DNA of 64,000 nucleotides from Pelagibacterium sp. 26DY04 (GTDB taxonomy: Bacteria > Pseudomonadota > Alphaproteobacteria > Rhizobiales > Devosiaceae). The stretch is taken from the NCBI RefSeq assembly GCF_031202305.1, contig NZ_CP101731.1, positions 3,536,501-3,600,500 of the forward strand. Reading direction: 5' to 3'. The notes beneath the pieces were generated by a model. That model saw only the letters and a list, made by a program, of their open reading frames with translations. It did no database searches and had not been told where the DNA came from. The position numbers and the translations under genes were made by a program. Of the stretch, positions 1-64,000 are shown one piece after another (position 1 is the stretch's first letter; every line of letters starts with the position of its first letter).

Positions 1-1
1 C

Positions 2-301
2 GCCGTCGAGGTCATGGACGCCGAAGCGGCCATCGCAACGCTCACCAAGCTCAAGGGCATCGGCCCCTGGACCGCAGAAATCTACCTTCTCTTCTGCGCC
101 GGTCATCCAGACGTTTTCCCCGCCGGTGACCTCGCGCTGCAAAAGGCCGTCGAGCACGCCTTCTCGCTTCCCGCGCGCCCGCTTCCCAAAGAGCTGATCC
201 CCCTCGCCGCCACCTGGTCGCCCCATCGCGGCGCGGCGGCCATCATGTTCTGGCGCTATTTCTCCGCCATGAAGAATTCCAACGCCTGGGACGCCCTCTA
301 G
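2..301 (+). CDS. DNA-3-methyladenine glycosylase (AlkA-type), C-terminal part
   Basis: This is the 3' end of a gene that begins before the window; the frame is open from base 2. The visible part carries the end of a helix-hairpin-helix (LKGIGPWTAE) followed by VFPAGDLALQKA, whose Asp matches the catalytic aspartate of HhH-GPD base-excision glycosylases. The family removes alkylated bases such as 3-methyladenine from DNA. The protein ends in a short helix and a stop at 299-301. The esterase gene follows 24 bases downstream on the same strand, so the two may be co-transcribed. Substrate range cannot be judged without the N-terminal domain. Confidence 0.85.
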   Translation, partial: AVEVMDAEAAIATLTKLKGIGPWTAEIYLLFCAGHPDVFPAGDLALQKAVEHAFSLPARPLPKELIPLAATWSPHRGAAAIMFWRYFSAMKNSNAWDAL

Positions 302-325
302 GCTCTTGAACCACAAGGACAATCG

Positions 326-991
326 ATGACCACGCCCGTCAAACTCTCCGGCCCCATGCTGCCGCCCGCTTCCGGGCACGCGAAAAGCGCCGTGGTTCTT
401 CTTCATGGCTATGGCTCGGATGGGCGTGACCTGATTTCGCTGGGCCAGTTCTGGCGCGACAGCTTCCCCGACACGCTGTTCGTGGCCCCTAATGCTCCGG
501 AAGTGTGCGGCGGCAACCCTTTCGGTTATCAATGGTTTCCGCTCGATCTCGAGCGCGACCGCGATCTTTCGCGGCTGGTCGGCGCCGAAACCGCAGCTCC
601 GGTCGTCACCTCCTTCCTCAACGACCTCTGGGCACAGACAGGCCTCACGCCCGGCCAGACAATCCTGGGCGGCTTCTCCCAAGGCGCCATGATGGCGCTC
701 TATGCCGGGCTGCGGCTGCCCGAATCACTTCTGGGCATCGTCTCTTGCTCGGGTCTTGTGGTCGCCCCCGAAAAGCTCGGAAACGAAATCGCCTCCAGGC
801 CGCCGGTTCTTTTGATCCATGGCGATATAGACGATGTGGTTCCCGTGATGGGCAGCGAAGTGGCGCTTCCCATCCTTCTCGACCTGGGAATTGAGGCCAA
901 ACTGCACATTTCCCAGGGCACCGGCCACTCCATCGCCCAGGACGGGCTCGATGCCGCCACGGCATTCCTCAGGGAACGCTTAGGCATCTGA
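326..991 (+). CDS. Alpha/beta hydrolase, phospholipase/carboxylesterase family
   Basis: 221 residues. The fold is that of the small cytoplasmic carboxylesterase/lysophospholipase family (YpfH, acyl-protein thioesterase type). Near the N terminus LLHGYGSDG gives the oxyanion-hole strand. GFSQGAMM holds the nucleophile serine in a GxSxG elbow, HGDIDDVVP the acid, and GTGHSI the catalytic histidine, so the triad is complete. No signal peptide is visible. The natural substrate cannot be told from sequence. It follows the glycosylase gene closely on the same strand. Confidence 0.85.
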   Translation: MTTPVKLSGPMLPPASGHAKSAVVLLHGYGSDGRDLISLGQFWRDSFPDTLFVAPNAPEVCGGNPFGYQWFPLDLERDRDLSRLVGAETAAPVVTSFLNDLWAQTGLTPGQTILGGFSQGAMMALYAGLRLPESLLGIVSCSGLVVAPEKLGNEIASRPPVLLIHGDIDDVVPVMGSEVALPILLDLGIEAKLHISQGTGHSIAQDGLDAATAFLRERLGI

Positions 992-1147
992 TATCCCCAC
1001 ACCTTTTCAACAAAGTTCTTCACAGGCCTGTCACAAGAGGCGTAGAGTATTGCAATGGAATCGCCGGAGCGCTTCCGGCAAGCGGTGAGAGCGCAATCGA
1101 GTTTGGGAGCGCGACGGGGATGAGTGATCCATACCCCGGAGGGTTCA

Positions 1148-1705
1148 GTGACAATTCACGTGTCACCCCAGGCCTGCCCCGCGCTCGTTCTGAACGCCGA
1201 TTACCGGCCGCTCAGCTATTATCCCCTGTCGCTCTGGAGCTGGCAGGACGCCATCAAGGCAGTCTGTCTCGAACGCGTACACATCGTTTCCGAATACGAC
1301 AAGATCGTTCGAAGTCCGAGCTTCGAGATGCGCCTGCCGAGCGTGATTTCGCTCAAGGACTATGTCCAGCCCGCCAAATACCCCGCCTTCACCCGCTTCA
1401 ACGTTTTCCTGCGCGACAGATTTCAGTGCCAGTATTGCGGCTCGCGGCACGATCTGACCTTCGACCACGTCATTCCGCGCTCCAAGGGCGGGCGCACCAC
1501 CTGGGAAAACATCGTTGCCGCCTGTTCGCCCTGCAATCTGCGCAAGGCCAACCGCACGCCCAAGGAAATCGGCATGATGCCGCGCCAGATGCCGTTCCAG
1601 CCCACGGTTCACGACCTGCACAACAACGGTCGCGCCTTCCCGCCCAACTACCTGCACGATAGCTGGCTCGACTATCTCTACTGGGATATCGAACTGGAGC
1701 CTTAA
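1148..1705 (+). CDS. HNH endonuclease family protein
   Basis: 185 residues from the chosen GTG start. The HNH module is typical: a CQYCG zinc knuckle, then FDHVIPRSKGG with the metal-binding DH, then ENIVAACSPCN with the second Cys pair and the closing Asn. This form of HNH protein is widespread and usually single-copy in Alphaproteobacteria, so it is a chromosomal housekeeping gene of unknown role rather than a restriction enzyme or mobile nuclease. A GGAGGG ribosome-binding site lies 4 bases before the GTG at 1148. An in-frame GTG at 1124 would add eight residues. The convergent dsbB gene ends 5 bases away. Confidence 0.85.
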   Translation: MTIHVSPQACPALVLNADYRPLSYYPLSLWSWQDAIKAVCLERVHIVSEYDKIVRSPSFEMRLPSVISLKDYVQPAKYPAFTRFNVFLRDRFQCQYCGSRHDLTFDHVIPRSKGGRTTWENIVAACSPCNLRKANRTPKEIGMMPRQMPFQPTVHDLHNNGRAFPPNYLHDSWLDYLYWDIELEP

Positions 1706-1710
1706 GCCAA

Positions 1711-2235
1711 TCAGGCCTTGTTGCGCCGGGTCTGCCCGACGATGCTGGCGATCAGCAGGATGAAAATCGCCGCCGAAATCAGGGCATTGAAGCCCGCCAG
1801 CGAAACCCCGAACATCTCCCACTGCACGGCGTCGCACGGCACGATCCGCACATCGTTCAGGTTCGAGAGGGAATCCAGGCTCATGACGCTGTCGTCGCCC
1901 ACCCCGGTGCAGCTTTGCGGGCCAGGCCACCAGCCCCATTCCACCCCGGCGTGGTAGACCCCCATATAGGTGCCCCAGGCAAAGAGCGCAGCCGCGACGC
2001 CCAAAAGCCCAAGGCGCACCGGCAGGGGCAGCTTATGCCAAACAATCAGCGCAAGAGCGATGAGCGGCAGGCCGATATAATAGGGCCAGCGCTGGGTGAA
2101 GCAGAGCTCGCAAGGATAAAGCCCGCCGATATATTGGAAGGCGAGCGCCCCCAGAATGGCGGCAAGCCCCAGGATGAAGGCGGCGCCGGCGCCCTTGCGT
2201 TCCGTGCTCATTGCGTCAAGCATTGGTTCGTCCAT
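1711..2235 (-). CDS. dsbB: Disulfide bond formation protein B (DsbB)
   Basis: 174 residues. An integral inner-membrane protein with about four hydrophobic segments. LYPCELCFTQRWPYYIG carries the first CxxC-like cysteine pair followed by the conserved RWPYY segment of DsbB. A second cysteine pair lies in the periplasmic loop between helices 3 and 4 (around QSCTG and IVPCD). DsbB reoxidises the periplasmic thiol oxidase DsbA and passes electrons to quinone. No dsbA lies nearby. The ATG at 2235 has AAGG seven bases upstream; a TTG one codon earlier is possible, and a later ATG at the MSTERKG segment cannot be excluded. Confidence 0.85.
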   Translation of the reverse strand: MDEPMLDAMSTERKGAGAAFILGLAAILGALAFQYIGGLYPCELCFTQRWPYYIGLPLIALALIVWHKLPLPVRLGLLGVAAALFAWGTYMGVYHAGVEWGWWPGPQSCTGVGDDSVMSLDSLSNLNDVRIVPCDAVQWEMFGVSLAGFNALISAAIFILLIASIVGQTRRNKA

Positions 2236-2385
2236 CAAATAACCTTGGCTTTACCGGTCTCTAGAGCAATATCGGCGTCGCCGCCAGCCTGCAAATCTGC
2301 GTGATCGCCAGCGCCGAAAATCAGCGATTGACGCCTCGCCCGGTTTGCCTATAGTCCGGCGCGTCGCTTCGGGCGGCCTACCGTC

Positions 2386-2472
2386 GCGGGCGTGGCGGAA
2401 CTGGTAGACGCGCCAGACTCAAAATCTGGTTCTGGAAACAGAGTGTCGGTTCGATTCCGACCGCCCGCACCA
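2386..2472 (+). tRNA. tRNA-Leu (anticodon CAA)
   Basis: The 7-bp acceptor stem pairs 2386-2392 (GCGGGCG) with 2462-2468 (CGCCCGC), and CCA is encoded at 2470-2472. The anticodon arm is CCAGA/TCTGG with loop CTCAAAA, placing anticodon CAA at 2420-2422, which reads UUG. A long variable arm (around CTGGAAACAGAG) and the GTTCGATTCC T-loop fit a class II leucine tRNA. The gene is single, not in a cluster. No integrase or direct repeat of its 3' end was seen, so it is not obviously an integration site. Confidence 0.96.
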
Positions 2473-2509
2473 TCTCCTCGGCCGCCAACCGACCAAGGGA
2501 CCCTCATCA

Positions 2510-3118
2510 ATGAGCGACTGGATCATCGGTACAATCACCGATTGGGGCTATTTCGGCATCTTCATGCTGATGCTGATCGAAAACGTCTTCCCGCCCATCC
2601 CGTCCGAATTGATCATGCCCTTTGCCGGCTATGTCGCCGCCACCGGCCAGTTGAACACCTTGGGGGTGATGATCGCCGGCGTCGCAGGTTCGCTGCTGGG
2701 GACCAGCGTCTGGTACATCGCCGCCCGCCTGCTGGGCATCGACCGCTTCCGGCGTCTGTGCAATTGGTTCGGCCGCGTCGCGACCATCAATGAGCGCGAC
2801 ATCGACATGGCCGTCCATTGGTTCGACCGCTATGGCACCTGGGCGGTGCTTTTGGGCCGCCTCATCCCCGCCATCCGCACCTTGATCTCTGTGCCGGCCG
2901 GGCTCGCCGCTATGCCGGTATGGAAGTTTCTCGCCATCTCGCTGGTCGGCACCACGATCTGGACGGGCTTGCTCACCGGCGCAGGCTTCGTGCTGCATGA
3001 GGGCTACCATATCGTCGAAGCCTGGGTGGACCCGGTGTCCACCGCCGTCGTCATCCTGGCCGTGGTGATCTACATCTATCGCTTCATCACCTGGAAGCCG
3101 ATCAAGGATATCGGTTGA
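2510..3118 (+). CDS. DedA family membrane protein
   Basis: 202 residues. Begins with a short amphipathic stretch, then the signature of the DedA/SNARE-associated (VTT) family: ENVFPPIPSELIMPFAGY near residues 25-45, and GRLIPAIRTLISVPAGLAA around 120-140. These re-entrant helix motifs with Pro, Glu and Arg residues are typical of DedA proteins, which act in the inner membrane in undecaprenyl-phosphate or phospholipid translocation and membrane homeostasis. Four to five hydrophobic segments are visible. It begins 37 bases after tRNA-Leu. Which lipid it handles is unknown. Confidence 0.88.
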   Translation: MSDWIIGTITDWGYFGIFMLMLIENVFPPIPSELIMPFAGYVAATGQLNTLGVMIAGVAGSLLGTSVWYIAARLLGIDRFRRLCNWFGRVATINERDIDMAVHWFDRYGTWAVLLGRLIPAIRTLISVPAGLAAMPVWKFLAISLVGTTIWTGLLTGAGFVLHEGYHIVEAWVDPVSTAVVILAVVIYIYRFITWKPIKDIG

Positions 3119-3127
3119 GGCGAAGGC

Positions 3128-4576
3128 CTATTTCCAGAACGGCCGGGTGCCGATCAGCGCGTCGCACGCCGATGCGGCGCGTCTGATGAGTTCGTCCATG
3201 TCGCCTTGCTGGCTTCCGGCCTCCGCATCGGTCAAGCCGTGCCGGTCCAAAAGCATGGGCCTGGCGGCAAGGTCGTTGAGATCGCCCAACGCCTCCTGAA
3301 CTGCCTCCAAGCGCTTGAGGAACTGCTCGTAACGCTTGCCGGTTCGGCCCGAAGCATAGAGCCCGGCAAAGAACTCGGTGCCATAGCGCAGTTTCTTGGC
3401 GAGCTTGCGTGCCTCGTGGCGCTCGGCATCGCTGAGTTTCTCGAGGCCGGCGCTTTGCTTTTTGAAGCGCTTGAAAAGCTTGGTGAGCGCCATTGCAGAA
3501 AAATCGGAGACCTTGGCGTTGCGCGCATCCTTATTTCCGGAGCGCTCCCGCCAGCCCCCCATTGCCAGCCACTGGGCGAGATCGAGCATCAGCGTGCGGG
3601 ATCGGACATCTGAAAGCGTCTGCTCGACCGCCTCATAGCTGGACGCGCTTTCCTCCATCAAGGCCTGGCGCAGATCGTCGGTGTGCGCGGTTTTGAACAG
3701 GACATCGAGATCGCGCGCTTCGCCCAGTTCCCCAGCCAGCCATTTGAGCTCGTCGCGCAATCGCTCGCCACGCTCGTCCTCGGCAATGTCCCTGAAGATC
3801 GATATTGCAGAACGCAGCCGCCGCAGGGCCACACGGGCTTGATGCAGGGCGTCCGGCGCCCGGCGCCTGAGCAGAATATCCTCGTTGAGACGATACTGGC
3901 GCAGACAGCCGGCTGCTATCGCTCTCATCGCGTCCTCGACCGTATCGGAGGAGGACAACGGTATGGGATCGGCCTTAAAGCTCCGGGCCACCGCCTCGAG
4001 CAGCCGCTGGCCCCGCTCGACCTTGCTTAACGCCCCAAGCCGTGTGGGAGCGACCGCATCGATCTCCCGCGCCAGGGAAAAGAGCGCATGCGGATCCCCG
4101 CTTTCAAGCTCCAGTTCGGCCTCGCAGAACGTGCTGCGCCGATCTTCGGCCACCACTTCCCCGCTGTCGATCGCCGCTTCGATGCTGGTGTTTTCCCGCG
4201 CGATCTGCAGTACGCGGCGCTCGACCAGCACCTCGAATATCGGCTCCAGTGCATTGAGGGTCTGAGGTGGCAGGCCGATCAGCGGCGTATCCTCGCCGAT
4301 CTGGAGCGCTGGCCCGGAAACCGGCTTTTCCCATTCGTCACGGACGAAAAACCCGGCGCTCGTCTGGCCGTTGGCTTTGATCGTCTGCACCCAGCCCGTG
4401 CCGTCATGGCGCACGCGCAGCGACATGCCGGCCTTGCCCAAGGCGCGTCCCGGCGTATCGAAATAGATGGCCCGCAGCGGCAGGGTTTTGACCTCGCCCT
4501 GCGCCTTTGCCCAATCGGTGAGCCGCTCCGCATCCTCCGCCGCAACCTGCAATTTGAGTTCGGCTTCCTCGCCCAT
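3128..4576 (-). CDS. CYTH and CHAD domain-containing protein
   Basis: 482 residues. The N-terminal CYTH domain starts with EEAELKL, the ExExK metal-triphosphate-binding signature of triphosphate tunnel enzymes, and continues to about residue 200. The C-terminal CHAD domain (about 210-480) is helical and rich in conserved His and Arg (LHQARVALRRLRSA, ARKLAKKLRYGTEFF), which in known family members bind polyphosphate. The combination suggests an inorganic triphosphatase or a polyphosphate-associated protein. The ATG at 4576 is chosen because it puts the ExExK motif at the very start, as in the family; AAGGGA lies upstream. The gene is divergent from the GNAT gene at 4716. Confidence 0.88.
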   Translation of the reverse strand: MGEEAELKLQVAAEDAERLTDWAKAQGEVKTLPLRAIYFDTPGRALGKAGMSLRVRHDGTGWVQTIKANGQTSAGFFVRDEWEKPVSGPALQIGEDTPLIGLPPQTLNALEPIFEVLVERRVLQIARENTSIEAAIDSGEVVAEDRRSTFCEAELELESGDPHALFSLAREIDAVAPTRLGALSKVERGQRLLEAVARSFKADPIPLSSSDTVEDAMRAIAAGCLRQYRLNEDILLRRRAPDALHQARVALRRLRSAISIFRDIAEDERGERLRDELKWLAGELGEARDLDVLFKTAHTDDLRQALMEESASSYEAVEQTLSDVRSRTLMLDLAQWLAMGGWRERSGNKDARNAKVSDFSAMALTKLFKRFKKQSAGLEKLSDAERHEARKLAKKLRYGTEFFAGLYASGRTGKRYEQFLKRLEAVQEALGDLNDLAARPMLLDRHGLTDAEAGSQQGDMDELIRRAASACDALIGTRPFWK

Positions 4577-4667
4577 GTCACCGTCCCTTCGCTGTCCCTC
4601 CCGGCTTGCCAAGGTAAACACTCAACGCTCAAAGCGCCAACTGCGGAACACAGAGACGGCCAGTGCA

Positions 4668-4692
4668 TTAACCTTTCCGCAATCAAGGTTAA
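4668..4692. repeat. Inverted repeat, possible operator
   Basis: TTAACCTT and AAGGTTAA form a perfect 8+8 inverted repeat with a 9-base spacer. It lies in the 139-base gap between the divergent CYTH-CHAD and GNAT genes, ending 23 bases before the GNAT start. The symmetry suits a dimeric regulator. The regulator is not known. Confidence 0.4.
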
Positions 4693-4715
4693 CGCCTCTC
4701 CAAGGGACCGCAGCC

Positions 4716-5465
4716 ATGCTTTCCATCGAGCCTCTCCACCCCGCCGACATACCGGCAACGGCGATGCTGCACCGGCAGAACCTGCATCTTGGCCTGTTCC
4801 CGCGATTGGGGAGGCACTTTCTCGGTCTTTATCAGGAGAGCTTCGCGCGTTCCCCCTATGGGATCGCGCTTGTCGCCCGCTCCGATGACGAGGTGATTGG
4901 CGCCCTATTCGGCACCACCTCCAATGCCGAACACTATCGCTGGGTCACCCGCCATTTCGGACCGCAGCTTGCGGTGGCAGGCGGAGGCGCCCTGCTGTCG
5001 CGTCCACACGTAGCGCTGGATTTCGCCCGCACCCGCCTCGGACGCTATAGCCGCGGCATTGCCCGGCATATCGGGCTGTTGCCCACGCCGGCACCCCGAA
5101 ACGGCGGACCGAACACGCTTTCGGTCCTCAGCCATATCGTCACCGCCGCCGCCGCCCGGCGGCGTGGTGTGGGACGCGGACTGGTCGAGGAATTCAAGGC
5201 CCGCGCCAGCGCCACCGGCGTGCATCGTGCTTCCCTTGTCACCGAAGAGGGTGGATTGGGAACGCCGTTTTTCGAAAAACTCGGCTGCAGGCTGATTGCC
5301 CGGCGCACGGGGCAGGACGGCGCCGTGTTGCGCGAATACAGGATGATACTGGACGAGGCAGGCGCTTATGAGGAATTGGGCAGCGATCGGGGCAATTTTA
5401 CTGTTGTGCACGCCTATCCCAACAGGCTCCGCCCAATCCATCCTGTCTCCGCCCACCGGCACTGA
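4716..5465 (+). CDS. GNAT family N-acetyltransferase
   Basis: 249 residues from the ATG at 4716, which has AGGGA nine bases upstream. The acetyl-CoA-binding region is recognisable: SHIVTAAAARRRGVGRGLVEEF contains the (R/Q)xxGxG/A pyrophosphate loop, and LVTEEGG with FFEKLGCR is the usual last strand and helix of GNAT proteins. The N-terminal part (HRQNLHLGLFPRLG) resembles acetyltransferases acting on small molecules or nucleotide sugars. The fold should finish near EYRMILD (about residue 214). The remaining 30 or so residues are read through the start and signal peptide of the next gene, a 98-base overlap. Substrate unknown. Confidence 0.75.
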   Translation: MLSIEPLHPADIPATAMLHRQNLHLGLFPRLGRHFLGLYQESFARSPYGIALVARSDDEVIGALFGTTSNAEHYRWVTRHFGPQLAVAGGGALLSRPHVALDFARTRLGRYSRGIARHIGLLPTPAPRNGGPNTLSVLSHIVTAAAARRRGVGRGLVEEFKARASATGVHRASLVTEEGGLGTPFFEKLGCRLIARRTGQDGAVLREYRMILDEAGAYEELGSDRGNFTVVHAYPNRLRPIHPVSAHRH

Positions 5466-6318
5466 AGCACCGGCCATCATCCCGCTCGGGCCCCATCAGA
5501 ACGGGGCCGAGCCGGTTTCCCCCAACGAAACCCATCCCAACGCTAAGCGGCTCGCAAGCGAAGTCGCATTGGCGCTGACCAATTACAGCGCCAATGAATC
5601 GGCCGCCGATATTGCGGAGCGGGTGAGCTTTGCAAGCGCCGGTACTGCCGTCCAATTGGCGGAGGCGTTTCATTTCCCCGGCGCCTGGTCGCAGGGGCGG
5701 ATTCTTTATCCCCAACTGGGCGGATTGGGCGAAGAGGCTGCTTCGGTGCTGGTGGTCACCGAGCAAATGGTTGGGACGCCAGACGGCGTGCGCGTCTTTA
5801 TCCGCACGCTCGACGTCAGGCTGGCGCTTGTCGAGGGCTCCTGGCATTTCGCGCGGCTGGCTTCCGAAGGCGGAACACAGATTATGCCGACCGGCCCAGT
5901 TCCCCAGATCGCGCTCACGGTACTCAACGACCCGCGCATCGAGATGCCGGATTCGGCCCGGTGGGACATTCTATCGGGGAATATTTCGACCAATCTGCTG
6001 ACGGTAATGGCCCGACTGGCCGAACGCACGCCCTACGGGGTCACCACGCTCTCCCAGGGACATCCCTATGAAGTGTTCGGCACCGACCGGCAGTCCGATC
6101 ATACCCGTGGCCGTGCCGTCGATATCTACAGGCTGGGCAATACGCTGGTGATCGACGACCGGGCCTCCGGTTCGTTCACCCACGATATCGTCAAATGGCT
6201 CTACGACCAGCCGGAAATCCGCCAGATCGGATCACCCTGGGCCCTGGATGGGTATGGTGGGCGCTCGTTTACCGACACGCTACATCAGGACCACCTGCAC
6301 GTGGCCGTCGCGCAGTAG
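5368..6318 (+). CDS. Exported protein with M15-like (LAS-type) metallopeptidase motif
   Basis: 316 residues. Residues 1-22 are a signal peptide ending SAQS. The middle (60-230) is not recognised. The C-terminal part has SDHTRGRAVDIY, with H245 and D252 spaced HxxGRAVD as in M15/LAS peptidases (VanX, DdpX, MepA), and HQDHLHV with H309 and H311, which would supply the third zinc ligand. This suggests a periplasmic zinc hydrolase acting on peptidoglycan peptides, but the surrounding fold is divergent and activity is inferred only. The start overlaps the preceding GNAT gene by 98 bases; GAGG lies before the ATG. Confidence 0.55.
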   Translation: MRNWAAIGAILLLCTPIPTGSAQSILSPPTGTEAPAIIPLGPHQNGAEPVSPNETHPNAKRLASEVALALTNYSANESAADIAERVSFASAGTAVQLAEAFHFPGAWSQGRILYPQLGGLGEEAASVLVVTEQMVGTPDGVRVFIRTLDVRLALVEGSWHFARLASEGGTQIMPTGPVPQIALTVLNDPRIEMPDSARWDILSGNISTNLLTVMARLAERTPYGVTTLSQGHPYEVFGTDRQSDHTRGRAVDIYRLGNTLVIDDRASGSFTHDIVKWLYDQPEIRQIGSPWALDGYGGRSFTDTLHQDHLHVAVAQ

Positions 6319-6325
6319 AACCACG

Positions 6326-6718
6326 TCAGGCGCTTCTGCGCTCGGAGATGTCGTGAGCCTGCGCCCGGTCGTAGGCCGTGCGTGCCTTGGCGACGGCATG
6401 CTGGTGGGCGGCAGCCCAATCCCAGAGCGCGCTGATGGGGCCGGTTAAGGTAAAGCCCAGTTCGGTAAGCTCATATTCGACGCGCGGCGGTATTTCGGGA
6501 TAGACAGTTCGCGTCACCAACCCGTCGCGCTCGAGGTTGCGGAGCGTAAGCGTCAGCATGCGCTGGGAAACGCCATCGATCGCCCGGCGCAATTCGGAAA
6601 AGCGCATGGTACCGTCCTTGAGCCGATCGACCACCATGACGCTCCATTTGTCACCGATCCGGTTGAGGATATCCCCCATCGCGGCGCAGACTTCAGTTTC
6701 CTCGGATTCATCGGTCAT
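6326..6718 (-). CDS. HxlR family transcriptional regulator
   Basis: 130 residues. A winged-helix protein of the HxlR family: GDKWSVMVVDRLKDG is the family N-terminal helix, RFSELRRAIDGVSQRMLT the recognition helix and following turn, and LVTRTVYPEIPPRVEYELT the wing. A cysteine (EVCAAMG) sits just before the first helix, where family members often carry a redox-active cysteine, so thiol or quinone sensing is possible. The ATG at 6718 has AGGAGG upstream. It converges with the exported hydrolase gene at 6318. Target genes are unknown. Confidence 0.88.
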   Translation of the reverse strand: MTDESEETEVCAAMGDILNRIGDKWSVMVVDRLKDGTMRFSELRRAIDGVSQRMLTLTLRNLERDGLVTRTVYPEIPPRVEYELTELGFTLTGPISALWDWAAAHQHAVAKARTAYDRAQAHDISERRSA

Positions 6719-6888
6719 GGCCGGAAGCCTCCTCGCTTGCGGGCTGGCAAAGATATAGGCGCGCATCCTTCCGATGGAAACCCCCATCCCGGACCGAGCA
6801 AGATGGGCATAGCCGGGCTACGGGCATTGTTCTGCCAAATTTGCCCTGTTATGCAGGTTCCGTCCCATTAACAGTCGATTGCGAAGCC

Positions 6889-8049
6889 ATGGTGGAAACC
6901 CCTGTTAGGCGATTGCTGTCCCTTTGCGTGATCGCTCTTGCGACGCTGGTGGGATCCATTGCCCCTGCCTTTGCCCTGCCCCAGCTTCTGATCGACATGC
7001 GCACCAACGAGGTGCTCTATCAGAACGATGCGGGCGCGCCCTGGCATCCCGCCTCGCTCACCAAACTCATGACCGCGCTCATCGCCTTCGAGGCCATTGA
7101 AACCGGTCAGGCCTCGCTTTCGACCCCGGTCATTTCCTCGGCCAACGCTCTGTCGGTCCCGCCCTCCAAGATGGGTTTCCCGGAAGGCACGGCCATCACG
7201 CTCGAAGATGCGCTCTATCTTCTGATCGTCAAATCCGCCAACGACATCGCCGTGGCGATCGGGGAAACCATCGCAGGAAGCGAGCCAGCCTTTGTCCAGA
7301 TGATGAACGCGCGCGCCGCCATGATGGGATTGACCGGAACTCACTTCGTCAATCCCCACGGCCTGCACGATCCCGCCCAGGTGACCACCGCCCGTGATAT
7401 CGCCATGATCGCCCTCACGATCAAGGCGCGCTTTCCCCAGTATGATTCGATGTTCTCGACGCGCACCGTGGCCTTCGGGGAGTCCCGCTCGCATTCCAAT
7501 AATGAGCTTTTGACCGGCTTTGCCGGAACCGACGGCATGAAGACGGGCTATGTCTGTTCGTCCGGGCTCAATATCGTCGCCACCGTCACGCGCGGAGGCC
7601 GGCAGCTCATGGCCGTGACGCTGGGCGCCAACTCGACCCGCGAGCGCGGCGAAATGACCGCTCAGATGCTGTTTTCAGGCTTTGCCGGCGGCTATCGCGG
7701 CACCGGTGTGAACGTGGTCAACATCCCCAACCAAGCCGGCATCGCCCCGGTCGACATGCGCGCCAACATCTGCGGCGCAGGCGCCGAAACCTATGCCGAG
7801 CAGCGTATGGAAATCTTTTCGGCCGGACTGGACGGGCAGATCTCCTACCTGACCGACACCATCGTTCCGCCTACCCACACGATCTCTACCCTTGGGCGGC
7901 TTGCCGACGTTCCCCTGCCCCGCCCGCGCCCCGATATGGGCTTCGGCGGCGCACCGGCTGTGGCCGCCGGTGCTGCCAATGACAATATCGGCTTTGGCGA
8001 TTCATCGATCATGTCGCTGACACCCAATGCCGGGATCGCGGGCAACTAA
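6889..8049 (+). CDS. D-alanyl-D-alanine carboxypeptidase (S11, penicillin-binding protein)
   Basis: 386 residues. A signal peptide (about 1-29, ending APAFA) exports it. All three S11 motifs are present: S56-L-T-K59 with the acylated serine, S116-A-N118, and K218-T-G220. The enzyme trims the terminal D-Ala from peptidoglycan pentapeptides in the periplasm. After the catalytic domain (about residue 290 on) comes a less conserved tail rich in Pro, Ala and Gly rather than a clear amphipathic anchor. The ATG at 6889 is chosen because it opens the signal peptide; a TTG at 6841 would add 16 unlikely residues. It converges with, and overlaps by 4 bases, the TusA gene. Confidence 0.9.
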   Translation: MVETPVRRLLSLCVIALATLVGSIAPAFALPQLLIDMRTNEVLYQNDAGAPWHPASLTKLMTALIAFEAIETGQASLSTPVISSANALSVPPSKMGFPEGTAITLEDALYLLIVKSANDIAVAIGETIAGSEPAFVQMMNARAAMMGLTGTHFVNPHGLHDPAQVTTARDIAMIALTIKARFPQYDSMFSTRTVAFGESRSHSNNELLTGFAGTDGMKTGYVCSSGLNIVATVTRGGRQLMAVTLGANSTRERGEMTAQMLFSGFAGGYRGTGVNVVNIPNQAGIAPVDMRANICGAGAETYAEQRMEIFSAGLDGQISYLTDTIVPPTHTISTLGRLADVPLPRPRPDMGFGGAPAVAAGAANDNIGFGDSSIMSLTPNAGIAGN

Positions 8050-8306
8050 TCCCGGTTTCCAAGGCTTTTGGTTACCAGGAAGCGGGTGGCCCCATCGGAC
8101 TCCGGCTCTACCGCCACCACATGCCCCTGCTGCCGGCAAAAGAGCGGGATATCGATTTTGGCCACCGGATCGGTAGCCAGAACGGTCACCTGGGCTCCGG
8201 CCGGTGCGTTGGCGAGCGCTTTTTCGAGCTTAAGGACCGGCAACGGACATTTGAGCCCCCTGGCGTCCAGAAGGAGAGCGCGGCGAGCCTCATAGTCGAA
8301 ATTCAT
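8046..8306 (-). CDS. TusA/SirA-like sulfurtransferase family protein
   Basis: 86 residues. DARGLKCPLPVLKLEKAL contains the conserved CPxP of the TusA family; that cysteine is the persulfide-carrying residue. The family passes sulfur in tRNA thiolation, molybdenum cofactor or sulfur-oxidation pathways. The ATG at 8306 lies six bases after GGAGG; an ATG two codons upstream abuts that site and is less likely. No other sulfur genes are near, so the partner cannot be named. Confidence 0.85.
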   Translation of the reverse strand: MNFDYEARRALLLDARGLKCPLPVLKLEKALANAPAGAQVTVLATDPVAKIDIPLFCRQQGHVVAVEPESDGATRFLVTKSLGNRD

Positions 8307-8378
8307 CAGCATCCTCCAGGAAAACGGCTCGTTTACCAAGTAATGATACGTATGGGGCTTCCAGGGCGGGGGCACCGG

Positions 8379-9098
8379 ATGGATAAGCGGGACGACGTTT
8401 CCCCAGGCACGGCTTCCTTAGACGACCGCACGCGGGTGCTCGTCAATATGCGAGGCCGCTACCATCTCGAAAAATGGCAGCACGCACCGGACCGCAAGGT
8501 TTCCCTGTTCGCCTGCCGCATTCAGCGGCTCTCCCCGGCCACCATACTGATGAACGCACCCGTCTCGGGCGAGATCGGCGACTGGGTGGTGGCCCAGTTC
8601 AACGAATTGGGCCGATTGCGCGGCCAAATCCAGCGCCGATTGGGCTTTGGCTTTGTGATGTCGCTCGACCTGGACGAACAAGCGCGCCGCAGAATACTCG
8701 AGAAAATCGTCTGGCTCGAGAAGTTCCAGAATTTCGCGGTATCGGATACCCGCCGCCATACCCGGATCGTTCCGACCAACCCGCAGTCGACGCTGGTGCT
8801 GCCCGATGCCAGCCTCGTGTCGTGCTTTGTGATTGATATTTCGAGCTCGGGGGCTGCGGTCTCGGCTGATATCGAGGTCAAAATCGGCATGCCGCTGGCA
8901 TTGGGGACAGTCGTCGGGCGCGTCGTGCGTCGGCTCGATCCCGGATTTGCCATTCAGTTCACCGAGACGATCCCATCGGCCGATCTCGAGCGGCGTCTGA
9001 TCCGCTCCATTGACCAGCTGGCGCCTGATCTGCGCAAGCACATTCAGGCAGCCGGCCAGTCCCGGAATCGGCCAAAGGCTAGCGTCCCAGCAGCATGA
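8379..9098 (+). CDS. PilZ domain protein with a degenerate first PilZ-like half
   Basis: 239 residues. The C-terminal half has a good c-di-GMP-binding PilZ signature: RRHTR (R125-R129) followed by D153-x-S155-x-x-G158 in VIDISSSGAA. The N-terminal half (about 20-110) looks like a second PilZ-type barrel (RGRYHLEKW, FACRIQRLSPATI, EIGDWV) but lacks the RxxxR and DxSxxG residues. Such tandem proteins are common in Alphaproteobacteria, with one half binding c-di-GMP. Two GGDEF-EAL proteins in this window could make or remove the ligand. The start at 8379 is uncertain; in-frame ATGs at 8343 and 8352 exist. It overlaps the convergent CAP-domain gene by 20 bases. Confidence 0.8.
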   Translation: MDKRDDVSPGTASLDDRTRVLVNMRGRYHLEKWQHAPDRKVSLFACRIQRLSPATILMNAPVSGEIGDWVVAQFNELGRLRGQIQRRLGFGFVMSLDLDEQARRRILEKIVWLEKFQNFAVSDTRRHTRIVPTNPQSTLVLPDASLVSCFVIDISSSGAAVSADIEVKIGMPLALGTVVGRVVRRLDPGFAIQFTETIPSADLERRLIRSIDQLAPDLRKHIQAAGQSRNRPKASVPAA

Positions 9099-9564
9099 CC
9101 CAATGGGTGCCATAAGCCGAGTTGGGGTCGTAGACCGCCGCAAAGCCGGCACGCCGCGCATCGCTCTGGGCCAGAACATTGGCATCGGCCGGGCTGTTGC
9201 GCCAACCCGAGAAAGTTTCCGCGAAATTGGTGTATCCCGCTGAAAGCCTCATGGCGGCCGCACCGGCCGGCATGGCCGGAGGATTGCCGCTGCTGGCATA
9301 TTGGGCGGCGATGGCCTGGGCCTGGGCGTCGAGCGCCGCATCGGCGGCGAGCGGCGCCACCCCGCGCGTTGCACGATATTGATTGATGATCCCGAGAGCC
9401 GCCTGCCGATCCATCTGCGCTCCTGGAGACGCGATTTGCGCCACCAGCCCCGGTGCAAGGGCGCCGCCCGTGTTGGGCGCTCCGCTGCATGCGGCGAGTG
9501 CGCCGACGCACAGAGCGGCAAAGGCAAAACGGGACAGGCGGGCGGGAGCGAAATCGGAAATCAT
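9079..9564 (-). CDS. CAP (SCP/PR-1) domain lipoprotein
   Basis: 161 residues. A signal peptide ends in LAAC, a lipobox, so it is likely lipid-anchored at about residue 27. The rest is a bacterial CAP domain: INQYRATRGVAPLAADAALD is the first helix, AETFSGWRNSPADANVL the central region, and GTHWVMLLGR the last strand. Bacterial CAP proteins are extracytoplasmic and of mostly unknown function. The ATG at 9564 is chosen because it opens the signal peptide. Confidence 0.85.
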   Translation of the reverse strand: MISDFAPARLSRFAFAALCVGALAACSGAPNTGGALAPGLVAQIASPGAQMDRQAALGIINQYRATRGVAPLAADAALDAQAQAIAAQYASSGNPPAMPAGAAAMRLSAGYTNFAETFSGWRNSPADANVLAQSDARRAGFAAVYDPNSAYGTHWVMLLGR

Positions 9565-10045
9565 GGGATCGGCCTCTTGGGTCTGGTCCGGAAACGTTTT
9601 CCCTCCAAACCGCAACAAAGCCGCGAAATTGCGGCGCGTCTGTTACCGCTCCGTTAACGCCGTCATCCTCTCCCCGTTAACCATGCAACGCTGACGCTGT
9701 GGCAATCGTTAACAAATCGTTGCCAACTGGCATGGCGATTGCGACATCTTGGGTAGGCTCGCGGCAAAAGCGTGCCAGATTGGGACGAAGTGTCCCGTCC
9801 TGGAGCGGGTAAGATAGTGGATAGCAACGGCGCAAAAAACCGAACTGTTTCGGCACATCGCCTGCCGATGAGCCTGCCGCTCCCGCGTGCTCCACGGCCG
9901 GCGGTCCAGGCGGCGTTCATCACTCAGCTTTTAGGATCAAGTGTCATCACCCACCAGCCGCACGCCGCCGAGCGCTACCGTCTGGCTGAAGCGAGTGACA
10001 AACGGCGCTTGCCCATGGGCTATCGCAAATCGGTATCGGCCTAGC
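9565..10045. other. 481-base gap with no convincing gene
   Basis: It lies between the CAP lipoprotein and a four-helix membrane protein, both on the minus strand. Several short frames are open but none has a ribosome-binding site or family resemblance. A GTTAACCATG stretch near 9677 matches a CtrA half-site, without a second half. A small hairpin GGGAC/GTCCC lies near 9782. No known small RNA was recognised. Confidence 0.5.
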
Positions 10046-10480
10046 CTACTCAACGCCGCCGAACTGCACGTCGCGCGCCGCCGCCCGGATGGAAACGGTA
10101 AAGCCCGCGATCACATCGATGAGCGCCATCACCATGAGAATGAAGAATACGGAGGTGGCGGCAAAACCGACCAGCAGGAATTCAACCAGGCAGATGACAA
10201 AGACCAACGTCGAGAGCATGTGGTCGACGACCGAGGCGTTGCCGAACCGCGTGGCCTTGAGAATCTCACCGAACAGCAGCACGAGCGAGACGACGATGAA
10301 GATGTCGCCGACGCTCAAATCCCATACCCCGCCCGATACCATGGTAATGGTCGCGATCGGCGCGGCCCAGGCTTCGCCATTGGAGAAGCCGAACAAGGCC
10401 ATGACGTTATAAACGATCAGCGGCAGAGCCAGAAGCGGCGGGACGAACATGGCGGGTCTCGGACGAATAGGGTTCGGCAT
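10046..10480 (-). CDS. Conserved four-helix membrane protein of unknown function
   Basis: 144 residues with four hydrophobic segments: about 12-30, 55-75 (IFIVVSLVLLFGEILKA), 86-106 (LSTLVFVICLVEFLLVGFA) and 107-128. A conserved-looking VDHMLSTLVFV segment and acidic residues in helices 2 and 3 are notable. I do not recognise the family. Similar small proteins are often seen near fumarase in Hyphomicrobiales. It lies 71 bases downstream of fumC on the same strand but after a terminator. Confidence 0.65.
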   Translation of the reverse strand: MPNPIRPRPAMFVPPLLALPLIVYNVMALFGFSNGEAWAAPIATITMVSGGVWDLSVGDIFIVVSLVLLFGEILKATRFGNASVVDHMLSTLVFVICLVEFLLVGFAATSVFFILMVMALIDVIAGFTVSIRAAARDVQFGGVE

Positions 10481-10518
10481 GGCGGGAGACTGCCCTATTG
10501 GGTGTCGATTGGCCAGAG

Positions 10519-10544
10519 AAAAGGGGCCGGTCGCGCCGGTCCCC
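10519..10544 (-). terminator. Rho-independent terminator of fumC
   Basis: On the minus strand GGGG-A-CCGG pairs with CCGGCCCC around a short loop and is followed by TTTT. It lies 8 bases after the fumC stop. Confidence 0.7.
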
Positions 10545-10551
10545 TCGTGCT

Positions 10552-11952
10552 TTACTTTTTGACCGGCAGCGGCCCCACCATTTTTTCCGGCCTTACTTCG
10601 GCATCGAACTCTTCGCCGGTCAGAAGCCCCAGATTGATGGCTTCCTCGCGCAATGTCGTGCCGTTCCTATGCGCCGTCTTGGCGATCTTGGCGGCGTTGT
10701 CATAGCCGATCTTGCGGTTGAGCGCCGTCACCAGCATCAGCGAATTGTTCAAATGCTCGGTGATCTTCTTGCGATCGGGTTCGATGCCGACAGCGCAATT
10801 GTCGTTGAACGATTTCGCGGCATCGGCGAGGAGCCGCACCGACTGGATGAAATTGTAGGCAATCACGGGCTTGAAGACGTTGAGCTCGAAATTACCCTGG
10901 CTCGCCGCAAAGCCGATGGTCGCGTCATTGCCCATGACCTGGGCGACGACCATGGTCATGGCTTCCGACTGGGTCGGATTGACCTTGCCCGGCATGATCG
11001 ATGAGCCGGGCTCATTTTCAGGAATGGTGATCTCGCCAAGTCCCGACCGTGGGCCCGAGGCCAGCCAACGGACGTCATTGGCGACCTTCATCAGCGCGGC
11101 GGCGAGCTGCTTGAGCGCGCCCGAGGCTCCCACAAAGGCATCGTGCCCCGCCAGGACGGCAAATTTGTTTGGCGCCGTCACGAACTGGTGGCCGGACAGC
11201 TTGGAGATTTCCCCGGCCACCGTCGCGGCATAATCGGGATGGGTGTTGAGGCCGGTCCCCACGGCCGTGCCGCCCAGCGCCAGCTCGCGGAGTTGGGGGA
11301 GCGTGGCTTCGACCGCCTTAAGCGCAAGATCGATCTGCGCCACCCAGCCCGAGATTTCCTGGCCCAGCGTCAAGGGCGTTGCGTCCTGGAGATGGGTGCG
11401 GCCGATCTTGACCACCTCCATGAACTCTTCGGACTTTTTCGCCAGCGTGTCGCGCAACAGCTTGACCTTGGGGAACAGTTTGTCCTCGACCACCGTTACC
11501 GCCGCAATGTGCATGGCGGTGGGATAGGTGTCGTTGGACGACTGGCTCATATTGACGTGGTCGTTGGGATGGACGGGCTTCTTACTGCCCATCTCGCCGC
11601 CAGCCATCTCGATGGCGCGGTTGGAGATCACCTCGTTGACGTTCATGTTGGATTGGGTGCCCGAGCCGGTCTGCCAGACGACCAGGGGGAAATGATCGTC
11701 GAGCTTGCCGGCGATCACTTCATCGGCGGCGGCAACGATCAGGTCGCGGGTCGCCTCGTCCATCAACCCCAGACGGGTGTTGGAAATGGCTGCGGCCTTT
11801 TTGAGGATGCCGAAAGCATGGACGATTTCGAGCGGCATCCTTTCGCCGCCGATATCGAAATTCATCAAGGAACGCGCGGTCTGGGCACCGTAATATTTCT
11901 CGTTGGGAACCTCGATTGGCCCCATCGAGTCGGTTTCGGTCCGCGTGCTCAT
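10552..11952 (-). CDS. fumC: Fumarate hydratase class II
   Basis: 466 residues, the usual length of class II fumarase. It catalyses reversible hydration of fumarate to malate in the TCA cycle in the cytoplasm. [11 protein letters not shown], the fumarase/aspartase signature loop with the catalytic serine, is intact, as are [15 protein letters not shown] and [16 protein letters not shown]. This class has no iron-sulfur cluster and is oxygen-stable. The ATG at 11952 follows GGAGG; an upstream in-frame start would run into the rpmF terminator. Confidence 0.97.
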
Positions 11953-11978
11953 CAAAAATCCTCCATGCGATGGCCAAC

Positions 11979-12009
11979 AAAAAGGCCAGCCCTTTTTCAA
12001 GGACTGGCC
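11979..12009 (-). terminator. Rho-independent terminator of rpmF
   Basis: On the minus strand an 11-bp stem (GGCCAGTCCTT/AAGGGCTGGCC, one G-T pair) closes on a GAAA tetraloop and is followed by TTTTTG. It lies 61 bases after the rpmF stop and separates it from fumC. Confidence 0.88.
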
Positions 12010-12069
12010 GTAATCTCGACGGGTAGCCCCGTCAATGGCGCTTTGGTCTAAGCGCGAAGCGCAAAAGCG

Positions 12070-12252
12070 TTAGTTGCTCTTGGGCTCGAGAATCTGACGG
12101 CCGCGATACATGCCCGACTTGAGGTCCACATGGTGCGGACGGCGAAGCTCACCGCTGTCCTTGTCCTCGACATAAGCTGCGGCCTTGAGCGCGTCGGCCG
12201 AGCGGCGGAAACCGCGCTTCATCGGCGTCGTCTTCCTCTTGGGAACTGCCAT
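12070..12252 (-). CDS. rpmF: 50S ribosomal protein L32
   Basis: 60 residues. [20 protein letters not shown] is the universal L32 N terminus. The zinc-knuckle cysteines of some L32 proteins are absent; the C-terminal half reads [20 protein letters not shown], as in other Alphaproteobacteria. The protein sits at the peptidyl-transferase side of the large subunit. The ATG at 12252 (MAVPKR) is preferred over one two codons upstream. It stands alone with its own terminator. Confidence 0.97.
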
Positions 12253-12410
12253 TTCCATCTACTCCATTCTTGCCGCGCAACCCACGAGGGACAAAGAGGT
12301 CCTGCCGCGCCGGTTACGCTTAAAACCGTCATACCGTGTTCGGATTGGGGCGCTCTATACAGGATCGGCAAGCGCTTGGCTAGTCTCGGACATACGAAAA
12401 TCGTAACCCG

Positions 12411-13121
12411 TCACAGCTCGGGCCGCCCATTGAACAAGCATGAGGCATTGGCGGAAAACCGCCGGGCCCGGGCTTCAACGATACCGGCCACGCTCATCAG
12501 CCCTGCGGTGGGGTTACCCGGGCGGCGGACATGCGGATTGGGCAGAGCGACGGTGAGAAGCGCCGCCCGCTGCCAGGTGAAATTTTCAGCGCTTGTGCCA
12601 TACGCCGCCTGGGCCCCGGCTTCGACACCGAATTGGCCGTCTGGTCCCCATTCGGCGATATTGAGATAGATCTCCATGATCCGCCGCTTGGGCAGAACCA
12701 GATCGATATAGATTGCCAACGGCACTTCGAGCGCCTTGCGGATCACCGACCGGTCGTTCCAGAGAAACAGATTGCGCGCCACTTGCATGGTGATGGTCGA
12801 GGCGCCGCGCGCCTCTTGCCCGGCCAGGAAATTATCGATCTCTGCTCTGAGCGCTGCGACATCCACGCCATGGTGCGAGCAAAACTGCCCGTCTTCGGAC
12901 AGCACCACGGCGGTTTTGAGCCGGTCGGAGATCTGGTCGATATCGCGCCATTCACGGACGACCGGCTGACCCGTGGCGTAGCGGGAGAGCATCAGAGTCG
13001 AGACCGGCGGCACCACCCAATAAAGAGGCACCAGGACCAAGACGAGACCGATCACGGCCGCGATCAGCATCAGCGGCAAGGCCAGCCAGAATGTCCACCC
13101 GCGTTTTTTGCGTCCCGCCAA
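12411..13121 (-). CDS. mtgA: Monofunctional biosynthetic peptidoglycan transglycosylase
   Basis: 236 residues from a TTG start, matching the family length. One N-terminal transmembrane helix (about 9-35) is followed by a GT51 domain: SEDGQFCSHHGVD contains the catalytic glutamate motif EDxxFxxHxG, and GASTITMQVARNLFL is the second signature. It polymerises lipid II into glycan strands at the outer face of the inner membrane. The TTG at 13121 has AAAGGGG upstream and no ATG or GTG fits. It is divergent from the prenyl-synthase gene. Confidence 0.9.
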   Translation of the reverse strand: MAGRKKRGWTFWLALPLMLIAAVIGLVLVLVPLYWVVPPVSTLMLSRYATGQPVVREWRDIDQISDRLKTAVVLSEDGQFCSHHGVDVAALRAEIDNFLAGQEARGASTITMQVARNLFLWNDRSVIRKALEVPLAIYIDLVLPKRRIMEIYLNIAEWGPDGQFGVEAGAQAAYGTSAENFTWQRAALLTVALPNPHVRRPGNPTAGLMSVAGIVEARARRFSANASCLFNGRPEL

Positions 13122-13191
13122 GCCGGCCCCTTTCGTCCTTCGCGCTGCCCGCGCTTGTAGAATGACGCGAGAGGCTTTAGCAAACCCTGCT

Positions 13192-14082
13192 ATGAGCGAA
13201 CATGAATTCGAGACTGAACTCTCCGCTTGCGCTGCCGATATCGAAGCCTTCCTCAGCAAGAGGCTCGACACGATTGCCGCGCCGCCGCGCCTGCTGGCCG
13301 CCATGCGCCACGGTGCACTTGGTGGCGGCAAGCGCCTGCGGCCTCTGCTCGTGCGGCTTTCGGCCGCCCTGTTCGGCGTTCCGGTCCAGGACAGTCTCTC
13401 TGCCGGCGCGGCGCTTGAAATGGTCCATTGCTATTCGCTGATCCATGACGATCTGCCCGAGATGGATAATGACGAATTGCGCCGCGGCAAGCCCACCGTC
13501 TGGAAGGCATTCGATCCGGCCCTGGCGATCCTGGCTGGCGATGCGCTCCTGACCGAGGCGTTCGCGCTGATAGCCGATCCGCACACGCATCAGGACCCGG
13601 CGATCCGCTCCGATCTCGTCGCCACGCTGGCGCTGGCGGCCGGTTCGGCCGGCATGGTGGGCGGTCAGGTGCTCGATATCGAAGGGGAAACCACCCCGCT
13701 CGATGAGGACGGCATTTTTCAAATACATGCGAAAAAGACCGGCGCGCTGATCAGGGCCAGTGCGGAAATCGGCGCAATTCTGGGCAAGGCCGGCCATGAG
13801 GAGCGGGCAGCGCTGGTGCTTTATGGGATTTCTGCCGGTCTTGCTTTCCAACTTGCCGACGACATTCTCGACGTCACCGCCACCTCCGATGCGCTTGGCA
13901 AAACTGCCGGCAAGGATGTGGCACAGAACAAATCGACGATCGTGGGACTGCGTGGCCTCGATGGGGCCCGCGAGATACTCGACCACGCCGTCGACCAGGG
14001 GCTCGGTGCGCTCAAGGATTTCGATGAAAGGGCCGATCCGCTGCGCGCTTTGATCCGCCATTTCGCCAAGAGGAGTTACTGA
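13192..14082 (+). CDS. ispA: Polyprenyl synthetase, probable farnesyl diphosphate synthase
   Basis: 296 residues. Both aspartate-rich motifs are intact: DDLPEMDND (FARM, with the two extra residues of bacterial type II FPPS) and DDILD (SARM). GGGKRLRPLL binds the isopentenyl diphosphate. It condenses isopentenyl diphosphate with dimethylallyl and geranyl diphosphate to make farnesyl diphosphate. ispG, an upstream step of the same MEP pathway, is 1 kb away. The ATG at 13192 fits family alignments; an ATG at 13162 adds ten residues. Chain length could be longer than C15. Confidence 0.88.
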   Translation: MSEHEFETELSACAADIEAFLSKRLDTIAAPPRLLAAMRHGALGGGKRLRPLLVRLSAALFGVPVQDSLSAGAALEMVHCYSLIHDDLPEMDNDELRRGKPTVWKAFDPALAILAGDALLTEAFALIADPHTHQDPAIRSDLVATLALAAGSAGMVGGQVLDIEGETTPLDEDGIFQIHAKKTGALIRASAEIGAILGKAGHEERAALVLYGISAGLAFQLADDILDVTATSDALGKTAGKDVAQNKSTIVGLRGLDGAREILDHAVDQGLGALKDFDERADPLRALIRHFAKRSY

Positions 14083-14084
14083 GC

Positions 14085-14633
14085 ATGCTGGCCACGACCC
14101 TTCCGCCCGTTCCGGTGCTCGAAACCGAGCGGCTGATCATGCGTGGCCACACACCGGAAGATTTCGACAACGTCCATCGGCTCTGGCGCTCCCCAGAAGT
14201 CGCCAAGTTCATCACCGGCCATCCCTCGACCGAAATGGAATCCCAGATGCGGCTTCTGCGCTATATCGGCCATTGGGCGGCATATGGCTTTGGCTATTGG
14301 TGCGTCAGCGAACGCGATACCGGAGATTTCGTCGGAGATGTGGGCTTTGGCAAGCTCAAACGCGACATGGCCCCTCCGGTCTCAGGCGAGCCGGAAATCG
14401 GCTGGGTGCTGATGCCCCATCACCAAGGCAAGGGCTATGCGACCGAAGCGGCCCGCGCGGCCTTGGAATGGGGCGACGCCAATTTCGGCGACAGCGGCAC
14501 CTTCTGCATATTCCACCCCGACAACGCCGGCTCGATCCGGGTGGGCGAAAAGCTCGGCTACCGGTTCAGCCACAACGCGCACTATATGGGCGGCGACACG
14601 CCGGTTTATGTGCGACCGGCGAATGGCGGCTGA
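14085..14633 (+). CDS. GNAT acetyltransferase, RimJ/RimL type
   Basis: 182 residues. Starts LETERLIMRGHTPEDF, the typical opening of RimJ/RimL-like acetyltransferases. PEIGWVLMPHHQGKGYATEAARAAL carries the acetyl-CoA loop (Q/RxxGxA). IFHPDNAGSIRVGEKLGYRF is the characteristic NxxSIRVxEKLGF ending. The family acetylates N-terminal or small-molecule amines. It starts 2 bases after the prenyl-synthase stop with GGAG upstream, so it is co-transcribed. It overlaps the convergent Nudix gene by 28 bases. Confidence 0.88.
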   Translation: MLATTLPPVPVLETERLIMRGHTPEDFDNVHRLWRSPEVAKFITGHPSTEMESQMRLLRYIGHWAAYGFGYWCVSERDTGDFVGDVGFGKLKRDMAPPVSGEPEIGWVLMPHHQGKGYATEAARAALEWGDANFGDSGTFCIFHPDNAGSIRVGEKLGYRFSHNAHYMGGDTPVYVRPANGG

Positions 14634-15040
14634 TCGGCCGCTCCGGCCTTGATATGGGCAAGGGCGTGCTTGAAGATTTCATGCCATCTATCGTCGGGGC
14701 TGTAGTCAAGGCGATGCCAGAAGAATGCGAAATCGTGCCCACCATCGTCGGCACAATGATGCGCCCAGCGTTCGGGTAGTCCCTCACCGGACAGCAGTAG
14801 AAAATGCCATAGCTGGCCGGGTGCGATCCGATAACTCGCCGCAAGCGTCCCCAGCAGGGGCAGGCCTTCCACTCCCGCTTCCTCGGAGAGCTCCCGCCGG
14901 CCAGCCGCTTCGACATCCTCGCCGGCTTCGATTGTTCCCTTGACCACTTGGACCCCGGCGAGGGGATGGGTGAAGACCAGTATCTCCCGCGCCCCGTTCG
15001 CCCAGCGCAGCACCGCCGGGCACACCTTGAGGATGGCCAC
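14606..15040 (-). CDS. Nudix hydrolase
   Basis: 144 residues. The Nudix box GxxxxxExxxxxxxREUxEExGU is complete, running from GTIEAGE to SEEAGVE (about residues 35-57). It hydrolyses a nucleoside diphosphate linked to some other group; the substrate is not predictable. The GTG start at 15040 directly follows the ispG stop, and the end of ispG supplies a GGAG ribosome-binding site, so translation is probably coupled to ispG. Confidence 0.88.
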   Translation of the reverse strand: MAILKVCPAVLRWANGAREILVFTHPLAGVQVVKGTIEAGEDVEAAGRRELSEEAGVEGLPLLGTLAASYRIAPGQLWHFLLLSGEGLPERWAHHCADDGGHDFAFFWHRLDYSPDDRWHEIFKHALAHIKAGAADQPPFAGRT

Positions 15041-16285
15041 CTACTCCGCCGCAGGCTTAGCGCGGCCGGCGCCGAACCGGTTTTCGATATAGTCGGCGAC
15101 CATCTGCTTGAACTGATCGGCGACATCAACGCCCTTGAGCGTTGTGACCTTCTGGCCTTCGATAAAGACCGGCGCCGACGGCGTTTCGCCCGTACCGGGC
15201 AGGGAAATGCCGATATCGGCGTGCTTGGATTCGCCCGGCCCATTGACGATGCACCCCATCACCGCAACGCTCATCGCCTCGACGCCGGGATATTTCTCGC
15301 GCCATTCGGGCATGGACGAGGAGAGATGATCCTGGATTTCCTTGGCCAGCGTCTGGAAGGTTGTCGAGGTAGTCCGTCCGCACCCCGGACAAGCTGCCAC
15401 CACCGGCACGAATTGCCGAAAGCCCATGGTCTGGAGCAGTTCCTGGGCGACCTTGACCTCGAGCGTGCGGTCGCCGCCCGGCTCGGGAGTCAGCGAAATG
15501 CGGATTGTGTCGCCGATTCCTTGTTGCAGCAGAATACCCAGCGCCGCCGAAGAGGCGACGATGCCCTTGGAGCCCATGCCCGCTTCGGTGAGCCCGAGAT
15601 GGAGCGCATAATCGCAGCGCTCGGCGAGCTCCTGATAGACGGCGATCAGTTGCTGGACGTCGGAAACCTTGGTGGAGAGGATGATCCGGTCGCGCCCCAT
15701 GCCCAATTCCTCGGCGCGTTCGGCCGAAAGGATAGCGGAGCGTATGATCGCCTCGCGCTGCACATGGGCCGCGCTCCAGGGATTTTCACGCGCGGCGTTC
15801 TCGTCCATCAGCGCGGTCAGCAGTTCCTGGTCGAGCGAACCCCAATTGACCCCGATGCGAACCGGTTTTTGATACCGGTTGGCGATCTCGATCATCTGGG
15901 AGAATTGCTTGTCGCGCTTGTCCTTGAACCCCACATTGCCCGGATTGATGCGGTATTTGGCCAGCGCTTCGGCGCAAGCGGGATGATCGGACAAGAGCTT
16001 GTGTCCGATATAGTGGAAATCGCCAACCAGCGGCACGTTGATGCCGCGCAGCATCAGCCGGTCGCGGATATAGGGCACCGCAGCGGCGGCCTCATCGCGA
16101 TCGACGGTGATGCGGACGATCTCCGAGCCCGCCCGCGCCAGCGCCGCCACTTGCGCGACGGTCGCCTCGATATCGGCGGTATCGGTATTGGTCATCGACT
16201 GGACGACGATGGGTGCGCCGCCGCCCACCGTAACGCCTCCCACATCGACTCCGACCGTTCTCTTACGCTGCGCTGGACCTGCCAT
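15041..16285 (-). CDS. ispG: 4-hydroxy-3-methylbut-2-enyl diphosphate synthase
   Basis: 414 residues. It performs the penultimate step of the MEP isoprenoid pathway, reducing MEcPP to HMBPP with a [4Fe-4S] cluster. [17 protein letters not shown] is the N-terminal signature; the cluster cysteines lie in CPGCGRT and in [17 protein letters not shown]. The ATG at 16285 is preferred because GAGG sits six bases upstream; an ATG at 16297 would add MRSA. Nudix follows immediately; the two are likely one operon. Confidence 0.95.
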
Positions 16286-16399
16286 TGCCGACCTCATTTC
16301 TTGCGGCCACACATAAGCCTTCGAGCCAATTTCCGCAACGTTTCGCAGGTGTGACGATGTGCTCTTGAACCGCGTTCGCCCCTTCCTATCTATTTTTCC

Positions 16400-16708
16400 A
16401 TGATCAAGAGCTTTGCTTCCCTCCTGCTGCCTCGCTTCCTGCGCTTTCGCAAGGAAGTGGTCCTGCTCTGGAAAGCCTTCTGGGCTCCGGGCACCCCGTT
16501 CTATCTCAAGGCCGCGACCGTCCTGGCCGCGTTCTACCTGGTTTGGCCCGCCGATATCCTGCCCGATATCATCCCGCTCGCCGGCTGGGTGGACGACGTG
16601 GTTATCGTGCCGCTCATCGTCTCCTGGATCGTCTCGCGGCTCCCCGGCCAGAAGGCCCCCATGCACCGCGACGGCCCCATCATCGATGGAACCGCACGCC
16701 GGGTTTAG
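16400..16708 (+). CDS. DUF1232 (YkvA-type) membrane protein
   Basis: 102 residues. The DUF1232 signature is clear: [21 protein letters not shown], where a hydrophobic hairpin is broken by PxDxxPD. Members are small inner-membrane proteins of unknown function. The gene starts 115 bases upstream-divergent from ispG. Confidence 0.82.
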
Positions 16709-16789
16709 CGTTGGAAAGGCCGTAGAGGGAACCATAAGCGGTTTAGTCGATTTATAGCCGCATAATGGTCACTGTGAGGGATTTGTAAA

Positions 16790-16951
16790 ATGGGCCTTTC
16801 CACCATTCTCATTATTATTCTGATTTTGCTTCTTATCGGTGCGCTGCCGACATGGGGCTATTCGCGCAGTTGGGGTTATGGCCCCACCGGTATTCTGGGC
16901 GTGATCCTCGTCGTCGTGCTGATCCTGATGTTGATGGGCATCATCACCTGA
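16790..16951 (+). CDS. DUF3309 small membrane protein
   Basis: 53 residues. A hydrophobic N-terminal segment (STILIIILILLLIGALP) is followed by TWGYSRSWGYGPTG and a second hydrophobic stretch (ILGVILVVVLILMLMG). This is the pattern of the DUF3309 family of tiny two-helix membrane proteins in Proteobacteria. GAGGG lies ten bases before the ATG. Function unknown; family members are often reported as stress-related, which is not shown here. Confidence 0.82.
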   Translation: MGLSTILIIILILLLIGALPTWGYSRSWGYGPTGILGVILVVVLILMLMGIIT

Positions 16952-16965
16952 CACGTGCTTCTTCC

Positions 16966-16991
16966 GGCCCGCGCACCTTTCGGCGCGGGCC
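16966..16991. terminator. Strong hairpin between DUF3309 and pyc
   Basis: GGCCCGCGC and GCGCGGGCC form a perfect 9-bp stem around an 8-base loop, 14 bases after the DUF3309 stop and downstream of convergent pyc. The T-run is weak on both sides, so it is only a probable terminator. Confidence 0.5.
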
Positions 16992-17056
16992 GCTTCTCGA
17001 TTGATCTCCTCCCTTTCGGACGGTTCGGTTTGATCCGCACCGTCCTTTCTTTTGGA

Positions 17057-20000
17057 TCATTCAATCCGGATCAGCAGATCCTTGGCATCGATCTGGTCGC
17101 CAGGCCTGACCAACACCTCGGCGACAACGCCCGCCACTTCCGCATGGAGGGCGGTTTCCATTTTCATCGCTTCGATCGAAAGCAATACGTCGCCCGCTTC
17201 GATCTTCTGGCCTGCCTGCACCGCCAGCGTCGAGATGACGCCGGGCATGGGCGCACCGATCTGCTTGGGATCGCCCTGGGTGGCCTTGGGTCGCACGACG
17301 ATCTCGCCGGCCTTGAGCCTGTCGGGCACCGAGACCGAGCGGGGCTGGCCGTTGAGATCGAAGAACACCCGGACCATGCCCTTTTCGTTGGCCTCGGACT
17401 GGCCGAGGAACTGGACCACCATGGTCTTGCCCTTCTCAAGATCGACCATGATCTCGTCGGCCGGCGCGAGGCCGTAGAAATAGACCGGCGTGGGCAGCAC
17501 CTCGGTCGGACCGTAAAGCTCCTGCGCCTTGGCGAATTCCACGAACACCTTGGGATACATGAGGTAAGAGGCAAGACGGAAATCGTCGATGGGCATTCCC
17601 GCCGCTTCCTCGGCCTTCTTGCGTTCCGCTTCCAGATCGGCCGGCGCGAGATAGGAGCCGGGACGCTCGGACATCGGCGTGCGGCCCTTCAAGACCTTCT
17701 TCTGCAGCGCCTCGGGAAAGCCGCCTGGCGGCTGGCCGAGATCGCCGGCAAAGAACCCGACAACGGAATCGGGAAAGGCGATTTCCTTGTCGGGATTTTC
17801 CACATCGGCGCGGGTGAGGCCCGAGGAGACCATGGCCAGCGCCATGTCACCCACCACCTTGGAGCTTGGCGTGACCTTTACAATATCGCCAAACATCTGG
17901 TTGACGTCGGCATAGGTCTGGGCGACCTCGTGCCAGCGCGTCTCCAGCCCCATCGAGCGGGCCTGTTCCTTGAGATTGGTGAACTGGCCGCCGGGCATTT
18001 CGTGAAGATAGACCTCCGAAGCCCCGCCCTTCAAATCTGATTCGAAGGCCCGATATTGGGTGCGCACCGCTTCCCAGTAGAAGGAGATTTCGCGGATCGC
18101 CTTTGCATCGAGTTCGGGATCGCGCTCCCCGCCCTTCAGCGCCGCCACCAGCGAACCGAGCGTCGGCTGGCTGGTCGTGCCCGAAAACGAATCCATTGCC
18201 GCGTCCACCGCATCGACGCCCGCTTCGCAGGCGGCCAGCACCGTTGCAGCGGCAGCACCCGAGGTGTCGTGGGTGTGGAAGTGGATCGGCAGGCCGATTT
18301 CTTCCTTGAGCGTTCCGATGAGCTTTTTGGCCGCCGCCGGTTTCATCAGCCCGGCCATGTCCTTGATGCCCAGCACCTGGGCGCCGGCAGCTTCGAGTTC
18401 CTTGGCCAGACCGACATAATATTTGAGGTCGTACTTGGCCCGATCGGGGTCGAGCATGTCGCCCGTGTAGCAGACCACGCCCTCGCACACCTTGCCGCTT
18501 TCGATCACCGCGTCCATGGAAACGCGCATGTTCTCGACCCAGTTGAGGCAGTCAAAGACACGGAAAATATCGATTCCGCCTTCGGCGGCCTTTTTCACGA
18601 AGAACCGCACCACATTGTCAGGATAGTTGGTGTAGCCCACCCCATTGGCGCCGCGCAGCAGCATCTGTGTTAAAATGTTGGGCGCGCCCTCACGAATTCT
18701 GGCCAGCCGCTCCCACGGGTCTTCGTTCAGAAACCGCATGGAGACGTCAAAGGTCGCCCCGCCCCAGCATTCGAGCGAAAAGAGGTTCGGCAGACCGCGC
18801 GAATAGGCCCGCGCGATCCTGTCCATGTCGAAGGTGCGCATGCGGGTGGCCAGCAGGCTCTGATGTCCGTCACGCATGGTGGTGTCGGTAAAGAGCACCC
18901 GGCTTTGCGCCTTCATCCACTCGGCCAGACCCTTTGCGCCATCGCGCTCGAGAACCTGCCGACTCCCTTCAACGGCCGCAAGCGCCGGGTAGTCCGGGAC
19001 CACCGGCTCGGCTGCGTTGGCCGGCGGCTTCGGCCGGTCGCGCACCTCGGGATGCCCATTGACGGTGACGTCGGCGATATAGGTCAGAAGCTTTGTTGCC
19101 CTGTCCTTGCGCCGCTCGATATCGAACAATTCCGGCGTCGTGTCGATGAACCGGGTGGTGTAAGTGTTATCGCGGAATTTGGGGTGCGAGATGATGTTTT
19201 CGAGGAAGGCGAGATTGGTCGACACCCCACGGATGCGGAACTCGCGCAACGCACGGTCCATGCGCGCAATGGCTTCCTCGGGCGTCGGCGCCCAGCAGGT
19301 CACCTTTTCGAGCAGCGGATCGTAATAACGGGTGATCACCGCTCCGGAATAGGCGGTGCCGCCATCGAGCCGCACACCGAACCCCGTCGCCCCGCGATAG
19401 GCGGTGATGCGGCCATAATCGGGGATGAAATTTTCTTCCGGGTCTTCGGTCGTGACCCGGCATTGCAGCGCGTGCCCGTGAAGCGCGATGTACTCCTGTT
19501 TCGGCACACCCGATTCCGGAGTGCCGATGACTGCCCCGTCCATTACATGGATCTGCGCCTTGACGATATCGATGCCGGTCACCTCCTCGGTGACCGTATG
19601 CTCGACCTGAATGCGCGGATTGACCTCGATGAAATAGAATTCATCGGTCTCGGCATCCATCAGGAATTCGACGGTTCCCGCGCAGCGATAATTCGCAGCC
19701 TTGCCCAGCCGTAGTGCGGCATCGGTCAAGGCCTTGCGGGTCGCATCGTTTAGGTATGGCGCAGGGGCGCGCTCGACCACCTTCTGATTGCGGCGCTGAA
19801 CCGAGCAGTCGCGCTCAAAAAGATGGACGAGATTGCCGTGATCGTCGCCGAGCAACTGCACTTCGACGTGGCGCGCCTTTTCGACCAGCTTTTCGAGGTA
19901 CATCTCGTCCTTGCCGAACGCAGCCTTGGCCTCGCGCTTACCCTCTGAAACCTCGTTGCGAAGCTGCTTGGGATCGGTGATGCGCCGCATGCCGCGCCCG

Positions 20001-20497
20001 CCACCGCCCCAGCTTGCCTTGAGCATCAGCGGATAGCCGATCGCCTCGGCCATCTTCTCGACCTCGTCGAGATCGTCGGGCAAAGGTTCGGTGGCCGGAA
20101 CCACCGGCACGCCTGCCTTGATCGCCATGTTGCGCGCCGCGACCTTGTTGCCCAGGTCACGCATGGTCTGCGCCTTGGGCCCGATGAAGGTGATCCCCGC
20201 ATCGGCGCACGCATCGGCAAATTCAGGGCTCTCCGAAAGCAACCCATAGCCTGGATGGATGGCATCAGCTCCCGAAATCCGGGCCACGCGGATATATTCG
20301 TCGATCTGGAGATAGGCTTCGACCGGTCCCTTGCCCTGTCCGATCAGATAGGCTTCGTCCGCCTTGAACCGATGCAGTGCCAGCTTGTCCTCTTCGGCAA
20401 ACACCGCCACCGTTTTGAGCCCCAACTCGTTGGCGGCCCGAAACACGCGGATCGCGATCTCGGAGCGGTTGGCGACCAGAATCTTGGAAATGGGCAT
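17057..20497 (-). CDS. pyc: Pyruvate carboxylase
   Basis: 1146 residues, full length. Order: biotin carboxylase domain (1-450; KILVANRSEIAIRVFRAA start, GGGGRGMR ATP-grasp loop), carboxyltransferase TIM barrel (about 530-830; FTDTTMRDGHQSL start), allosteric/tetramerisation region, and C-terminal biotinyl domain with AMKM, whose lysine carries biotin. It makes oxaloacetate from pyruvate and bicarbonate to refill the TCA cycle. The ATG at 20497 gives the usual N terminus. It stands alone. No truncation was seen. Confidence 0.97.
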   Translation of the reverse strand: MPISKILVANRSEIAIRVFRAANELGLKTVAVFAEEDKLALHRFKADEAYLIGQGKGPVEAYLQIDEYIRVARISGADAIHPGYGLLSESPEFADACADAGITFIGPKAQTMRDLGNKVAARNMAIKAGVPVVPATEPLPDDLDEVEKMAEAIGYPLMLKASWGGGGRGMRRITDPKQLRNEVSEGKREAKAAFGKDEMYLEKLVEKARHVEVQLLGDDHGNLVHLFERDCSVQRRNQKVVERAPAPYLNDATRKALTDAALRLGKAANYRCAGTVEFLMDAETDEFYFIEVNPRIQVEHTVTEEVTGIDIVKAQIHVMDGAVIGTPESGVPKQEYIALHGHALQCRVTTEDPEENFIPDYGRITAYRGATGFGVRLDGGTAYSGAVITRYYDPLLEKVTCWAPTPEEAIARMDRALREFRIRGVSTNLAFLENIISHPKFRDNTYTTRFIDTTPELFDIERRKDRATKLLTYIADVTVNGHPEVRDRPKPPANAAEPVVPDYPALAAVEGSRQVLERDGAKGLAEWMKAQSRVLFTDTTMRDGHQSLLATRMRTFDMDRIARAYSRGLPNLFSLECWGGATFDVSMRFLNEDPWERLARIREGAPNILTQMLLRGANGVGYTNYPDNVVRFFVKKAAEGGIDIFRVFDCLNWVENMRVSMDAVIESGKVCEGVVCYTGDMLDPDRAKYDLKYYVGLAKELEAAGAQVLGIKDMAGLMKPAAAKKLIGTLKEEIGLPIHFHTHDTSGAAAATVLAACEAGVDAVDAAMDSFSGTTSQPTLGSLVAALKGGERDPELDAKAIREISFYWEAVRTQYRAFESDLKGGASEVYLHEMPGGQFTNLKEQARSMGLETRWHEVAQTYADVNQMFGDIVKVTPSSKVVGDMALAMVSSGLTRADVENPDKEIAFPDSVVGFFAGDLGQPPGGFPEALQKKVLKGRTPMSERPGSYLAPADLEAERKKAEEAAGMPIDDFRLASYLMYPKVFVEFAKAQELYGPTEVLPTPVYFYGLAPADEIMVDLEKGKTMVVQFLGQSEANEKGMVRVFFDLNGQPRSVSVPDRLKAGEIVVRPKATQGDPKQIGAPMPGVISTLAVQAGQKIEAGDVLLSIEAMKMETALHAEVAGVVAEVLVRPGDQIDAKDLLIRIE

Positions 20498-20639
20498 GGA
20501 TTGAGACCCCTTGGTGTGCCTTGGAAACGGAGGGCGCATTGCGCCCTCGGCATGCGTCGTCGCAACCCGGGATGCCGGCCCGGGACAAAATCTCCGCCCT
20601 GAAGTCTCCCGCTTGCGGGCGAGACGCTGCGCGCGGAGA

Positions 20640-21062
20640 TCAGGACAGGGGTTTGTCCAGATGCGCGGCGAGGTGGCTCATGTCGTAGCCCGCCTTGGCG
20701 GCGGAATCGATAATCGCATCCGCCCTCTCCTTGCCGGCCTGGCTCAAGGCCCAAAGGGTGGTCGAGCGGGTGCCCGAGCGGCAGAAGGCAAAGACCGGCC
20801 CATCGCTTTCTTCGAGCGCGGCGCTGGTTGCGGCTACCATTTCGGGGGTAACGCCTTCGCGGCCCATGGGGATTTCATAATAGCCAAGGCCTGCCGCGCG
20901 TGCCGCCTCTCCGATTTCAGCGCTTGAAGGCTGATCCGGCGCTTCGCCATCGGGGCGGTTGTTGATGATCGAAACAAAGCCCGCTTGTTTGATGGTCTGG
21001 ACGTCCTCGGGCTGGATCTGTCCCGAAACGCTCATGCGGTCATTGATCTTCTTGATATCCAA
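20640..21062 (-). CDS. TIGR01244 family protein (DUF442, phosphatase/sulfurtransferase-like)
   Basis: 140 residues. VSGQIQPEDVQTIKQAGF and INNRPDGEAPDQP are the family opening. FAFCRSGTRST is a Cx5R-type loop as in dual-specificity phosphatases and rhodaneses. The same domain occurs fused to beta-lactamase folds in persulfide-handling proteins (Blh/BigR type), so a role in sulfide or persulfide metabolism is possible. No metallo-beta-lactamase partner is near. It lies 142 bases upstream of pyc on the same strand. Confidence 0.82.
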   Translation of the reverse strand: MDIKKINDRMSVSGQIQPEDVQTIKQAGFVSIINNRPDGEAPDQPSSAEIGEAARAAGLGYYEIPMGREGVTPEMVAATSAALEESDGPVFAFCRSGTRSTTLWALSQAGKERADAIIDSAAKAGYDMSHLAAHLDKPLS

Positions 21063-21168
21063 AACCTGTCTCCAGCAGCAAGGAATGGCGGGCTCGAGCC
21101 CTTGGGACGCGCCTCACATGCCTGTCTTATAGCCATCAAGTCAGGGATCGCGCAACAAGGCGCCGAGG

Positions 21169-22698
21169 CTAGGCTGCCACAGTCACCTGGCCGTTGCGCG
21201 CTTCGATCGCGTCGAGCGGTTCGGGGCGGCCCAATAGGTAGCCCTGGAACGCGGTGCAGCCGAGTTCAACCAGAACCGCGTGCTGCTCGGGGGTTTCTAT
21301 GCCTTCGGCGACGACCATCACCCCAAGGCTTGCCGCAATGCGGCAGATCGACTGCACGATCATCGAATCTACGGGGCGCGAGGTGATCTCGGCCACATAG
21401 GCCCTGTCGATCTTGAGGATATCGAAGGAGAGATCGCGCAAATAGCCGAGGCTGGCATGGCCGGCGCCGAAATCGTCCACGGCAATCCTCACACCCAAGG
21501 CGCGCAGGAATTCGAGGTTCTTGCGCTCGGCCGAATTCTTCTGCAGCGGCACTGTTTCAGTGATTTCAACAATGAAGCTTTCACCCGACAGCCCGGCGGC
21601 GGCGAGTTCGTCGGCGAAGTGAGCGGCATAATCGGGATTGCGCAATTCGGCGGCCGAAACGTTGATGGCGACGGCGGGCACGCCCAGGCGCGGAAAATCG
21701 GCGCAAGCTCTGCGCAGCACCCATTGGCCGAGCTTTGCAATGAGGTCCGATTGCTCGGCGATCGGCACGAACGCGGCCGGCGAAATCATGCCACGCACCG
21801 AATGGCGCCAGCGAACCAGAGCCTCCACCGATTTGAGCGCCCCGTCGGCGGTCTGAACGGGCTGATAGTAGAGTTCGAGCTCTTCCATCAAAATTGCCGC
21901 GCGCAGTTCGCGCTCAATGAAACGCTGGTAGCGCTCCTCGGTCAAAAGCTCGCGCTCGAAAGCGACGACGGTACCCCGGCCGTTGTTCTTGCCCTTGTAG
22001 AGCGCCAGATCGGCCTTGGAGATCAGCGTATCGGCGTCACCCGCATCTTCGGGGGCAACGGCAATCCCCAGGGTTGCCGAAAGCCGCATGTCGCGTCCGG
22101 CGAGCGGGCGGGGGCGGTCGAGCTCCTCGAGCAAGCGGTCTCCAAGGCGCTTCAAAGCGGCTTTAGAGTTGATGCCGGGCAGAGCGAGCGCGAACTCGTC
22201 GCCCCCCAGCCGCCCGATCACGGCGCCGGGCACCAGCTCCTCGAGTGTGCGGACTAGACGCACGAGCGCCTGGTCACCGGCGGCATGGCCATTGCCGTCA
22301 TTGATGGTTTTGAGATGGTCCATATCCACCTGCACATAGGCGACAGGCATGCGGTCGGATTGACGCACGAATTCGCGCAATCGATCGAGAAAGTATTTGC
22401 GTGTGAAGACCCCGGTCAGGGCGTCCCGGTTGAGCGAAGCCAAAAGGTCCCGGCGCCGATCTTCAGCCAAGACCAAAGCGCGGCGGAGCGAAAAATATCC
22501 CATGACCACGATGACCAGCAGCGCTACCCCGGCCAGGGCGGCGGTCGAAAGGGCGAGAAAGGCATTGTCTTGGCCCAGCGCGATGCCGATCAGTCCCACC
22601 CCCGCCGCACCGATGACCGCGGTAGCGACGATGCCGGCGGCAACAGCCGAACCACGGTAAACGGTGAGGATGTTTGTAAGCGAAAGTTCGGTGCGCAT
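21169..22698 (-). CDS. Membrane GGDEF-EAL protein (c-di-GMP synthase/phosphodiesterase)
   Basis: 509 residues. Two transmembrane helices (about 18-42 and 47-70) with almost no periplasmic loop, then GGDEF (motif at 165-169, intact) and EAL (EAL at 292-294, in VEALVRW). EITETV and DDFGAGHASLGY hold further metal-binding residues of an active phosphodiesterase. No RxxD inhibitory site precedes GGDEF. Both activities are possible and the net direction is unknown. There is no obvious sensory domain, though the membrane hairpin may sense the membrane or a partner. The upstream gene on the same strand is an orphan binding protein. Confidence 0.9.
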   Translation of the reverse strand: MRTELSLTNILTVYRGSAVAAGIVATAVIGAAGVGLIGIALGQDNAFLALSTAALAGVALLVIVVMGYFSLRRALVLAEDRRRDLLASLNRDALTGVFTRKYFLDRLREFVRQSDRMPVAYVQVDMDHLKTINDGNGHAAGDQALVRLVRTLEELVPGAVIGRLGGDEFALALPGINSKAALKRLGDRLLEELDRPRPLAGRDMRLSATLGIAVAPEDAGDADTLISKADLALYKGKNNGRGTVVAFERELLTEERYQRFIERELRAAILMEELELYYQPVQTADGALKSVEALVRWRHSVRGMISPAAFVPIAEQSDLIAKLGQWVLRRACADFPRLGVPAVAINVSAAELRNPDYAAHFADELAAAGLSGESFIVEITETVPLQKNSAERKNLEFLRALGVRIAVDDFGAGHASLGYLRDLSFDILKIDRAYVAEITSRPVDSMIVQSICRIAASLGVMVVAEGIETPEQHAVLVELGCTAFQGYLLGRPEPLDAIEARNGQVTVAA

Positions 22699-22890
22699 GG
22701 ACGTCGATCCGTTCTGGGTCGACCGAACCTATTGTGCCACGCTTTAACGTGCCGTGAATTTTGCCAAAATAATTAATGAGATCAACATTATACCGTCAGA
22801 ACGCACGGCGCCCGCGCCGACGTTGTCGTCCCGTTTTATTACAGCCATGCGACAGCGGGCAGGATGTCGCAGCTTATGGTTGCCGAACAC

Positions 22891-23958
22891 TTATTCGATC
22901 GCGTCCCGAGGCACGCCTTCCGCCTGCGCATCCTCGCCTACCCATTGGCGCCAGATATCGCCGCCTGTGATAAGGAAATGCTGGGCGACGGCTTCGGCGC
23001 TCGCTTCCTCCTCGGCCTGCCAGGCCAAAAGTCCATTCATTTCCGAAATCGGCATCGAAGCGCGCGCCAGATAATCGGCGACGTCGGGTACATCGGTGAA
23101 AACCCACTCGGCTACCGCGATCACCACGGTATCGGGCGCAAAGCCGGAATTACCGAACGGCACGCAATCGCGGATCGCCATGCATTGGGCGTGGCCCGGA
23201 TCGAACCCGCCCATGTCCAGCGGCACGAGATCAAGCCGATCGATCAGCGCGTTGGGCTGCCAGTAATAGGTCAGGACCGGCTCTCTGCGGGATACCGCCT
23301 GTGTGAGCGCCGCATCCATGGCGAAACGGTCCTCAGGCTCGACGACATCGAACCGCTCATCAAGCCCCAGCCCGGCCGCCATGTTCCTGTTGATGATGGC
23401 GCAGGCCCAATCGGCAGGGCAGGACAAAAGTTCGGCCCGCTCATGGCCCTCGGGAACGAACACCTGCCAATGATCGAGGATATCGTCGGTGCCTTCGAGC
23501 CCCGGATTGCTCTCCAGCACATAGGCAGGGACGAACCAGGCCTCCAGCGGTCCCTCGGCAAAGCTGGGCGCCGCCGCCCGGGCGCTAGCCGCCTGCATGG
23601 CGCCGTTCCAAACCTCGGCCTGACGGGAAACCCACAATTCAGGCGCCACGGCGGGTTGTTGCGTCGTCGCCATTGACGACAGCGTCGCTTCGGGCTCCCC
23701 CGGCACCAGCCGCACCGTGCAGCCGAACTCCGTCCTCAGGATCGTTGCGTGGATATTGGCAAGGATGGCGGCGGACGGCCAACCCATTTCCGCAATCGTG
23801 ATTTCCTCGGTGCCGCAGGGCGCCGGTTCTCCCTCCGGCGGCCCCGATGGCGCCTCTTGGCCTGGCGCGACAGGATCGAGCACCTGAAATTGCGCCGCAG
23901 CCGGGGTGGCGCTCAGCGCTACCAAGGCGACAACGACACGGGCGGCATCGATACGCAT
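22891..23958 (-). CDS. Glycine betaine/choline-type ABC transporter substrate-binding protein (orphan)
   Basis: 355 residues. A signal peptide ends near TPAAAQ. The mature part looks like a type II (ProX/OpuAC) binding domain: EITIAEMGWPSAAILANIHATIL opens it, and VLTYYWQPNALIDRLDLVPLD is the family segment with aromatic residues that cage quaternary ammonium groups. No permease or ATPase gene is adjacent, so it works with a distant transporter or as a sensor. The ATG at 23958 opens the signal peptide. A GGDEF-EAL gene follows 192 bases downstream on the same strand. Confidence 0.8.
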   Translation of the reverse strand: MRIDAARVVVALVALSATPAAAQFQVLDPVAPGQEAPSGPPEGEPAPCGTEEITIAEMGWPSAAILANIHATILRTEFGCTVRLVPGEPEATLSSMATTQQPAVAPELWVSRQAEVWNGAMQAASARAAAPSFAEGPLEAWFVPAYVLESNPGLEGTDDILDHWQVFVPEGHERAELLSCPADWACAIINRNMAAGLGLDERFDVVEPEDRFAMDAALTQAVSRREPVLTYYWQPNALIDRLDLVPLDMGGFDPGHAQCMAIRDCVPFGNSGFAPDTVVIAVAEWVFTDVPDVADYLARASMPISEMNGLLAWQAEEEASAEAVAQHFLITGGDIWRQWVGEDAQAEGVPRDAIE

Positions 23959-24197
23959 GAGCCTGCGGCCTCCATTTGGCGGTTCAAACAAAAAGTCGCA
24001 AAACCAATTCCGTTAAGCAACTGGCCGGACACGAAAATTCGTTCCGAAACCTGATGACTCGGCAAATGTTCTTGTGCAATGTTACCATGTCGACGGGTTC
24101 AGCGAGTGGGCCCGTCTCAGTGGGCTGTCCGACACCAAGAGACCGCGGCGCTGCGGCACGGGACGGACGCGGCACGACCAAACATTTGAGGGATATC

Positions 24198-25406
24198 ATG
24201 CGTCACATCAAAAAGTCTTTGACCCTTGCGGTCGCTGCGAGCGTTCTCGCCGCAGCCAGCCCTGCCCTTTCGCAGGACGTTTCGATCGGTTTTCTGGGCG
24301 GTTTGACCGGCCCGATCGAATCCATGGCTCCGGGGATCGTCGCCGGCGCCCAGCTCGCGGTGGACCAGGTGAACGCCCAGGGCGGCATCCTCGATGGCGG
24401 CACGTTCGACATGATCACCGCTGACAGCGCCTGCGATGCGACCGGTGGTGCCAACGCTGCCGACCGGCTGGTCAACACCGACAATGTCACGGCCATCGTG
24501 GGCGGCCTTTGTACTGGTGAAACCATCGGTGGCGCGCAGTCTGCCGGTATTCCGGGCGGCGTGGTGATGGTTTCGCCCGCCTCGACCGCGCCTTCGCTTA
24601 CCACGCTCGAAGACAACGATCTCGTCTTCCGCACCACCCCATCCGACGCATTCCAGGGCGAAAAGCTCGCCCAGCTCCTGCTCTCCAAAGACATCCAGGA
24701 CGTCGCCCTGACCTATGTCAACAACGACTATGGCGTGGGCCTCGCCGAAGCCTTCACCGCTGCCTATGAAGCGGGCGGCGGCACCATCTCGGCCAATCTC
24801 GCCCATGAAGACCTCAAGGCCGACTATCGTGCCGAGCTGGGCAATCTCGCCTCCTCGGGCAGCGAAACGCTCGTTGTTCTCGCCTATGCCTCGTCCTCCG
24901 GCCAAACCCTGCTGCGCCAGGCCTTGGAATCGGGCAACTTCATCACCTTCGTGGGTGGCGACGGCATGGTTGGCGATGACCTGTTCACCGGCGTCGATGC
25001 TTCGGCTCTCGAAGGCATGATCATTACCCGCGCCGGCGCGTTCGAAGGTGAATCGGCTACCGTGTTCTCTGACCTCGCCACCGAAGCCGGCGTTGCCGCC
25101 GATGCGGTCTATGCTCCCCAGGCCTATGACGCCGCCTTCCTTCTCGCCCTGGCCATTGAAAAGAACGGTTCGGCTGATCGCGAAGGCCTCTCGGCCGCCC
25201 TGCGGGAAGTGGCTTCCGCTCCCGGTGAGGTGATCCTGCCCGGCGAATGGGAGAAAGCCAAGGAATTGATCGCTGCAGGCACCGACATCGACTACATGGG
25301 TGCTGGCGGCAATCTCGACTTTGACGAAGCCGGTGACATCGAAGGCGTGATCGTCGAGCTGGCCGTCCAAGGCGGCGAGTTCAACGAAGTCGGCGTCATC
25401 GAGTAA
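24198..25406 (+). CDS. livK: Branched-chain amino acid ABC transporter substrate-binding protein (LivK/LivJ)
   Basis: 402 residues. A signal peptide of about 25 residues ends SPALSQD. The mature protein is a type I periplasmic binding fold: SIGFLGGLTGPIESMAPGIVAGAQLAVDQVN is the typical start, followed by VSPASTAPSL and TYVNNDYGVGLAEAF. It captures leucine, isoleucine, valine or related amino acids. The ATG at 24198 has GAGGG six bases upstream. It converges with the permease and ATPase genes, and a strong terminator follows. Confidence 0.92.
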   Translation: MRHIKKSLTLAVAASVLAAASPALSQDVSIGFLGGLTGPIESMAPGIVAGAQLAVDQVNAQGGILDGGTFDMITADSACDATGGANAADRLVNTDNVTAIVGGLCTGETIGGAQSAGIPGGVVMVSPASTAPSLTTLEDNDLVFRTTPSDAFQGEKLAQLLLSKDIQDVALTYVNNDYGVGLAEAFTAAYEAGGGTISANLAHEDLKADYRAELGNLASSGSETLVVLAYASSSGQTLLRQALESGNFITFVGGDGMVGDDLFTGVDASALEGMIITRAGAFEGESATVFSDLATEAGVAADAVYAPQAYDAAFLLALAIEKNGSADREGLSAALREVASAPGEVILPGEWEKAKELIAAGTDIDYMGAGGNLDFDEAGDIEGVIVELAVQGGEFNEVGVIE

Positions 25407-25430
25407 TCGTTACAAAATCTCATTAAAGCG

Positions 25431-25465
25431 AAGGCCCGGGAGCATGCTCCCGGGCCTTTCCTTTT
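25431..25465 (+). terminator. Rho-independent terminator of livK
   Basis: A perfect 12-bp stem AAGGCCCGGGAG/CTCCCGGGCCTT around a CATG loop, followed by TCCTTTT. It lies 24 bases after livK; its symmetry lets it also block transcripts arriving from livM. Confidence 0.92.
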
Positions 25466-25481
25466 GGCTGGACCATTAGGC

Positions 25482-26765
25482 TCAACTCTTGCGGCTGAGA
25501 ACCTCGGGCAGCAGCCCTTGCGGCGCAAAGCGCAGCGCGATCGTAACGATCAGTCCCATCACGAAAACGCGCATCTGCACCGCGCGGCTTTCGATATCGG
25601 GAATGGCGCCCCAGCCCATGTCGGACGAGAAATTCGACAGTCCCCCGAACAATGCCTGAGCCAGGGGCTCGGACAGCATCCAGACGATATAGATGAACAG
25701 CCCACCGAACAGGGCGCCGAAATTGTTGCCGGCCCCGCCCACGATGAGCATCACCCAGATGATGAAGGTGTGGTTGATCGGCTGGTAGCTGGAGGGGTCA
25801 TAGATCTGCACGAACGAAACCAGGATCGCCCCGCCGATACCCATGAGCACCGAGCCGAAAACGAAGATCTCGAGCTGGCGGCCGGTGACGTCCTTGCCCA
25901 TTGAGCCGGCGGCGATGTAGTTGTCGCGAATGGCGCGCATCATGCGGCCCCAGGGTCCCAGATATGCCCTGTGGATCAAAAACAGCGCGATCAGAACGAC
26001 CACCACGACCACCGCCAGAAACCCGCCGCGCGCCAGGATGAAACTGGTCGTAGCATCATGTCCGGCAGCCTGATAGGCCTGCGGATTGGGCACCGGCCAG
26101 GGAATGGGCGAGACGGTCAGCGTGCCGCGCGTCAGCCATTCGAGGTTCTTGATGACCGCGCGCAGGATCTCGGCAATGCCGATGGTGGCGATGGCGAGAT
26201 AGTCGGCCCGCAGCCCCAGGCTCACCTTGCCCACCAGATAGCCGATCAGCCCGGCGAGAACGCCGCCGAACACCCAGCCGAGGAGGACCGGCAGCCCCAG
26301 TCCGCCGATCCAGCCGGCGGTGGAGGTTATGTAGCTGGCCGCCGGGTCCATCTGGCTGCGGAAGATCACATAGGCGATGAACCAGGCAAGGACGATCACC
26401 GCCCCGCGCCATTTGCCCGTGATCCCGAGCCGCTGCACGCGATGGGCGAAAAAGATCAGCACCGCTCCGATCGCCGCCGCAACCAGGGTGCGCCCGATAT
26501 GGAGCGGACCTTCGGAGGCCCAGAAGTCCATGTTGACCGGGTAGGAGATGAAGGTGACGGCAAAGCCGCCCACCATCAGCATCCCCAGGATGCCGAAATT
26601 GAACAGCCCGCCAAAGCCCCACTGAATGTTCAATCCCATGGCGATCAGCGCAAAGGCGAAGGCTTCAACCAGCAGGCGCACCGTGAACGGCGTGCCCATC
26701 AGGACACCCACCCCGACGATCAGGACGAACAGCGCCCCGAAAAGCCCGATATAGCGCGCGGTCAT
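25482..26765 (-). CDS. livM: Branched-chain amino acid ABC transporter permease LivM
   Basis: 427 residues, somewhat longer than the usual 300-420. Several transmembrane helices; GLNIQWGFGGLFNFGILGML is the family N-terminal signature, and ADYLAIATIGIAEILRAVIKN the cytoplasmic EAA-like loop contacting the ATPases. A loop of about 60 residues between helices 3 and 5 (RVQRLGITGKWRGAVIVL onward) lengthens it. It starts with ATGA overlap to livH, so translation is coupled. An upstream in-frame start would add 41 residues read through livH. Confidence 0.92.
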   Translation of the reverse strand: MTARYIGLFGALFVLIVGVGVLMGTPFTVRLLVEAFAFALIAMGLNIQWGFGGLFNFGILGMLMVGGFAVTFISYPVNMDFWASEGPLHIGRTLVAAAIGAVLIFFAHRVQRLGITGKWRGAVIVLAWFIAYVIFRSQMDPAASYITSTAGWIGGLGLPVLLGWVFGGVLAGLIGYLVGKVSLGLRADYLAIATIGIAEILRAVIKNLEWLTRGTLTVSPIPWPVPNPQAYQAAGHDATTSFILARGGFLAVVVVVVLIALFLIHRAYLGPWGRMMRAIRDNYIAAGSMGKDVTGRQLEIFVFGSVLMGIGGAILVSFVQIYDPSSYQPINHTFIIWVMLIVGGAGNNFGALFGGLFIYIVWMLSEPLAQALFGGLSNFSSDMGWGAIPDIESRAVQMRVFVMGLIVTIALRFAPQGLLPEVLSRKS

Positions 26766-27760
26766 GTCGAAGCTCCCTTGAAGATCCCGGTAGGCCGCAC
26801 CAGCAGCACCACGACGAGGATGACGAAAGCGACGGTGAGTTTGTATTCGGACTGCACCAGCGTCAGCGTGCCGGGAATTTCGAACCACAAGACATCACGG
26901 AACGGGCGCAGCAGCACCGACCAGTTGAACACCGCCAGCGTCTCGGCAAATCCGAGCACGAACCCGCCGGCGATGGCGCCATAGGCATGGCCCAGCCCGC
27001 CCAGAATGGCGGCGGCAAAGATCGGCAATACGATGTTGAAGGCCAGGTCAGGCTTGAGCGACACGTCGAGCGCCAGCATGGTGCCCGCAAGGCAAGCGAG
27101 CGCGCCGGCGATCACCCATGTGACGCGGACGACCAGCTTGGTGTTGATCCCCGAAACCTTGGCAAGGTCGGGATTGTCTGCCATGGCGCGCATGGCCTTG
27201 CCCAACCGTGAGCGGGTAAGGAAATAATGCAGCGCGATCACCGCCACTGCCGTCGAAACGATCAAGAGAATCTGCGGCTCGGTGATGGTGATGGGCCGCG
27301 TGACGTCCTCGAACGGCAGCACGATCCGGAAGATCTCCTTGGGTTCGGTGTCGAAGAACGAATAGGTTCCGACCCCGAAGGTCAGCCGCACCAGCCCCTG
27401 GATCATCATGGTGACGCCGATCGAGGCGATCAGCAGCGTCACCGGCTTGGCGCCCCGTGCCCGTAGCGGCGCATAGAAGCCCTTATCGATTCCCAGCGCG
27501 ATCACGGCGGCAAGCACCATGGCGATCGGCACGACGATGAAACCGGTGGGCAGCGGCAGGACAACGCCGGTTGCAGCGAAAATCCCCGCCAGAACGAAAG
27601 TGATGAAAGCCCCCATGGTCATCATGTCGCCATGGGCGAAATGGGCGAACCGCAGGATGCCAAAGATGAGCGTGACGCCGACGGCGCCCAGCGCGTAGAT
27701 CGAGCCGAGCACCAGCCCGCCGATCACCGCCTGATTGATAAAGAAGATAAGATCGTTCAT
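26762..27760 (-). CDS. livH: Branched-chain amino acid ABC transporter permease LivH
   Basis: 332 residues. FINQAVIGGLVLGSIYALGA and VTLIFGILRFAHFAHGDMM are the LivH N-terminal signatures. RAMADNPDLAKVSGINTK is the cytoplasmic coupling loop. It pairs with LivM to form the membrane channel. The ATG at 27760 starts 4 bases after the livF stop. Confidence 0.93.
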   Translation of the reverse strand: MNDLIFFINQAVIGGLVLGSIYALGAVGVTLIFGILRFAHFAHGDMMTMGAFITFVLAGIFAATGVVLPLPTGFIVVPIAMVLAAVIALGIDKGFYAPLRARGAKPVTLLIASIGVTMMIQGLVRLTFGVGTYSFFDTEPKEIFRIVLPFEDVTRPITITEPQILLIVSTAVAVIALHYFLTRSRLGKAMRAMADNPDLAKVSGINTKLVVRVTWVIAGALACLAGTMLALDVSLKPDLAFNIVLPIFAAAILGGLGHAYGAIAGGFVLGFAETLAVFNWSVLLRPFRDVLWFEIPGTLTLVQSEYKLTVAFVILVVVLLVRPTGIFKGAST

Positions 27761-27764
27761 GTGA

Positions 27765-28469
27765 TTATCCGCCCAAGAAGCTCTTGGCCACTTCCGGATC
27801 ATCGAGCAATTCCTGCCCGGTTCCGGTGAACCTGTTCTGCCCGTTGGTCAAAACGAAACCCTTGGTGGCAAACGCCAGCGCCTGGCGCGCGTTCTGTTCG
27901 ACCATCAGGATGCCCACGCCAGCGGCGTTGATTTTGACCACCTGCTCGAAGATTTCCATCATGTAGCGGGGCGAAAGGCCCGCCGAGGGCTCGTCGAGCA
28001 TCAGGAGCTTGGGCTTGCTCATCAGCGCCCGGCCCATGGCGACCATCTGGCGCTGCCCGCCTGAAAGCTCGCCGGCTGGCTGGCGGCGCTTGGCCTTCAA
28101 ATCGGGAAACATTTCATAGACTTGCTCGAGCGTGTCCGAATAATCGTCACGCCTGACGAACGCCCCCATTTCGAGGTTTTCGTGCACCGACATCGAGGTA
28201 AAGACGTTATGTTCCTGGGGCACGAAGCTCAGCCCCATAGGCACCAGCCGGTCGGCCTCTTGGTTGGTGACGTCTTCGCCTGCGAAGGTGACGGTGCCTT
28301 CCGTGACGGTCAGAAGCCCGAAAATTGCCTTGAGGGTCGTCGATTTCCCGGCTCCGTTGGGGCCTACGATCACCCCGATGTCGCTGGTATTGATGGCTAT
28401 GTTGACGCCATTGAGAATCGGCGCGCCGCCATAACCGGCGACGACGTTCTTAAGATCGATCAAACTCAT
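27765..28469 (-). CDS. livF: Branched-chain amino acid ABC transporter ATP-binding protein LivF
   Basis: 234 residues, the usual length. Walker A GPNGAGKST, ABC signature LSGGQRQMVAMGRAL, and Walker B LLMLDEPSAGLSP are intact. It powers LivHM together with LivG. Its ATG overlaps the livG stop (ATGA), giving coupled translation. Confidence 0.95.
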   Translation of the reverse strand: MSLIDLKNVVAGYGGAPILNGVNIAINTSDIGVIVGPNGAGKSTTLKAIFGLLTVTEGTVTFAGEDVTNQEADRLVPMGLSFVPQEHNVFTSMSVHENLEMGAFVRRDDYSDTLEQVYEMFPDLKAKRRQPAGELSGGQRQMVAMGRALMSKPKLLMLDEPSAGLSPRYMMEIFEQVVKINAAGVGILMVEQNARQALAFATKGFVLTNGQNRFTGTGQELLDDPEVAKSFLGG

Positions 28470-29251
28470 TGCGCCGCCTCCACCGGACCGCCGAAATAGG
28501 CTTCGACGATCATCGGATTAGCGCGCAGCTCTTCCATATTGCCCTTGGCGATCACCTCGCCCTGGGCCATCACGATCACCGGGTCGCAGAGACGGGCGAT
28601 GAGGTCCATGTCATGCTCGATGACAAAGAAGGTGTAGCCCAGTTCGCGGTTCATGCGCTCGATATTGGAGGCTAGGTCGTTGAGCAGCGTCTTGTTGACG
28701 CCGGCCGCCACTTCATCGAGCAGCACCACCTTGGCGTCCACCATCATGGTGCGGCCCAGCTCGAGCAGCTTTTTCTGCCCGCCCGAAAGATTGCCGGCCA
28801 GCTCGTCCTTGACGTGCCCGAGCTTTAAAAAATCGATGACTTCGAGGGCCTTCTGGCGCACTTGCGCTTCGCGCGACGCAACCTTGCCCGGCTGCAGCCA
28901 GAGCGTCGCAAGACTTTCCCCCGGCTGGTCGCCAGGAACCATCATCAGGTTCTCGAGCGCCGTCATATGGGAGAATTCATGCGCGATCTGGAAGGTGCGC
29001 AGCATGCCCAGCTTGAACAGTTCATGGGGCTTGAGCCCCGTGATGTCCTGCTTGTCGAAGACGATCTGCCCGCTGGTCGGCGGGAAATTGCCCGCCACCA
29101 TATTGAACAGTGTGGATTTGCCGGCCCCGTTCGGCCCGATCAATCCCGTGATCGAACCGCGCTCGACTTCGAGCGAGCAGTTCGAGACAGCCAAAAGCCC
29201 GCCAAAACGTTTCGATACGTTGCGGACCTCGATTACCGCGTCAAGCGCCAC
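28466..29251 (-). CDS. livG: Branched-chain amino acid ABC transporter ATP-binding protein LivG
   Basis: 261 residues. Walker A GPNGAGKST, signature NLSGGQKKLLELGRTMM, Walker B VVLLDEVAAGVN. The Walker B region has DEVAAG where livF has DEPSAG, as usual in LivG. First gene of the livGFHM operon. The GTG start at 29251 follows a weak AAGG; a pair of alternative hairpins lies in its leader. Confidence 0.93.
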   Translation of the reverse strand: MALDAVIEVRNVSKRFGGLLAVSNCSLEVERGSITGLIGPNGAGKSTLFNMVAGNFPPTSGQIVFDKQDITGLKPHELFKLGMLRTFQIAHEFSHMTALENLMMVPGDQPGESLATLWLQPGKVASREAQVRQKALEVIDFLKLGHVKDELAGNLSGGQKKLLELGRTMMVDAKVVLLDEVAAGVNKTLLNDLASNIERMNRELGYTFFVIEHDMDLIARLCDPVIVMAQGEVIAKGNMEELRANPMIVEAYFGGPVEAAQ

Positions 29252-29282
29252 GCCTTACCCTTAGCCCCTTGTGTTTTGTCGC

Positions 29283-29321
29283 GGGGCAGATGCCGTTCTG
29301 CCCCAAAATCGCGGCATCTGC
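29283..29321 (-). promoter_or_regulatory. Two mutually exclusive hairpins in the livG leader
   Basis: In the minus-strand transcript, GCAGATGCCG (29321-29312) can pair with CGGCATCTGC (29295-29286), a perfect 10-bp stem. Alternatively GGGGCAG (29304-29298) can pair with CTGCCCC (29289-29283), 7 bp. The stems share CTGC, so only one can form. The element ends 32 bases before the livG start and follows mgsA. No T-run follows, so it is not a plain terminator. Confidence 0.45.
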
Positions 29322-29345
29322 TCACAAGCGCTTGCTCAGGTCAAC

Positions 29346-29714
29346 TCAAAGCGCGGCGAGCACCGCTTCGGCTGTGGACTTGTTGTAGGCGACGGGAATG
29401 TCATAGAGCGTCGCCAGCCGCGTCAGTGCCTTGACGTCCACGTCATGGGGCAGCGCGCTCATGGGGTCGATGAAAAAGATCAGCGCGTCGAGCCGCCCCT
29501 CGGCGATCATCGCCCCCAATTGCGCGTCCCCGCCCAATGGGCCGCTCTTGAGGGCGAGCACGGCAAGCCCCGTTTCCTGGGCCACGCGCCCGCCCGTGGT
29601 GCCCGTTCCCACCAGGTCGAACTGGCTCAACCGCGCCTTGTGCGAGGCCGCAAAGGCGACCATGTCGTCCTTTTTCTCGTCATGGGCGACGAGCCCGATC
29701 GTCTTGGTTGCCAT
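29346..29714 (-). CDS. mgsA: Methylglyoxal synthase
   Basis: 122 residues, full length. Family landmarks: [25 protein letters not shown] (phosphate loop), [18 protein letters not shown], and IFFIDPM, which hold the catalytic aspartates and the phosphate-binding residues. It converts dihydroxyacetone phosphate to methylglyoxal, a bypass that releases phosphate from triose phosphates. Placed between the chemotaxis genes and the liv operon on the same strand; no functional link is evident. Confidence 0.95.
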
Positions 29715-29824
29715 GGCGCGCCTCCGGTCCGGTTAATTCCTTCAACCATGCGGCCTTCCCGTTGCCAAGCCGCAAACGCCAAGGGCGCCCTGCCGGACGC
29801 CCCGTGTCCATCAGATCGCGCCGG

Positions 29825-30214
29825 TCAGGACAGCGCGCCGATCACCGCCTCGATACGCTTTTTCATGGTCGCGGCGTCGAACGGCTTGATGATGTAGTTG
29901 TTGACGCCGCATTCGATGGCTTCCTTGACCTGCTCCTTGTCGGAGCGTCCGGTCGCCATGATGAAGGGCATGCTCTGGGTCCGCGGATGCTTGCGGATGA
30001 CCTTCAGAAGCGTCAGCCCGTCGACATCGTCCATGTTCCAGTCGGAAATGATGAGGTCGACATTGGTCTTTTCAAGCTTGGTCAGGGCATCGCGGCCCGA
30101 TTTGGCCTCGATGATGTCCTTGAACCCGAGCTGGGTGAGGATGTACTTGCAGATGCCCCGCATGGACTGCTGGTCATCAACGATGAGAACGCTGACTGCG
30201 CTGGCCTTTGGCAT
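29825..30214 (-). CDS. cheY: Chemotaxis response regulator CheY (second copy, after cheB)
   Basis: 129 residues. A single receiver domain: acidic pair in LIVDDQQSM (D13, D14), phosphorylation site D58 in LIISDWNMDD, and conserved K in YIIKPFDA. The DWNMP-like segment reads DWNMDD, so the usual Pro is Asp, which also occurs in CheY proteins of Alphaproteobacteria. It follows cheB on the same strand. Whether it binds the flagellar switch or serves as a phosphate sink cannot be decided from sequence. The ATG at 30214 gives a typical N terminus. Confidence 0.9.
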   Translation of the reverse strand: MPKASAVSVLIVDDQQSMRGICKYILTQLGFKDIIEAKSGRDALTKLEKTNVDLIISDWNMDDVDGLTLLKVIRKHPRTQSMPFIMATGRSDKEQVKEAIECGVNNYIIKPFDAATMKKRIEAVIGALS

Positions 30215-30306
30215 GGATTCTCCGCCTGATGCGCCCGGAGTTCTTCCGGGAAGTCTGGCCGACAAAAATAGGCGGCAACCGTTACGATAGTCTCAATGGG
30301 AAAGGT

Positions 30307-31359
30307 TCAGGCTGCCGATTTGAGCTTGAGCAGCGCCGCGACCAACCGCCCGGCGATCTTTTCGACAGGCGCTTCCTCGACCACCGCTCCGATCTCGAAA
30401 GCGGCCTTGGGCATGCCGTAGATCAGCGCCGAGCCCCGCGACTGCCCAATAGTGAAGGCGCCCGCCTCGCGCATGGCCTTGAGGCCCGCCGCTCCATCGC
30501 GCCCCATTCCCGTCAGGATCGCCCCCACCGCCTTGGACCCCACCACCTTGGCCACCGAGGAAAACAGCACATCGACGCTCGGCCGGTGCCCGGAGGTGGC
30601 CTCGTCCTGGGTGACGCGGCATTTCATCTGCCCAGAGGTTCTTTCCACCCGGAGATGGAAATCTCCCGGCGCCACATAAGCGGTGCCATTGGCGAGCGGC
30701 ATGCGGTCCTCGGCCTCGACCACCTTGACCGGCACCAACTCATCGAGCCGGGCGGCAAAGCGCCCGGTAAAGCCCTTGGGCATATGCTGGGCGATCACGA
30801 TAGGCGGGCAATCGGTCGGGATCGTTGCCAGAACCTGCCGGATCGCTTCCACCCCGCCGGTCGAAGCCCCGATGGCGATCAGCGCCCCTTGCGGCGCCGC
30901 CGCGCTCTTGAGTGGCAGATCAGGGGCAGGCGCGCGATGAGCGCGCGCCTGGACATCGCTATGGGCGGCAAGCCTCACCTTCTCGCGCAGTGTCGCTCCG
31001 AACGCTTCAAGGCCACCGGCCATCTCGGCGCCGGGCTTGGCGACGAAATCGACAGCGCCCAACTCCAGCGCCAGCATGGTTTCGGAGGCACCCTTGGTGG
31101 TGAGGGTCGAAACCATGACTACGGGCATGGGCCGCAACCGCATGATCTTTTGCAGGAAGGCCAGCCCGTTCATATTGGGCATTTCGATGTCGAGCGTCAC
31201 CACATGGGGATTGAGCGCCTTGATCTTGTCGCGGGCGTCGAGAGGATCGTTGGCGGTTCCCACAACCGCGATATCGCCCTCCTGGGCCAGCAGCCGGCTC
31301 AAGACATCACGAATGAGCGCTGAATCATCGACGACGAGGACCCTGATGATCGAACTCAT
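30307..31359 (-). CDS. cheB: Chemotaxis protein-glutamate methylesterase CheB
   Basis: 350 residues. An N-terminal receiver (D11, D12, phospho-site D57 in LDIEMPNM) and a C-terminal methylesterase domain: IAIGASTGGVEAI with the nucleophile serine, QHMPKGFTGRF with the catalytic histidine, and GMGRDGAAGL with the aspartate. It demethylates or deamidates chemoreceptors, adapting the signal. Its ATG overlaps the cheR stop by 4 bases, coupling the two opposing enzymes. Confidence 0.96.
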   Translation of the reverse strand: MSSIIRVLVVDDSALIRDVLSRLLAQEGDIAVVGTANDPLDARDKIKALNPHVVTLDIEMPNMNGLAFLQKIMRLRPMPVVMVSTLTTKGASETMLALELGAVDFVAKPGAEMAGGLEAFGATLREKVRLAAHSDVQARAHRAPAPDLPLKSAAAPQGALIAIGASTGGVEAIRQVLATIPTDCPPIVIAQHMPKGFTGRFAARLDELVPVKVVEAEDRMPLANGTAYVAPGDFHLRVERTSGQMKCRVTQDEATSGHRPSVDVLFSSVAKVVGSKAVGAILTGMGRDGAAGLKAMREAGAFTIGQSRGSALIYGMPKAAFEIGAVVEEAPVEKIAGRLVAALLKLKSAA

Positions 31360-32219
31360 GCTGCTGCATCCCTGGTGTCGGAATCGGTTTTGCGCTGGTA
31401 GATCGTCTTGCCCACGAGCCTGTAGCCCTTCGATACGGCCTGCAGGTTTTCCGAATGCCCGATATAGAGGAACCCGTCGGGCGCCAGCACCTGGCCGAGC
31501 CGATCGAAAAGCATGCCCTGGGTTGGCTTGTCGAAATAGATTGCGACATTGCGGCAGAAGATGGCGTCGAATGGCCCGCTCACCGGCCAGGGCTCGATGA
31601 GGTTCAAGAGCTTGAAGGCGACCAGCTCACGCGCTTCCTGCGGGATGCGTATTTCGCCCGGCCCGGCCTTTTCGAACAGCATGGTCCGCTGCGCCGAAAG
31701 TCCGTTGAGCTCGCCCGCCGGATAGATGCCGGTTGCCGCTCTGGAAATGACGTTGGAATCTATGTCGGTGGCCAGAATGCGGAAATCCCAGCGCTTGAGC
31801 TCGGGATAGGCCGCAAGCAGGCTCAGCGCGATGGTATAGGGCTCCTGCCCGGTCGAGCATCCCGCCGACCAGATGCGCAGGCGCGGGCGCCCCCCCTTGC
31901 CCATGCGGCGCGGCTTGGAAATGAGCGTGCCAACAAAGCTCGAAAGATGCTCGAAATGATGATCCTCACGAAAGAACCGCGTGAGGTTGGTGGTGAGCGC
32001 ATTGACGAAATCCTGATCGTCCTCGGGGCGCCCCCGCATTTCGAGATAGTCGATATAGGCGTCGAAGCCGGAAAGCCCCAGGGCGCGGACGATCTTGGAA
32101 AGGCGCGAGACGACAAGGGTGCGCTTGGCGTCCGAAAGAGAGATGCCCGCAATACGGTAGACCCGCTCCCGGATGCGCGAAAACTCCCTTTCGCTCAAGC
32201 GAAACTCGCCGCTGTCCAT
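31356..32219 (-). CDS. cheR: Chemotaxis protein methyltransferase CheR
   Basis: 287 residues. An N-terminal helical domain (about 1-75) is followed by the SAM-binding domain: WSAGCSTGQEPYTIA is motif I, ILATDIDSNVIS binds the cofactor, and FDAIFCRNVAIYFD is the catalytic region. It methylates glutamates of chemoreceptors. The ATG at 32219 is preferred over an upstream in-frame codon. It lies 43 bases after the receptor gene. Confidence 0.95.
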   Translation of the reverse strand: MDSGEFRLSEREFSRIRERVYRIAGISLSDAKRTLVVSRLSKIVRALGLSGFDAYIDYLEMRGRPEDDQDFVNALTTNLTRFFREDHHFEHLSSFVGTLISKPRRMGKGGRPRLRIWSAGCSTGQEPYTIALSLLAAYPELKRWDFRILATDIDSNVISRAATGIYPAGELNGLSAQRTMLFEKAGPGEIRIPQEARELVAFKLLNLIEPWPVSGPFDAIFCRNVAIYFDKPTQGMLFDRLGQVLAPDGFLYIGHSENLQAVSKGYRLVGKTIYQRKTDSDTRDAAA

Positions 32220-32262
32220 GTGGCTTCCGCCCCCCGATGCCGGATCGTTGATCTTTATCGCT

Positions 32263-33849
32263 TCACCGATGCGCCGAAACGATCCCGGTTCTTGTTTTTT
32301 CGCGCCCCGCAAGCGGCTTGGCGGCCGCTTTCATATCCGGCTCAGGCGCAAGCGCGCCGGCCTGCCGCCGTGCCTGATCGTCCATCACCTCGACCTCGCC
32401 ATGGGCCGCGGCCAGTGCCACGCCGGTGTTGTCGAGATCCGAGCCGATCATGGCCGTCTGCTCACTTAAATTGCGTAAATGGACCGTGACCGATCCGATG
32501 GTTTGGGCCAGCGCTTCGGCCTCCGCCGTCCCGGCCTCGACATCGCCGAGCCCGGCCTTGACCAGCGCCCTGATGTCCTTGGACGATTTCGCGCTCGCCT
32601 TGGCCATTTCACGGACTTCGCTGGCAACCACCGCAAAGCCGGCGCCCTTTTCTCCGGCCCGTGCCGCTTCGACCGCCGCGTTGAGCGCCAATAGGTTGGT
32701 GCGGAAGGCAACATCCTCGATGCTTGCCACCAGGGCATCGATCCGCGTCACCAGTTCGTTGACCGCCGCGACGCGCCCGCGCGTCTGCTCGGCGGAAGCC
32801 CGCGCCCGCTCGATCTCGCCGGCGATCGCGCTCGCGTCTTCCCTCGCCTGCCCGGCCACGCCGCGCCCGCTCTCGATCGCGCCACGCGCCTTTTCCAGAT
32901 GCGCACGGGCGTCCGCAGCCGATGCCGTCAATGCCTGCGCCGTTCCACGGCAGATCTCGACGAGCGCGCCCACCTTTTCCAGCCGGACCCGCATGCGCTG
33001 CCGCCCTTCCATCGCCGCCGTCCGCTCCGCATCGAGCTCGGCGATCTGGCCGATCAGCGTATCCACACGCGCCGACATCCGGTCATTGCCGCCGCTCTGG
33101 TCGGGCAGCAGACCTTCGGCCAGAGCATCGAGCCGCTCCGCGGCCGCATCGAGCGTCCCCAGACCGGCGTTGATCGTCTCGAGTTCGGGCGTTTCGGCGA
33201 TGTCTTGCGCACTTATCCTGTAGCCCGTGTCCCCGCCCGCCAGCGCCTGGCCGAGATCGGAAAGCACCCGCGCGCAAACCACACGGCCAGGACGCTCCAG
33301 CTCGATCAGCCAGCGGTCATGCCCCAGAGGGGAAACGCGCGCGCGATAGCGACGGTCGCCCAGGATCAGAGCATGCTCGCATTCTTCTTCCGCGAACTCG
33401 GCCTCGATGCCCAGCAGGGCCGACGCCGTATCCGTTTCGGCGCATTCGGGGGCGAGCGCGGCCAAACCCTTGCTCATCTTGACGATCACCCCCTGCCCAT
33501 CGGCCAGCATGGCGGGCCTATCGAGGGTTTCGAAGGCCGTCATATAGGTCATGGCCCGTTCGAGCCTCTGGCACAGATTAGCGGTGATCGCCCGCATATG
33601 TTCGAGTTCGGAAGCCCTCCCGATCGGCCCGCTTCCCACCGCCTCTCCGAGATCGGACAAGGCCCGGCGCTGGGCGCGCTCCACAATGAGCACGGCCAAA
33701 AAACTCACGCCGATGGCGGCAAACCATACCCCAGCCACTGCCATCGCCCACCAGGACGCAGACGAAAAATTGACGCCCAGCCAAACGCAGACCGCAACGG
33801 TCGCAGACCACAGCGCAAGCAGCGCGGAAACCAGCCGGATGCGGGACAA
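32263..33849 (-). CDS. Methyl-accepting chemotaxis protein without a periplasmic domain
   Basis: 528 residues from a TTG start with AAGG nine bases upstream. Two transmembrane helices (about 7-27 and 35-57) are joined by a very short loop, so it cannot bind ligands outside. A PAS-like cytoplasmic region (about 95-185) follows, then coiled coil, then the signalling hairpin SIEDVAFRTNLLALNAAVEAARAG. No clear HAMP domain and no NWETF-type tether for CheR at the C terminus. It is probably an internal or membrane-state sensor, perhaps redox or energy. The gene sits directly upstream of cheR. Confidence 0.85.
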   Translation of the reverse strand: MSRIRLVSALLALWSATVAVCVWLGVNFSSASWWAMAVAGVWFAAIGVSFLAVLIVERAQRRALSDLGEAVGSGPIGRASELEHMRAITANLCQRLERAMTYMTAFETLDRPAMLADGQGVIVKMSKGLAALAPECAETDTASALLGIEAEFAEEECEHALILGDRRYRARVSPLGHDRWLIELERPGRVVCARVLSDLGQALAGGDTGYRISAQDIAETPELETINAGLGTLDAAAERLDALAEGLLPDQSGGNDRMSARVDTLIGQIAELDAERTAAMEGRQRMRVRLEKVGALVEICRGTAQALTASAADARAHLEKARGAIESGRGVAGQAREDASAIAGEIERARASAEQTRGRVAAVNELVTRIDALVASIEDVAFRTNLLALNAAVEAARAGEKGAGFAVVASEVREMAKASAKSSKDIRALVKAGLGDVEAGTAEAEALAQTIGSVTVHLRNLSEQTAMIGSDLDNTGVALAAAHGEVEVMDDQARRQAGALAPEPDMKAAAKPLAGREKTRTGIVSAHR

Positions 33850-33944
33850 TCGAAAATACCTTGGGCAAGAAACAAAGTTTCCACCACCCTAAGGCGCTAT
33901 GGTTAATGCTTGGTGATCGATGCCCGCCGCGAGAGAGCGGCAGG

Positions 33945-34565
33945 CTAGAACAACTCGATATCGTCGGCGGCGGGCTTTTTGACCTGCCGCCGCGCGATCG
34001 CCAGTTCCTCGTGCACCAGCCGCGCGCTGTCGGTGCTATCGAGGCGCTTGACGAAGGCCCGCCCCGTATGGGGCTGGAACATCACGCGCCGCGCGAACGT
34101 GCCCCCCAGATCCTGGCTGGCAACCACATAACCTTCATTGCCCAGGAATTCATGCACGAATTCGATGTTTTTAAGTCCCACATCGTTCATGCCCGCATAG
34201 ATGTTGCCGCCGCCGAACACCTTGAATTCGAGATTGTGCTTCCGGCCGGTGCCCTTGCTCAGCACCATGTTGATGAGCTGCTCCATGGCAAAGGCCCCAT
34301 AGCGTGCCGATTCCCCAAAGCGGTCTTTAGAGCTTTCCCCCTGGCTGGCCAAAAGGAAATGGTTCATGCCCCCCACCTGCGCCGCGCGATCGCGCACGCA
34401 GGCCGAGATGCACGACCCCAGAACTGTCGAAAAGGTGATCTCGGGTTTGCCGGAAACCATGCAATCGCCCTGGTGGATCGTTGTGACCACACCGCGCGTG
34501 AAATTATCGGGCATCAAACCAAATATAACGGCATTGCCGCTTCCCTGTAACGCTGCTTCGGCCAT
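33945..34565 (-). CDS. cheD: Chemoreceptor glutamine deamidase CheD
   Basis: 206 residues. The CheD catalytic core is present: VLGSCISACVRD with the nucleophile C52, and GGMNHFLL with the catalytic H69. It deamidates receptor glutamines to glutamates and in some systems acts with CheC. No cheC is present here. The C-terminal segment is charged and ends in ADDIELF, an acidic-aromatic tail similar to the last residues of the small gene that it faces. First gene of the cheD-receptor-cheR-cheB-cheY run. Confidence 0.92.
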   Translation of the reverse strand: MAEAALQGSGNAVIFGLMPDNFTRGVVTTIHQGDCMVSGKPEITFSTVLGSCISACVRDRAAQVGGMNHFLLASQGESSKDRFGESARYGAFAMEQLINMVLSKGTGRKHNLEFKVFGGGNIYAGMNDVGLKNIEFVHEFLGNEGYVVASQDLGGTFARRVMFQPHTGRAFVKRLDSTDSARLVHEELAIARRQVKKPAADDIELF

Positions 34566-34602
34566 GGATGGACGGTGAGGAGCCGAATGCGATTTTTTCC
34601 GA

Positions 34603-34648
34603 CCCTAACCCCGGATTCGTTAGCCGTTTGCTAACCCTAACCGGGGAT
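34603..34648. repeat. Two imperfect copies of a 14-base repeat between cheD and the small gene
   Basis: CCCTAACCCCGGAT (34603-34616) and CCCTAACCGGGGAT (34635-34648) match at 12 of 14 bases, 32 bases apart. They lie in the 164-base divergent intergenic region and could be a regulator-binding pair. GTTAGCCGTTTGCTAAC between them is also partly symmetric. Confidence 0.35.
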
Positions 34649-34729
34649 GTGTAACAGTCGGCACAAGATGCAAGTATCGGTTCAGCACTTTGCCATTATG
34701 ATTGCCGGATCGGAAATCGGGGGCAGTGC

Positions 34730-35083
34730 ATGGGCTTGCACAAACTGGCCAGAGAGCTGGAAGAAACCGCGCGCCAGACCGCGGAAATGGTCGATGGCAT
34801 CACGGCCAGCCTGTTGGTCCTGGGCGACACCTCGATCGATTGCACCACGGCCCGCTCGACCGCCATCCGCCAGATCGTCGTCGCCTTGCAGATGCAGGAC
34901 CGCATCGAGCAGCGCTGCCGCAACATGGCCGAAGCCGCCCGCAGGATGGCAGAGCTTCCCGAAGGCTCCGATGCCCAGGCCAATGAAGCGGTGTGGTCTT
35001 CGCTGACCCTGGATGAATTGCGCGACGAATCCCTCTCGGGCATCGCCGCCCGCACCAATTCGGGCGAAGTCGAGTTCTTCTAG
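34730..35083 (+). CDS. Small chemotaxis-locus protein with a CheZ-like DxxxQ motif
   Basis: 117 residues, predicted largely helical: helix about 1-35 (LHKLARELEETARQTAEMV), helix about 43-75, then a linker and a C-terminal tail ending SGEVEFF. The second helix contains QMQDRIEQR, placing D57 and Q61 in the DxxxQ spacing of the CheZ active site (DLTGQ in enterobacterial CheZ), where D and Q coordinate and attack phospho-CheY. CheZ also has a C-terminal acidic/aromatic peptide that docks on CheY. It is about half the length of CheZ. The gene faces away from cheD and converges with cheW; it is the only plus-strand gene in the chemotaxis cluster. Function is inferred; no family is recognised with certainty. 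Confidence 0.7.
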   Translation: MGLHKLARELEETARQTAEMVDGITASLLVLGDTSIDCTTARSTAIRQIVVALQMQDRIEQRCRNMAEAARRMAELPEGSDAQANEAVWSSLTLDELRDESLSGIAARTNSGEVEFF

Positions 35084-35102
35084 GCCGCACTGGCCTCGAA
35101 CG

Positions 35103-35130
35103 AAAAAGCCCGCCCCTCGTGGAGGCGGAC
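35103..35130 (-). terminator. Rho-independent terminator of the cheA-cheW operon
   Basis: On the minus strand GTCCGCCTC pairs with GGGCGGGC (two wobble pairs) around a short ACGA loop, followed by TTTTT. It lies 23 bases after cheW, between it and the convergent small gene. Confidence 0.75.
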
Positions 35131-35152
35131 TCTGCAACCTTGATCGAGCCGA

Positions 35153-35641
35153 TCAGACGTCGGTCTTGGCGCCCGAGACCACCGCGGCGAGATCGATCAG
35201 GCCCACCATGCGGCCGTCATGGGTGACGATGCCGTTGAGAAGTTCGGTGTCGCCCGAATTGCCTTCCGGCACAGCGTGGATATCGTCCTTGGAAACGGTG
35301 AGGATATCGGACACCGCATCGACCAGGATGCCGATCCACTTTTCCCCCACGCTCATCACGACGACGACGTGGTTCTTGGTGGGGTTGGTCTGGCCGTCGC
35401 CGAAGCGGGCGCGCAGGTCGAAGATCGGGACGATCGTGCCGCGCAGATTGATCACTCCACGCACATATTCGCGCGTGTTGGGCAGCGGGGTCGCCCCGTT
35501 CCACGCGCGGATCTCGCGCACCGTGGTGATCTCGACGCCATAGATCTGTTCGTCGATCGAAAAGGCGATGAGCTGCAGCGAGTTCTGGCTCGCTCCCGCC
35601 GTTGTGTCCGAATAGTCGTCGCGAAGTCCAAGCGCTTCCAT
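35153..35641 (-). CDS. cheW: Chemotaxis coupling protein CheW
   Basis: 162 residues, with about 20 residues before the CheW beta-barrel. VEITTVREIRAWNGATPLPN, GVINLRGTIVPIFDLRARF and VDAVSDIL are the usual landmarks. It joins chemoreceptors to CheA. It follows cheA by 41 bases and closes the operon before a terminator. Confidence 0.94.
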   Translation of the reverse strand: MEALGLRDDYSDTTAGASQNSLQLIAFSIDEQIYGVEITTVREIRAWNGATPLPNTREYVRGVINLRGTIVPIFDLRARFGDGQTNPTKNHVVVVMSVGEKWIGILVDAVSDILTVSKDDIHAVPEGNSGDTELLNGIVTHDGRMVGLIDLAAVVSGAKTDV

Positions 35642-35682
35642 GTCGTGCCCCTTACCTAGCCGTCCTGGCTCCCATTGGCGTT

Positions 35683-37863
35683 CTATGCCGCATTCTGATG
35701 GGCATTTGTCGATTTGAGAGATTGCACATCAACAATCAACGCAACGTTACCATCGCCAAGGATCGTGCCCCCGGCGATGCCGTCGATGCGCTCGAAATTC
35801 TCTTCGAGCGATTTGATCACCACCTGCTGCTGGCCGATGATGTCATCGACCACCAGCGCGATCTTGGAATTGCCCTCGGCCTCGCACAACACCACGAACC
35901 GGCTGTCCTCGGACTGGGTGGAAGCCAGGCCGAAGCGCTGGGCGAGATCGACGACCTGCACGTAATCACCGCGCACCTGCAGCACTTTCCCGCCCGAGGG
36001 CATATGCCCGAAATCGGCGCGTGCGTTCTGGATGGTCTCAACGATGGAAGAGAGCGGGATGACGTAGGGGCTGCCGGCCACCTTGACCAGCATGACATCG
36101 AGCACGGCCAGCGTCAGCGGCAGGCGCAGCGTCATGCGCGTGCCCTTGCCGGTCCAGGAGCGCACGTGGACCGAACCGCCGATCTTCTTGATGTTGGAAA
36201 GGACCACGTCCATCCCCACGCCGCGGCCCGAGATGTCGGAAACCTCGCTCGCCGTCGAAAAGCCGGGGGCAAAGATCAGGTTGTCGATCTGCTCATCGGT
36301 CAATTGCTGGTCGGGGCCAACGACGCCGCGCTCGCGCGCGATCTGTAGAACGCGGTCGCGGTTGATGCCGGCTCCATCGTCTTCCACGACGATAAGGATG
36401 TTGCCGCCGGCCTGCTCGGCCGAGAGCCTGATGGTACCCATTTCGGGCTTGCCCGCTGCGAGGCGCTTTTCGGGGCTTTCGATGCCGTGATCGGCCGAAT
36501 TGCGCACCATGTGGGTAAGGGGATCGGAAAGCTGCTCGATCACCGTCTTGTCGATCTCGGTGGCTTCCCCGATGGTGTCGAGCTTGATCTTCTTGCCGGT
36601 TTTGGCCGCCAGCTCGCGAACCAGACGCGGCATGCGCGAGAACACCGATTTGACCGGTTGCGCGCGGATCGCCATCACCGCGTCCTGCAGGCCGCGCGTG
36701 GTCTGGGCCAGAACCTCGATGCCGCGCACCAGCTCCTGGTAGCGGTCGCGGATGGCGTCATCCATCTGCTGGGTCAGCATGGACTGGGTGATGACCAGTT
36801 CGCCCACCATATTGACGACGCGATCGACCTTGTCGAGATCGACCCGGATCGAAGACATCCCGATAGGCCGGCCGGCGGTCTCCTCGGCAGCCTCGCTCGT
36901 GGTGGAGGACGGCGCGACCGGGGCCGCCTCTTGAGCGCGAACGGCCGGTGCCGCGAAAGCAGGTTCGAGTTCGGCCATCAGGTCGTCGGGCTCACCGGTC
37001 GGCACGAATTTGCGCTCCGCCTTGGCCTCTTCGGCCAGCGCGGCAAAGCTCGGCATCTCCTCGTCCATCGCCAGGGGCGCGGCCTCGCTCCTTTCGATCG
37101 AAATGGCGCAATCGCCATCGACGAATTCGAAGACTTCGCGGATCGCCTCTTCGCTTGCCCTGTCCGAGACCAGTTCGATGGTCCAGGAACAATAGACCCC
37201 GAAAGGATCGAAATCGGCCAGGAGCGGCATTTTCGCAAGCTCTGGCGTCACCGTCATCGTGCCCAGCAGCCCTAGTTCTCGGAACAGCAGCAGCGGATCG
37301 TTGGCGCGCTCATAGAGAGTGGCAAAGGGCGTAAACCGGATGGTCCAGACGGTCGCGCCGCCAGCGGCTTGAACCGTGGACGGGGCCGCATCGAGGTTCA
37401 CCACGACGGGGGTGAAATCGATATCGAATTCATCCATCGCTTCCTCGCCATCCTCGGGCTGGGCCAATTCGACCGCATCGCCGCGGCTGAGCGCGTCGAA
37501 CTGCGCCTTTTCCACGGCGCCATAATCGGCAGCCAGCGTCTCGCCATTGCGTGCCGCGGCGACGAAATCGGCAACGATGTCGACCGAACGGATGCAGAGG
37601 ACGACCACGTCCTCGCCGAGCTCCACTCGTCCGTCCCGGACATAGTCGAGCAGCGTCTCGAAGCTGTGGGCGAAGCGCACCAGCGCATCGAACCCGAAAG
37701 CCCCGCCCCCGCCCTTGATCGAATGAATGGCGCGGAACACCGCGTTCAGGCGATCGGGGCTTCTGTCGCCCTCCTGGATCGCCGAAAACTGCTCCTCGAG
37801 TTCGAGCAGCAATTCGGAACATTCATCGAAATATGTGGCCTTGAATTCGTCGAGGTCACTCAT
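35683..37863 (-). CDS. cheA: Chemotaxis histidine kinase CheA
   Basis: 726 residues from the ATG at 37863. P1: HSIKGGGGAFGF with phospho-accepting H47. P2-like region about 160-280 (WTIRFTPFATLYERANDPLL), where CheY docks. P3: SIRVDLDKVDRVVNMVGEL, dimerisation. P4: HMVRNSADHGIE (N box), DDGAGI (G1), GRGVGMDVV (G2), an intact ATPase. P5: C-terminal CheW-like domain. A GTG at 37875 with AGGGGG close upstream could start it four residues earlier. It lies between cheY and cheW in one operon. Confidence 0.96.
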   Translation of the reverse strand: MSDLDEFKATYFDECSELLLELEEQFSAIQEGDRSPDRLNAVFRAIHSIKGGGGAFGFDALVRFAHSFETLLDYVRDGRVELGEDVVVLCIRSVDIVADFVAAARNGETLAADYGAVEKAQFDALSRGDAVELAQPEDGEEAMDEFDIDFTPVVVNLDAAPSTVQAAGGATVWTIRFTPFATLYERANDPLLLFRELGLLGTMTVTPELAKMPLLADFDPFGVYCSWTIELVSDRASEEAIREVFEFVDGDCAISIERSEAAPLAMDEEMPSFAALAEEAKAERKFVPTGEPDDLMAELEPAFAAPAVRAQEAAPVAPSSTTSEAAEETAGRPIGMSSIRVDLDKVDRVVNMVGELVITQSMLTQQMDDAIRDRYQELVRGIEVLAQTTRGLQDAVMAIRAQPVKSVFSRMPRLVRELAAKTGKKIKLDTIGEATEIDKTVIEQLSDPLTHMVRNSADHGIESPEKRLAAGKPEMGTIRLSAEQAGGNILIVVEDDGAGINRDRVLQIARERGVVGPDQQLTDEQIDNLIFAPGFSTASEVSDISGRGVGMDVVLSNIKKIGGSVHVRSWTGKGTRMTLRLPLTLAVLDVMLVKVAGSPYVIPLSSIVETIQNARADFGHMPSGGKVLQVRGDYVQVVDLAQRFGLASTQSEDSRFVVLCEAEGNSKIALVVDDIIGQQQVVIKSLEENFERIDGIAGGTILGDGNVALIVDVQSLKSTNAHQNAA

Positions 37864-37902
37864 TTTGCCAGCCACAGCCCCCTGTGCGCGCGCCCGAGAT
37901 GT

Positions 37903-38262
37903 CTAGTGGACGACCTTGTTGATGACGCTGATAAGCTTTTCGGGATCGAACGGTTTGACGATCCAGCCCGTCCCGCCGGCAGCGCGCCCCTGGTCGCGCT
38001 TGTCCTGGCTGGTTTCGGTGGTGAGGATGAGGATCGGCAAGCTCTGATGCTTGCCGGTCGAACGCACTTGTTTGATGAACTCGATCCCGTCCATCACCGG
38101 CATGTTGATATCGGTGATCACCACATCGACATCCTCGCGGCCCAGAACGTCGAGCCCGACCTGTCCGTTTTCGGCCTGCAGCACCTCAAAACCCGCATTG
38201 GTGAGGGTGTGGTGCAGCATGGCGAGGATGGTTCGCGAATCATCGACTGTCAGAACGCGCAT
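37903..38262 (-). CDS. cheY: Chemotaxis response regulator CheY (first copy, before cheA)
   Basis: 119 residues. Receiver domain: D7-D8 in LTVDDSR, phospho-site D51 in ITDINMPVMDG, T in LTTETSQ, K in WIVKPFDPEK. Closely spaced with the STAS gene upstream and cheA downstream, the usual order in Alphaproteobacteria. Together with the second CheY it could split roles between flagellar-switch binding and phosphate sink. Confidence 0.94.
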   Translation of the reverse strand: MRVLTVDDSRTILAMLHHTLTNAGFEVLQAENGQVGLDVLGREDVDVVITDINMPVMDGIEFIKQVRSTGKHQSLPILILTTETSQDKRDQGRAAGGTGWIVKPFDPEKLISVINKVVH

Positions 38263-38269
38263 AAGAGGA

Positions 38270-38560
38270 TTATCCCTTGAGAACGGGTTTAAAGACCGGA
38301 CCGAGTCCGAGCTTTTCGATTGCGCCGGTAACCACCGTGCTCGCATCCGAAATTGTGAAGGAGAAACCGGCTTTTTTCGCCGTTTCCGAGGCACTCAGGA
38401 GCATGAACAGCGCATTGGTCGAGACACGGTCGACGGCCGAGCCATCGACATCGACCGGACCGGCATGGAGTGCATCGAGCAAGGTTTCGCGGATCTCATC
38501 GAGCGCATCGAGATCGACAACCCGCGGCAAGGCCACGGACTGAGCTTGCGATTTTGGCAT
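38270..38560 (-). CDS. STAS domain protein of the chemotaxis operon
   Basis: 96 residues. A small STAS (anti-anti-sigma-like) domain: VVDLDALDEIRETLLDAL, DGSAVDRVSTNALFMLLSA, where the serine/threonine after VDR is at the usual phosphorylation position, and SDASTVVTGAIEKLGLG. It lies 7 bases before cheY and is the first gene of the STAS-cheY-cheA-cheW operon. Such proteins occur in many alphaproteobacterial che operons; the role is not settled. Confidence 0.85.
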   Translation of the reverse strand: MPKSQAQSVALPRVVDLDALDEIRETLLDALHAGPVDVDGSAVDRVSTNALFMLLSASETAKKAGFSFTISDASTVVTGAIEKLGLGPVFKPVLKG

Positions 38561-38669
38561 TTGAGGCCGTTTCCCCGCCCATTGATTGCAGTGGCGGGAG
38601 TTTGTCTGCCAAGCGTTTAAGAAGTCCTAAGCGCAGGTGGCGCCATATAAAAATGGGCCGGTTCGGACC

Positions 38670-40982
38670 TCAGGCAACCTGATCGAAATCGATCTTGCCC
38701 GCTTCGAGCAGGCTCGGGATGTCCTTGGCGGGACGCGGAGGTGAAAAGAGGAATCCCTGCACCTCTTCGATGCTCGATTGGCGCATCAGCAGCGTCAGTT
38801 GCGGCCGGGTCTCGACCCCTTCGACAACCACCGACATGCCCAGATCCGCCGTCAGCCGCGCCACGCCCACCAAAAGCTTGCGCGAGCGGCTGTCCGCCTC
38901 GACGTCCTGAAGGAACGAGCGGTCGATCTTGACCTTGTCGAGCGGGAAATGATGCAGATAGCTCAAGCTCGCATAACCGGTGCCGAAATCGTCGAGCGAT
39001 ATCCGCACCCCCAACCGCTTGAGGTTTTCGAGCACGGTCCGGGTCACTTCGGTGTTTTCCATGAGCACCGATTCGGTGATCTCGAGCTCCAACCGGTGCG
39101 CGGGCAGGCCCGAACGCTCCAAGGCCGAGATCACCGAGCGCACCACATCCCCGCGCCGGAACTGGATGGGCGAGATGTTGACGGCAACCCCGACCTCTCC
39201 CGGCCAGGACGCGCACTGCCGGCACGCCTCATGCAGGATCCAGTCGCCAAGCTCGATGATGACGTTGGTTTCCTCTGCCAGGGGGATGAATTCGGCCGGC
39301 GAGATCATGCCCCGCTCGGCATGCCGCCAGCGCACCAACGCCTCGCATACGGTGGTCTGGCCGGTCTTGAGGTTGATGATGGGCTGGAAGAACACTTCGA
39401 AATTGCCGTTTTCGAGCGCGTCGCGAACGGCGATTTCCAGAGCCCGCCGGTCCTGGGCCCGCACATCCATGTCCGGTTCGAAGAACCGCCACACCCCGCG
39501 CCCGTCGGACTTGGCGCAATAGAGCGCCAGATCGGCATTCTTGAGCACCTGATCGAACGTCTCGCCATCCGTGGGCTCGATGGCAATGCCGATGCTGGCT
39601 CCAATGACGATCTGGTGCCCTTCGACCGTGAACACTTCACTGAGCGCGCTGACGATCCGGCGGGCAGTAAGGCTCGCCTCCTTGGCATCGCCACCCCGCA
39701 AGGGCCGCAGGACCACGAATTCGTCACCGCCGAAACGGGCAATCACGTCGGACGGCCGCAGAACGCGGCGCAGCCGGGCGGCGACCTGGCACAGCAGCGC
39801 ATCGCCGCATGGGTGGCCCAAGGTGTCGTTCACCACCTTGAACTGGTCGAGATCGATAAACAGCAGCGCGCATGCCTGCCCGCGGGCGGCGACGGCTTCG
39901 AACTGCTCCTGGAAATAGCTGCGGTTGGGCAGGCCGGTCAGCGCATCATAGCGCGCCAGATGCTCGATCCGCGCCTCGGCCCTCCGCTTTTCGCTGATGT
40001 CTTCGACCAGCATCACGCAGCCGCCCGCCTCGATGGGCTGGAAGGTCAGCTCCAGGATCTTCTCGCCCGCCGCTTCGAGCACGAGAGCCCCGCTGCATCC
40101 GGCGGCGAACCAGTCCTGGAAGGATTCGATCACCTTTTGCCGCCCTTCCTTGGGCACCGAATTGGCTTCGAGCGTGCGCGCGAGCAGGGTCACGGCCTTG
40201 CGCCCTTTCCAGCGGCCCCCGGTCGGCAAACCTAAAAGCGTGAGGAAGCGCTCGTTGCAGACCACGAAGCGCTGGTCGGCATCGAACATGCACAACCCGT
40301 GCGGCATGTTGTTGACGGCGGTATCGAAATGGGAGGCCAGCGCCCGCAGGTCATGGGACGCGACCACGGCGTCGAACAGGGTATGGCGCAAGCGCGTCGC
40401 AATGTTTCTTACGCTCATGAAGAAGGGCACGAGCAGCAGCGCGAGAAACACATAGGCGAATTCGTATTGCAGAAGCAGCCCCGCCACCATGGGCACAGCG
40501 GCCGTTATGGTGGTGAAGGTCACGAGCTGGTCGGAGGCGTAGTTGCGGCCCGTAATGCCGATCATATAGGCCAGGCACACCGCAAAGCTCACAAGATGAA
40601 CCGCAGGATCCTGGGTGAGAAGAAAGGTGAGGAAGCACCAGAGGCTCAAAAACACCGCAAAGGTGCTCGACCCCAGGATGTAGCGCTTCTCCCAGCGCCG
40701 CGCCTCGGCCAGCGCCTGGGGCCCGGGCATGGCGCGCTCATAGGCGTTCATGTCCATCCAGCGCACGAACCCGGTGAGGCCCAAGGGAATGGCGCAGCCC
40801 GCGATCCACATCGAGCCGCTCATCCAGCCGGTGACCAGTGCCGCTGCAATGGCGCTGCCCGTACCCGAAAACAGCGAGCGCCGGTCCTTATAAAGGGCGG
40901 TCACCGAGGAAATGTAGACTTCTGCCGGCAAATTCGGCGTATTTTCCCGAGACTGCGGACGCATGGCCACTCTGTCTAACAT
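38670..40982 (-). CDS. Membrane PAS-GGDEF-EAL protein
   Basis: 770 residues. About five hydrophobic segments in the first 190 residues form a membrane sensor. A PAS domain spans about 215-335. GGDEF (418-422) is intact and preceded by R409-P-S-D412, an RxxD product-inhibition site exactly five residues upstream. EAL (547-549) is intact with ITESVLMENTE and DDFGTGYASL. The protein could both make and degrade c-di-GMP. Located just upstream of the chemotaxis operon, so it may link motility to the sessile state. The ATG at 40964 (MRPQS) is an alternative start. Confidence 0.9.
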   Translation of the reverse strand: MLDRVAMRPQSRENTPNLPAEVYISSVTALYKDRRSLFSGTGSAIAAALVTGWMSGSMWIAGCAIPLGLTGFVRWMDMNAYERAMPGPQALAEARRWEKRYILGSSTFAVFLSLWCFLTFLLTQDPAVHLVSFAVCLAYMIGITGRNYASDQLVTFTTITAAVPMVAGLLLQYEFAYVFLALLLVPFFMSVRNIATRLRHTLFDAVVASHDLRALASHFDTAVNNMPHGLCMFDADQRFVVCNERFLTLLGLPTGGRWKGRKAVTLLARTLEANSVPKEGRQKVIESFQDWFAAGCSGALVLEAAGEKILELTFQPIEAGGCVMLVEDISEKRRAEARIEHLARYDALTGLPNRSYFQEQFEAVAARGQACALLFIDLDQFKVVNDTLGHPCGDALLCQVAARLRRVLRPSDVIARFGGDEFVVLRPLRGGDAKEASLTARRIVSALSEVFTVEGHQIVIGASIGIAIEPTDGETFDQVLKNADLALYCAKSDGRGVWRFFEPDMDVRAQDRRALEIAVRDALENGNFEVFFQPIINLKTGQTTVCEALVRWRHAERGMISPAEFIPLAEETNVIIELGDWILHEACRQCASWPGEVGVAVNISPIQFRRGDVVRSVISALERSGLPAHRLELEITESVLMENTEVTRTVLENLKRLGVRISLDDFGTGYASLSYLHHFPLDKVKIDRSFLQDVEADSRSRKLLVGVARLTADLGMSVVVEGVETRPQLTLLMRQSSIEEVQGFLFSPPRPAKDIPSLLEAGKIDFDQVA

Positions 40983-41077
40983 GAGGCAGTCTGCTTTATA
41001 GACGGCAAAAACTTAAAATGTATTCTTTTAACCTCTTCAACTTTGAGAGCAGCGCTTAGCAGATCGTTTGCAAATGA

Positions 41078-41167
41078 TTAGCCGGCAAGCGCGCGCGTCC
41101 AAAGAGGCACAAATCCTTCCGCCAGCATAATGCACGCAAGGCCTGCCAGCGACCACCACGCCCACAT
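41078..41167 (-). CDS. Possible 29-residue single-helix membrane peptide
   Basis: The frame starts at an ATG with AAGG eight bases upstream and ends in TAA. The peptide begins MWAWWSLAGLACIMLAEG and continues FVPLWTRALAG: one hydrophobic helix with aromatic residues at its ends and a positive residue near the C terminus, as in real small membrane proteins. It lies alone in an AT-rich intergenic region yet its own sequence is GC-rich like coding DNA. No family recognised. Confidence 0.4.
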   Translation of the reverse strand: MWAWWSLAGLACIMLAEGFVPLWTRALAG

Positions 41168-41289
41168 TGTGTTTACCTTTATGGTTGCTGAAATATGAAC
41201 GTTTCAAGAAACAAAGATCTAAACGATTACTAAAACGTTAACGAATAATACTTCGGCGCAGAAGACGTGCCGAAGACAATTGACCTTGG

Positions 41290-41304
41290 TTAAATTTTAA
41301 TTAA
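41290..41304 (+). promoter_or_regulatory. CtrA-like binding box
   Basis: TTAA-N7-TTAA, the consensus of the alphaproteobacterial cell-cycle regulator CtrA, with spacer ATTTTAA. It ends 32 bases before the FeeM-like start, where it would overlap or abut the promoter. The region is AT-rich, so a chance match is possible. Confidence 0.5.
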
Positions 41305-41336
41305 AAATTGCCCTTATACGGTTTGGAGGGCAAGCC

Positions 41337-42077
41337 ATGAGTTCCGTTGCACCCGGTTCGGGGGTCTCGTTTTCACAACGTCTGATCGATTTTCTTGACA
41401 GGATCGAATATCGCCGCCTCGAAGAGCCGGCCGAGCGCGAGCAGGCATTCAACCTGCGATATGAAGCCTATGTCCGCGAGGGGATGATCTCCATCGCCTT
41501 CGAAAAGCGGCTGACCGATGCCTATGACGAGATGGACAACGTCCATGTCTTCGGCATCTACATGGATGGCGAAATCGCCAGCACCATCCGGGTGCACGTC
41601 GCCAGCCCCGGCATGGCTCACTCACCGACGGTCGATGCCTTTCCCGAAATGCTGATGCCCGAGATCGACAAGGGCAGCACCATCGTCGATCCCACCCGGT
41701 TCGCGGTGCATCCGGCCATGAGTGGGCGTCATCCCGAACTGCCCTATGTCACAGCGCGGCTGGGCTTCCTGGCGTCTGAATATTACGCCGCCGATCTGGG
41801 GCTTGCCTCGGTACGGCTCGAGCACCAGGCATTCTACAAGCGCCTGTTCGGCCTGCGGCCCTTGTGTCCGCCCCGCGTCTACCATGGCATGAACAAGCAG
41901 CTCAGCCTCATGGGCATAAACTATTGCGCCGTGCGCGAAAGCGTCGTCGCCCGCTATCCTTTCATGCGCACCACGGCCGAGGAGCTCGACACTCTCTTCG
42001 GCATGGCTTCGGTTCCGCTGGGCGCCCTGGCTGCGGCAGCGGCAGCCCGCAATGTCGAGTCCGTTGGCACCCGATAG
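41337..42077 (+). CDS. FeeM-type N-acyl amino acid synthase domain protein
   Basis: 246 residues. The core (about 20-210) resembles the FeeM/autoinducer-synthase-like GNAT fold: FNLRYEAYVREGM, then DNVHVFGIYMDGEIASTIRVHV, then the conserved VDPTRFAVHPAM and YVTARLGFLASEYYAADLG. FeeM joins a fatty acyl group from acyl carrier protein to an amino acid such as tyrosine; relatives may do other acylations. GGAGGG lies six bases before the ATG. A CtrA-like box lies upstream. It stands alone, with convergent alpha/beta hydrolase after it. Confidence 0.78.
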   Translation: MSSVAPGSGVSFSQRLIDFLDRIEYRRLEEPAEREQAFNLRYEAYVREGMISIAFEKRLTDAYDEMDNVHVFGIYMDGEIASTIRVHVASPGMAHSPTVDAFPEMLMPEIDKGSTIVDPTRFAVHPAMSGRHPELPYVTARLGFLASEYYAADLGLASVRLEHQAFYKRLFGLRPLCPPRVYHGMNKQLSLMGINYCAVRESVVARYPFMRTTAEELDTLFGMASVPLGALAAAAAARNVESVGTR

Positions 42078-42084
42078 TCAGCGA

Positions 42085-42939
42085 TCAGGCGTGGCGGCGA
42101 AGGCCGCCCGCCGCTCCCGCCGCCCATGCTGCGACATCATCGAGAAAGCGTTCCAGCAGCGCGTTGAACTCTCGAGGAGCCTCCAGGAATGGCGCATGAA
42201 CCGCTTTCTCGATCACATGGCAGCGCCCATCCCAGAGATTGGCGTAGTTGAGACCGGCAAGGTATTCGAGACGGGCGAAGGGTTCGTCCTGGCCATTGAC
42301 CACAGCAAGCGGAGCCCGGTTATGCTCGACCACGTATTTCTGATCGACGCCCAGTCCGGCCATTATGCCCCGCCCCATGATGCGGCGCATGCGCCAGTCG
42401 GTGCGTTCGATAAGCGCGCGGAAGTCCTGCGGCCCTCTGGCCCCGAAGCACATCCGGAAGAAGCGGTCGACGTCCCGCGGCCGCAAGCGACCCCGTGTGG
42501 TGAGCGCGAGATCGGTGTTGGGCTGAAAACCGCGCAACACACCCAGGATGCCGCGCGAAATCGGTGGCGTACCCATGATCATCAGTCCGGCAATGCGCGG
42601 ATCGCGCTCGATAAGCTCGATCCCGATATGCCCGCCCAGCGACCAGCCGACCACGGCGAGATGCTCGATGGCCAGAGCATCGAGAACCTCGGCCACGGTA
42701 TCGGCGAGCCCCGGCATGGTGTACCCGGCCTGCGGATCGCGCGCATTGCCCGACTGTCCATGCCCGGGCAGGTCGATGGCGATCAGCCGGTAGCGTTGGG
42801 CAAGCGGGCTCTGAAACTGACGGAAGAACACGTTGCGCGCGTTCGAATTGCCGTGCAGCAGCAGCACCGGAAAACCGCTCCCCTGCGTGTCGCTGAGCGC
42901 GATACGCGCCTGACTGCACTCGATTTCGCCGTACACCAT
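42085..42939 (-). CDS. Alpha/beta hydrolase
   Basis: 284 residues. LLHGNSNARNVF is the oxyanion loop, GWSLGG the nucleophile elbow, and VHAPFLEAP near the C terminus the catalytic histidine; the acid is likely in VVNGQDEPFAR. No signal peptide. Such hydrolases next to acyl-amino-acid synthases could cleave the product, but this is speculation. The ATG at 42939 is chosen over an ATG at 42972. It ends 7 bases from the convergent FeeM-like gene. Confidence 0.82.
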   Translation of the reverse strand: MVYGEIECSQARIALSDTQGSGFPVLLLHGNSNARNVFFRQFQSPLAQRYRLIAIDLPGHGQSGNARDPQAGYTMPGLADTVAEVLDALAIEHLAVVGWSLGGHIGIELIERDPRIAGLMIMGTPPISRGILGVLRGFQPNTDLALTTRGRLRPRDVDRFFRMCFGARGPQDFRALIERTDWRMRRIMGRGIMAGLGVDQKYVVEHNRAPLAVVNGQDEPFARLEYLAGLNYANLWDGRCHVIEKAVHAPFLEAPREFNALLERFLDDVAAWAAGAAGGLRRHA

Positions 42940-43052
42940 GGCCACTTCCGCACAGCACCTTCCTTTCCCCATCCTACAAGACAGGCCTCTCCAGCCCGTT
43001 AATGATTTCACACCCGGCCTTTCCCTATCGATCAACCAGACATGAGGACCCA

Positions 43053-43883
43053 ATGAGCACACCCGGCGCCCAACCCGCACACGACGATTACATCCTGGGT
43101 CATTCCGAACGCGAACTGGCGCGGCTCGAGCAGCAGGCAGCGCTCTTTGCCGGGCAGACCCGCGATATTCTGTTGCGTGCCGGGCTGGAAAAGGGGATGC
43201 GGGTTCTCGATCTCGGCTGCGGCGTCGGCGACGTCTCGCTCATCGCGGCCGAAATCGTCGGGCCGCAAGGTTCGGTCACCGGCATCGATCCCTCCGAAGC
43301 GGCGCTTTCGGTCGCCCGGGCCAGAGCGCACCGGCGCGGCTTTGATATCGCGTTCGAAGCGACCACGCTCGAGGCGATCGAAGAGCACCCCGATGTCGAT
43401 GCGGTGATAGGCCGGTTTATCCTGCTGCACATGACCGATCCGGGCGCCACCATCGCCGCACTCACCAAGCGGCTCAAGCCCGGCACGCTGGTAAATTTCA
43501 TCGAGTTCGACATCACCTCGTCCTATGCCGAGCCGGCCCTGCCGCTTCTCCACCAGGCTATCGCGCGGATCGGTGAGGTCTATCGCCGCTCCGGCCGCGC
43601 CGCCGACATGGGCGCCCGGCTCTACCCCGCCTATCGCGCTGCCGGGCTCACACCGGAGATGATCGGGCTTACACGCATCAGCAATCGCGATGATGTCGAT
43701 GGCTTCGCCTTTATCGTCGAGTCCACGCGCAGTCTGTTGCCGGCCATCGAGGCGCTCGGCATTGCGACGGCCGTCGAGATCGACATCGACACGCTGCATC
43801 AGCGCCTGCTCGACGAGGCAAGGGCGGGCGATCCGTGCATCTTCTACCCCCGTCTCGTCGGGGCATGGGCGCGGGTTTCCTGA
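43053..43883 (+). CDS. Class I SAM-dependent methyltransferase
   Basis: 276 residues. VLDLGCGVGDVSLIAA is motif I; TGIDPSEAAL is the acidic residue that binds the ribose; DAVIGRFILLHMTDP is motif IV. The rest is a variable substrate cap. The ATG at 43053 has GAGG upstream. It ends directly before the convergent GlxA-type regulator. Substrate unknown. Confidence 0.85.
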   Translation: MSTPGAQPAHDDYILGHSERELARLEQQAALFAGQTRDILLRAGLEKGMRVLDLGCGVGDVSLIAAEIVGPQGSVTGIDPSEAALSVARARAHRRGFDIAFEATTLEAIEEHPDVDAVIGRFILLHMTDPGATIAALTKRLKPGTLVNFIEFDITSSYAEPALPLLHQAIARIGEVYRRSGRAADMGARLYPAYRAAGLTPEMIGLTRISNRDDVDGFAFIVESTRSLLPAIEALGIATAVEIDIDTLHQRLLDEARAGDPCIFYPRLVGAWARVS

Positions 43884-44819
43884 TCACTGCCTTGCGGTCC
43901 GCCGCAGCGATTGCGGCGGCTGGCCGAGCGTGCGCAGGAAAGCCCGACGCATCTGCGCCGCATCGGAAAAGCCCGACCCGATAGCGATCTGCTCGAAGCT
44001 GCCAAAGCCGCTCTCGATGGCCTCCTGCGCCGCTTCGAGCCGCAGACGCTCGACGGCCTTGGCCGGAGTGGCGCCGGTTTCGGCAAGAAAGCGCCGCGAA
44101 AAGTTGCGCGGGCTCATGGCCGCTCGCTCGGCTAGCCGCTCAACGCTTAACGGTTCGCCGAGATGGGCCCGCATCCATTCGATCAGCGGCCCAAAGCGCC
44201 CCTCCCCGCCCCGAACCTCAAGGCGTGGCGAATATTGCGACTGCCCGCCCGGCCGGCGCTTGTGCACCACGAGCTGCTGCGCCGTCCTATGGGCGATTTC
44301 GGGACCGCAATCGTCTTCAATCAGCGCCAGTGTCAGATCGATGCCCGCCGATATGCCTGCCGAGGTCCAGACCTCCCCATCGCGGGTAAAGATGCGATCG
44401 GGGCTTAGCCTGACCTCGGGATAGAGCCGGCGGAAGCGCTCGGTGCTGTCCCAATGGGTTGTCGCCTGTCGCCCGTTGAGCCGTCCCGCCTCGGCAAGAA
44501 AGAAGGCGCCAGAACACACGCTGGCCAGCCGCCGTGGGCGGGCCGCCGAAAGCCAGGCGACAATGGCGCCGAACGCGGCCATGTCGCGCACGATTTCCCC
44601 ACCTGAGACGATCACCGTATTTGGCGCTACCGCCGGCAGCTTCCCGGCCCTGAGCGTCAGGCCCGATGAGCTTGCGATCTCCCCTTCCTCAGGCGCCAGA
44701 ATGCTGAGCTCATATCTCTCGTCCAGATTACGCGACGCGATTTCCAATGCCGCGGCCGGCCCCGTGGCGTCGAGGATCTGGAACCCCGGATGGATGATTA
44801 TGCCCACCGTCCGCGCCAT
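43884..44819 (-). CDS. GlxA-type transcriptional regulator (DJ-1/PfpI plus AraC HTH)
   Basis: 311 residues. The N-terminal DJ-1/PfpI-like domain (1-170; SVCSGAFFLAEAG has the nucleophile-elbow cysteine) is followed by an AraC-type DNA-binding domain (about 215-311) with two HTH motifs: LSVERLAERAAMSPRNFSR and EQIAIGSGFSDAAQMRRAF. Members regulate catabolic genes in response to small ligands. It is divergent, with 84 bases between, from a membrane-anchored DJ-1 protein that is its probable target. Confidence 0.9.
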   Translation of the reverse strand: MARTVGIIIHPGFQILDATGPAAALEIASRNLDERYELSILAPEEGEIASSSGLTLRAGKLPAVAPNTVIVSGGEIVRDMAAFGAIVAWLSAARPRRLASVCSGAFFLAEAGRLNGRQATTHWDSTERFRRLYPEVRLSPDRIFTRDGEVWTSAGISAGIDLTLALIEDDCGPEIAHRTAQQLVVHKRRPGGQSQYSPRLEVRGGEGRFGPLIEWMRAHLGEPLSVERLAERAAMSPRNFSRRFLAETGATPAKAVERLRLEAAQEAIESGFGSFEQIAIGSGFSDAAQMRRAFLRTLGQPPQSLRRTARQ

Positions 44820-44903
44820 GGCTGTTTCTGCTCGAATTATGTCATTTCAGCCAGATTGAGCTTCGATTACCCTGAGGTCAAGCCACGGTCTGGGGAGATG
44901 ATG

Positions 44904-46043
44904 ATGAAGTGGTCGATTGTCCTGTCGGGCCTCGTCGGTGTCGTGCTGGCCGCCATTGCCGGCTTCGGCATCTGGGTGGCGATGCTGCCGCCCGCCGTGG
45001 TGGCCGCGCCCGCCCCGGTGCCGGCCGAAGAGACCGCGGCGATCGTCGAGGCGCTGCGCCCGCCAAAGCGGGAGCGTCCGCTGATCACTGTGATCGGCAT
45101 CAATGATGCGACCGAGACCACCGATTATCTCATGCCCACCGGCATCCTGCGGCGTGCGGATGTGGCCGACGTGGTGCTGGTGGCAACCGAAGCCGGGCCG
45201 GTGGAACTCTATCCAGCACTAACGGTGATGCCCGACATGAGCGTCGCCCAGTTCGACGCTACCCATCCCGAGGGCGCCGACTATGTGATCGTTCCCGCCA
45301 TGAGCCGGGACAACGATCCCGCGATCATGGCCTGGCTGGCCGCACAGGCCGGAAAGGGCAGCACCGTCATCGGCGTCTGTGCCGGCGCCAAGGTGGTGGC
45401 CGCCACCGGTCTGCTCGAAAACCGGCGCGGCACCACGCACTGGTTCTTCCTTGACGCATTGCGGCGCGAAAATCCCACGATGACCTACGTGCCGGACCGG
45501 CGCATCGTGGCTGACGGCAACGTCGTGACGACGACGGGGATCTCCGCTTCCATCCCCATGGCGCTCACTCTTGTCGAAGCGATCGCCGGCCGGCCACGGG
45601 CCGAAGCGGTCGCCGCTGACATCGGCTTTGAGAGCTGGAACGCCGCCCACGACAGCGACGCCTTTTCCCTGACACGCCCCTTCGCCACGACCGTCATGGC
45701 CAATCTCGCGGCTTTCTGGCAGCGCGAGGAGCATAGCCTCGCCCTCGAGCCGCAATTTGATGCGGTCTCGCTCGCCATCGCCGCCGATGCCTGGTCGCGC
45801 ACCTACCGCTCGCGGGCGCTGACGGTTGCCCCCAGCGCTGATGCGGTGACCGATCGGGACGGCATCCGCATCCTGCCCGATCGGGTGTCCAGTACAAATG
45901 CGCCCACCGCCATGCTGGCGCCGGGCTCCACCACGCCAGCCGCAGCCCTAGAGGGGACACTTGAGGAAATCTCGAGCCGCTACGGCCCCGCCACTGCCTA
46001 TGTGGTCGCCATGCAGCTCGAATATCCCTGGCCGATGCCCTGA
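44904..46043 (+). CDS. Membrane-anchored DJ-1/PfpI family protein lacking a DNA-binding domain
   Basis: 379 residues. One transmembrane helix at 3-25 (IVLSGLVGVVLAAIAGFGIWV), a Pro/Ala linker, then a DJ-1/PfpI domain about 55-240 with VIGVCAGAKVVAATG holding the elbow cysteine. The last 130 residues contain no HTH and are unrecognised. The anchor suggests the domain faces the periplasm. Three ATG codons in a row lie at 44898-44906; 44904 gives the best spacing from GGGGAG. It faces away from a GlxA-type regulator with the same fold. Confidence 0.75.
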   Translation: MKWSIVLSGLVGVVLAAIAGFGIWVAMLPPAVVAAPAPVPAEETAAIVEALRPPKRERPLITVIGINDATETTDYLMPTGILRRADVADVVLVATEAGPVELYPALTVMPDMSVAQFDATHPEGADYVIVPAMSRDNDPAIMAWLAAQAGKGSTVIGVCAGAKVVAATGLLENRRGTTHWFFLDALRRENPTMTYVPDRRIVADGNVVTTTGISASIPMALTLVEAIAGRPRAEAVAADIGFESWNAAHDSDAFSLTRPFATTVMANLAAFWQREEHSLALEPQFDAVSLAIAADAWSRTYRSRALTVAPSADAVTDRDGIRILPDRVSSTNAPTAMLAPGSTTPAAALEGTLEEISSRYGPATAYVVAMQLEYPWPMP

Positions 46044-46049
46044 CGCCGG

Positions 46050-47102
46050 CTAAGTCAGCGCCGCTTCCCCCAGCACCTTTTCGAGCGCATCGGAATCCAC
46101 ATCGGCAAGCCGCGCCGGCTGCCATTGGGGATTTCGGTCCTTGTCGATCAGCACGGCGCGCACCCCTTCGGCGAAATCGGGCCGCAGCGCCATATGCTTG
46201 GCCAGCGCCAGATCGTCCTCGAGAATGGCCCGCACATCACGAAGCTGTCGCGCCCGCCGGTGGGAGATAACGATGGCGGCCAAGGATGTGGGACATTGGC
46301 GGGCGATTGCCGCATGCAGCGCTGCGGCACCCGGATCGCCCTCTTCGGCCAGATCGAGGAGGTTCTCGACGATCTTGCCTACGGTTTCGGCCGCAAACAC
46401 CGGAGCCAGGGAATCGGCAAGCCCGCAAAAGCTCGCTTCCCCCGGATCGATCGATTCCGATTGGATGAGCGCGGTGATGGCCGTGTCCGGATCGCCCGCC
46501 TGCGCCGCCTCGATCACCCGTGCGCGCAGGCCGGCCAGAGCGTCCTCGGGCACCGCCGCATCGGCCAGCCCCAGCGCGATGGCATCGGCGACCGCCACGG
46601 TCTGCCCCGACATCAAAAAGGCGAGCGCCCGCGCCTGGGCGGTCTTATAGAGGATGGCGTTGACGCCCACGTCGCAGAAGAACCCGATCGCCCCTTCGGG
46701 CATGGCGAACCGGCTCGAAGCCGTGGCGATGCGATAGCGGGCGTGCGAGGATATTCCGATCCCCCCGCCCATGACGATGCCGTGCTGAAGGGCAACGATC
46801 GGCTTGGGATAGGTCGCGATCAGCCCGTTCATGTCGTATTCGTCGGCAAAGAACGCAGAGACCCGCCGCGTGTCGCCGACAAGTGCCAATTCCCGCGTCG
46901 CGCGCACGTCCCCGCCCGCGCACAACCCCTTTTCCCCTTCGCCCTCGATCAGGACGGCCCGCACCCGCTCGTCTTCGTCCCATTCGTCGAGGGCAGCGCG
47001 CACCGCCGCGATCATATCCGCGCTCAGGGCGTTGATCGCCCTGGGCCTGGCCAGCCGGATAATACCGCATGCGCCTTCGATCGAAATGGAGATGTCGTCC
47101 AT
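46050..47102 (-). CDS. 3-hydroxyisobutyryl-CoA hydrolase-like (enoyl-CoA hydratase family)
   Basis: 350 residues, the length of the HIBCH group rather than the 260 of ordinary hydratases. GLCAGGDVRATRELA is the oxyanion-hole region, GIVMGGGIGISSHARYRIAT the second, and PEGAIGFFCDVG the catalytic glutamate segment. The C-terminal EDDLALAKHMALRPDFAEGV, with a closing VLIDKDRNPQW, is typical of HIBCH. It acts in valine catabolism. It is divergent from the SAF-domain dehydrogenase gene. Confidence 0.85.
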   Translation of the reverse strand: MDDISISIEGACGIIRLARPRAINALSADMIAAVRAALDEWDEDERVRAVLIEGEGEKGLCAGGDVRATRELALVGDTRRVSAFFADEYDMNGLIATYPKPIVALQHGIVMGGGIGISSHARYRIATASSRFAMPEGAIGFFCDVGVNAILYKTAQARALAFLMSGQTVAVADAIALGLADAAVPEDALAGLRARVIEAAQAGDPDTAITALIQSESIDPGEASFCGLADSLAPVFAAETVGKIVENLLDLAEEGDPGAAALHAAIARQCPTSLAAIVISHRRARQLRDVRAILEDDLALAKHMALRPDFAEGVRAVLIDKDRNPQWQPARLADVDSDALEKVLGEAALT

Positions 47103-47233
47103 GAGCCCCGTCCTCTTGCCTTTTCCATACTGCTATGGCCTTGCACCGAAATGAAGCCCGTTCCGCATTTCCCTTGGCCCGGAAATGAATTAAGACAGGC
47201 GCACGACTAAACGCTGAAAGAACCCAAAGGGTC

Positions 47234-48562
47234 ATGAAAATTTCAAGGACCGGCATCGCCCGGGATCTCGAACGCCTCAAGGATCAAGGCAAGCCGATCC
47301 GTCTTGGCATCATCGGCTCGGGTGAAATGGGCACCGATCTGGTCACTCAGGTGTCCCTGATGGAGGGGATTGAGATCGCCGCCATTTCGACCCGCCGTCC
47401 GCACACCGCCATGGCCGCCATGGATATCGCCTATGGCCCCGGCGGGCAGAGCGATCACGCCCGCGAGGTGTCCTCGCGCAGCGCCATGAGCGCCGCCATC
47501 GACATGGGGCGGATAGCGGTCACCTCCGACACCGAGTTGATGGTCACGGCTCCCGAAGTGGATGTCATTATCGATGCGACCGGCAAGCCCGGCGTGGGCG
47601 CCGATTTCGACCTTCTGGGCATGGAGCACGGCAAGCATCTGGTGATGATGAATGTCGAAGCCGACGTCACCATTGGCCCTTACCTCAAGCACGAAGCCGA
47701 TCGCCTCGGCGTCATCTATTCGGTGGGCGCTGGCGACGAGCCGTCCTCGTGCATGGAACTTATCGAATTCACCGCCGCCCTTGGCCTTGAGATCGTTGCC
47801 GCCGGCAAGGGCAAGAACAACCCCCTGAACCACGATGCGGTGCCAGCCGACTATGTCGAAGAAGCCACGCGCCGCAACATGAACCCCCGCATGCTCGTCG
47901 AATTCGTCGATGGCTCGAAGACCATGGTGGAAATGGCCGCCATCGCCAATGCGACGGGACTAGTCCCCGACCGGCCGGGGATGCACGGGCCCAATGCGGA
48001 CCGGGAAACGCTGCCCAAGGTCTTGATCCCCAGGGCCGATGGCGGCGTGCTCGAAAAATCCGGCGTTGTCGATTACACCATCGGCAAGGGCGTTGCGCCG
48101 GGTGTCTTCGTGATCGCCAGGGCCACCCATCCGCGCGTGGTCGAGAGAATGGACGATCTCCATGTCGGGGTCGGGCCCTATTACGGCTTTTATCGCCCCT
48201 ACCACCTCACCAGCCTCGAGGTGCCCCTCACCGCGGCGCGGATCATGCTTTACGGCAAGCCCGACATGGTACCGCTGGCTAACCCCGTCGCCGAAGTCTG
48301 CGCCGTCGCCAAGCGCGACCTTGTGCCGGGCACTCCGCTCGATGCCATCGGGGAAACCTGTTATCGCTCCTGGACCATGACAGCGGCCGATGCCCGCGCC
48401 GCCGGCGCCATTCCGGTCGGCCTTCTCGAAGGCGGAACGGTCACCGCCCCGATCAAAAAAGGCGAGCTTTTGACGGCAGCTAACGCCACGCCCGATACCT
48501 CCACCAAGCTCTTTGCCCTGCGCAAGCGGCAGGACGAAATGCTCGCGGCGGCGCAAGGCTGA
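47234..48562 (+). CDS. NAD(P)-dependent dehydrogenase with C-terminal SAF domain
   Basis: 442 residues. RLGIIGSGEMGTDLVTQVS is a Rossmann nucleotide-binding loop; DVIIDATGKPGVGADF resembles homoserine dehydrogenase-type enzymes. The C-terminal part (about 360-430; AVAKRDLVPGTPLDAIG, PIKKGELLTAAN) is an SAF domain. Members of this family are annotated variously, and some act in sugar-acid or branched-sugar catabolism. The substrate is unknown. An aminotransferase gene starts 26 bases downstream with its own GGAGGA, so the two likely act in one pathway. Confidence 0.75.
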   Translation: MKISRTGIARDLERLKDQGKPIRLGIIGSGEMGTDLVTQVSLMEGIEIAAISTRRPHTAMAAMDIAYGPGGQSDHAREVSSRSAMSAAIDMGRIAVTSDTELMVTAPEVDVIIDATGKPGVGADFDLLGMEHGKHLVMMNVEADVTIGPYLKHEADRLGVIYSVGAGDEPSSCMELIEFTAALGLEIVAAGKGKNNPLNHDAVPADYVEEATRRNMNPRMLVEFVDGSKTMVEMAAIANATGLVPDRPGMHGPNADRETLPKVLIPRADGGVLEKSGVVDYTIGKGVAPGVFVIARATHPRVVERMDDLHVGVGPYYGFYRPYHLTSLEVPLTAARIMLYGKPDMVPLANPVAEVCAVAKRDLVPGTPLDAIGETCYRSWTMTAADARAAGAIPVGLLEGGTVTAPIKKGELLTAANATPDTSTKLFALRKRQDEMLAAAQG

Positions 48563-48588
48563 GAGCGAGAAACCGGAGGAGAACGCGA

Positions 48589-49683
48589 TTGAAACACCCC
48601 AGCCTGGCGCCAGTCATTGCCGCCCTGCCCCCGACGGTCCCCTTCGTGGGACCCGAAGTCATCGAGCGCCGCACCGGCATCCCCTTCCGCGCACGGCTGG
48701 GCGCCAATGAAAGCGCCTTCGGTCCCTCACCCAAGGTGATCGCCGCCATCGCCGCTGCGGCAGGCGATGTCTGGACCTATGGGGATTCAGAAATCTTTGC
48801 CGTCCGCTCAGCGCTTTCGGACGACCTTGGCACGCCGCTCGAAACTCTCTCGGTGGGCGAGGGCATCGATGCGCTGCTAGGGCTGACCTGCCGCCTCTTT
48901 CTGGCGCAAAACGACCGCGTGGTGACCTCGCTGGGCGCCTATCCGACCTTCAACTATCACGTCGCCGCCCAAGGGGCCGAGCTCTCTACCGTGCCCTATG
49001 AAGACGATAGGGAAAGCCTTTCGGGCCTGCTCGAAGCGACACGGGCTGCCCCGACCAAAATCGTCTATCTGGCCAATCCCGACAATCCCATGGGCACCTG
49101 GTGGCCCGCCGAAGAGATCGAGCACTTCATTGACGCTGTTCCGCCCGAGACGCTGATCGTCCTCGACGAAGCCTATGGCGAAACCGCCCCGGCCGGCACG
49201 TTGCCGGCCATCGATGTTGCCCGCCCGAACCTCCTGCGCTTCCGGACCTTCTCAAAAGCCTATGGGCTGGCTGGCATGCGCATCGGCTATTGCATCGGCC
49301 CGGCCGATCTCATTGCCGCCTTCGATCGCATCCGCAATCATTTCGGCGTCAACAAGCTCGCCCAGATCGCGGCGCTGGCGGCATTGGACGATCAGGACTA
49401 TCTCGACCGCACCGTCCAGGCGATCGCCGCCGGTCGCGACCGCATCGCCGAGCGCGCCCGGCAATTGGAACTCGCCCCCATCGCCTCGGCCACCAACTTC
49501 GTCGCCATCGATTGCGGCAGCGCCTCGCGCGCCGGCGCCATTCTTGAGCGGCTGCTCGCTCGCGGCATCTTCGTGCGCAAACCTGCCGTGCCGGTCCTCG
49601 ACCGCTGCATCCGCCTCAGTGTCGGCAGGCCAGCCGATATCGAACTGGCCTGCGATACGCTTGAATCGATATTGGCCGAGTAG
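48589..49683 (+). CDS. HisC-like PLP-dependent aminotransferase (class I/II)
   Basis: 364 residues from a TTG start with GGAGGA eight bases upstream. ARLGANESAFGPSPKV is the HisC-type N terminus, YLANPDNPMGT the substrate/cofactor loop, VLDEAYGE the PLP aspartate, and FRTFSKAYGLAGMRIGY holds the PLP lysine. The family includes histidinol-phosphate aminotransferase and aromatic or other amino-acid aminotransferases. It is not in a histidine operon, so a different substrate linked to the preceding dehydrogenase is likely. Confidence 0.85.
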   Translation: MKHPSLAPVIAALPPTVPFVGPEVIERRTGIPFRARLGANESAFGPSPKVIAAIAAAAGDVWTYGDSEIFAVRSALSDDLGTPLETLSVGEGIDALLGLTCRLFLAQNDRVVTSLGAYPTFNYHVAAQGAELSTVPYEDDRESLSGLLEATRAAPTKIVYLANPDNPMGTWWPAEEIEHFIDAVPPETLIVLDEAYGETAPAGTLPAIDVARPNLLRFRTFSKAYGLAGMRIGYCIGPADLIAAFDRIRNHFGVNKLAQIAALAALDDQDYLDRTVQAIAAGRDRIAERARQLELAPIASATNFVAIDCGSASRAGAILERLLARGIFVRKPAVPVLDRCIRLSVGRPADIELACDTLESILAE

Positions 49684-49692
49684 CTGACAAAA

Positions 49693-50106
49693 TCAGCTCG
49701 GGCTGGCCGGCACCGGTTCACCGACGGCAGCAACAGGAAGATCGACTCCCGTTTCGACAGCAGCCGAAAGCTCGGCAATCTGGTTGGCCTGGGCGGGGTC
49801 GGTCACGGCCGGCGCGATGGCCGAAAGCGCCGCGGCGATGACCGGCGAACCGGTTCCTGCGACGAGGGACGAGGACGCCAGCGTGGCAGCGAGCATGCCC
49901 AGGGCAATGTCGGCTTCGGCTGCAGGAAGCCCTATAAGGCTGGCGGCATAGGCTTCGACAGCGGCAAGGCAGCCCATCTCGCTTGCCTCCGCAGATGCAC
50001 AGGCACTCTCGACAACCAAAGTGTCGGGCGTTTGCCCGACGCCAGGTGAGGCTATGGAAACACAAAGCGCTGCGGCAATCGCCGCATAAGGAAATCCCTT
50101 GAACAT
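49693..50106 (-). CDS. Small exported Ala-rich protein of unknown function
   Basis: 137 residues. A signal peptide (MFKGFPYAAIAAALCVSIAS) is followed by a low-complexity Ala/Val-rich region with two cysteines (SACASAEASEMGCLAA) that could form a disulfide. No family recognised. The ATG at 50106 is chosen; a GTG at 50112 is possible. It converges with the aminotransferase gene. Confidence 0.6.
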   Translation of the reverse strand: MFKGFPYAAIAAALCVSIASPGVGQTPDTLVVESACASAEASEMGCLAAVEAYAASLIGLPAAEADIALGMLAATLASSSLVAGTGSPVIAAALSAIAPAVTDPAQANQIAELSAAVETGVDLPVAAVGEPVPASPS

Positions 50107-50260
50107 AACCACACGCCCCCAAGCGTAGAATGCAAGTTCCAGTTCAAAATGCTACGGAGGCGCCATTTACGAGTCAATAACCATGTATGCCCGCCTCGTC
50201 TGAGCGCGCGGGCAGAACTCTACGCCAGCGATATCCCGTGCGCCGCCGAGATCATGAAGG

Positions 50261-50275
50261 TTAACCATTCGATAA
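50261..50275. promoter_or_regulatory. CtrA-like box upstream of the exopolysaccharide locus
   Basis: TTAACCATTCGATAA: a TTAACCAT half-site with a second half ATAA after seven bases, one mismatch from TTAA-N7-TTAA. It lies 87 bases before the sugar transferase start. Candidate only. Confidence 0.3.
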
Positions 50276-50362
50276 TAAGCCGTTCACGGTTGTTAAAATT
50301 CGTGCCAGTGTGACCGTTCGACATAACCGATTATTGCTGCATTTGCTGTGGGGGCCGCGAAT

Positions 50363-51136
50363 ATGCAGGAATTGGCCGCGGAGCGGACGCATGCTCATAG
50401 CCTGAGGCAGTCAGCCAGAGAAACGCCAGGGCACCGTTCCACCGAAAAGGCGGTGCGGATGCCGCAATCGGGCCTCATGCTGACGCTGATCGAAGGCCAA
50501 CCTGTCCTTTCCCGTCCCACTCCGCTCAGGGTGGCACAATTGGCCGTCAAGCGTTGCTTCGATATCGCCTTCAGCCTGCTCGCGCTTATTCTGTTTCTTC
50601 CCGGCTTTGTGGCAATCGCCATGTTCGTCCGCCTCTCGAGTGCGGGGCCCGTTTTCTTCAGGCAGCCACGTGAGGGACTGAACGGCCAGCCGATCGGCGT
50701 ACTCAAATTCCGCACCATGTATGTCGATCGCTGCGACGTCACGGGCATGATGCAAACGGTGCGCGATGATCCCCGCGTCACCCCCGTCGGCCGCTTTCTG
50801 CGCCGGACCTCGATCGACGAATTGCCCCAGCTCATCAACGTGCTCAAGGGCGAGATGTCGCTGATCGGCCCAAGGCCGCACGCGTTCGGCATGCTGGCCG
50901 GCGGCGTTCCCTATGATGGCCTCGTTCCTTATTATTCGGCGCGGCAAGCCATGAAGCCGGGGCTCTCGGGCTGGGCGCAGGCCCATGGGCTCCGCGGACC
51001 AACCGATGACCCCGCCCGGGCGAGGGCGCGGATCGACCACGATCTCGCCTATATTGAAAATTTCTCGCTGCTTCTCGATCTAAGGATCATCTGGATAACC
51101 GTGCGGCAGGAGTTCCTGAACGGAACTGGCCTTTAG
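50363..51136 (+). CDS. Initiating sugar (phosphoglycosyl) transferase, ExoY/WbaP type
   Basis: 257 residues. A cytoplasmic N-terminal tail of about 60 residues, then a membrane re-entrant helix (FSLLALILFLPGFVAIAMFV), then the catalytic domain: VFFRQPREGLNG, LKFRTMYVD, and DELPQLINVLKGEMSLIGP, with the conserved Asp-Glu pair. It transfers a sugar phosphate to undecaprenyl phosphate, beginning the exopolysaccharide repeat unit. The ATG at 50363 has GGGGG eight bases upstream; a GTG at 50348 is less likely. First gene of the locus. Confidence 0.9.
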   Translation: MQELAAERTHAHSLRQSARETPGHRSTEKAVRMPQSGLMLTLIEGQPVLSRPTPLRVAQLAVKRCFDIAFSLLALILFLPGFVAIAMFVRLSSAGPVFFRQPREGLNGQPIGVLKFRTMYVDRCDVTGMMQTVRDDPRVTPVGRFLRRTSIDELPQLINVLKGEMSLIGPRPHAFGMLAGGVPYDGLVPYYSARQAMKPGLSGWAQAHGLRGPTDDPARARARIDHDLAYIENFSLLLDLRIIWITVRQEFLNGTGL

Positions 51137-51179
51137 CTCTTGGGCCAACTGCATTACCATCGCGCACGACAGCTTAGAA

Positions 51180-52064
51180 ATGCCGAGTTCCATGACAGCG
51201 CCAGATCCCCGCCCTGCCCAGCCACCGACGCTCGATGAGATGACCGGCGAATTCGCCAGGATCGCGCTCAGCGCTGGAGAATTGATCCTGACCATCTATG
51301 GCAGGGACTTTTCCGTCCAGACCAAAGCCGACGACACCCCGCTGACCGAGGCCGACACCGCCGCCGAGGCGCTGATCATGGATCGACTGGCTGCGCTGTT
51401 CCCGAATATCCCCGTCGTCGCCGAGGAAGCGGTCGCCAATGGTCTTAAGCCGGTGCTCGCCGACCGTTTCATCCTGGTTGATCCGCTGGACGGCTCCAAG
51501 GAATTCATCGCCCGCAATGGCGAGTTCACCGTCAATATCGCCCTTATCGAACACGGCGTTCCCGTTGCCGGGGTGGTCTATGCGCCGGCATTGGGCCGGA
51601 TCTGGTGGGGCAGCCGCACCAATGGCGCCTTTGCAGCCAGGGTCGAGAACCACGCGATCATCGAGACGGTGCCGGTCAAGGTGCGGGTGGCACCCAAATC
51701 CGGGCTGATGGCCATTGGCAGCCGCTCCCACGGCAGCGGCCAAGCCGACACGCGCCTTGACGCCCTTGAGATTACCGATTTTGCGACAGCCGGGTCGTCG
51801 CTCAAATTCTGCCTGCTTGCCGAAGGCGCCGCCGATCTTTATCCCCGGTTCGGCCGGACGATGGAATGGGACACCGCCGCCGGTGACGCCATTCTGCGCG
51901 CCGCTGGCGGACATGTAATCGACATGGCGGGGCAGCCCTTGCGCTATGGCAAGTGCAACCAATCCGCCGACAGCGATTTCGCCAATTGCGCCTTCTGGGC
52001 CATTGGCGATGGCGCCATCATCAGAAAAGTCTGCGGTGATGCAACCGCCGTCGAATCGCAATAA
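51180..52064 (+). CDS. cysQ: 3'(2'),5'-bisphosphate nucleotidase CysQ
   Basis: 294 residues. Inositol-monophosphatase fold: DPLDGSKEFI and WDTAAGDAILRAAGG are the two metal-binding signatures, and PLTEADTAAEALI the first. CysQ hydrolyses PAP (3'-phosphoadenosine-5'-phosphate), the by-product of sulfotransferases and of sulfate assimilation. Its place inside an exopolysaccharide locus could mean sulfated sugars, though no sulfotransferase is visible. ATG codons at 51180 and 51192 are both possible. Confidence 0.88.
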   Translation: MPSSMTAPDPRPAQPPTLDEMTGEFARIALSAGELILTIYGRDFSVQTKADDTPLTEADTAAEALIMDRLAALFPNIPVVAEEAVANGLKPVLADRFILVDPLDGSKEFIARNGEFTVNIALIEHGVPVAGVVYAPALGRIWWGSRTNGAFAARVENHAIIETVPVKVRVAPKSGLMAIGSRSHGSGQADTRLDALEITDFATAGSSLKFCLLAEGAADLYPRFGRTMEWDTAAGDAILRAAGGHVIDMAGQPLRYGKCNQSADSDFANCAFWAIGDGAIIRKVCGDATAVESQ

Positions 52065-52166
52065 TGCCCGGATAAGGACATAGGGCGCTTGAGTGCAAAG
52101 ATTTGGTGATGACCGCGCGGCCCGCTGGGGTCGGTGCGGAACACCCGGAAAACAGGTGGATTTTTA

Positions 52167-53513
52167 ATGCGTATAACGATGATCGGATCCGGCTATGTGG
52201 GTCTTGTGAGCGGAGCGTGCTTTTCCGATTTCGGCCATGAGGTGACTTGCGTCGATCTCGATGCGGGCAAGATCGACAGGCTCAAGCAAGGGATCATCCC
52301 GATCTTCGAGCCCGGGCTCGATACGCTGGTGACCACCAATGCCGCCGCCGGGCGCCTCTCGTTCACCACCGACCTGGCCAGCGCTGTCGCCGATGCCGAC
52401 GTGGTCTTCATCGCAGTGGGCACCCCCTCGCGCCGCGGCGACGGGCATGCCGATCTCTCCTATGTCCACGCAGCCGCCGCCGACATCGCCCGAGCGCTCA
52501 AGGGTTTCACCGTGATCGTCACCAAATCGACGGTACCCGTGGGCACCGGCGATGAAGTCGAGCGCATCATCGCCGACACCAATCCCGATGCCGAGTTCGT
52601 CGTGGTCTCCAACCCCGAATTCCTGCGCGAAGGCGCCGCTATCGACGATTTCAAGCGCCCTGATCGCATCGTGGTCGGCCTTGAGGACGAACGCGCCCGC
52701 CCCGTGATGGAAGAGGTCTATCGCCCGCTCTATCTCAACCAGGCGCCCGTGATGTTCACCGGAAGGCGCACCGCCGAACTCATCAAATATGCCGCCAACG
52801 CGTTCCTCGCCATGAAGATCACCTTCATCAACGAGATGGCCGATCTGTGCGAGAAGGCGGGGGGCGACGTACAGGCCGTCGCGCGCGGCATAGGGCTGGA
52901 CAAACGCATCGGATCGAAATTCTTGAATGCCGGTCCCGGCTATGGCGGCAGTTGTTTTCCCAAGGACACGCTGGCCTTGGTCAAGACCGGCCAGGATTTC
53001 GACGCTCCCCTGCGGCTTATCGAGACCACGGTGGCGGTCAACGATAACCGCAAGCGGGCCATGGGCCGCAAGGTGATTGCGGCCTGCGAGGGCAATGTGC
53101 GCGGCAAGACCATCGGCATTCTGGGTTTGACCTTCAAGCCCAACACCGACGACATGCGCGATGCCCCCTCCATCGCCATCATCCAGACCCTGCTCGATGC
53201 GGGGGCAACTATCCGTGCCTATGATCCCGAAGGCATGGAGATGGCCAAGTCGATGATCTCCGGCATCGAATACGCGGCCGATGCCTATGATGCCGCAAAG
53301 GATGCGGACTGTCTGGTTCTGGTGACCGAATGGAACCAGTTCCGCTCGCTCGACCTGGGCCGTCTCAAGGCGGCCATGGCAACCCCCGCCCTGGTCGACC
53401 TTCGCAACGTCTATCGCCGCTCCGACGTGGAAAAGGCCGGCTTCACCTACGCCTCGATCGGACGCAGCGAAGCGGCAGGCGATCACGAAGGCCGGATGGA
53501 CGCAGCCGAATGA
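52167..53513 (+). CDS. UDP-glucose 6-dehydrogenase
   Basis: 448 residues, usual length. [20 protein letters not shown] is the NAD-binding start; [16 protein letters not shown] holds the catalytic cysteine; [13 protein letters not shown] starts the C-terminal domain. It oxidises UDP-glucose to UDP-glucuronic acid with two NAD+. The ATG at 52167 follows GGTGGA. It overlaps the next gene (ATGA). Confidence 0.95.
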
Positions 53514-54523
53514 AGGTTTTCGTCACCGGTTCGGCGGGCTTTATCGGCTTTCATCTGACCAGGCGCCTCCTTGCCGATGGCCATCAGGTCGTCGGTTTCG
53601 ATGGCATGACCGCCTATTACGACCCCGCTCTCAAGCAGGCGCGGCTCGCTATTCTGCGCCGGTCCAACGCCTTCAGCGCCGTCGAGGCCATGCTAGAGGA
53701 CAAGGATGCGCTCACCGAAGCCATCGCTTCGTTTGCGCCCGATATCGTCATCCATCTCGCGGCCCAAGCCGGCGTACGCTACAGCCTCGAGCATCCCGAC
53801 ACCTATATCAGCGCCAATCTTCTGGGTACCTTCAACCTGCTCGAAGCGGTGAGGGCTAATCCGGTACAACACCTGCTGATCGCCTCCACCTCCTCAGTCT
53901 ATGGCGGCAACGCGCAAATGCCGTTCAGGGAAGTGGACCGAACCGACTTCCCCGTCTCGCTCTATGCGGCCACCAAGAAGGCCTGCGAGGCGATGAGCCA
54001 TTCTTACTCACACCTCTGGAAGATTCCCACCACCTGCTTTCGGTTCTTCACCGTCTACGGCCCCTGGGGACGCCCGGACATGGCGCTGTTCAAATTCGTC
54101 GACGCCATCGAACGCGGAGAGGCGATCGAGGTCTATGGCAACGGCCAGATGCAGCGCGACTTCACCTATATCGACGATCTGGTCGAGGGCATCGTGCGCC
54201 TGTCGGCTGCGATTCCCGAGGAAGGCCGACCAGTCGAGGCGGCTGGCGTCACCGATTCCCTTTCCTCGGTCGCGCCCTGGCGCGCGGTCAACATCGCCGG
54301 CGGCCGGCCCGTGGGGCTGATGCCCTTCATCGAGACCATCGAAAAATGCCTGGGCCGCACCGCCAACAAGACCATGCTGCCCATGCAGCAGGGCGATGTG
54401 GTCGCCACATACGCCAATGAGGGTCTGCTGGAAGCCCTCACGGGCTTCGTGCCCGGCATCGACGTCGAAACCGGCGTTAAAGCCTTCGTTGATTGGTATC
54501 GCAGGTACAAGGATGCTGCGTGA
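53510..54523 (+). CDS. NAD-dependent epimerase, UDP-glucuronate 4-epimerase type
   Basis: 337 residues. [21 protein letters not shown] is the GxxGxxG NAD loop; STSSVYGG and [11 protein letters not shown] give the catalytic Ser and Yxxx[22 protein letters not shown] matches the UDP-glucuronate 4-epimerase group, which turns UDP-glucuronate to UDP-galacturonate. This fits its place directly after the dehydrogenase with coupled (ATGA) translation. Confidence 0.92.
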
Positions 54524-55301
54524 GGTCGAAACGACCTCCACAATCCCTTCTGTCGTCATCGGTGGCTTCCCCACGGCAAGCGTCACGCGCAGCCAACTGG
54601 CCGAAACGATGGTTCAAGACTGCCTTGCTGCCCGCGCCCGAAGGGATACATGGCGTCCCCGGCTTGTCTTCTCATCCAACGGCCAAGGCATCGCCCTGGC
54701 CGGCCAGGATCCCCAATTTGCCAGCGCGATGGCCCAGGCCGACATCGTCCACGCCGATGGCATGCCCGTGGTGTTTGCCTCGAAACTGATCGGCAAGCCG
54801 CTCCCCGAGCGCATCGCGACCACCGATTTTTTCCACGACGCCGCCATGGTTGCCGCCCGGCATGGGTTCAAACTCTTCATCCTGGGGGCCACCGACGCCC
54901 AGAACAAGGCAGCGGTAGAGGCCATCGGCAGGACCTATCCCGAGGTCCAGATCGTCGGTCGTCACCACGGTTATTTCGATGACGCGGACGATGAACGGAT
55001 CTGCGCGACGATCCGCGCCAGCGGTGCCGAAATCCTTTGGGTCGGATTGGGCAAGCCGCGCCAGGAGTTCTGGTGCGTGCGCAACCGTCATCGCTTGGCG
55101 GGTATCGCCTGGATCAAGACCTGTGGCGGCCTATTCGCCTTTCTTGCCGGCGACGCTCCGCGTGCTCCCAAATGGATGCAGCGGTTAGGGCTCGAATGGC
55201 TCTATCGCATGCTGGACGACCCCAAGCGCCTGGCCTGGCGCTATTTCACGACCAACCCATATGCATTCTACCGGCTTTTACGGCACACAGAGCGCCGGTA
55301 A
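54513..55301 (+). CDS. WecG/TagA/CpsF family glycosyltransferase
   Basis: 262 residues. [20 protein letters not shown] and [19 protein letters not shown], with [14 protein letters not shown] and [19 protein letters not shown], are the family motifs (GT26). It transfers a sugar such as N-acetylmannosaminuronic acid or a uronic acid to a lipid-linked acceptor. The ATG at 54513 overlaps the preceding gene by 11 bases. It converges with the flippase gene. Confidence 0.92.
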
Positions 55302-55306
55302 GGCGG

Positions 55307-56683
55307 TCATTCGAACGAAGCGCGGCGCCGATAGATGTTGATGCCTGCCGCCGTCAGTCCGACGGCACCAAGAGCTGTCGCCACCACAATCTGTTGGGCG
55401 GGGTGCACGCCGTCCCTCAGGAAAAACCAGGTTGCCACCGACAGCACACAATAGAGCAGCGGGTAGGCCACCTCATGGGTGACCGCAACCTTATGGGCTT
55501 TCCGGCTGCTGAGAATGACCACGCCGCAAATGCCAATAATGTTGGCGGCAACCACACCCCAGGCGATGAGCAACGCATTGCCGCTGAACCCGGCAAACGC
55601 CGCAAACAGCACAAAGACCAAACCCGCTGCCGCGTAAACGATGGGCAGCCGCCCCAGGCGCCGCGCGCCGATAAGCGCATAGGAGGAGTGGTAAGTGTCA
55701 AAAGTCTCCACCGCCGCCGAAATCGACAGCACAACGGCAAACGTTAAGAGAACTGCGGAATAGGTTCCGGGCGAGACGAACAAGAGATCGGCGGCAACGA
55801 TCGCCGCCACCGCACTGATCGCCGCGCTCCAGGCCACGACCAGCGAATTTGCCTTCCATCGGACCTTGAAGGCTTCCTCGTCACGACCATAGAGCCTGGC
55901 CAGCCTGGGAAAGAAGGCCGCATGCATCGCCCCGCCCAATGTCTGCATAGGGCGCCGGACCAGATCGGACGCCAGCCCATATGTGCCGGCCATCTCGGCC
56001 CCGAAAAGGGCGCCCACAACAACCCGGTCTCCCCGATCGTAAAGCTGTCGGATGATTGCCGTCAGGCCAAGCCCGGCATAGCGCCTGAACATCCCGAAAA
56101 GCCTGGCAAAACTGCTCCCACCTCCCAGGCGCCGCCGGCAAATCAGCGCGGCAAGCCATGTGCTCGCACCATAGGCCGCGAGGGTCCAGGCGGCCGATGA
56201 CGTATAGAACGCAACGCCAGCGACGAGCAGCAGCGCCAAAAAACCGCGCCCCGCATAGGCGAGCGAATAACGCCCCCATTCCTCTTTGGCGGCGGCAAAA
56301 CTTGTCTGGCACAAAAACGCCAGTTCGACAGCCACAACAAGCCCGCACAGGGCCGTATGGATGGCTGCGCGCTCTCCCCAAAAGAAATAAACCGCAGCGA
56401 AAAGCAGGGCGGTAGCCAGCACGATCAGGAGCAGCAGGTGATCGACTTCCCCTTGCGTTACGGCCTGTTCGCCGCCGTCCGCCTCTCGAAAGATGGCGCT
56501 CGATAACCAATGACCGCACACATATTGAAGCATGGCGGCAATCGATATCGTGATGGTGTAGACACCGAATTGCGAAGGCCCGAGTATGGTCGCGAGTACG
56601 ACAACGAGTAAAAACGCCAACCCCGCCTGAAAAATCCTGGAAATCGAAGCATAAGAAGCGCCCCGAGCCACGGCAGAACCCAT
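55307..56683 (-). CDS. Polysaccharide flippase (Wzx-like)
   Basis: 458 residues with about 12 hydrophobic segments. ASYASISRIFQAGLAFLL is the typical start of the MVF/PST-type flippases. It would move the lipid-linked repeat unit to the periplasmic face. The reading direction is opposite to its neighbours. Its ATG (CAT at 56681-56683) shares two bases with the ATG of the divergent polymerase gene. Confidence 0.85.
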   Translation of the reverse strand: MGSAVARGASYASISRIFQAGLAFLLVVVLATILGPSQFGVYTITISIAAMLQYVCGHWLSSAIFREADGGEQAVTQGEVDHLLLLIVLATALLFAAVYFFWGERAAIHTALCGLVVAVELAFLCQTSFAAAKEEWGRYSLAYAGRGFLALLLVAGVAFYTSSAAWTLAAYGASTWLAALICRRRLGGGSSFARLFGMFRRYAGLGLTAIIRQLYDRGDRVVVGALFGAEMAGTYGLASDLVRRPMQTLGGAMHAAFFPRLARLYGRDEEAFKVRWKANSLVVAWSAAISAVAAIVAADLLFVSPGTYSAVLLTFAVVLSISAAVETFDTYHSSYALIGARRLGRLPIVYAAAGLVFVLFAAFAGFSGNALLIAWGVVAANIIGICGVVILSSRKAHKVAVTHEVAYPLLYCVLSVATWFFLRDGVHPAQQIVVATALGAVGLTAAGINIYRRRASFE

Positions 56684-58022
56684 GTCAATTGCCCCAAACC
56701 TACATGCGCCAGGGATGCCGGAAGTTCAGCGGGCGTCATCGAGCAGCGACACGCGAAATTGGGTGCTGTTTGCCTTTATCGCCCTGCTCTTAGGTCTCGA
56801 AATCCTGGTTGTTCCACTCGCCGGTCTTTACCTCTCATGGACGTACCGCAGTGTTCCTTATCGATCCAGCCTTTTGCTGCCGATCGCCGCGCTGGTGCTG
56901 GCCCTGGCGGCGGCAACAGTCATCGGTGTCGTGCGCGACGGCGCTTACGACCGTGCGCTGTCTTCGGTCTATAGCATCGGGATCTTGGTCGGCGGAACGC
57001 TGCTTGCCATCGGCATCATCAAGCACCTTTATCGCCAGGCCCAGAACCGGCGCGATCCCAGGGACTTTCGCGAAGTGTTCTTGGGACAGATCGGCATGCT
57101 GAGCCACCGGCTCCTGCTGTTCTGCCTGCTCCTTTTCGGTGTCGGCGTACTGGCGTTCGCCGTCACCGGGTCCGAGGTCCTCTCGTTTCCGACGCTGCTT
57201 TCCGGCTTTGCCGATAGCGACACCGAGATGCTGCGATATCTTGCCAGCACGCGCATCTACCGCCCCGATTGGGGGTTTGGCTCTTTCGCCGCCCCTCGCT
57301 TTATCTATTTCGCGCGCTGGGACACTGCCGGCGCCATCATCGTCTCGCTCACCGGCAATCTGGCAGCGGCGCATTTCTGGGCCAAGGGCAGGAAACGAGA
57401 CTTTGTCCTGACCGAAGCCATCACCATCCTTCTGATCGTCTCGACGCTCAGCCGGACCGTTATCGGAATTCATATCGGCGTTAGTGTCCTTACATATCTA
57501 TGGATCAGCCGAAACCGAATGGTACTGGGTTCGCTCCTCCTGGTTCTCGCTTCCATCCTCGCGGGACTGCTCCCGCTCCTGGCCGATTTCGCCTCCTCGT
57601 TCAGGCAGTATTCCACCAGTGACCGGTTCGAGCTCTATGGGGCAGCGCTTTCGCAATTTATCGCCGGCGACCCGCTGTTGGGTCTGGGATACAAACCCAA
57701 GGACGACCCTTCCCTCCAATACGCCGTGGGCAGTCACTCAATGCCGCTGTCGTTCCTGACGCGCGGCGGATTGATTGCGCTGATCTTCGCAACCCTGGCA
57801 TTCTGGATATTGCCGATAGCGCGTGGGGTCAGGTCCGTCCTCTCGCATGATCCATTCAAGCGCAAGACAGCCCCTTTCTGGGTCCGAGGCATTGTCGTTG
57901 TCGGTGCATGGTCTCTGTTCCAGGAAATAGACACCTCGATACTGACCTACACGGCGATCATAATATTTCTGCTCTCGGTCGATCTTCTGTCCCGCCGAAC
58001 GATTGCGATCCACCCCCGATAG
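56682..58022 (+). CDS. O-antigen ligase/polymerase-like membrane protein
   Basis: 446 residues with about ten to twelve hydrophobic segments. The large periplasmic loop contains SRTVIGIHIG and later LGLGYKPKDD with SHSMPLSFLTRGG, the pattern of Wzy_C-type ligases and polymerases. It would join repeat units into long polysaccharide. The start is uncertain: the ATG at 56682 lacks a ribosome-binding site and overlaps the start of the opposite gene, while the ATG at 56715 follows AGGG immediately. Confidence 0.75.
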   Translation: MSIAPNLHAPGMPEVQRASSSSDTRNWVLFAFIALLLGLEILVVPLAGLYLSWTYRSVPYRSSLLLPIAALVLALAAATVIGVVRDGAYDRALSSVYSIGILVGGTLLAIGIIKHLYRQAQNRRDPRDFREVFLGQIGMLSHRLLLFCLLLFGVGVLAFAVTGSEVLSFPTLLSGFADSDTEMLRYLASTRIYRPDWGFGSFAAPRFIYFARWDTAGAIIVSLTGNLAAAHFWAKGRKRDFVLTEAITILLIVSTLSRTVIGIHIGVSVLTYLWISRNRMVLGSLLLVLASILAGLLPLLADFASSFRQYSTSDRFELYGAALSQFIAGDPLLGLGYKPKDDPSLQYAVGSHSMPLSFLTRGGLIALIFATLAFWILPIARGVRSVLSHDPFKRKTAPFWVRGIVVVGAWSLFQEIDTSILTYTAIIIFLLSVDLLSRRTIAIHPR

Positions 58023-58050
58023 GTGAAGGTGTAAGCCTCGCCACCGAACG

Positions 58051-58848
58051 TCATTGGGCCTGGATCGCCCCCACCTCCACCAGATACGCACGCAACGCCG
58101 CGTGCAGCGTGCCATATTGCCCCTCGGTCAAACCACCGCCGATCCAGGCGGCGGCACATTGTCGTTGCGAACGTCCGCTCAACCCATTGGCACCCAAAAT
58201 ATGGAAGGAGAGGTTCGGAACACCGGTCGTGCCCGCCTCCGCCGCCCGGGCCGTTCCCGCGTTCACCCGCACCGTTCGGATTGCCCCATCGACCCGCGAA
58301 ACGCTGAACAGGCCAGTCGCCCCGCTCACCGCAAGATGAAGAAACGTTTCATCGTTGAGATAGGCGGGAAACCATGCACCGGGCCGGAAAATGCGCATAT
58401 CCGCTCTCACGGTCGCCGATTGAAACGCCCCCATATCGTAGCTTTCGCTCGCATGGTCCGTGAGGCTCCAGAACCCAAACGAAGCATCATCCTCGCGATA
58501 ATTGAGCCCGCTGGTCGCCGGGTTGAGGCCCGTATCCAGGTACCCATTGCCGTCGCCCTGATAGCCGCGGTCCACCATAAACATAGGTACACCGTCGGGG
58601 ACGATATTGTAGCTGTCGGCAACCCAGTTGCGCTGCGCCGCCTGTGCGTGGTGAGCCGCCAGGACATAGAGCGCATCGAGCCGCTGCCACACCTCGCCCA
58701 CCTTGAGTGCGCCGATTAGCCGGTTAATCGCGGCCATGCGCGCCATGCTCGGCTGGACGGAAAGCCGAGACAGCAGCGCCTGCGTCTCTGCCAGCAATGG
58801 CTCGTGAGCCCCCGCGCCCGAAAGCGAAAGTGAAAGCGCGATCTCCAT
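58051..58848 (-). CDS. Phage/GTA head-spike-tip-like protein
   Basis: 265 residues. The N-terminal helical part (1-80) leads to a beta-rich body (about 85-215; YLDTGLNPATSGLNYREDDAS) resembling LamG/concanavalin-like domains of tail and spike proteins. The C-terminal end (CAAAWIGGGLTEGQYGTLH, RAYLVEVG) is a pattern common in phage-derived proteins of Alphaproteobacteria. It overlaps by ATGA the upstream spike-base gene, the same order as spike base and tip in the Rhodobacter gene transfer agent. The assignment is by context and pattern, not close homology. Confidence 0.5.
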   Translation of the reverse strand: MEIALSLSLSGAGAHEPLLAETQALLSRLSVQPSMARMAAINRLIGALKVGEVWQRLDALYVLAAHHAQAAQRNWVADSYNIVPDGVPMFMVDRGYQGDGNGYLDTGLNPATSGLNYREDDASFGFWSLTDHASESYDMGAFQSATVRADMRIFRPGAWFPAYLNDETFLHLAVSGATGLFSVSRVDGAIRTVRVNAGTARAAEAGTTGVPNLSFHILGANGLSGRSQRQCAAAWIGGGLTEGQYGTLHAALRAYLVEVGAIQAQ

Positions 58849-59111
58849 CAAACGAGCCCCACCAGATCGCCGGCATCTGTCCCACTGGCCATGATCCGCG
58901 CCGCGCAAACCGGCAGCACGGTGCCGCCGGCAACATTGGCAAACCGAACCTCCCGCCCCCAAGCCGAGACAATGGTAAGATTGCCGGCGCTGCCGATATA
59001 GATCGCCCGGGTCACCTGCGGCAGGTCGTTGAAATCATCGGGCGTGATGGCGAAGAAATCGCCCGCCGGTCCGCTCGCGCTGCTCGCCCGTCCTGAAAAG
59101 TTTGAAGTCAT
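58848..59111 (-). CDS. Spike base protein, RCAP_rcc01079 family
   Basis: 87 residues. FFAITPDDFNDLPQVTRAIY, GSAGNLTIV and FANVAGGTVLPVCAARIM form a compact beta-rich domain like the RCAP_rcc01079 spike-base proteins found on gene transfer agent heads in Rhodobacterales and in isolated copies in Hyphomicrobiales. No other GTA or phage structural gene is present in the window. Its ribosome-binding site GGAG lies inside a hairpin nine bases before the ATG. The next gene is coupled by ATGA. Confidence 0.65.
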   Translation of the reverse strand: MTSNFSGRASSASGPAGDFFAITPDDFNDLPQVTRAIYIGSAGNLTIVSAWGREVRFANVAGGTVLPVCAARIMASGTDAGDLVGLV

Positions 59112-59118
59112 GATGTCT

Positions 59119-59147
59119 GGCTCCAGTGCCGTTATAGCTCTGGAGCC
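59119..59147 (-). promoter_or_regulatory. Hairpin sequestering the spike-gene ribosome-binding site
   Basis: GGCTCCAG and CTGGAGCC pair perfectly (8 bp, 13-base loop) in the minus-strand leader. The GGAG Shine-Dalgarno (59124-59121) is in the 3' arm, and the ATG is nine bases later. Closed, the hairpin should block initiation. Confidence 0.5.
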
Positions 59148-59207
59148 ATCATCACCCAATCTGGCAGGGCGGGGATAAGTTTCGTTGTTTTGAACGACTA
59201 GATGTGA

Positions 59208-59252
59208 GCGTTTCCAGCAAAAATGGGTACCATTTTTGCGGATCGGAAACGC
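59208..59252. repeat. Nested inverted repeat between spike genes and manC
   Basis: Inner arms GCAAAAATGG (59217-59226) and CCATTTTTGC (59230-59239) pair perfectly around GTA. Outer arms GCGTTTCC and GGAAACGC flank them. It lies in the 190-base gap upstream of the spike genes and downstream of manC. It could be an operator or terminator-like element. Confidence 0.5.
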
Positions 59253-59263
59253 GACGCAAAGGA

Positions 59264-59305
59264 TTAGAGCCGGCGAGTTGATTCAATCAAAATCCCCGGC
59301 TCTAA
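59264..59305 (-). terminator. Hairpin over the manC stop codon
   Basis: TTAGAGCCGG (59264-59273) pairs perfectly with CCGGCTCTAA (59296-59305), with TTGATT/AATCAA inside. It overlaps the manC stop at 59302-59304. The T-run is weak, so it may slow rather than end transcription. Confidence 0.4.
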
Positions 59306-60744
59306 CTGCGGCCGAACTCGTCTTCGATGCGGATGATGTCGTCCTCGCCCAGATAATCGCCGGTCTGCACCTCCACCACTTCGAGTTCGATCTTGCCGGG
59401 GTTGGAAAGCCTGTGGATCTCGCCGCGCGGAATGTAGATGCTTTCATTCTCGTGCAGCAGGCGCACGCTCTCGCCCACCTGCACCTCGGCGGTGCCGCGC
59501 ACCACCACCCAATGCTCGGAGCGGTGCAGGTGCTTTTGCAGGCTCAACCGGCACCCCGATTTGACGAACAGCCGCTTGACCTGGAACCGCGCGCCATTGA
59601 GCACCGAGGTATACCCGCCCCAGGGCCGATAGCTCGTGCGGTGGATTTCGGTGAAATGCCGGGTCTGCGGATCGGCCTTGAGCCGTTTGACCACCTCGCC
59701 CACCGACTGCGCCGCCGATAGCCGTCCCACATAGACAGCGTCCTCGCTCGCGAGCACGGCGACGTCATCGAGCCCGTCGAGCACCACATGATGGCTTTCC
59801 GACATCACCAGCGAGCGCGACGCCGCGTTGAGCGTCACCTTGCCCACGCCCAGATTGTCCGCTGCATCGCGGGCCCCGCTCTTCCACACCGCGTTCCACG
59901 ATCCCAGATCCGTCCACTGGATCGCGGCCGGCACCACCGCGGCCAGATCGGTATTTTCAAAGATCGCATAGTCCACCGATATCGAGGGCGCCTGGGCAAA
60001 CGAGGCTGCTTCGAGGCGATAGAAATCGAGATCGGCCCGTCCCTTGTCCACCGCCGCGCTCGCCGCTGCGAAAATTTCGGGCGCCAGCTTTTCGCATTCG
60101 GCAAGAAAGGCCGATGCGGTGAACAGGAACATCCCCGAATTCCAGTAATGCGACCCCGCCGCGATCATTGTCGCCGCCTTTTCCGCGTCGGGCTTTTCGA
60201 CGAACCGGGCCACCCGCCGGCCGCCGGACGGCAGGCTTTCGCCCGCTTCGATATAGCCGAATTCGGTGGCCGGTTCGGTGGGATCGATCCCGAAGGTTGC
60301 AAGCCGCCCCTCCCGCGCCACCGCTTCGGCAGTGTCCAGTGCCTGCGCATAGGCCTTATCGACAACGATGCCATGGTCCGAGGGCAGCACGTGGATGAGC
60401 GGATCGCTGCCGTCCTGCGCTGCCATCAGGCTCGCGGCAACGATCGCCGGCGCGGTGTTGCGCGCCACCGGTTCGAGCACGATGCTGGCTGGCACGATGC
60501 CGATTTCATGGGCCTGCTCGGCGACCAGAAACCGGTAATCCTCATTGGTGATGACGATCGGCGCACCATAGCGCGGATCGTCCTTGAGCCGCAGCAGGGT
60601 CTGCTGGAACAGGCTGTGCTCACCCAAAAGGGCCAGGAACTGCTTGGGCCTGGCCGTGCGGGAAATAGGCCACAGCCGCGTGCCGCTCCCCCCGGCGAGA
60701 ATGACGGGAACGATCCGTCGGGGCTGCGAAACCGGCATATCCAT
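59302..60744 (-). CDS. manC: Mannose-1-phosphate guanylyltransferase/mannose-6-phosphate isomerase
   Basis: 480 residues. N-terminal guanylyltransferase: LAGGSGTRLWPISR, FGYIEAGE, VEKPD. C-terminal cupin isomerase domain: HLHRSEHWVVVRGTAEV with metal-binding histidines, and IYIPRGEIHRLSNPG. Bifunctional type II enzyme making GDP-mannose. It follows the phosphomannomutase gene by one base, so the two enzymes of GDP-mannose supply are coupled. MPVSQ two codons in is an alternative start. Confidence 0.95.
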   Translation of the reverse strand: MDMPVSQPRRIVPVILAGGSGTRLWPISRTARPKQFLALLGEHSLFQQTLLRLKDDPRYGAPIVITNEDYRFLVAEQAHEIGIVPASIVLEPVARNTAPAIVAASLMAAQDGSDPLIHVLPSDHGIVVDKAYAQALDTAEAVAREGRLATFGIDPTEPATEFGYIEAGESLPSGGRRVARFVEKPDAEKAATMIAAGSHYWNSGMFLFTASAFLAECEKLAPEIFAAASAAVDKGRADLDFYRLEAASFAQAPSISVDYAIFENTDLAAVVPAAIQWTDLGSWNAVWKSGARDAADNLGVGKVTLNAASRSLVMSESHHVVLDGLDDVAVLASEDAVYVGRLSAAQSVGEVVKRLKADPQTRHFTEIHRTSYRPWGGYTSVLNGARFQVKRLFVKSGCRLSLQKHLHRSEHWVVVRGTAEVQVGESVRLLHENESIYIPRGEIHRLSNPGKIELEVVEVQTGDYLGEDDIIRIEDEFGRS

Positions 60745-60745
60745 T

Positions 60746-62230
60746 CTATCGGGTCCCCTCGAAATAGGCGGCGAGCCTGGCCATGGTCATGGCAAGCATC
60801 GCCTTTGTTGTCTGGGCACTGTCGGTCTCGACATAGCATCGGAGTTCGGGTGCGTTGCCCGACTGGCGGAAATGAACGATCGTGCCATCCTTGGCAACGA
60901 GCCTTGTGCCGTCCCTGGTATCGATGGTTTGCGGCGCCACGAGGTCTTCTCCGAACCGGGCGCGCAGCTCGCTCGATTTTGCGAGGTCCGCCACCAGCGC
61001 CTTGCCGGCCTCCGGCGGCACCTTCTTGAGCCGGTCAGCCCGCATCACGCGCCTGGGAAGCTCGCCCACGAGATCGCCCACCGGTACGCCCCGGCGCACC
61101 GTCTCGGCCAATACCGCGATCAGCGGAACCATCGCGTCCCGGGTCGCAAGCGGGGTGAGCTTGCCGAACCGGCTCCCCACCAGAAACCCGCCATTGGCCT
61201 CGAACCCGACGACGCCTTCGTCCCCGGCTTCAGCCATGGCCGCCACCACATAGGGCGAACCGATCCGCGTCCGCTCGATCGTCTCGAACCATCCGCTCAT
61301 TTCGAGCGCCCCGGTCGAGGTCAGCGGCGTCACCACTATGCGCGCGCCGAGCGCCCGCGCCGTCAGCGCACCCAGCACATCGCCGTTGATCTGCTCGCCC
61401 GCCGCATCGATCAGCAGCGGCCGGTCGCCATCCCCATCGGTCGAGACGACGGCATCGAGCCCATGTTCGGTCAGCGCCGCCCTCAGCTCCGCCATCACAT
61501 CGGGTTCGACAGCCTCGGTATCGACGGCGACGAATGTTTCGCTCCGCCCGATCGAAACGCATTGGGCGCCCAGAACACCCAGCACGCGCCCCACAATGTC
61601 CCGACCGACCGCCGAATGCTGGAAAATCCCGATCTTGAGCCCCGCCAGCGCGCCCGGCGCAAAAGCCGTGAGATAGCGCGCTTCATAACCATTGCCGATG
61701 CGCGGATCGACCGGCGGCAGGCCCGGTACGAAAACCGCCCCCTCGCCTTCGAGCAGCGCCCGCGCCTTGCGCCCGATCGGCTCCTCGTCGCTTTTGAGCA
61801 GTTCGCCATCGGGCCGGTAGAATTTGAGCCCGTTATAGTCCGCCGGAATGTGGCTCCCCGTCACCATGATCCCCGGCACGCCACGCTCCAGCCCGGCCAG
61901 CGCCAGTGCGGGCGTCGGCACCTTGCCCGCATTGACGGTCCGCCAGCCAAGAGCTTCGACCGCCCCGCCCACCAGGGCGGCAATCCCAGGGCTCGACGCC
62001 CGCAGGTCGTATCCCACCACCACCTCTCTGTCCCGTGCCCCCGCGCAGGCGGTCTGGAGAAAGCCGGCGACATAGGCCATGACGATTTCAGGCGTGAACC
62101 CTTCGGCGGGCCCCCTGAGCCCAGAGGTTCCGAAGGCGATGGATGCAGGCGCGCTAATGGGCATCCCCCGATCTGACGTTTCGCTTAATGATTGTTTTAT
62201 GCCGGCGGACCGGTCACGTCCAACGCCCAT
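60746..62230 (-). CDS. Phosphomannomutase
   Basis: 494 residues from the ATG at 62230, or 472 from the ATG at 62164. FGTSGLRG is the N-terminal signature; VTGSHIPADYNGLKF contains the phosphoserine; STDGDGDRPL binds magnesium; EANGGF binds the sugar; RQSGNAPELR the phosphate. It interconverts mannose-6- and mannose-1-phosphate. The first ATG overlaps the wzc stop (TAATG) with GAGG upstream and is preferred. Possibly acts on phosphoglucose too. Confidence 0.9.
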   Translation of the reverse strand: MGVGRDRSAGIKQSLSETSDRGMPISAPASIAFGTSGLRGPAEGFTPEIVMAYVAGFLQTACAGARDREVVVGYDLRASSPGIAALVGGAVEALGWRTVNAGKVPTPALALAGLERGVPGIMVTGSHIPADYNGLKFYRPDGELLKSDEEPIGRKARALLEGEGAVFVPGLPPVDPRIGNGYEARYLTAFAPGALAGLKIGIFQHSAVGRDIVGRVLGVLGAQCVSIGRSETFVAVDTEAVEPDVMAELRAALTEHGLDAVVSTDGDGDRPLLIDAAGEQINGDVLGALTARALGARIVVTPLTSTGALEMSGWFETIERTRIGSPYVVAAMAEAGDEGVVGFEANGGFLVGSRFGKLTPLATRDAMVPLIAVLAETVRRGVPVGDLVGELPRRVMRADRLKKVPPEAGKALVADLAKSSELRARFGEDLVAPQTIDTRDGTRLVAKDGTIVHFRQSGNAPELRCYVETDSAQTTKAMLAMTMARLAAYFEGTR

Positions 62231-64000
62231 TATTCCTCGTAATATCCCTGATAGCTCTTGCCATACCGCGCCTGACCGCCCGCCTGCTGGTTGAGCACGG
62301 CAACCACCGGCGCATCAGGGGTCTTGGCCTGCTCGAGCCGGCTTATCGCCGCGCGCACCTCGCTCTGGGCGGTCGCGGACCAGCGCACCACGAACAACAC
62401 CGCATCGGCGTATTGGGAGAGATACAGCCCATCGACCACCGGCAGCACAGGCGGCGTATCGAGGATGACCACGTCGAAATTCTTGACGGCCGCCGCGATC
62501 AACCGGGTAAAGGCGTTGCCGGTGATCAACTGGTCGGTCGGAATGTCCGAACGCTTCGAGCCCACCACGACGCTGAGCCCCGTGTCCTGGTCACGCAGCA
62601 CGATCGAGGCGAGCGTATCGGCTCCCGCCCTTCCGGCCAGATATTCGAACAGCCCCAGTTCTGGCTCGATGCCGAGGTTCTTGTGGATCGCCGGCCGCCG
62701 CAGGTCGCAATCGATGAGCAATGTGGACTTGCCCGATTGGGCATAGGCCCGCGCCAACGACAGCGCCAGCGTGGTCTTTCCCTCCTGAGGAACCGAGGAG
62801 GACACCATGATGACCTGCCCTCGCTCCTCCTCTGGCTCATTTCCCGCCGCTCCGCTTTGGAGGGGGAAGCGTTTCCGGCGCAAGTGCTGATCCAATCCCG
62901 CCCGGGCGCGCCTTACCGATTCCGCATAGTGCGAGAGCGGTGCCGTGATCACCATATCGGCTGCCGCCTCGGTATCGAAAGAAAGCTTTTGCAATGGAAT
63001 TTCGCCCACCACCGGCAAACGCGTTACCAGATGCAACTGGCTTTCGCTGGTGAATCCACCCAGGAAGTTCTCGTAGATCACCGCCAGCCCCACCCCAAAC
63101 CCCAGCCCCGCCAACCCGGACAGCGCCAGGATCAGCCTTGTGTTGGGAAAGCTCGCTTCGCTCGGCGGCAGTGCGGGCGAAACGATACGACTGTCGGCGA
63201 TCTGCAACTCGGCCTGCACCTGCAAATCCGCGCTCTGGGCCAGAAGCGATTGATATTGGTTGCGCGCCAGATCCGCCGATTGCTGGTATTGGTAAAGCCG
63301 GGTCAAAGCCTCGACCGGCAGCTCGCTTGCAAGCACGTCCGAACGGATCTGCTGGCGCAGCCCGACCGCCTGCTGGTCCAGCTCGGCCACCTGCGTGCGC
63401 AAACCCATGAGTTCGGCATCGGCCCTGTCGGCAAGCTGGCTTTCGATGGCGGCCAGTTGCTGGCGCAGGTCGATGGCGACGGGCGACTCCGCCGCCACCT
63501 CAGAAAGGCTGGCGGCCAGCGTCTGTCGCTGTTCTTCCAATTGCGCCACCGCATCGGATTCGAGCTGGGCCATCAGTGCCGGCCAATCGCGCTCAGCCAC
63601 CGCCGCGCCCACGCTCTGGCTCAGCGACTGCAGCGCATCGCGCCTGCCGGTGATCCCCTGCAGGTTGTCGCGCAGCCGGGACACGGGACTGCCCGGATCA
63701 GCGGCGAACTGCTCGATATTGGCGCTGATGAAGCCGTCGAACACCTCCTCTGTGCGCACCATGTTCTCGCGTGACAGATCGAGCCGCGCCCGCAACACCT
63801 CATTGGCCGCCAGAACCCCCTCGATTTTGGCAAGCGTCTGATCGGCGATATAGGCTTCGGCCACCGCATTGGCCAATTGCGCCGCCTTTTGCGGATCTTG
63901 CGAACGGACGTCTACCGAAATCAGGTAGGTGGCCCCGCGCCGCTGTACCGAAACGGCATCCCTGAACCGGTCGAGAACCGAGCGCAGCGCCGCTTCCCCC
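62230..64000 (-). CDS. Wzc-type polysaccharide co-polymerase/tyrosine autokinase, partial
   Basis: The frame is open to the right end, so the 5' end lies beyond the window; at least 590 codons are present. A Wzz-type periplasmic coiled-coil region (GATYLISVDVRSQDPQKAAQLAN and on) is followed by a transmembrane helix (LILALSGLAGLGFGVGLAVI) and a cytoplasmic BY-kinase: Walker A VPQEGKTTLA, A' LIDCDLRRP, B VILDTPPVLPVVD. The C terminus carries a tyrosine cluster (YGKSYQGYYEE) for autophosphorylation. It controls chain length and export. First visible gene of the wzc-phosphomannomutase-manC unit. Confidence 0.92.
   Translation of the reverse strand, partial: GEAALRSVLDRFRDAVSVQRRGATYLISVDVRSQDPQKAAQLANAVAEAYIADQTLAKIEGVLAANEVLRARLDLSRENMVRTEEVFDGFISANIEQFAADPGSPVSRLRDNLQGITGRRDALQSLSQSVGAAVAERDWPALMAQLESDAVAQLEEQRQTLAASLSEVAAESPVAIDLRQQLAAIESQLADRADAELMGLRTQVAELDQQAVGLRQQIRSDVLASELPVEALTRLYQYQQSADLARNQYQSLLAQSADLQVQAELQIADSRIVSPALPPSEASFPNTRLILALSGLAGLGFGVGLAVIYENFLGGFTSESQLHLVTRLPVVGEIPLQKLSFDTEAAADMVITAPLSHYAESVRRARAGLDQHLRRKRFPLQSGAAGNEPEEERGQVIMVSSSVPQEGKTTLALSLARAYAQSGKSTLLIDCDLRRPAIHKNLGIEPELGLFEYLAGRAGADTLASIVLRDQDTGLSVVVGSKRSDIPTDQLITGNAFTRLIAAAVKNFDVVILDTPPVLPVVDGLYLSQYADAVLFVVRWSATAQSEVRAAISRLEQAKTPDAPVVAVLNQQAGGQARYGKSYQGYYEE

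Follow-up and report, generated by a model that had tools for sequence, protein, structure and literature searches.

In a chemotaxis (che) gene cluster of Pelagibacterium sp. 26DY04 we identified a 117-residue protein, P0002, which is best read as a remote CheT-like candidate phosphatase of the DxxxQ type. P0002 is probably a free phosphatase of this kind, with D57 and Q61 as its putative catalytic residues, a docking tail at its C-terminus, and the sink regulator CheY1, rather than the motor CheY, as its most likely substrate. The features concerned are listed below with their positions in the window, that is the whole stretch of 64,000 nucleotides that was analysed.

29825..30265, − strand: cheY2, response regulator adjoining cheB (PF00072)
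30307..31359, − strand: cheB (PF01339)
31356..32312, − strand: cheR (PF01739)
32263..33849, − strand: methyl-accepting chemotaxis protein (MCP) without a C-terminal tether (PF00015; end read)
33945..34565, − strand: cheD, divergent neighbour of P0002, protein ending in DDIELF (PF03975, 1e-24; translation)
33948..33962, − strand: CheD tail DIELF, of the same kind as EVEFF (translation; tail counts)
34730..35083, + strand: P0002, CheT-like mini-phosphatase candidate ORF, 117 aa (ORF and translation, codon-position test, relatives)
34883..34912, + strand: AxxxQDxxxQ stretch A52-LQM-QDRIEQ61 with the putative catalytic pair (Q56, D57, R58 and Q61 invariant; predicted helix 38-74)
34898-34900 and 34910-34912, + strand: codons of D57 and Q61
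34994..35020, + strand: W89 to L97 (WSSLTLDEL), small conserved element aligning in register with CheT and receptor-fused modules
35066..35080, + strand: P0002 tail EVEFF (F117 invariant among the matches listed; pLDDT <50)
35153..35641, − strand: cheW, convergent neighbour of P0002 (PF01584)
35683..37875, − strand: cheA (Hpt, H-kinase_dim, HATPase_c and CheW domains)
37903..38265, − strand: cheY1, response regulator flanked by the STAS gene and cheA (PF00072; order as in S. meliloti; start assumed at 38265, the longest ORF extending to 38394)
38270..38560, − strand: STAS protein in the position of cheS (PF13466; gene order as in S. meliloti)

Translation of the P0002 frame gave QMQDRIEQR, which contains D57 and Q61, and a GEVEFF C-terminus, confirming the 117-residue product, the D57-x3-Q61 spacing and the EVEFF end given in the initial annotation. 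Against ten relatives of the same genus, the frame shows 115, 78 and 374 differences at codon positions 1, 2 and 3, respectively. Because the differences concentrate at the third position (374 of 567), P0002 is considered a genuine protein gene. It lies on the + strand, whereas the surrounding che genes identified with Pfam are all on the − strand, with cheY2, cheB, cheR, the MCP gene and cheD on one side and cheW, cheA, cheY1 and the STAS gene on the other. Its placement inside a che cluster of the opposite strand, the linkage to che genes and the presence of two CheY proteins (both PF00072 response regulators) were all borne out. The cluster MCP carries no receptor pentapeptide, and four of the eight MCPs of the genome end in DWSEF, DWKEF or DWDEF. 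P0002 is present in 34 of 61 related genomes (E 0.001), 34 of the 37 of the window's family and 0 of the 24 of other families, and its named homologues, several from Devosia and one from Arsenicitalea among the matches listed, are annotated as hypothetical or uncharacterized. Elsewhere in the window (41337-42077, + strand), a 246-aa ORF gives the impression of an autoinducer/N-acyl amino acid synthase-type acyltransferase.

A DxxxQ motif alone is weak evidence. Chance would place it in about 24% of proteins as long as P0002, and among 1919 ORFs of 90-160 aa it occurs in 346; for the longer QxxDxxxQ the expectation is 1%, and 45 of the 1919 have it. It is conservation that makes the D57/Q61 motif meaningful. 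We aligned P0002 with the 120 listed of 1007 matches, one of the 120 being the window's own protein. In these 121 sequences, among the matches listed, Q54, Q56, D57, R58, I59, Q61 and R62 are invariant, as are W89, L94, D95, E96, L97 and F117, and A52 is kept in at least 98%. Neither D57 nor Q61 thus varies freely, and it is this invariance, not the mere occurrence of the motif, that we count as evidence. QDxxxQ was also found in 58 of 58 P0002 members in a survey of stretches of the window's family. A comparison of 15 sequences from seven families, to some of which the motif itself had led, left M1 and the residues Q, D and Q of QxxDxxxQ as the only invariant positions.

The AlphaFold2 monomer model of P0002 (mean pLDDT 78.8, pTM 0.65) predicts a hairpin of helices 2-32 and 38-74, followed by a helix at 82-90 and a short one at 104-109, with a low-confidence tail (residues 106-117, pLDDT <50). 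D57 and Q61 sit in helix 38-74, on its hydrophilic face; their angles to the hydrophobic moment are about 118 and 158 degrees, the corresponding values being 144 and 176 in CheT and 116 and 156 in the receptor-fused module described below. Judged by this moment, the pair points away from the core in all three. In the model of a Rhizobium CheT (pLDDT 77.3), D63 and Q67 are found in a long helix (55-80), and the first helix is split into shorter ones. A VIA-align search with the P0002 model gave no CheZ row, an absence which by the tool's own note excludes nothing.

P0002 had been compared to CheZ from the outset. It shares with CheZ the DxxxQ pair, the alanine and glutamine of AXXFQ, a predicted helical hairpin and a tail ending in F, but it has half the length of CheZ, no Pfam match and no profile similarity. 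CheZ membership was rejected: PF04344 (CheZ) does not match P0002, and in hhalign five CheZ sequences gave 0.4%, not above the controls (reversed CheZ, 0.9%). The CheZ stretch is AXXFQ-DXXXQ according to a passage of PMC7750401; at the position of F, 94 of the 121 P0002-family sequences, among the matches listed, have G, 21 have M and 6 have A. PF04509 (CheC) does not match P0002 either, and neither PF04344 nor PF04509 has a match anywhere in the window's genome. PF04344 does match in 14 of 41 genomes of the window's family, and the 10 of these with data (8 and 2, from two surveys) all carry a P0002 relative too, so that P0002 is not simply a CheZ substitute. Six CheZ proteins of family genomes (L230-L233, L275 and L276) end in IDELF, IDAMF or VDAMF. 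The PF04344 gene of L275 and that of L276 each adjoin another CheY-like gene.

A closer counterpart is CheT, described for rhizobia, Agrobacterium, Caulobacter and Hoeflea in a section of a review (PMC12654446). In S. meliloti, according to the same section, CheT is encoded next to cheD, has a DXXXQ motif and a CheZ-like predicted structure, forms a complex with CheR and speeds dephosphorylation of only one of the two CheYs (PMC12654446). The S. meliloti cluster runs globin-coupled sensor, STAS, response regulator, cheA, cheW, cheR, cheB, response regulator, cheD and a 124-aa hypothetical protein, the latter with LQGIDLAVQ and the tail DFEAF. In the original study, the substrate of CheT is said to be CheY1 and not CheY2. 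Like the CheT genes of S. meliloti and other Rhizobiaceae, the P0002 gene adjoins cheD and belongs to a cluster that encodes two CheYs and a STAS protein, and like CheT the protein has QxxDxxxQ in a predicted helix and an acidic tail ending in F. Their sizes are similar as well: P0002 has 117 aa, the S. meliloti protein 124 aa, and those of Rhizobium mostly 128-130 aa. The two differ in the motif itself (QMQDRIEQ against QGIDLAVQ) and in orientation, since the S. meliloti CheT gene runs in the same direction as the che genes and that of P0002 opposite to them.

By profile the relation is remote. P0002 matched CheT candidates at 86.8% (hhalign, E 4.2e-6), with motif and tail in register, and a larger CheT set at 77.4% (E 1.9e-5), reversed and unrelated controls staying below 1%. 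A CheT HMM matched the P0002 family weakly, with a best E of 0.0018 while a reversed decoy reached 0.055. The NCBIfam equivalog model for CheT, NF047973, with which a Rhizobium CheT scores 216 bits, gave no match to P0002 at E up to 10, and for this reason we call the protein CheT-like and not CheT. The initial annotation, in which P0002 would be a minimal phospho-CheY phosphatase, is thus partly supported: it was right in kind, but the idea is not new because the kind is already described as CheT (in the section cited of PMC12654446).

We also searched 5102 ORFs of che loci outside the family with a P0002-family HMM. The best 22 matches all have QxxDxxxQ. The top one is a free 125-aa ORF adjoining cheD in another family (8e-8); it is followed, from 1e-5, mainly by receptor-like proteins with QFQDRxxQ near their end, the best reversed sequence having an E of 4.2. 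In hhalign, P0002 matches the C-terminal module of 29 such receptor-like proteins at 96.3% (E 1.6e-9; controls below 1%), better than it matches CheT (96.3% vs 77.4%). As an example, a protein of Methylobacterium oryzae CBMB20 (pMOC3), encoded near a STAS gene and a response regulator, has AMQFQDRAKQ and ends in GIDLF. Like P0002, these modules have an AMQFQDRAKQ-type helix, a short L-rich element (TLGEVR) and a tail such as GIDLF or DIELF. However, they sit behind the MCP signalling domain of a cytoplasmic receptor-like protein, annotated as methyl-accepting chemotaxis protein, in clusters with one CheY, whereas P0002 is free. HMM scores set the fused receptor-like proteins apart as a separate family: 18 served to build their HMM, and the 12 left out score at least 165 bits. 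The MCP of the window, at 77.6 bits, falls within the range of ordinary MCPs (up to 99.4), and an origin of P0002 by fission from this MCP was therefore rejected.

The distribution of the two forms was surveyed in CheD-bearing genomes, which number 32 of 219 in the order and 36 of 337 in the class. G169 (one of the 24 order matches outside the family) and G393 (a weak class match) were left out. The resulting 67 stretches (L087-L118 and L123-L157) include 9 of the window's family and 23 of the remaining order, the other 35 coming from the class survey; 61 clusters with at least three of cheA, cheW, cheR and cheB were kept (L114, L117, L130, L136, L137 and L157 being excluded). The module is free in 30 of these clusters, receptor-fused in 29, neither in 2 and both in none. 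All 24 clusters with two or more CheYs have the free form; those with fewer than two have 29 fused and 6 free modules (Fisher's exact test on 24, 0, 6 and 29, 3e-11, with related genomes that are not independent and HMMs built partly from the same loci). The free loci counted with fewer than two CheYs are L100, L103, L105, L108, L123 and L155, of which L100 and L103 show both CheY types when counted in another way. By our own assignment of the full set of 67 loci, 32 are free and 30 fused, while 5 have neither form; free modules are spread over 14 families and fused ones over 22, no family having both. A cheY2-type CheY was found in 0 of the 30 fused loci, and both CheY types in 26 of the 32 free loci. 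The free-module match is weak or odd in L123, L146, L148, L150, L151 and L155. In L123, a receptor-like protein (4202) ending in DIELF lacks QDxxxQ, and QSVDRRRQ is found in a separate 169-aa protein (7557) that ends in EDVLF; the two may be parts of a split fused receptor.

The tail is not a CheZ-like feature private to P0002, since CheD ends in a tail of the same kind. With a strict pattern ([DE]x[DE][LF]F, with at most two residues after it), it was found in 41 of 63 CheDs and in 10 of 10 close P0002 relatives. It was absent from CheA (0/60), CheB (0/59), CheR (0/61), CheW (0/57), CheY-like (0/117) and STAS proteins (0/37). Among MCP-like proteins 18 of 93 have it; 16 of these belong to the 30 fused receptors and two do not. 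The looser pattern [IVA][EDQ][LMF]F is found in 29 of the 30 fused receptors. Only 9 of 4371 other ORFs carry the strict tail, two of them overlooked cheD genes (L087 and L123) and seven of them free modules. The 22 CheDs off the strict pattern are mostly near variants (e.g. GGIELFD), those of L157 and L134 excepted. Free modules have the strict tail in 17 of 32 cases; the tail is altered or followed by extra residues in L097, L100, L103, L104, L106 and L108, takes variant forms in L109, L123, L143, L151 and L156, and is lacking in L139, L150, L153 and L155, CheD keeping its own in L150, L153 and L155. In a phylum survey of 28 CheD loci (L242-L269, mostly from other classes), 14 of the 17 long forms have an ELF-like tail, which none of the 11 short ones (about 157 aa) shows.

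The likeness of tails bears on the partner to which they would dock. CheZ is known to bind CheY through its tail, a role that PMC7750401 also mentions, and four CheZ proteins of family genomes end in IDELF or IDAMF; this similarity favours CheY. C-terminal pentapeptides of receptors have an aromatic-xx-aromatic spacing, which the DFEAF end of S. meliloti CheT fits, and this resemblance favours CheR. CheR beta-subdomain sequences favoured neither partner. We place CheY before CheR. In a rival reading, P0002 would mainly be an adaptor or tether, its tail mimicking a receptor pentapeptide and binding CheR (or CheB) so as to link adaptation to the CheYs, with a DxxxQ hairpin that binds CheY and has little catalysis. 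The DFEAF spacing, the ends of half of the MCPs of the window's genome and the reported CheT-CheR complex (PMC12654446, in the section cited) speak for such a role. However, the first aromatic is replaced by V or I in the P0002 and CheD of the window, CheR and CheB are retained in a cluster (G003, below) where P0002 and the CheD tail are gone, and the invariance of D57 and Q61 (121 sequences, among the matches listed) points to catalysis. We regard a mainly adaptor role as rather unlikely, and the phosphatase reading as preferable.

A natural loss suggests which CheY the putative phosphatase would serve. The family survey comprised 70 stretches (60 new ones of 116 genomes, 9 earlier ones and G003), of which eleven with no cheD in view, the cluster being split, were excluded from the co-loss count. 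In 58 of the 59 stretches with cheD, P0002 is present and the CheD ends in D[IV]ELF. The exception, G003 (L274, G003:C25:118500-137500), belongs to the window's genus and keeps cheA, cheW, cheD, cheR, cheB, cheY2 and the STAS gene, but no P0002, cheY1 or cluster MCP was found in its cluster, and its CheD end has no such tail in any frame. The best match to cheY1 elsewhere in G003 is 37%, compared with 93-96% in two relatives and 34% for a paralogue in the window's genome. If CheY1 is the partner that P0002 and the CheD tail have in common, one would expect both to disappear with it and CheR, CheB, CheA and CheY2 to stay, as seen here. The co-loss is only suggestive, because it is a single event in a fast-evolving or foreign cluster, which is strongly diverged (identities of 62% for CheA, 50% for CheD and 36% for the STAS protein) and also devoid of its MCP. 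A cluster MCP is absent, too, from at least L111, where P0002 is kept. Besides G003, two of the 37 family genomes searched for P0002 lack it, G014 and G020 (the latter 60% complete), and neither has a CheD match. In S. meliloti the regulator beside cheA is the phosphate sink, and a passage of PMC8429497 describes CheY1 in this role. Together with the likeness to CheT, the co-loss leads us to infer that P0002 removes phosphate from CheY1.

P0002 might instead act on the motor regulator CheY2, or on both CheYs, as a plain small replacement of CheZ. Its AxxxQDxxxQ stretch does resemble that of CheZ (PMC7750401, passage cited) in a genome where PF04344 has no match. Nevertheless, G003 lost P0002 with CheY1 and kept a CheY2 that is 84% identical, CheT is reported in the section cited to act on one CheY only (PMC12654446), and the ten PF04344-positive family genomes with data also carry a P0002 relative; we therefore consider a CheY2 phosphatase improbable. 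Very unlikely, in our view, is a role of P0002 as a helical accessory of the signalling array, for instance as a partner of CheA or of a receptor, with an incidental DxxxQ: helical hairpins and chance DxxxQ motifs are both common, but D57 and Q61 are unvarying in the 121 sequences (among the matches listed) and, with M1 and the first Q, alone persist across the seven families, in a set of 15 partly chosen by the motif.

In CheZ, the DxxxQ pair reaches into the active site of CheY~P, where it assists the attack of water on the acyl-phosphate. By analogy, the short predicted hairpin of P0002 (2-32 and 38-74) would expose D57 and Q61, which would act in the same manner. The flexible GEVEFF peptide would serve as the docking tail. 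P0002 would in this way empty the CheY1 sink rather than act on the motor CheY.

In several rhizobia, which have no CheZ, a second CheY serves as phosphate sink (in a passage of PMC8429497), and how the chemotaxis signal ends in such bacteria is only in part understood. What appears new here, judged from sequence comparison, is the breadth of the module, free or fused, and the type of tail that it has in common with CheD; in the open-licence literature we found no published description of the receptor-fused form or of the shared CheD tail, and no report of the fused module as a phosphatase. We tentatively suggest, as a possibility that we hold with considerable doubt, that in Alphaproteobacteria almost all che clusters with CheD (59 of the 61 examined) have the same CheY~P phosphatase module, present once per cluster, either free with two CheYs or at the end of a cytoplasmic receptor-like protein with one. 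The module and CheD would share a kind of C-terminal docking peptide directed at the CheY whose gene adjoins cheA, wiring dephosphorylation and receptor modification to one response regulator. If this is true, CheT would be one form of a class-wide module and not a rhizobial oddity, the other form being part of a receptor, and the joint role of CheD and the second CheY would become testable with short tail peptides and the two response regulators.
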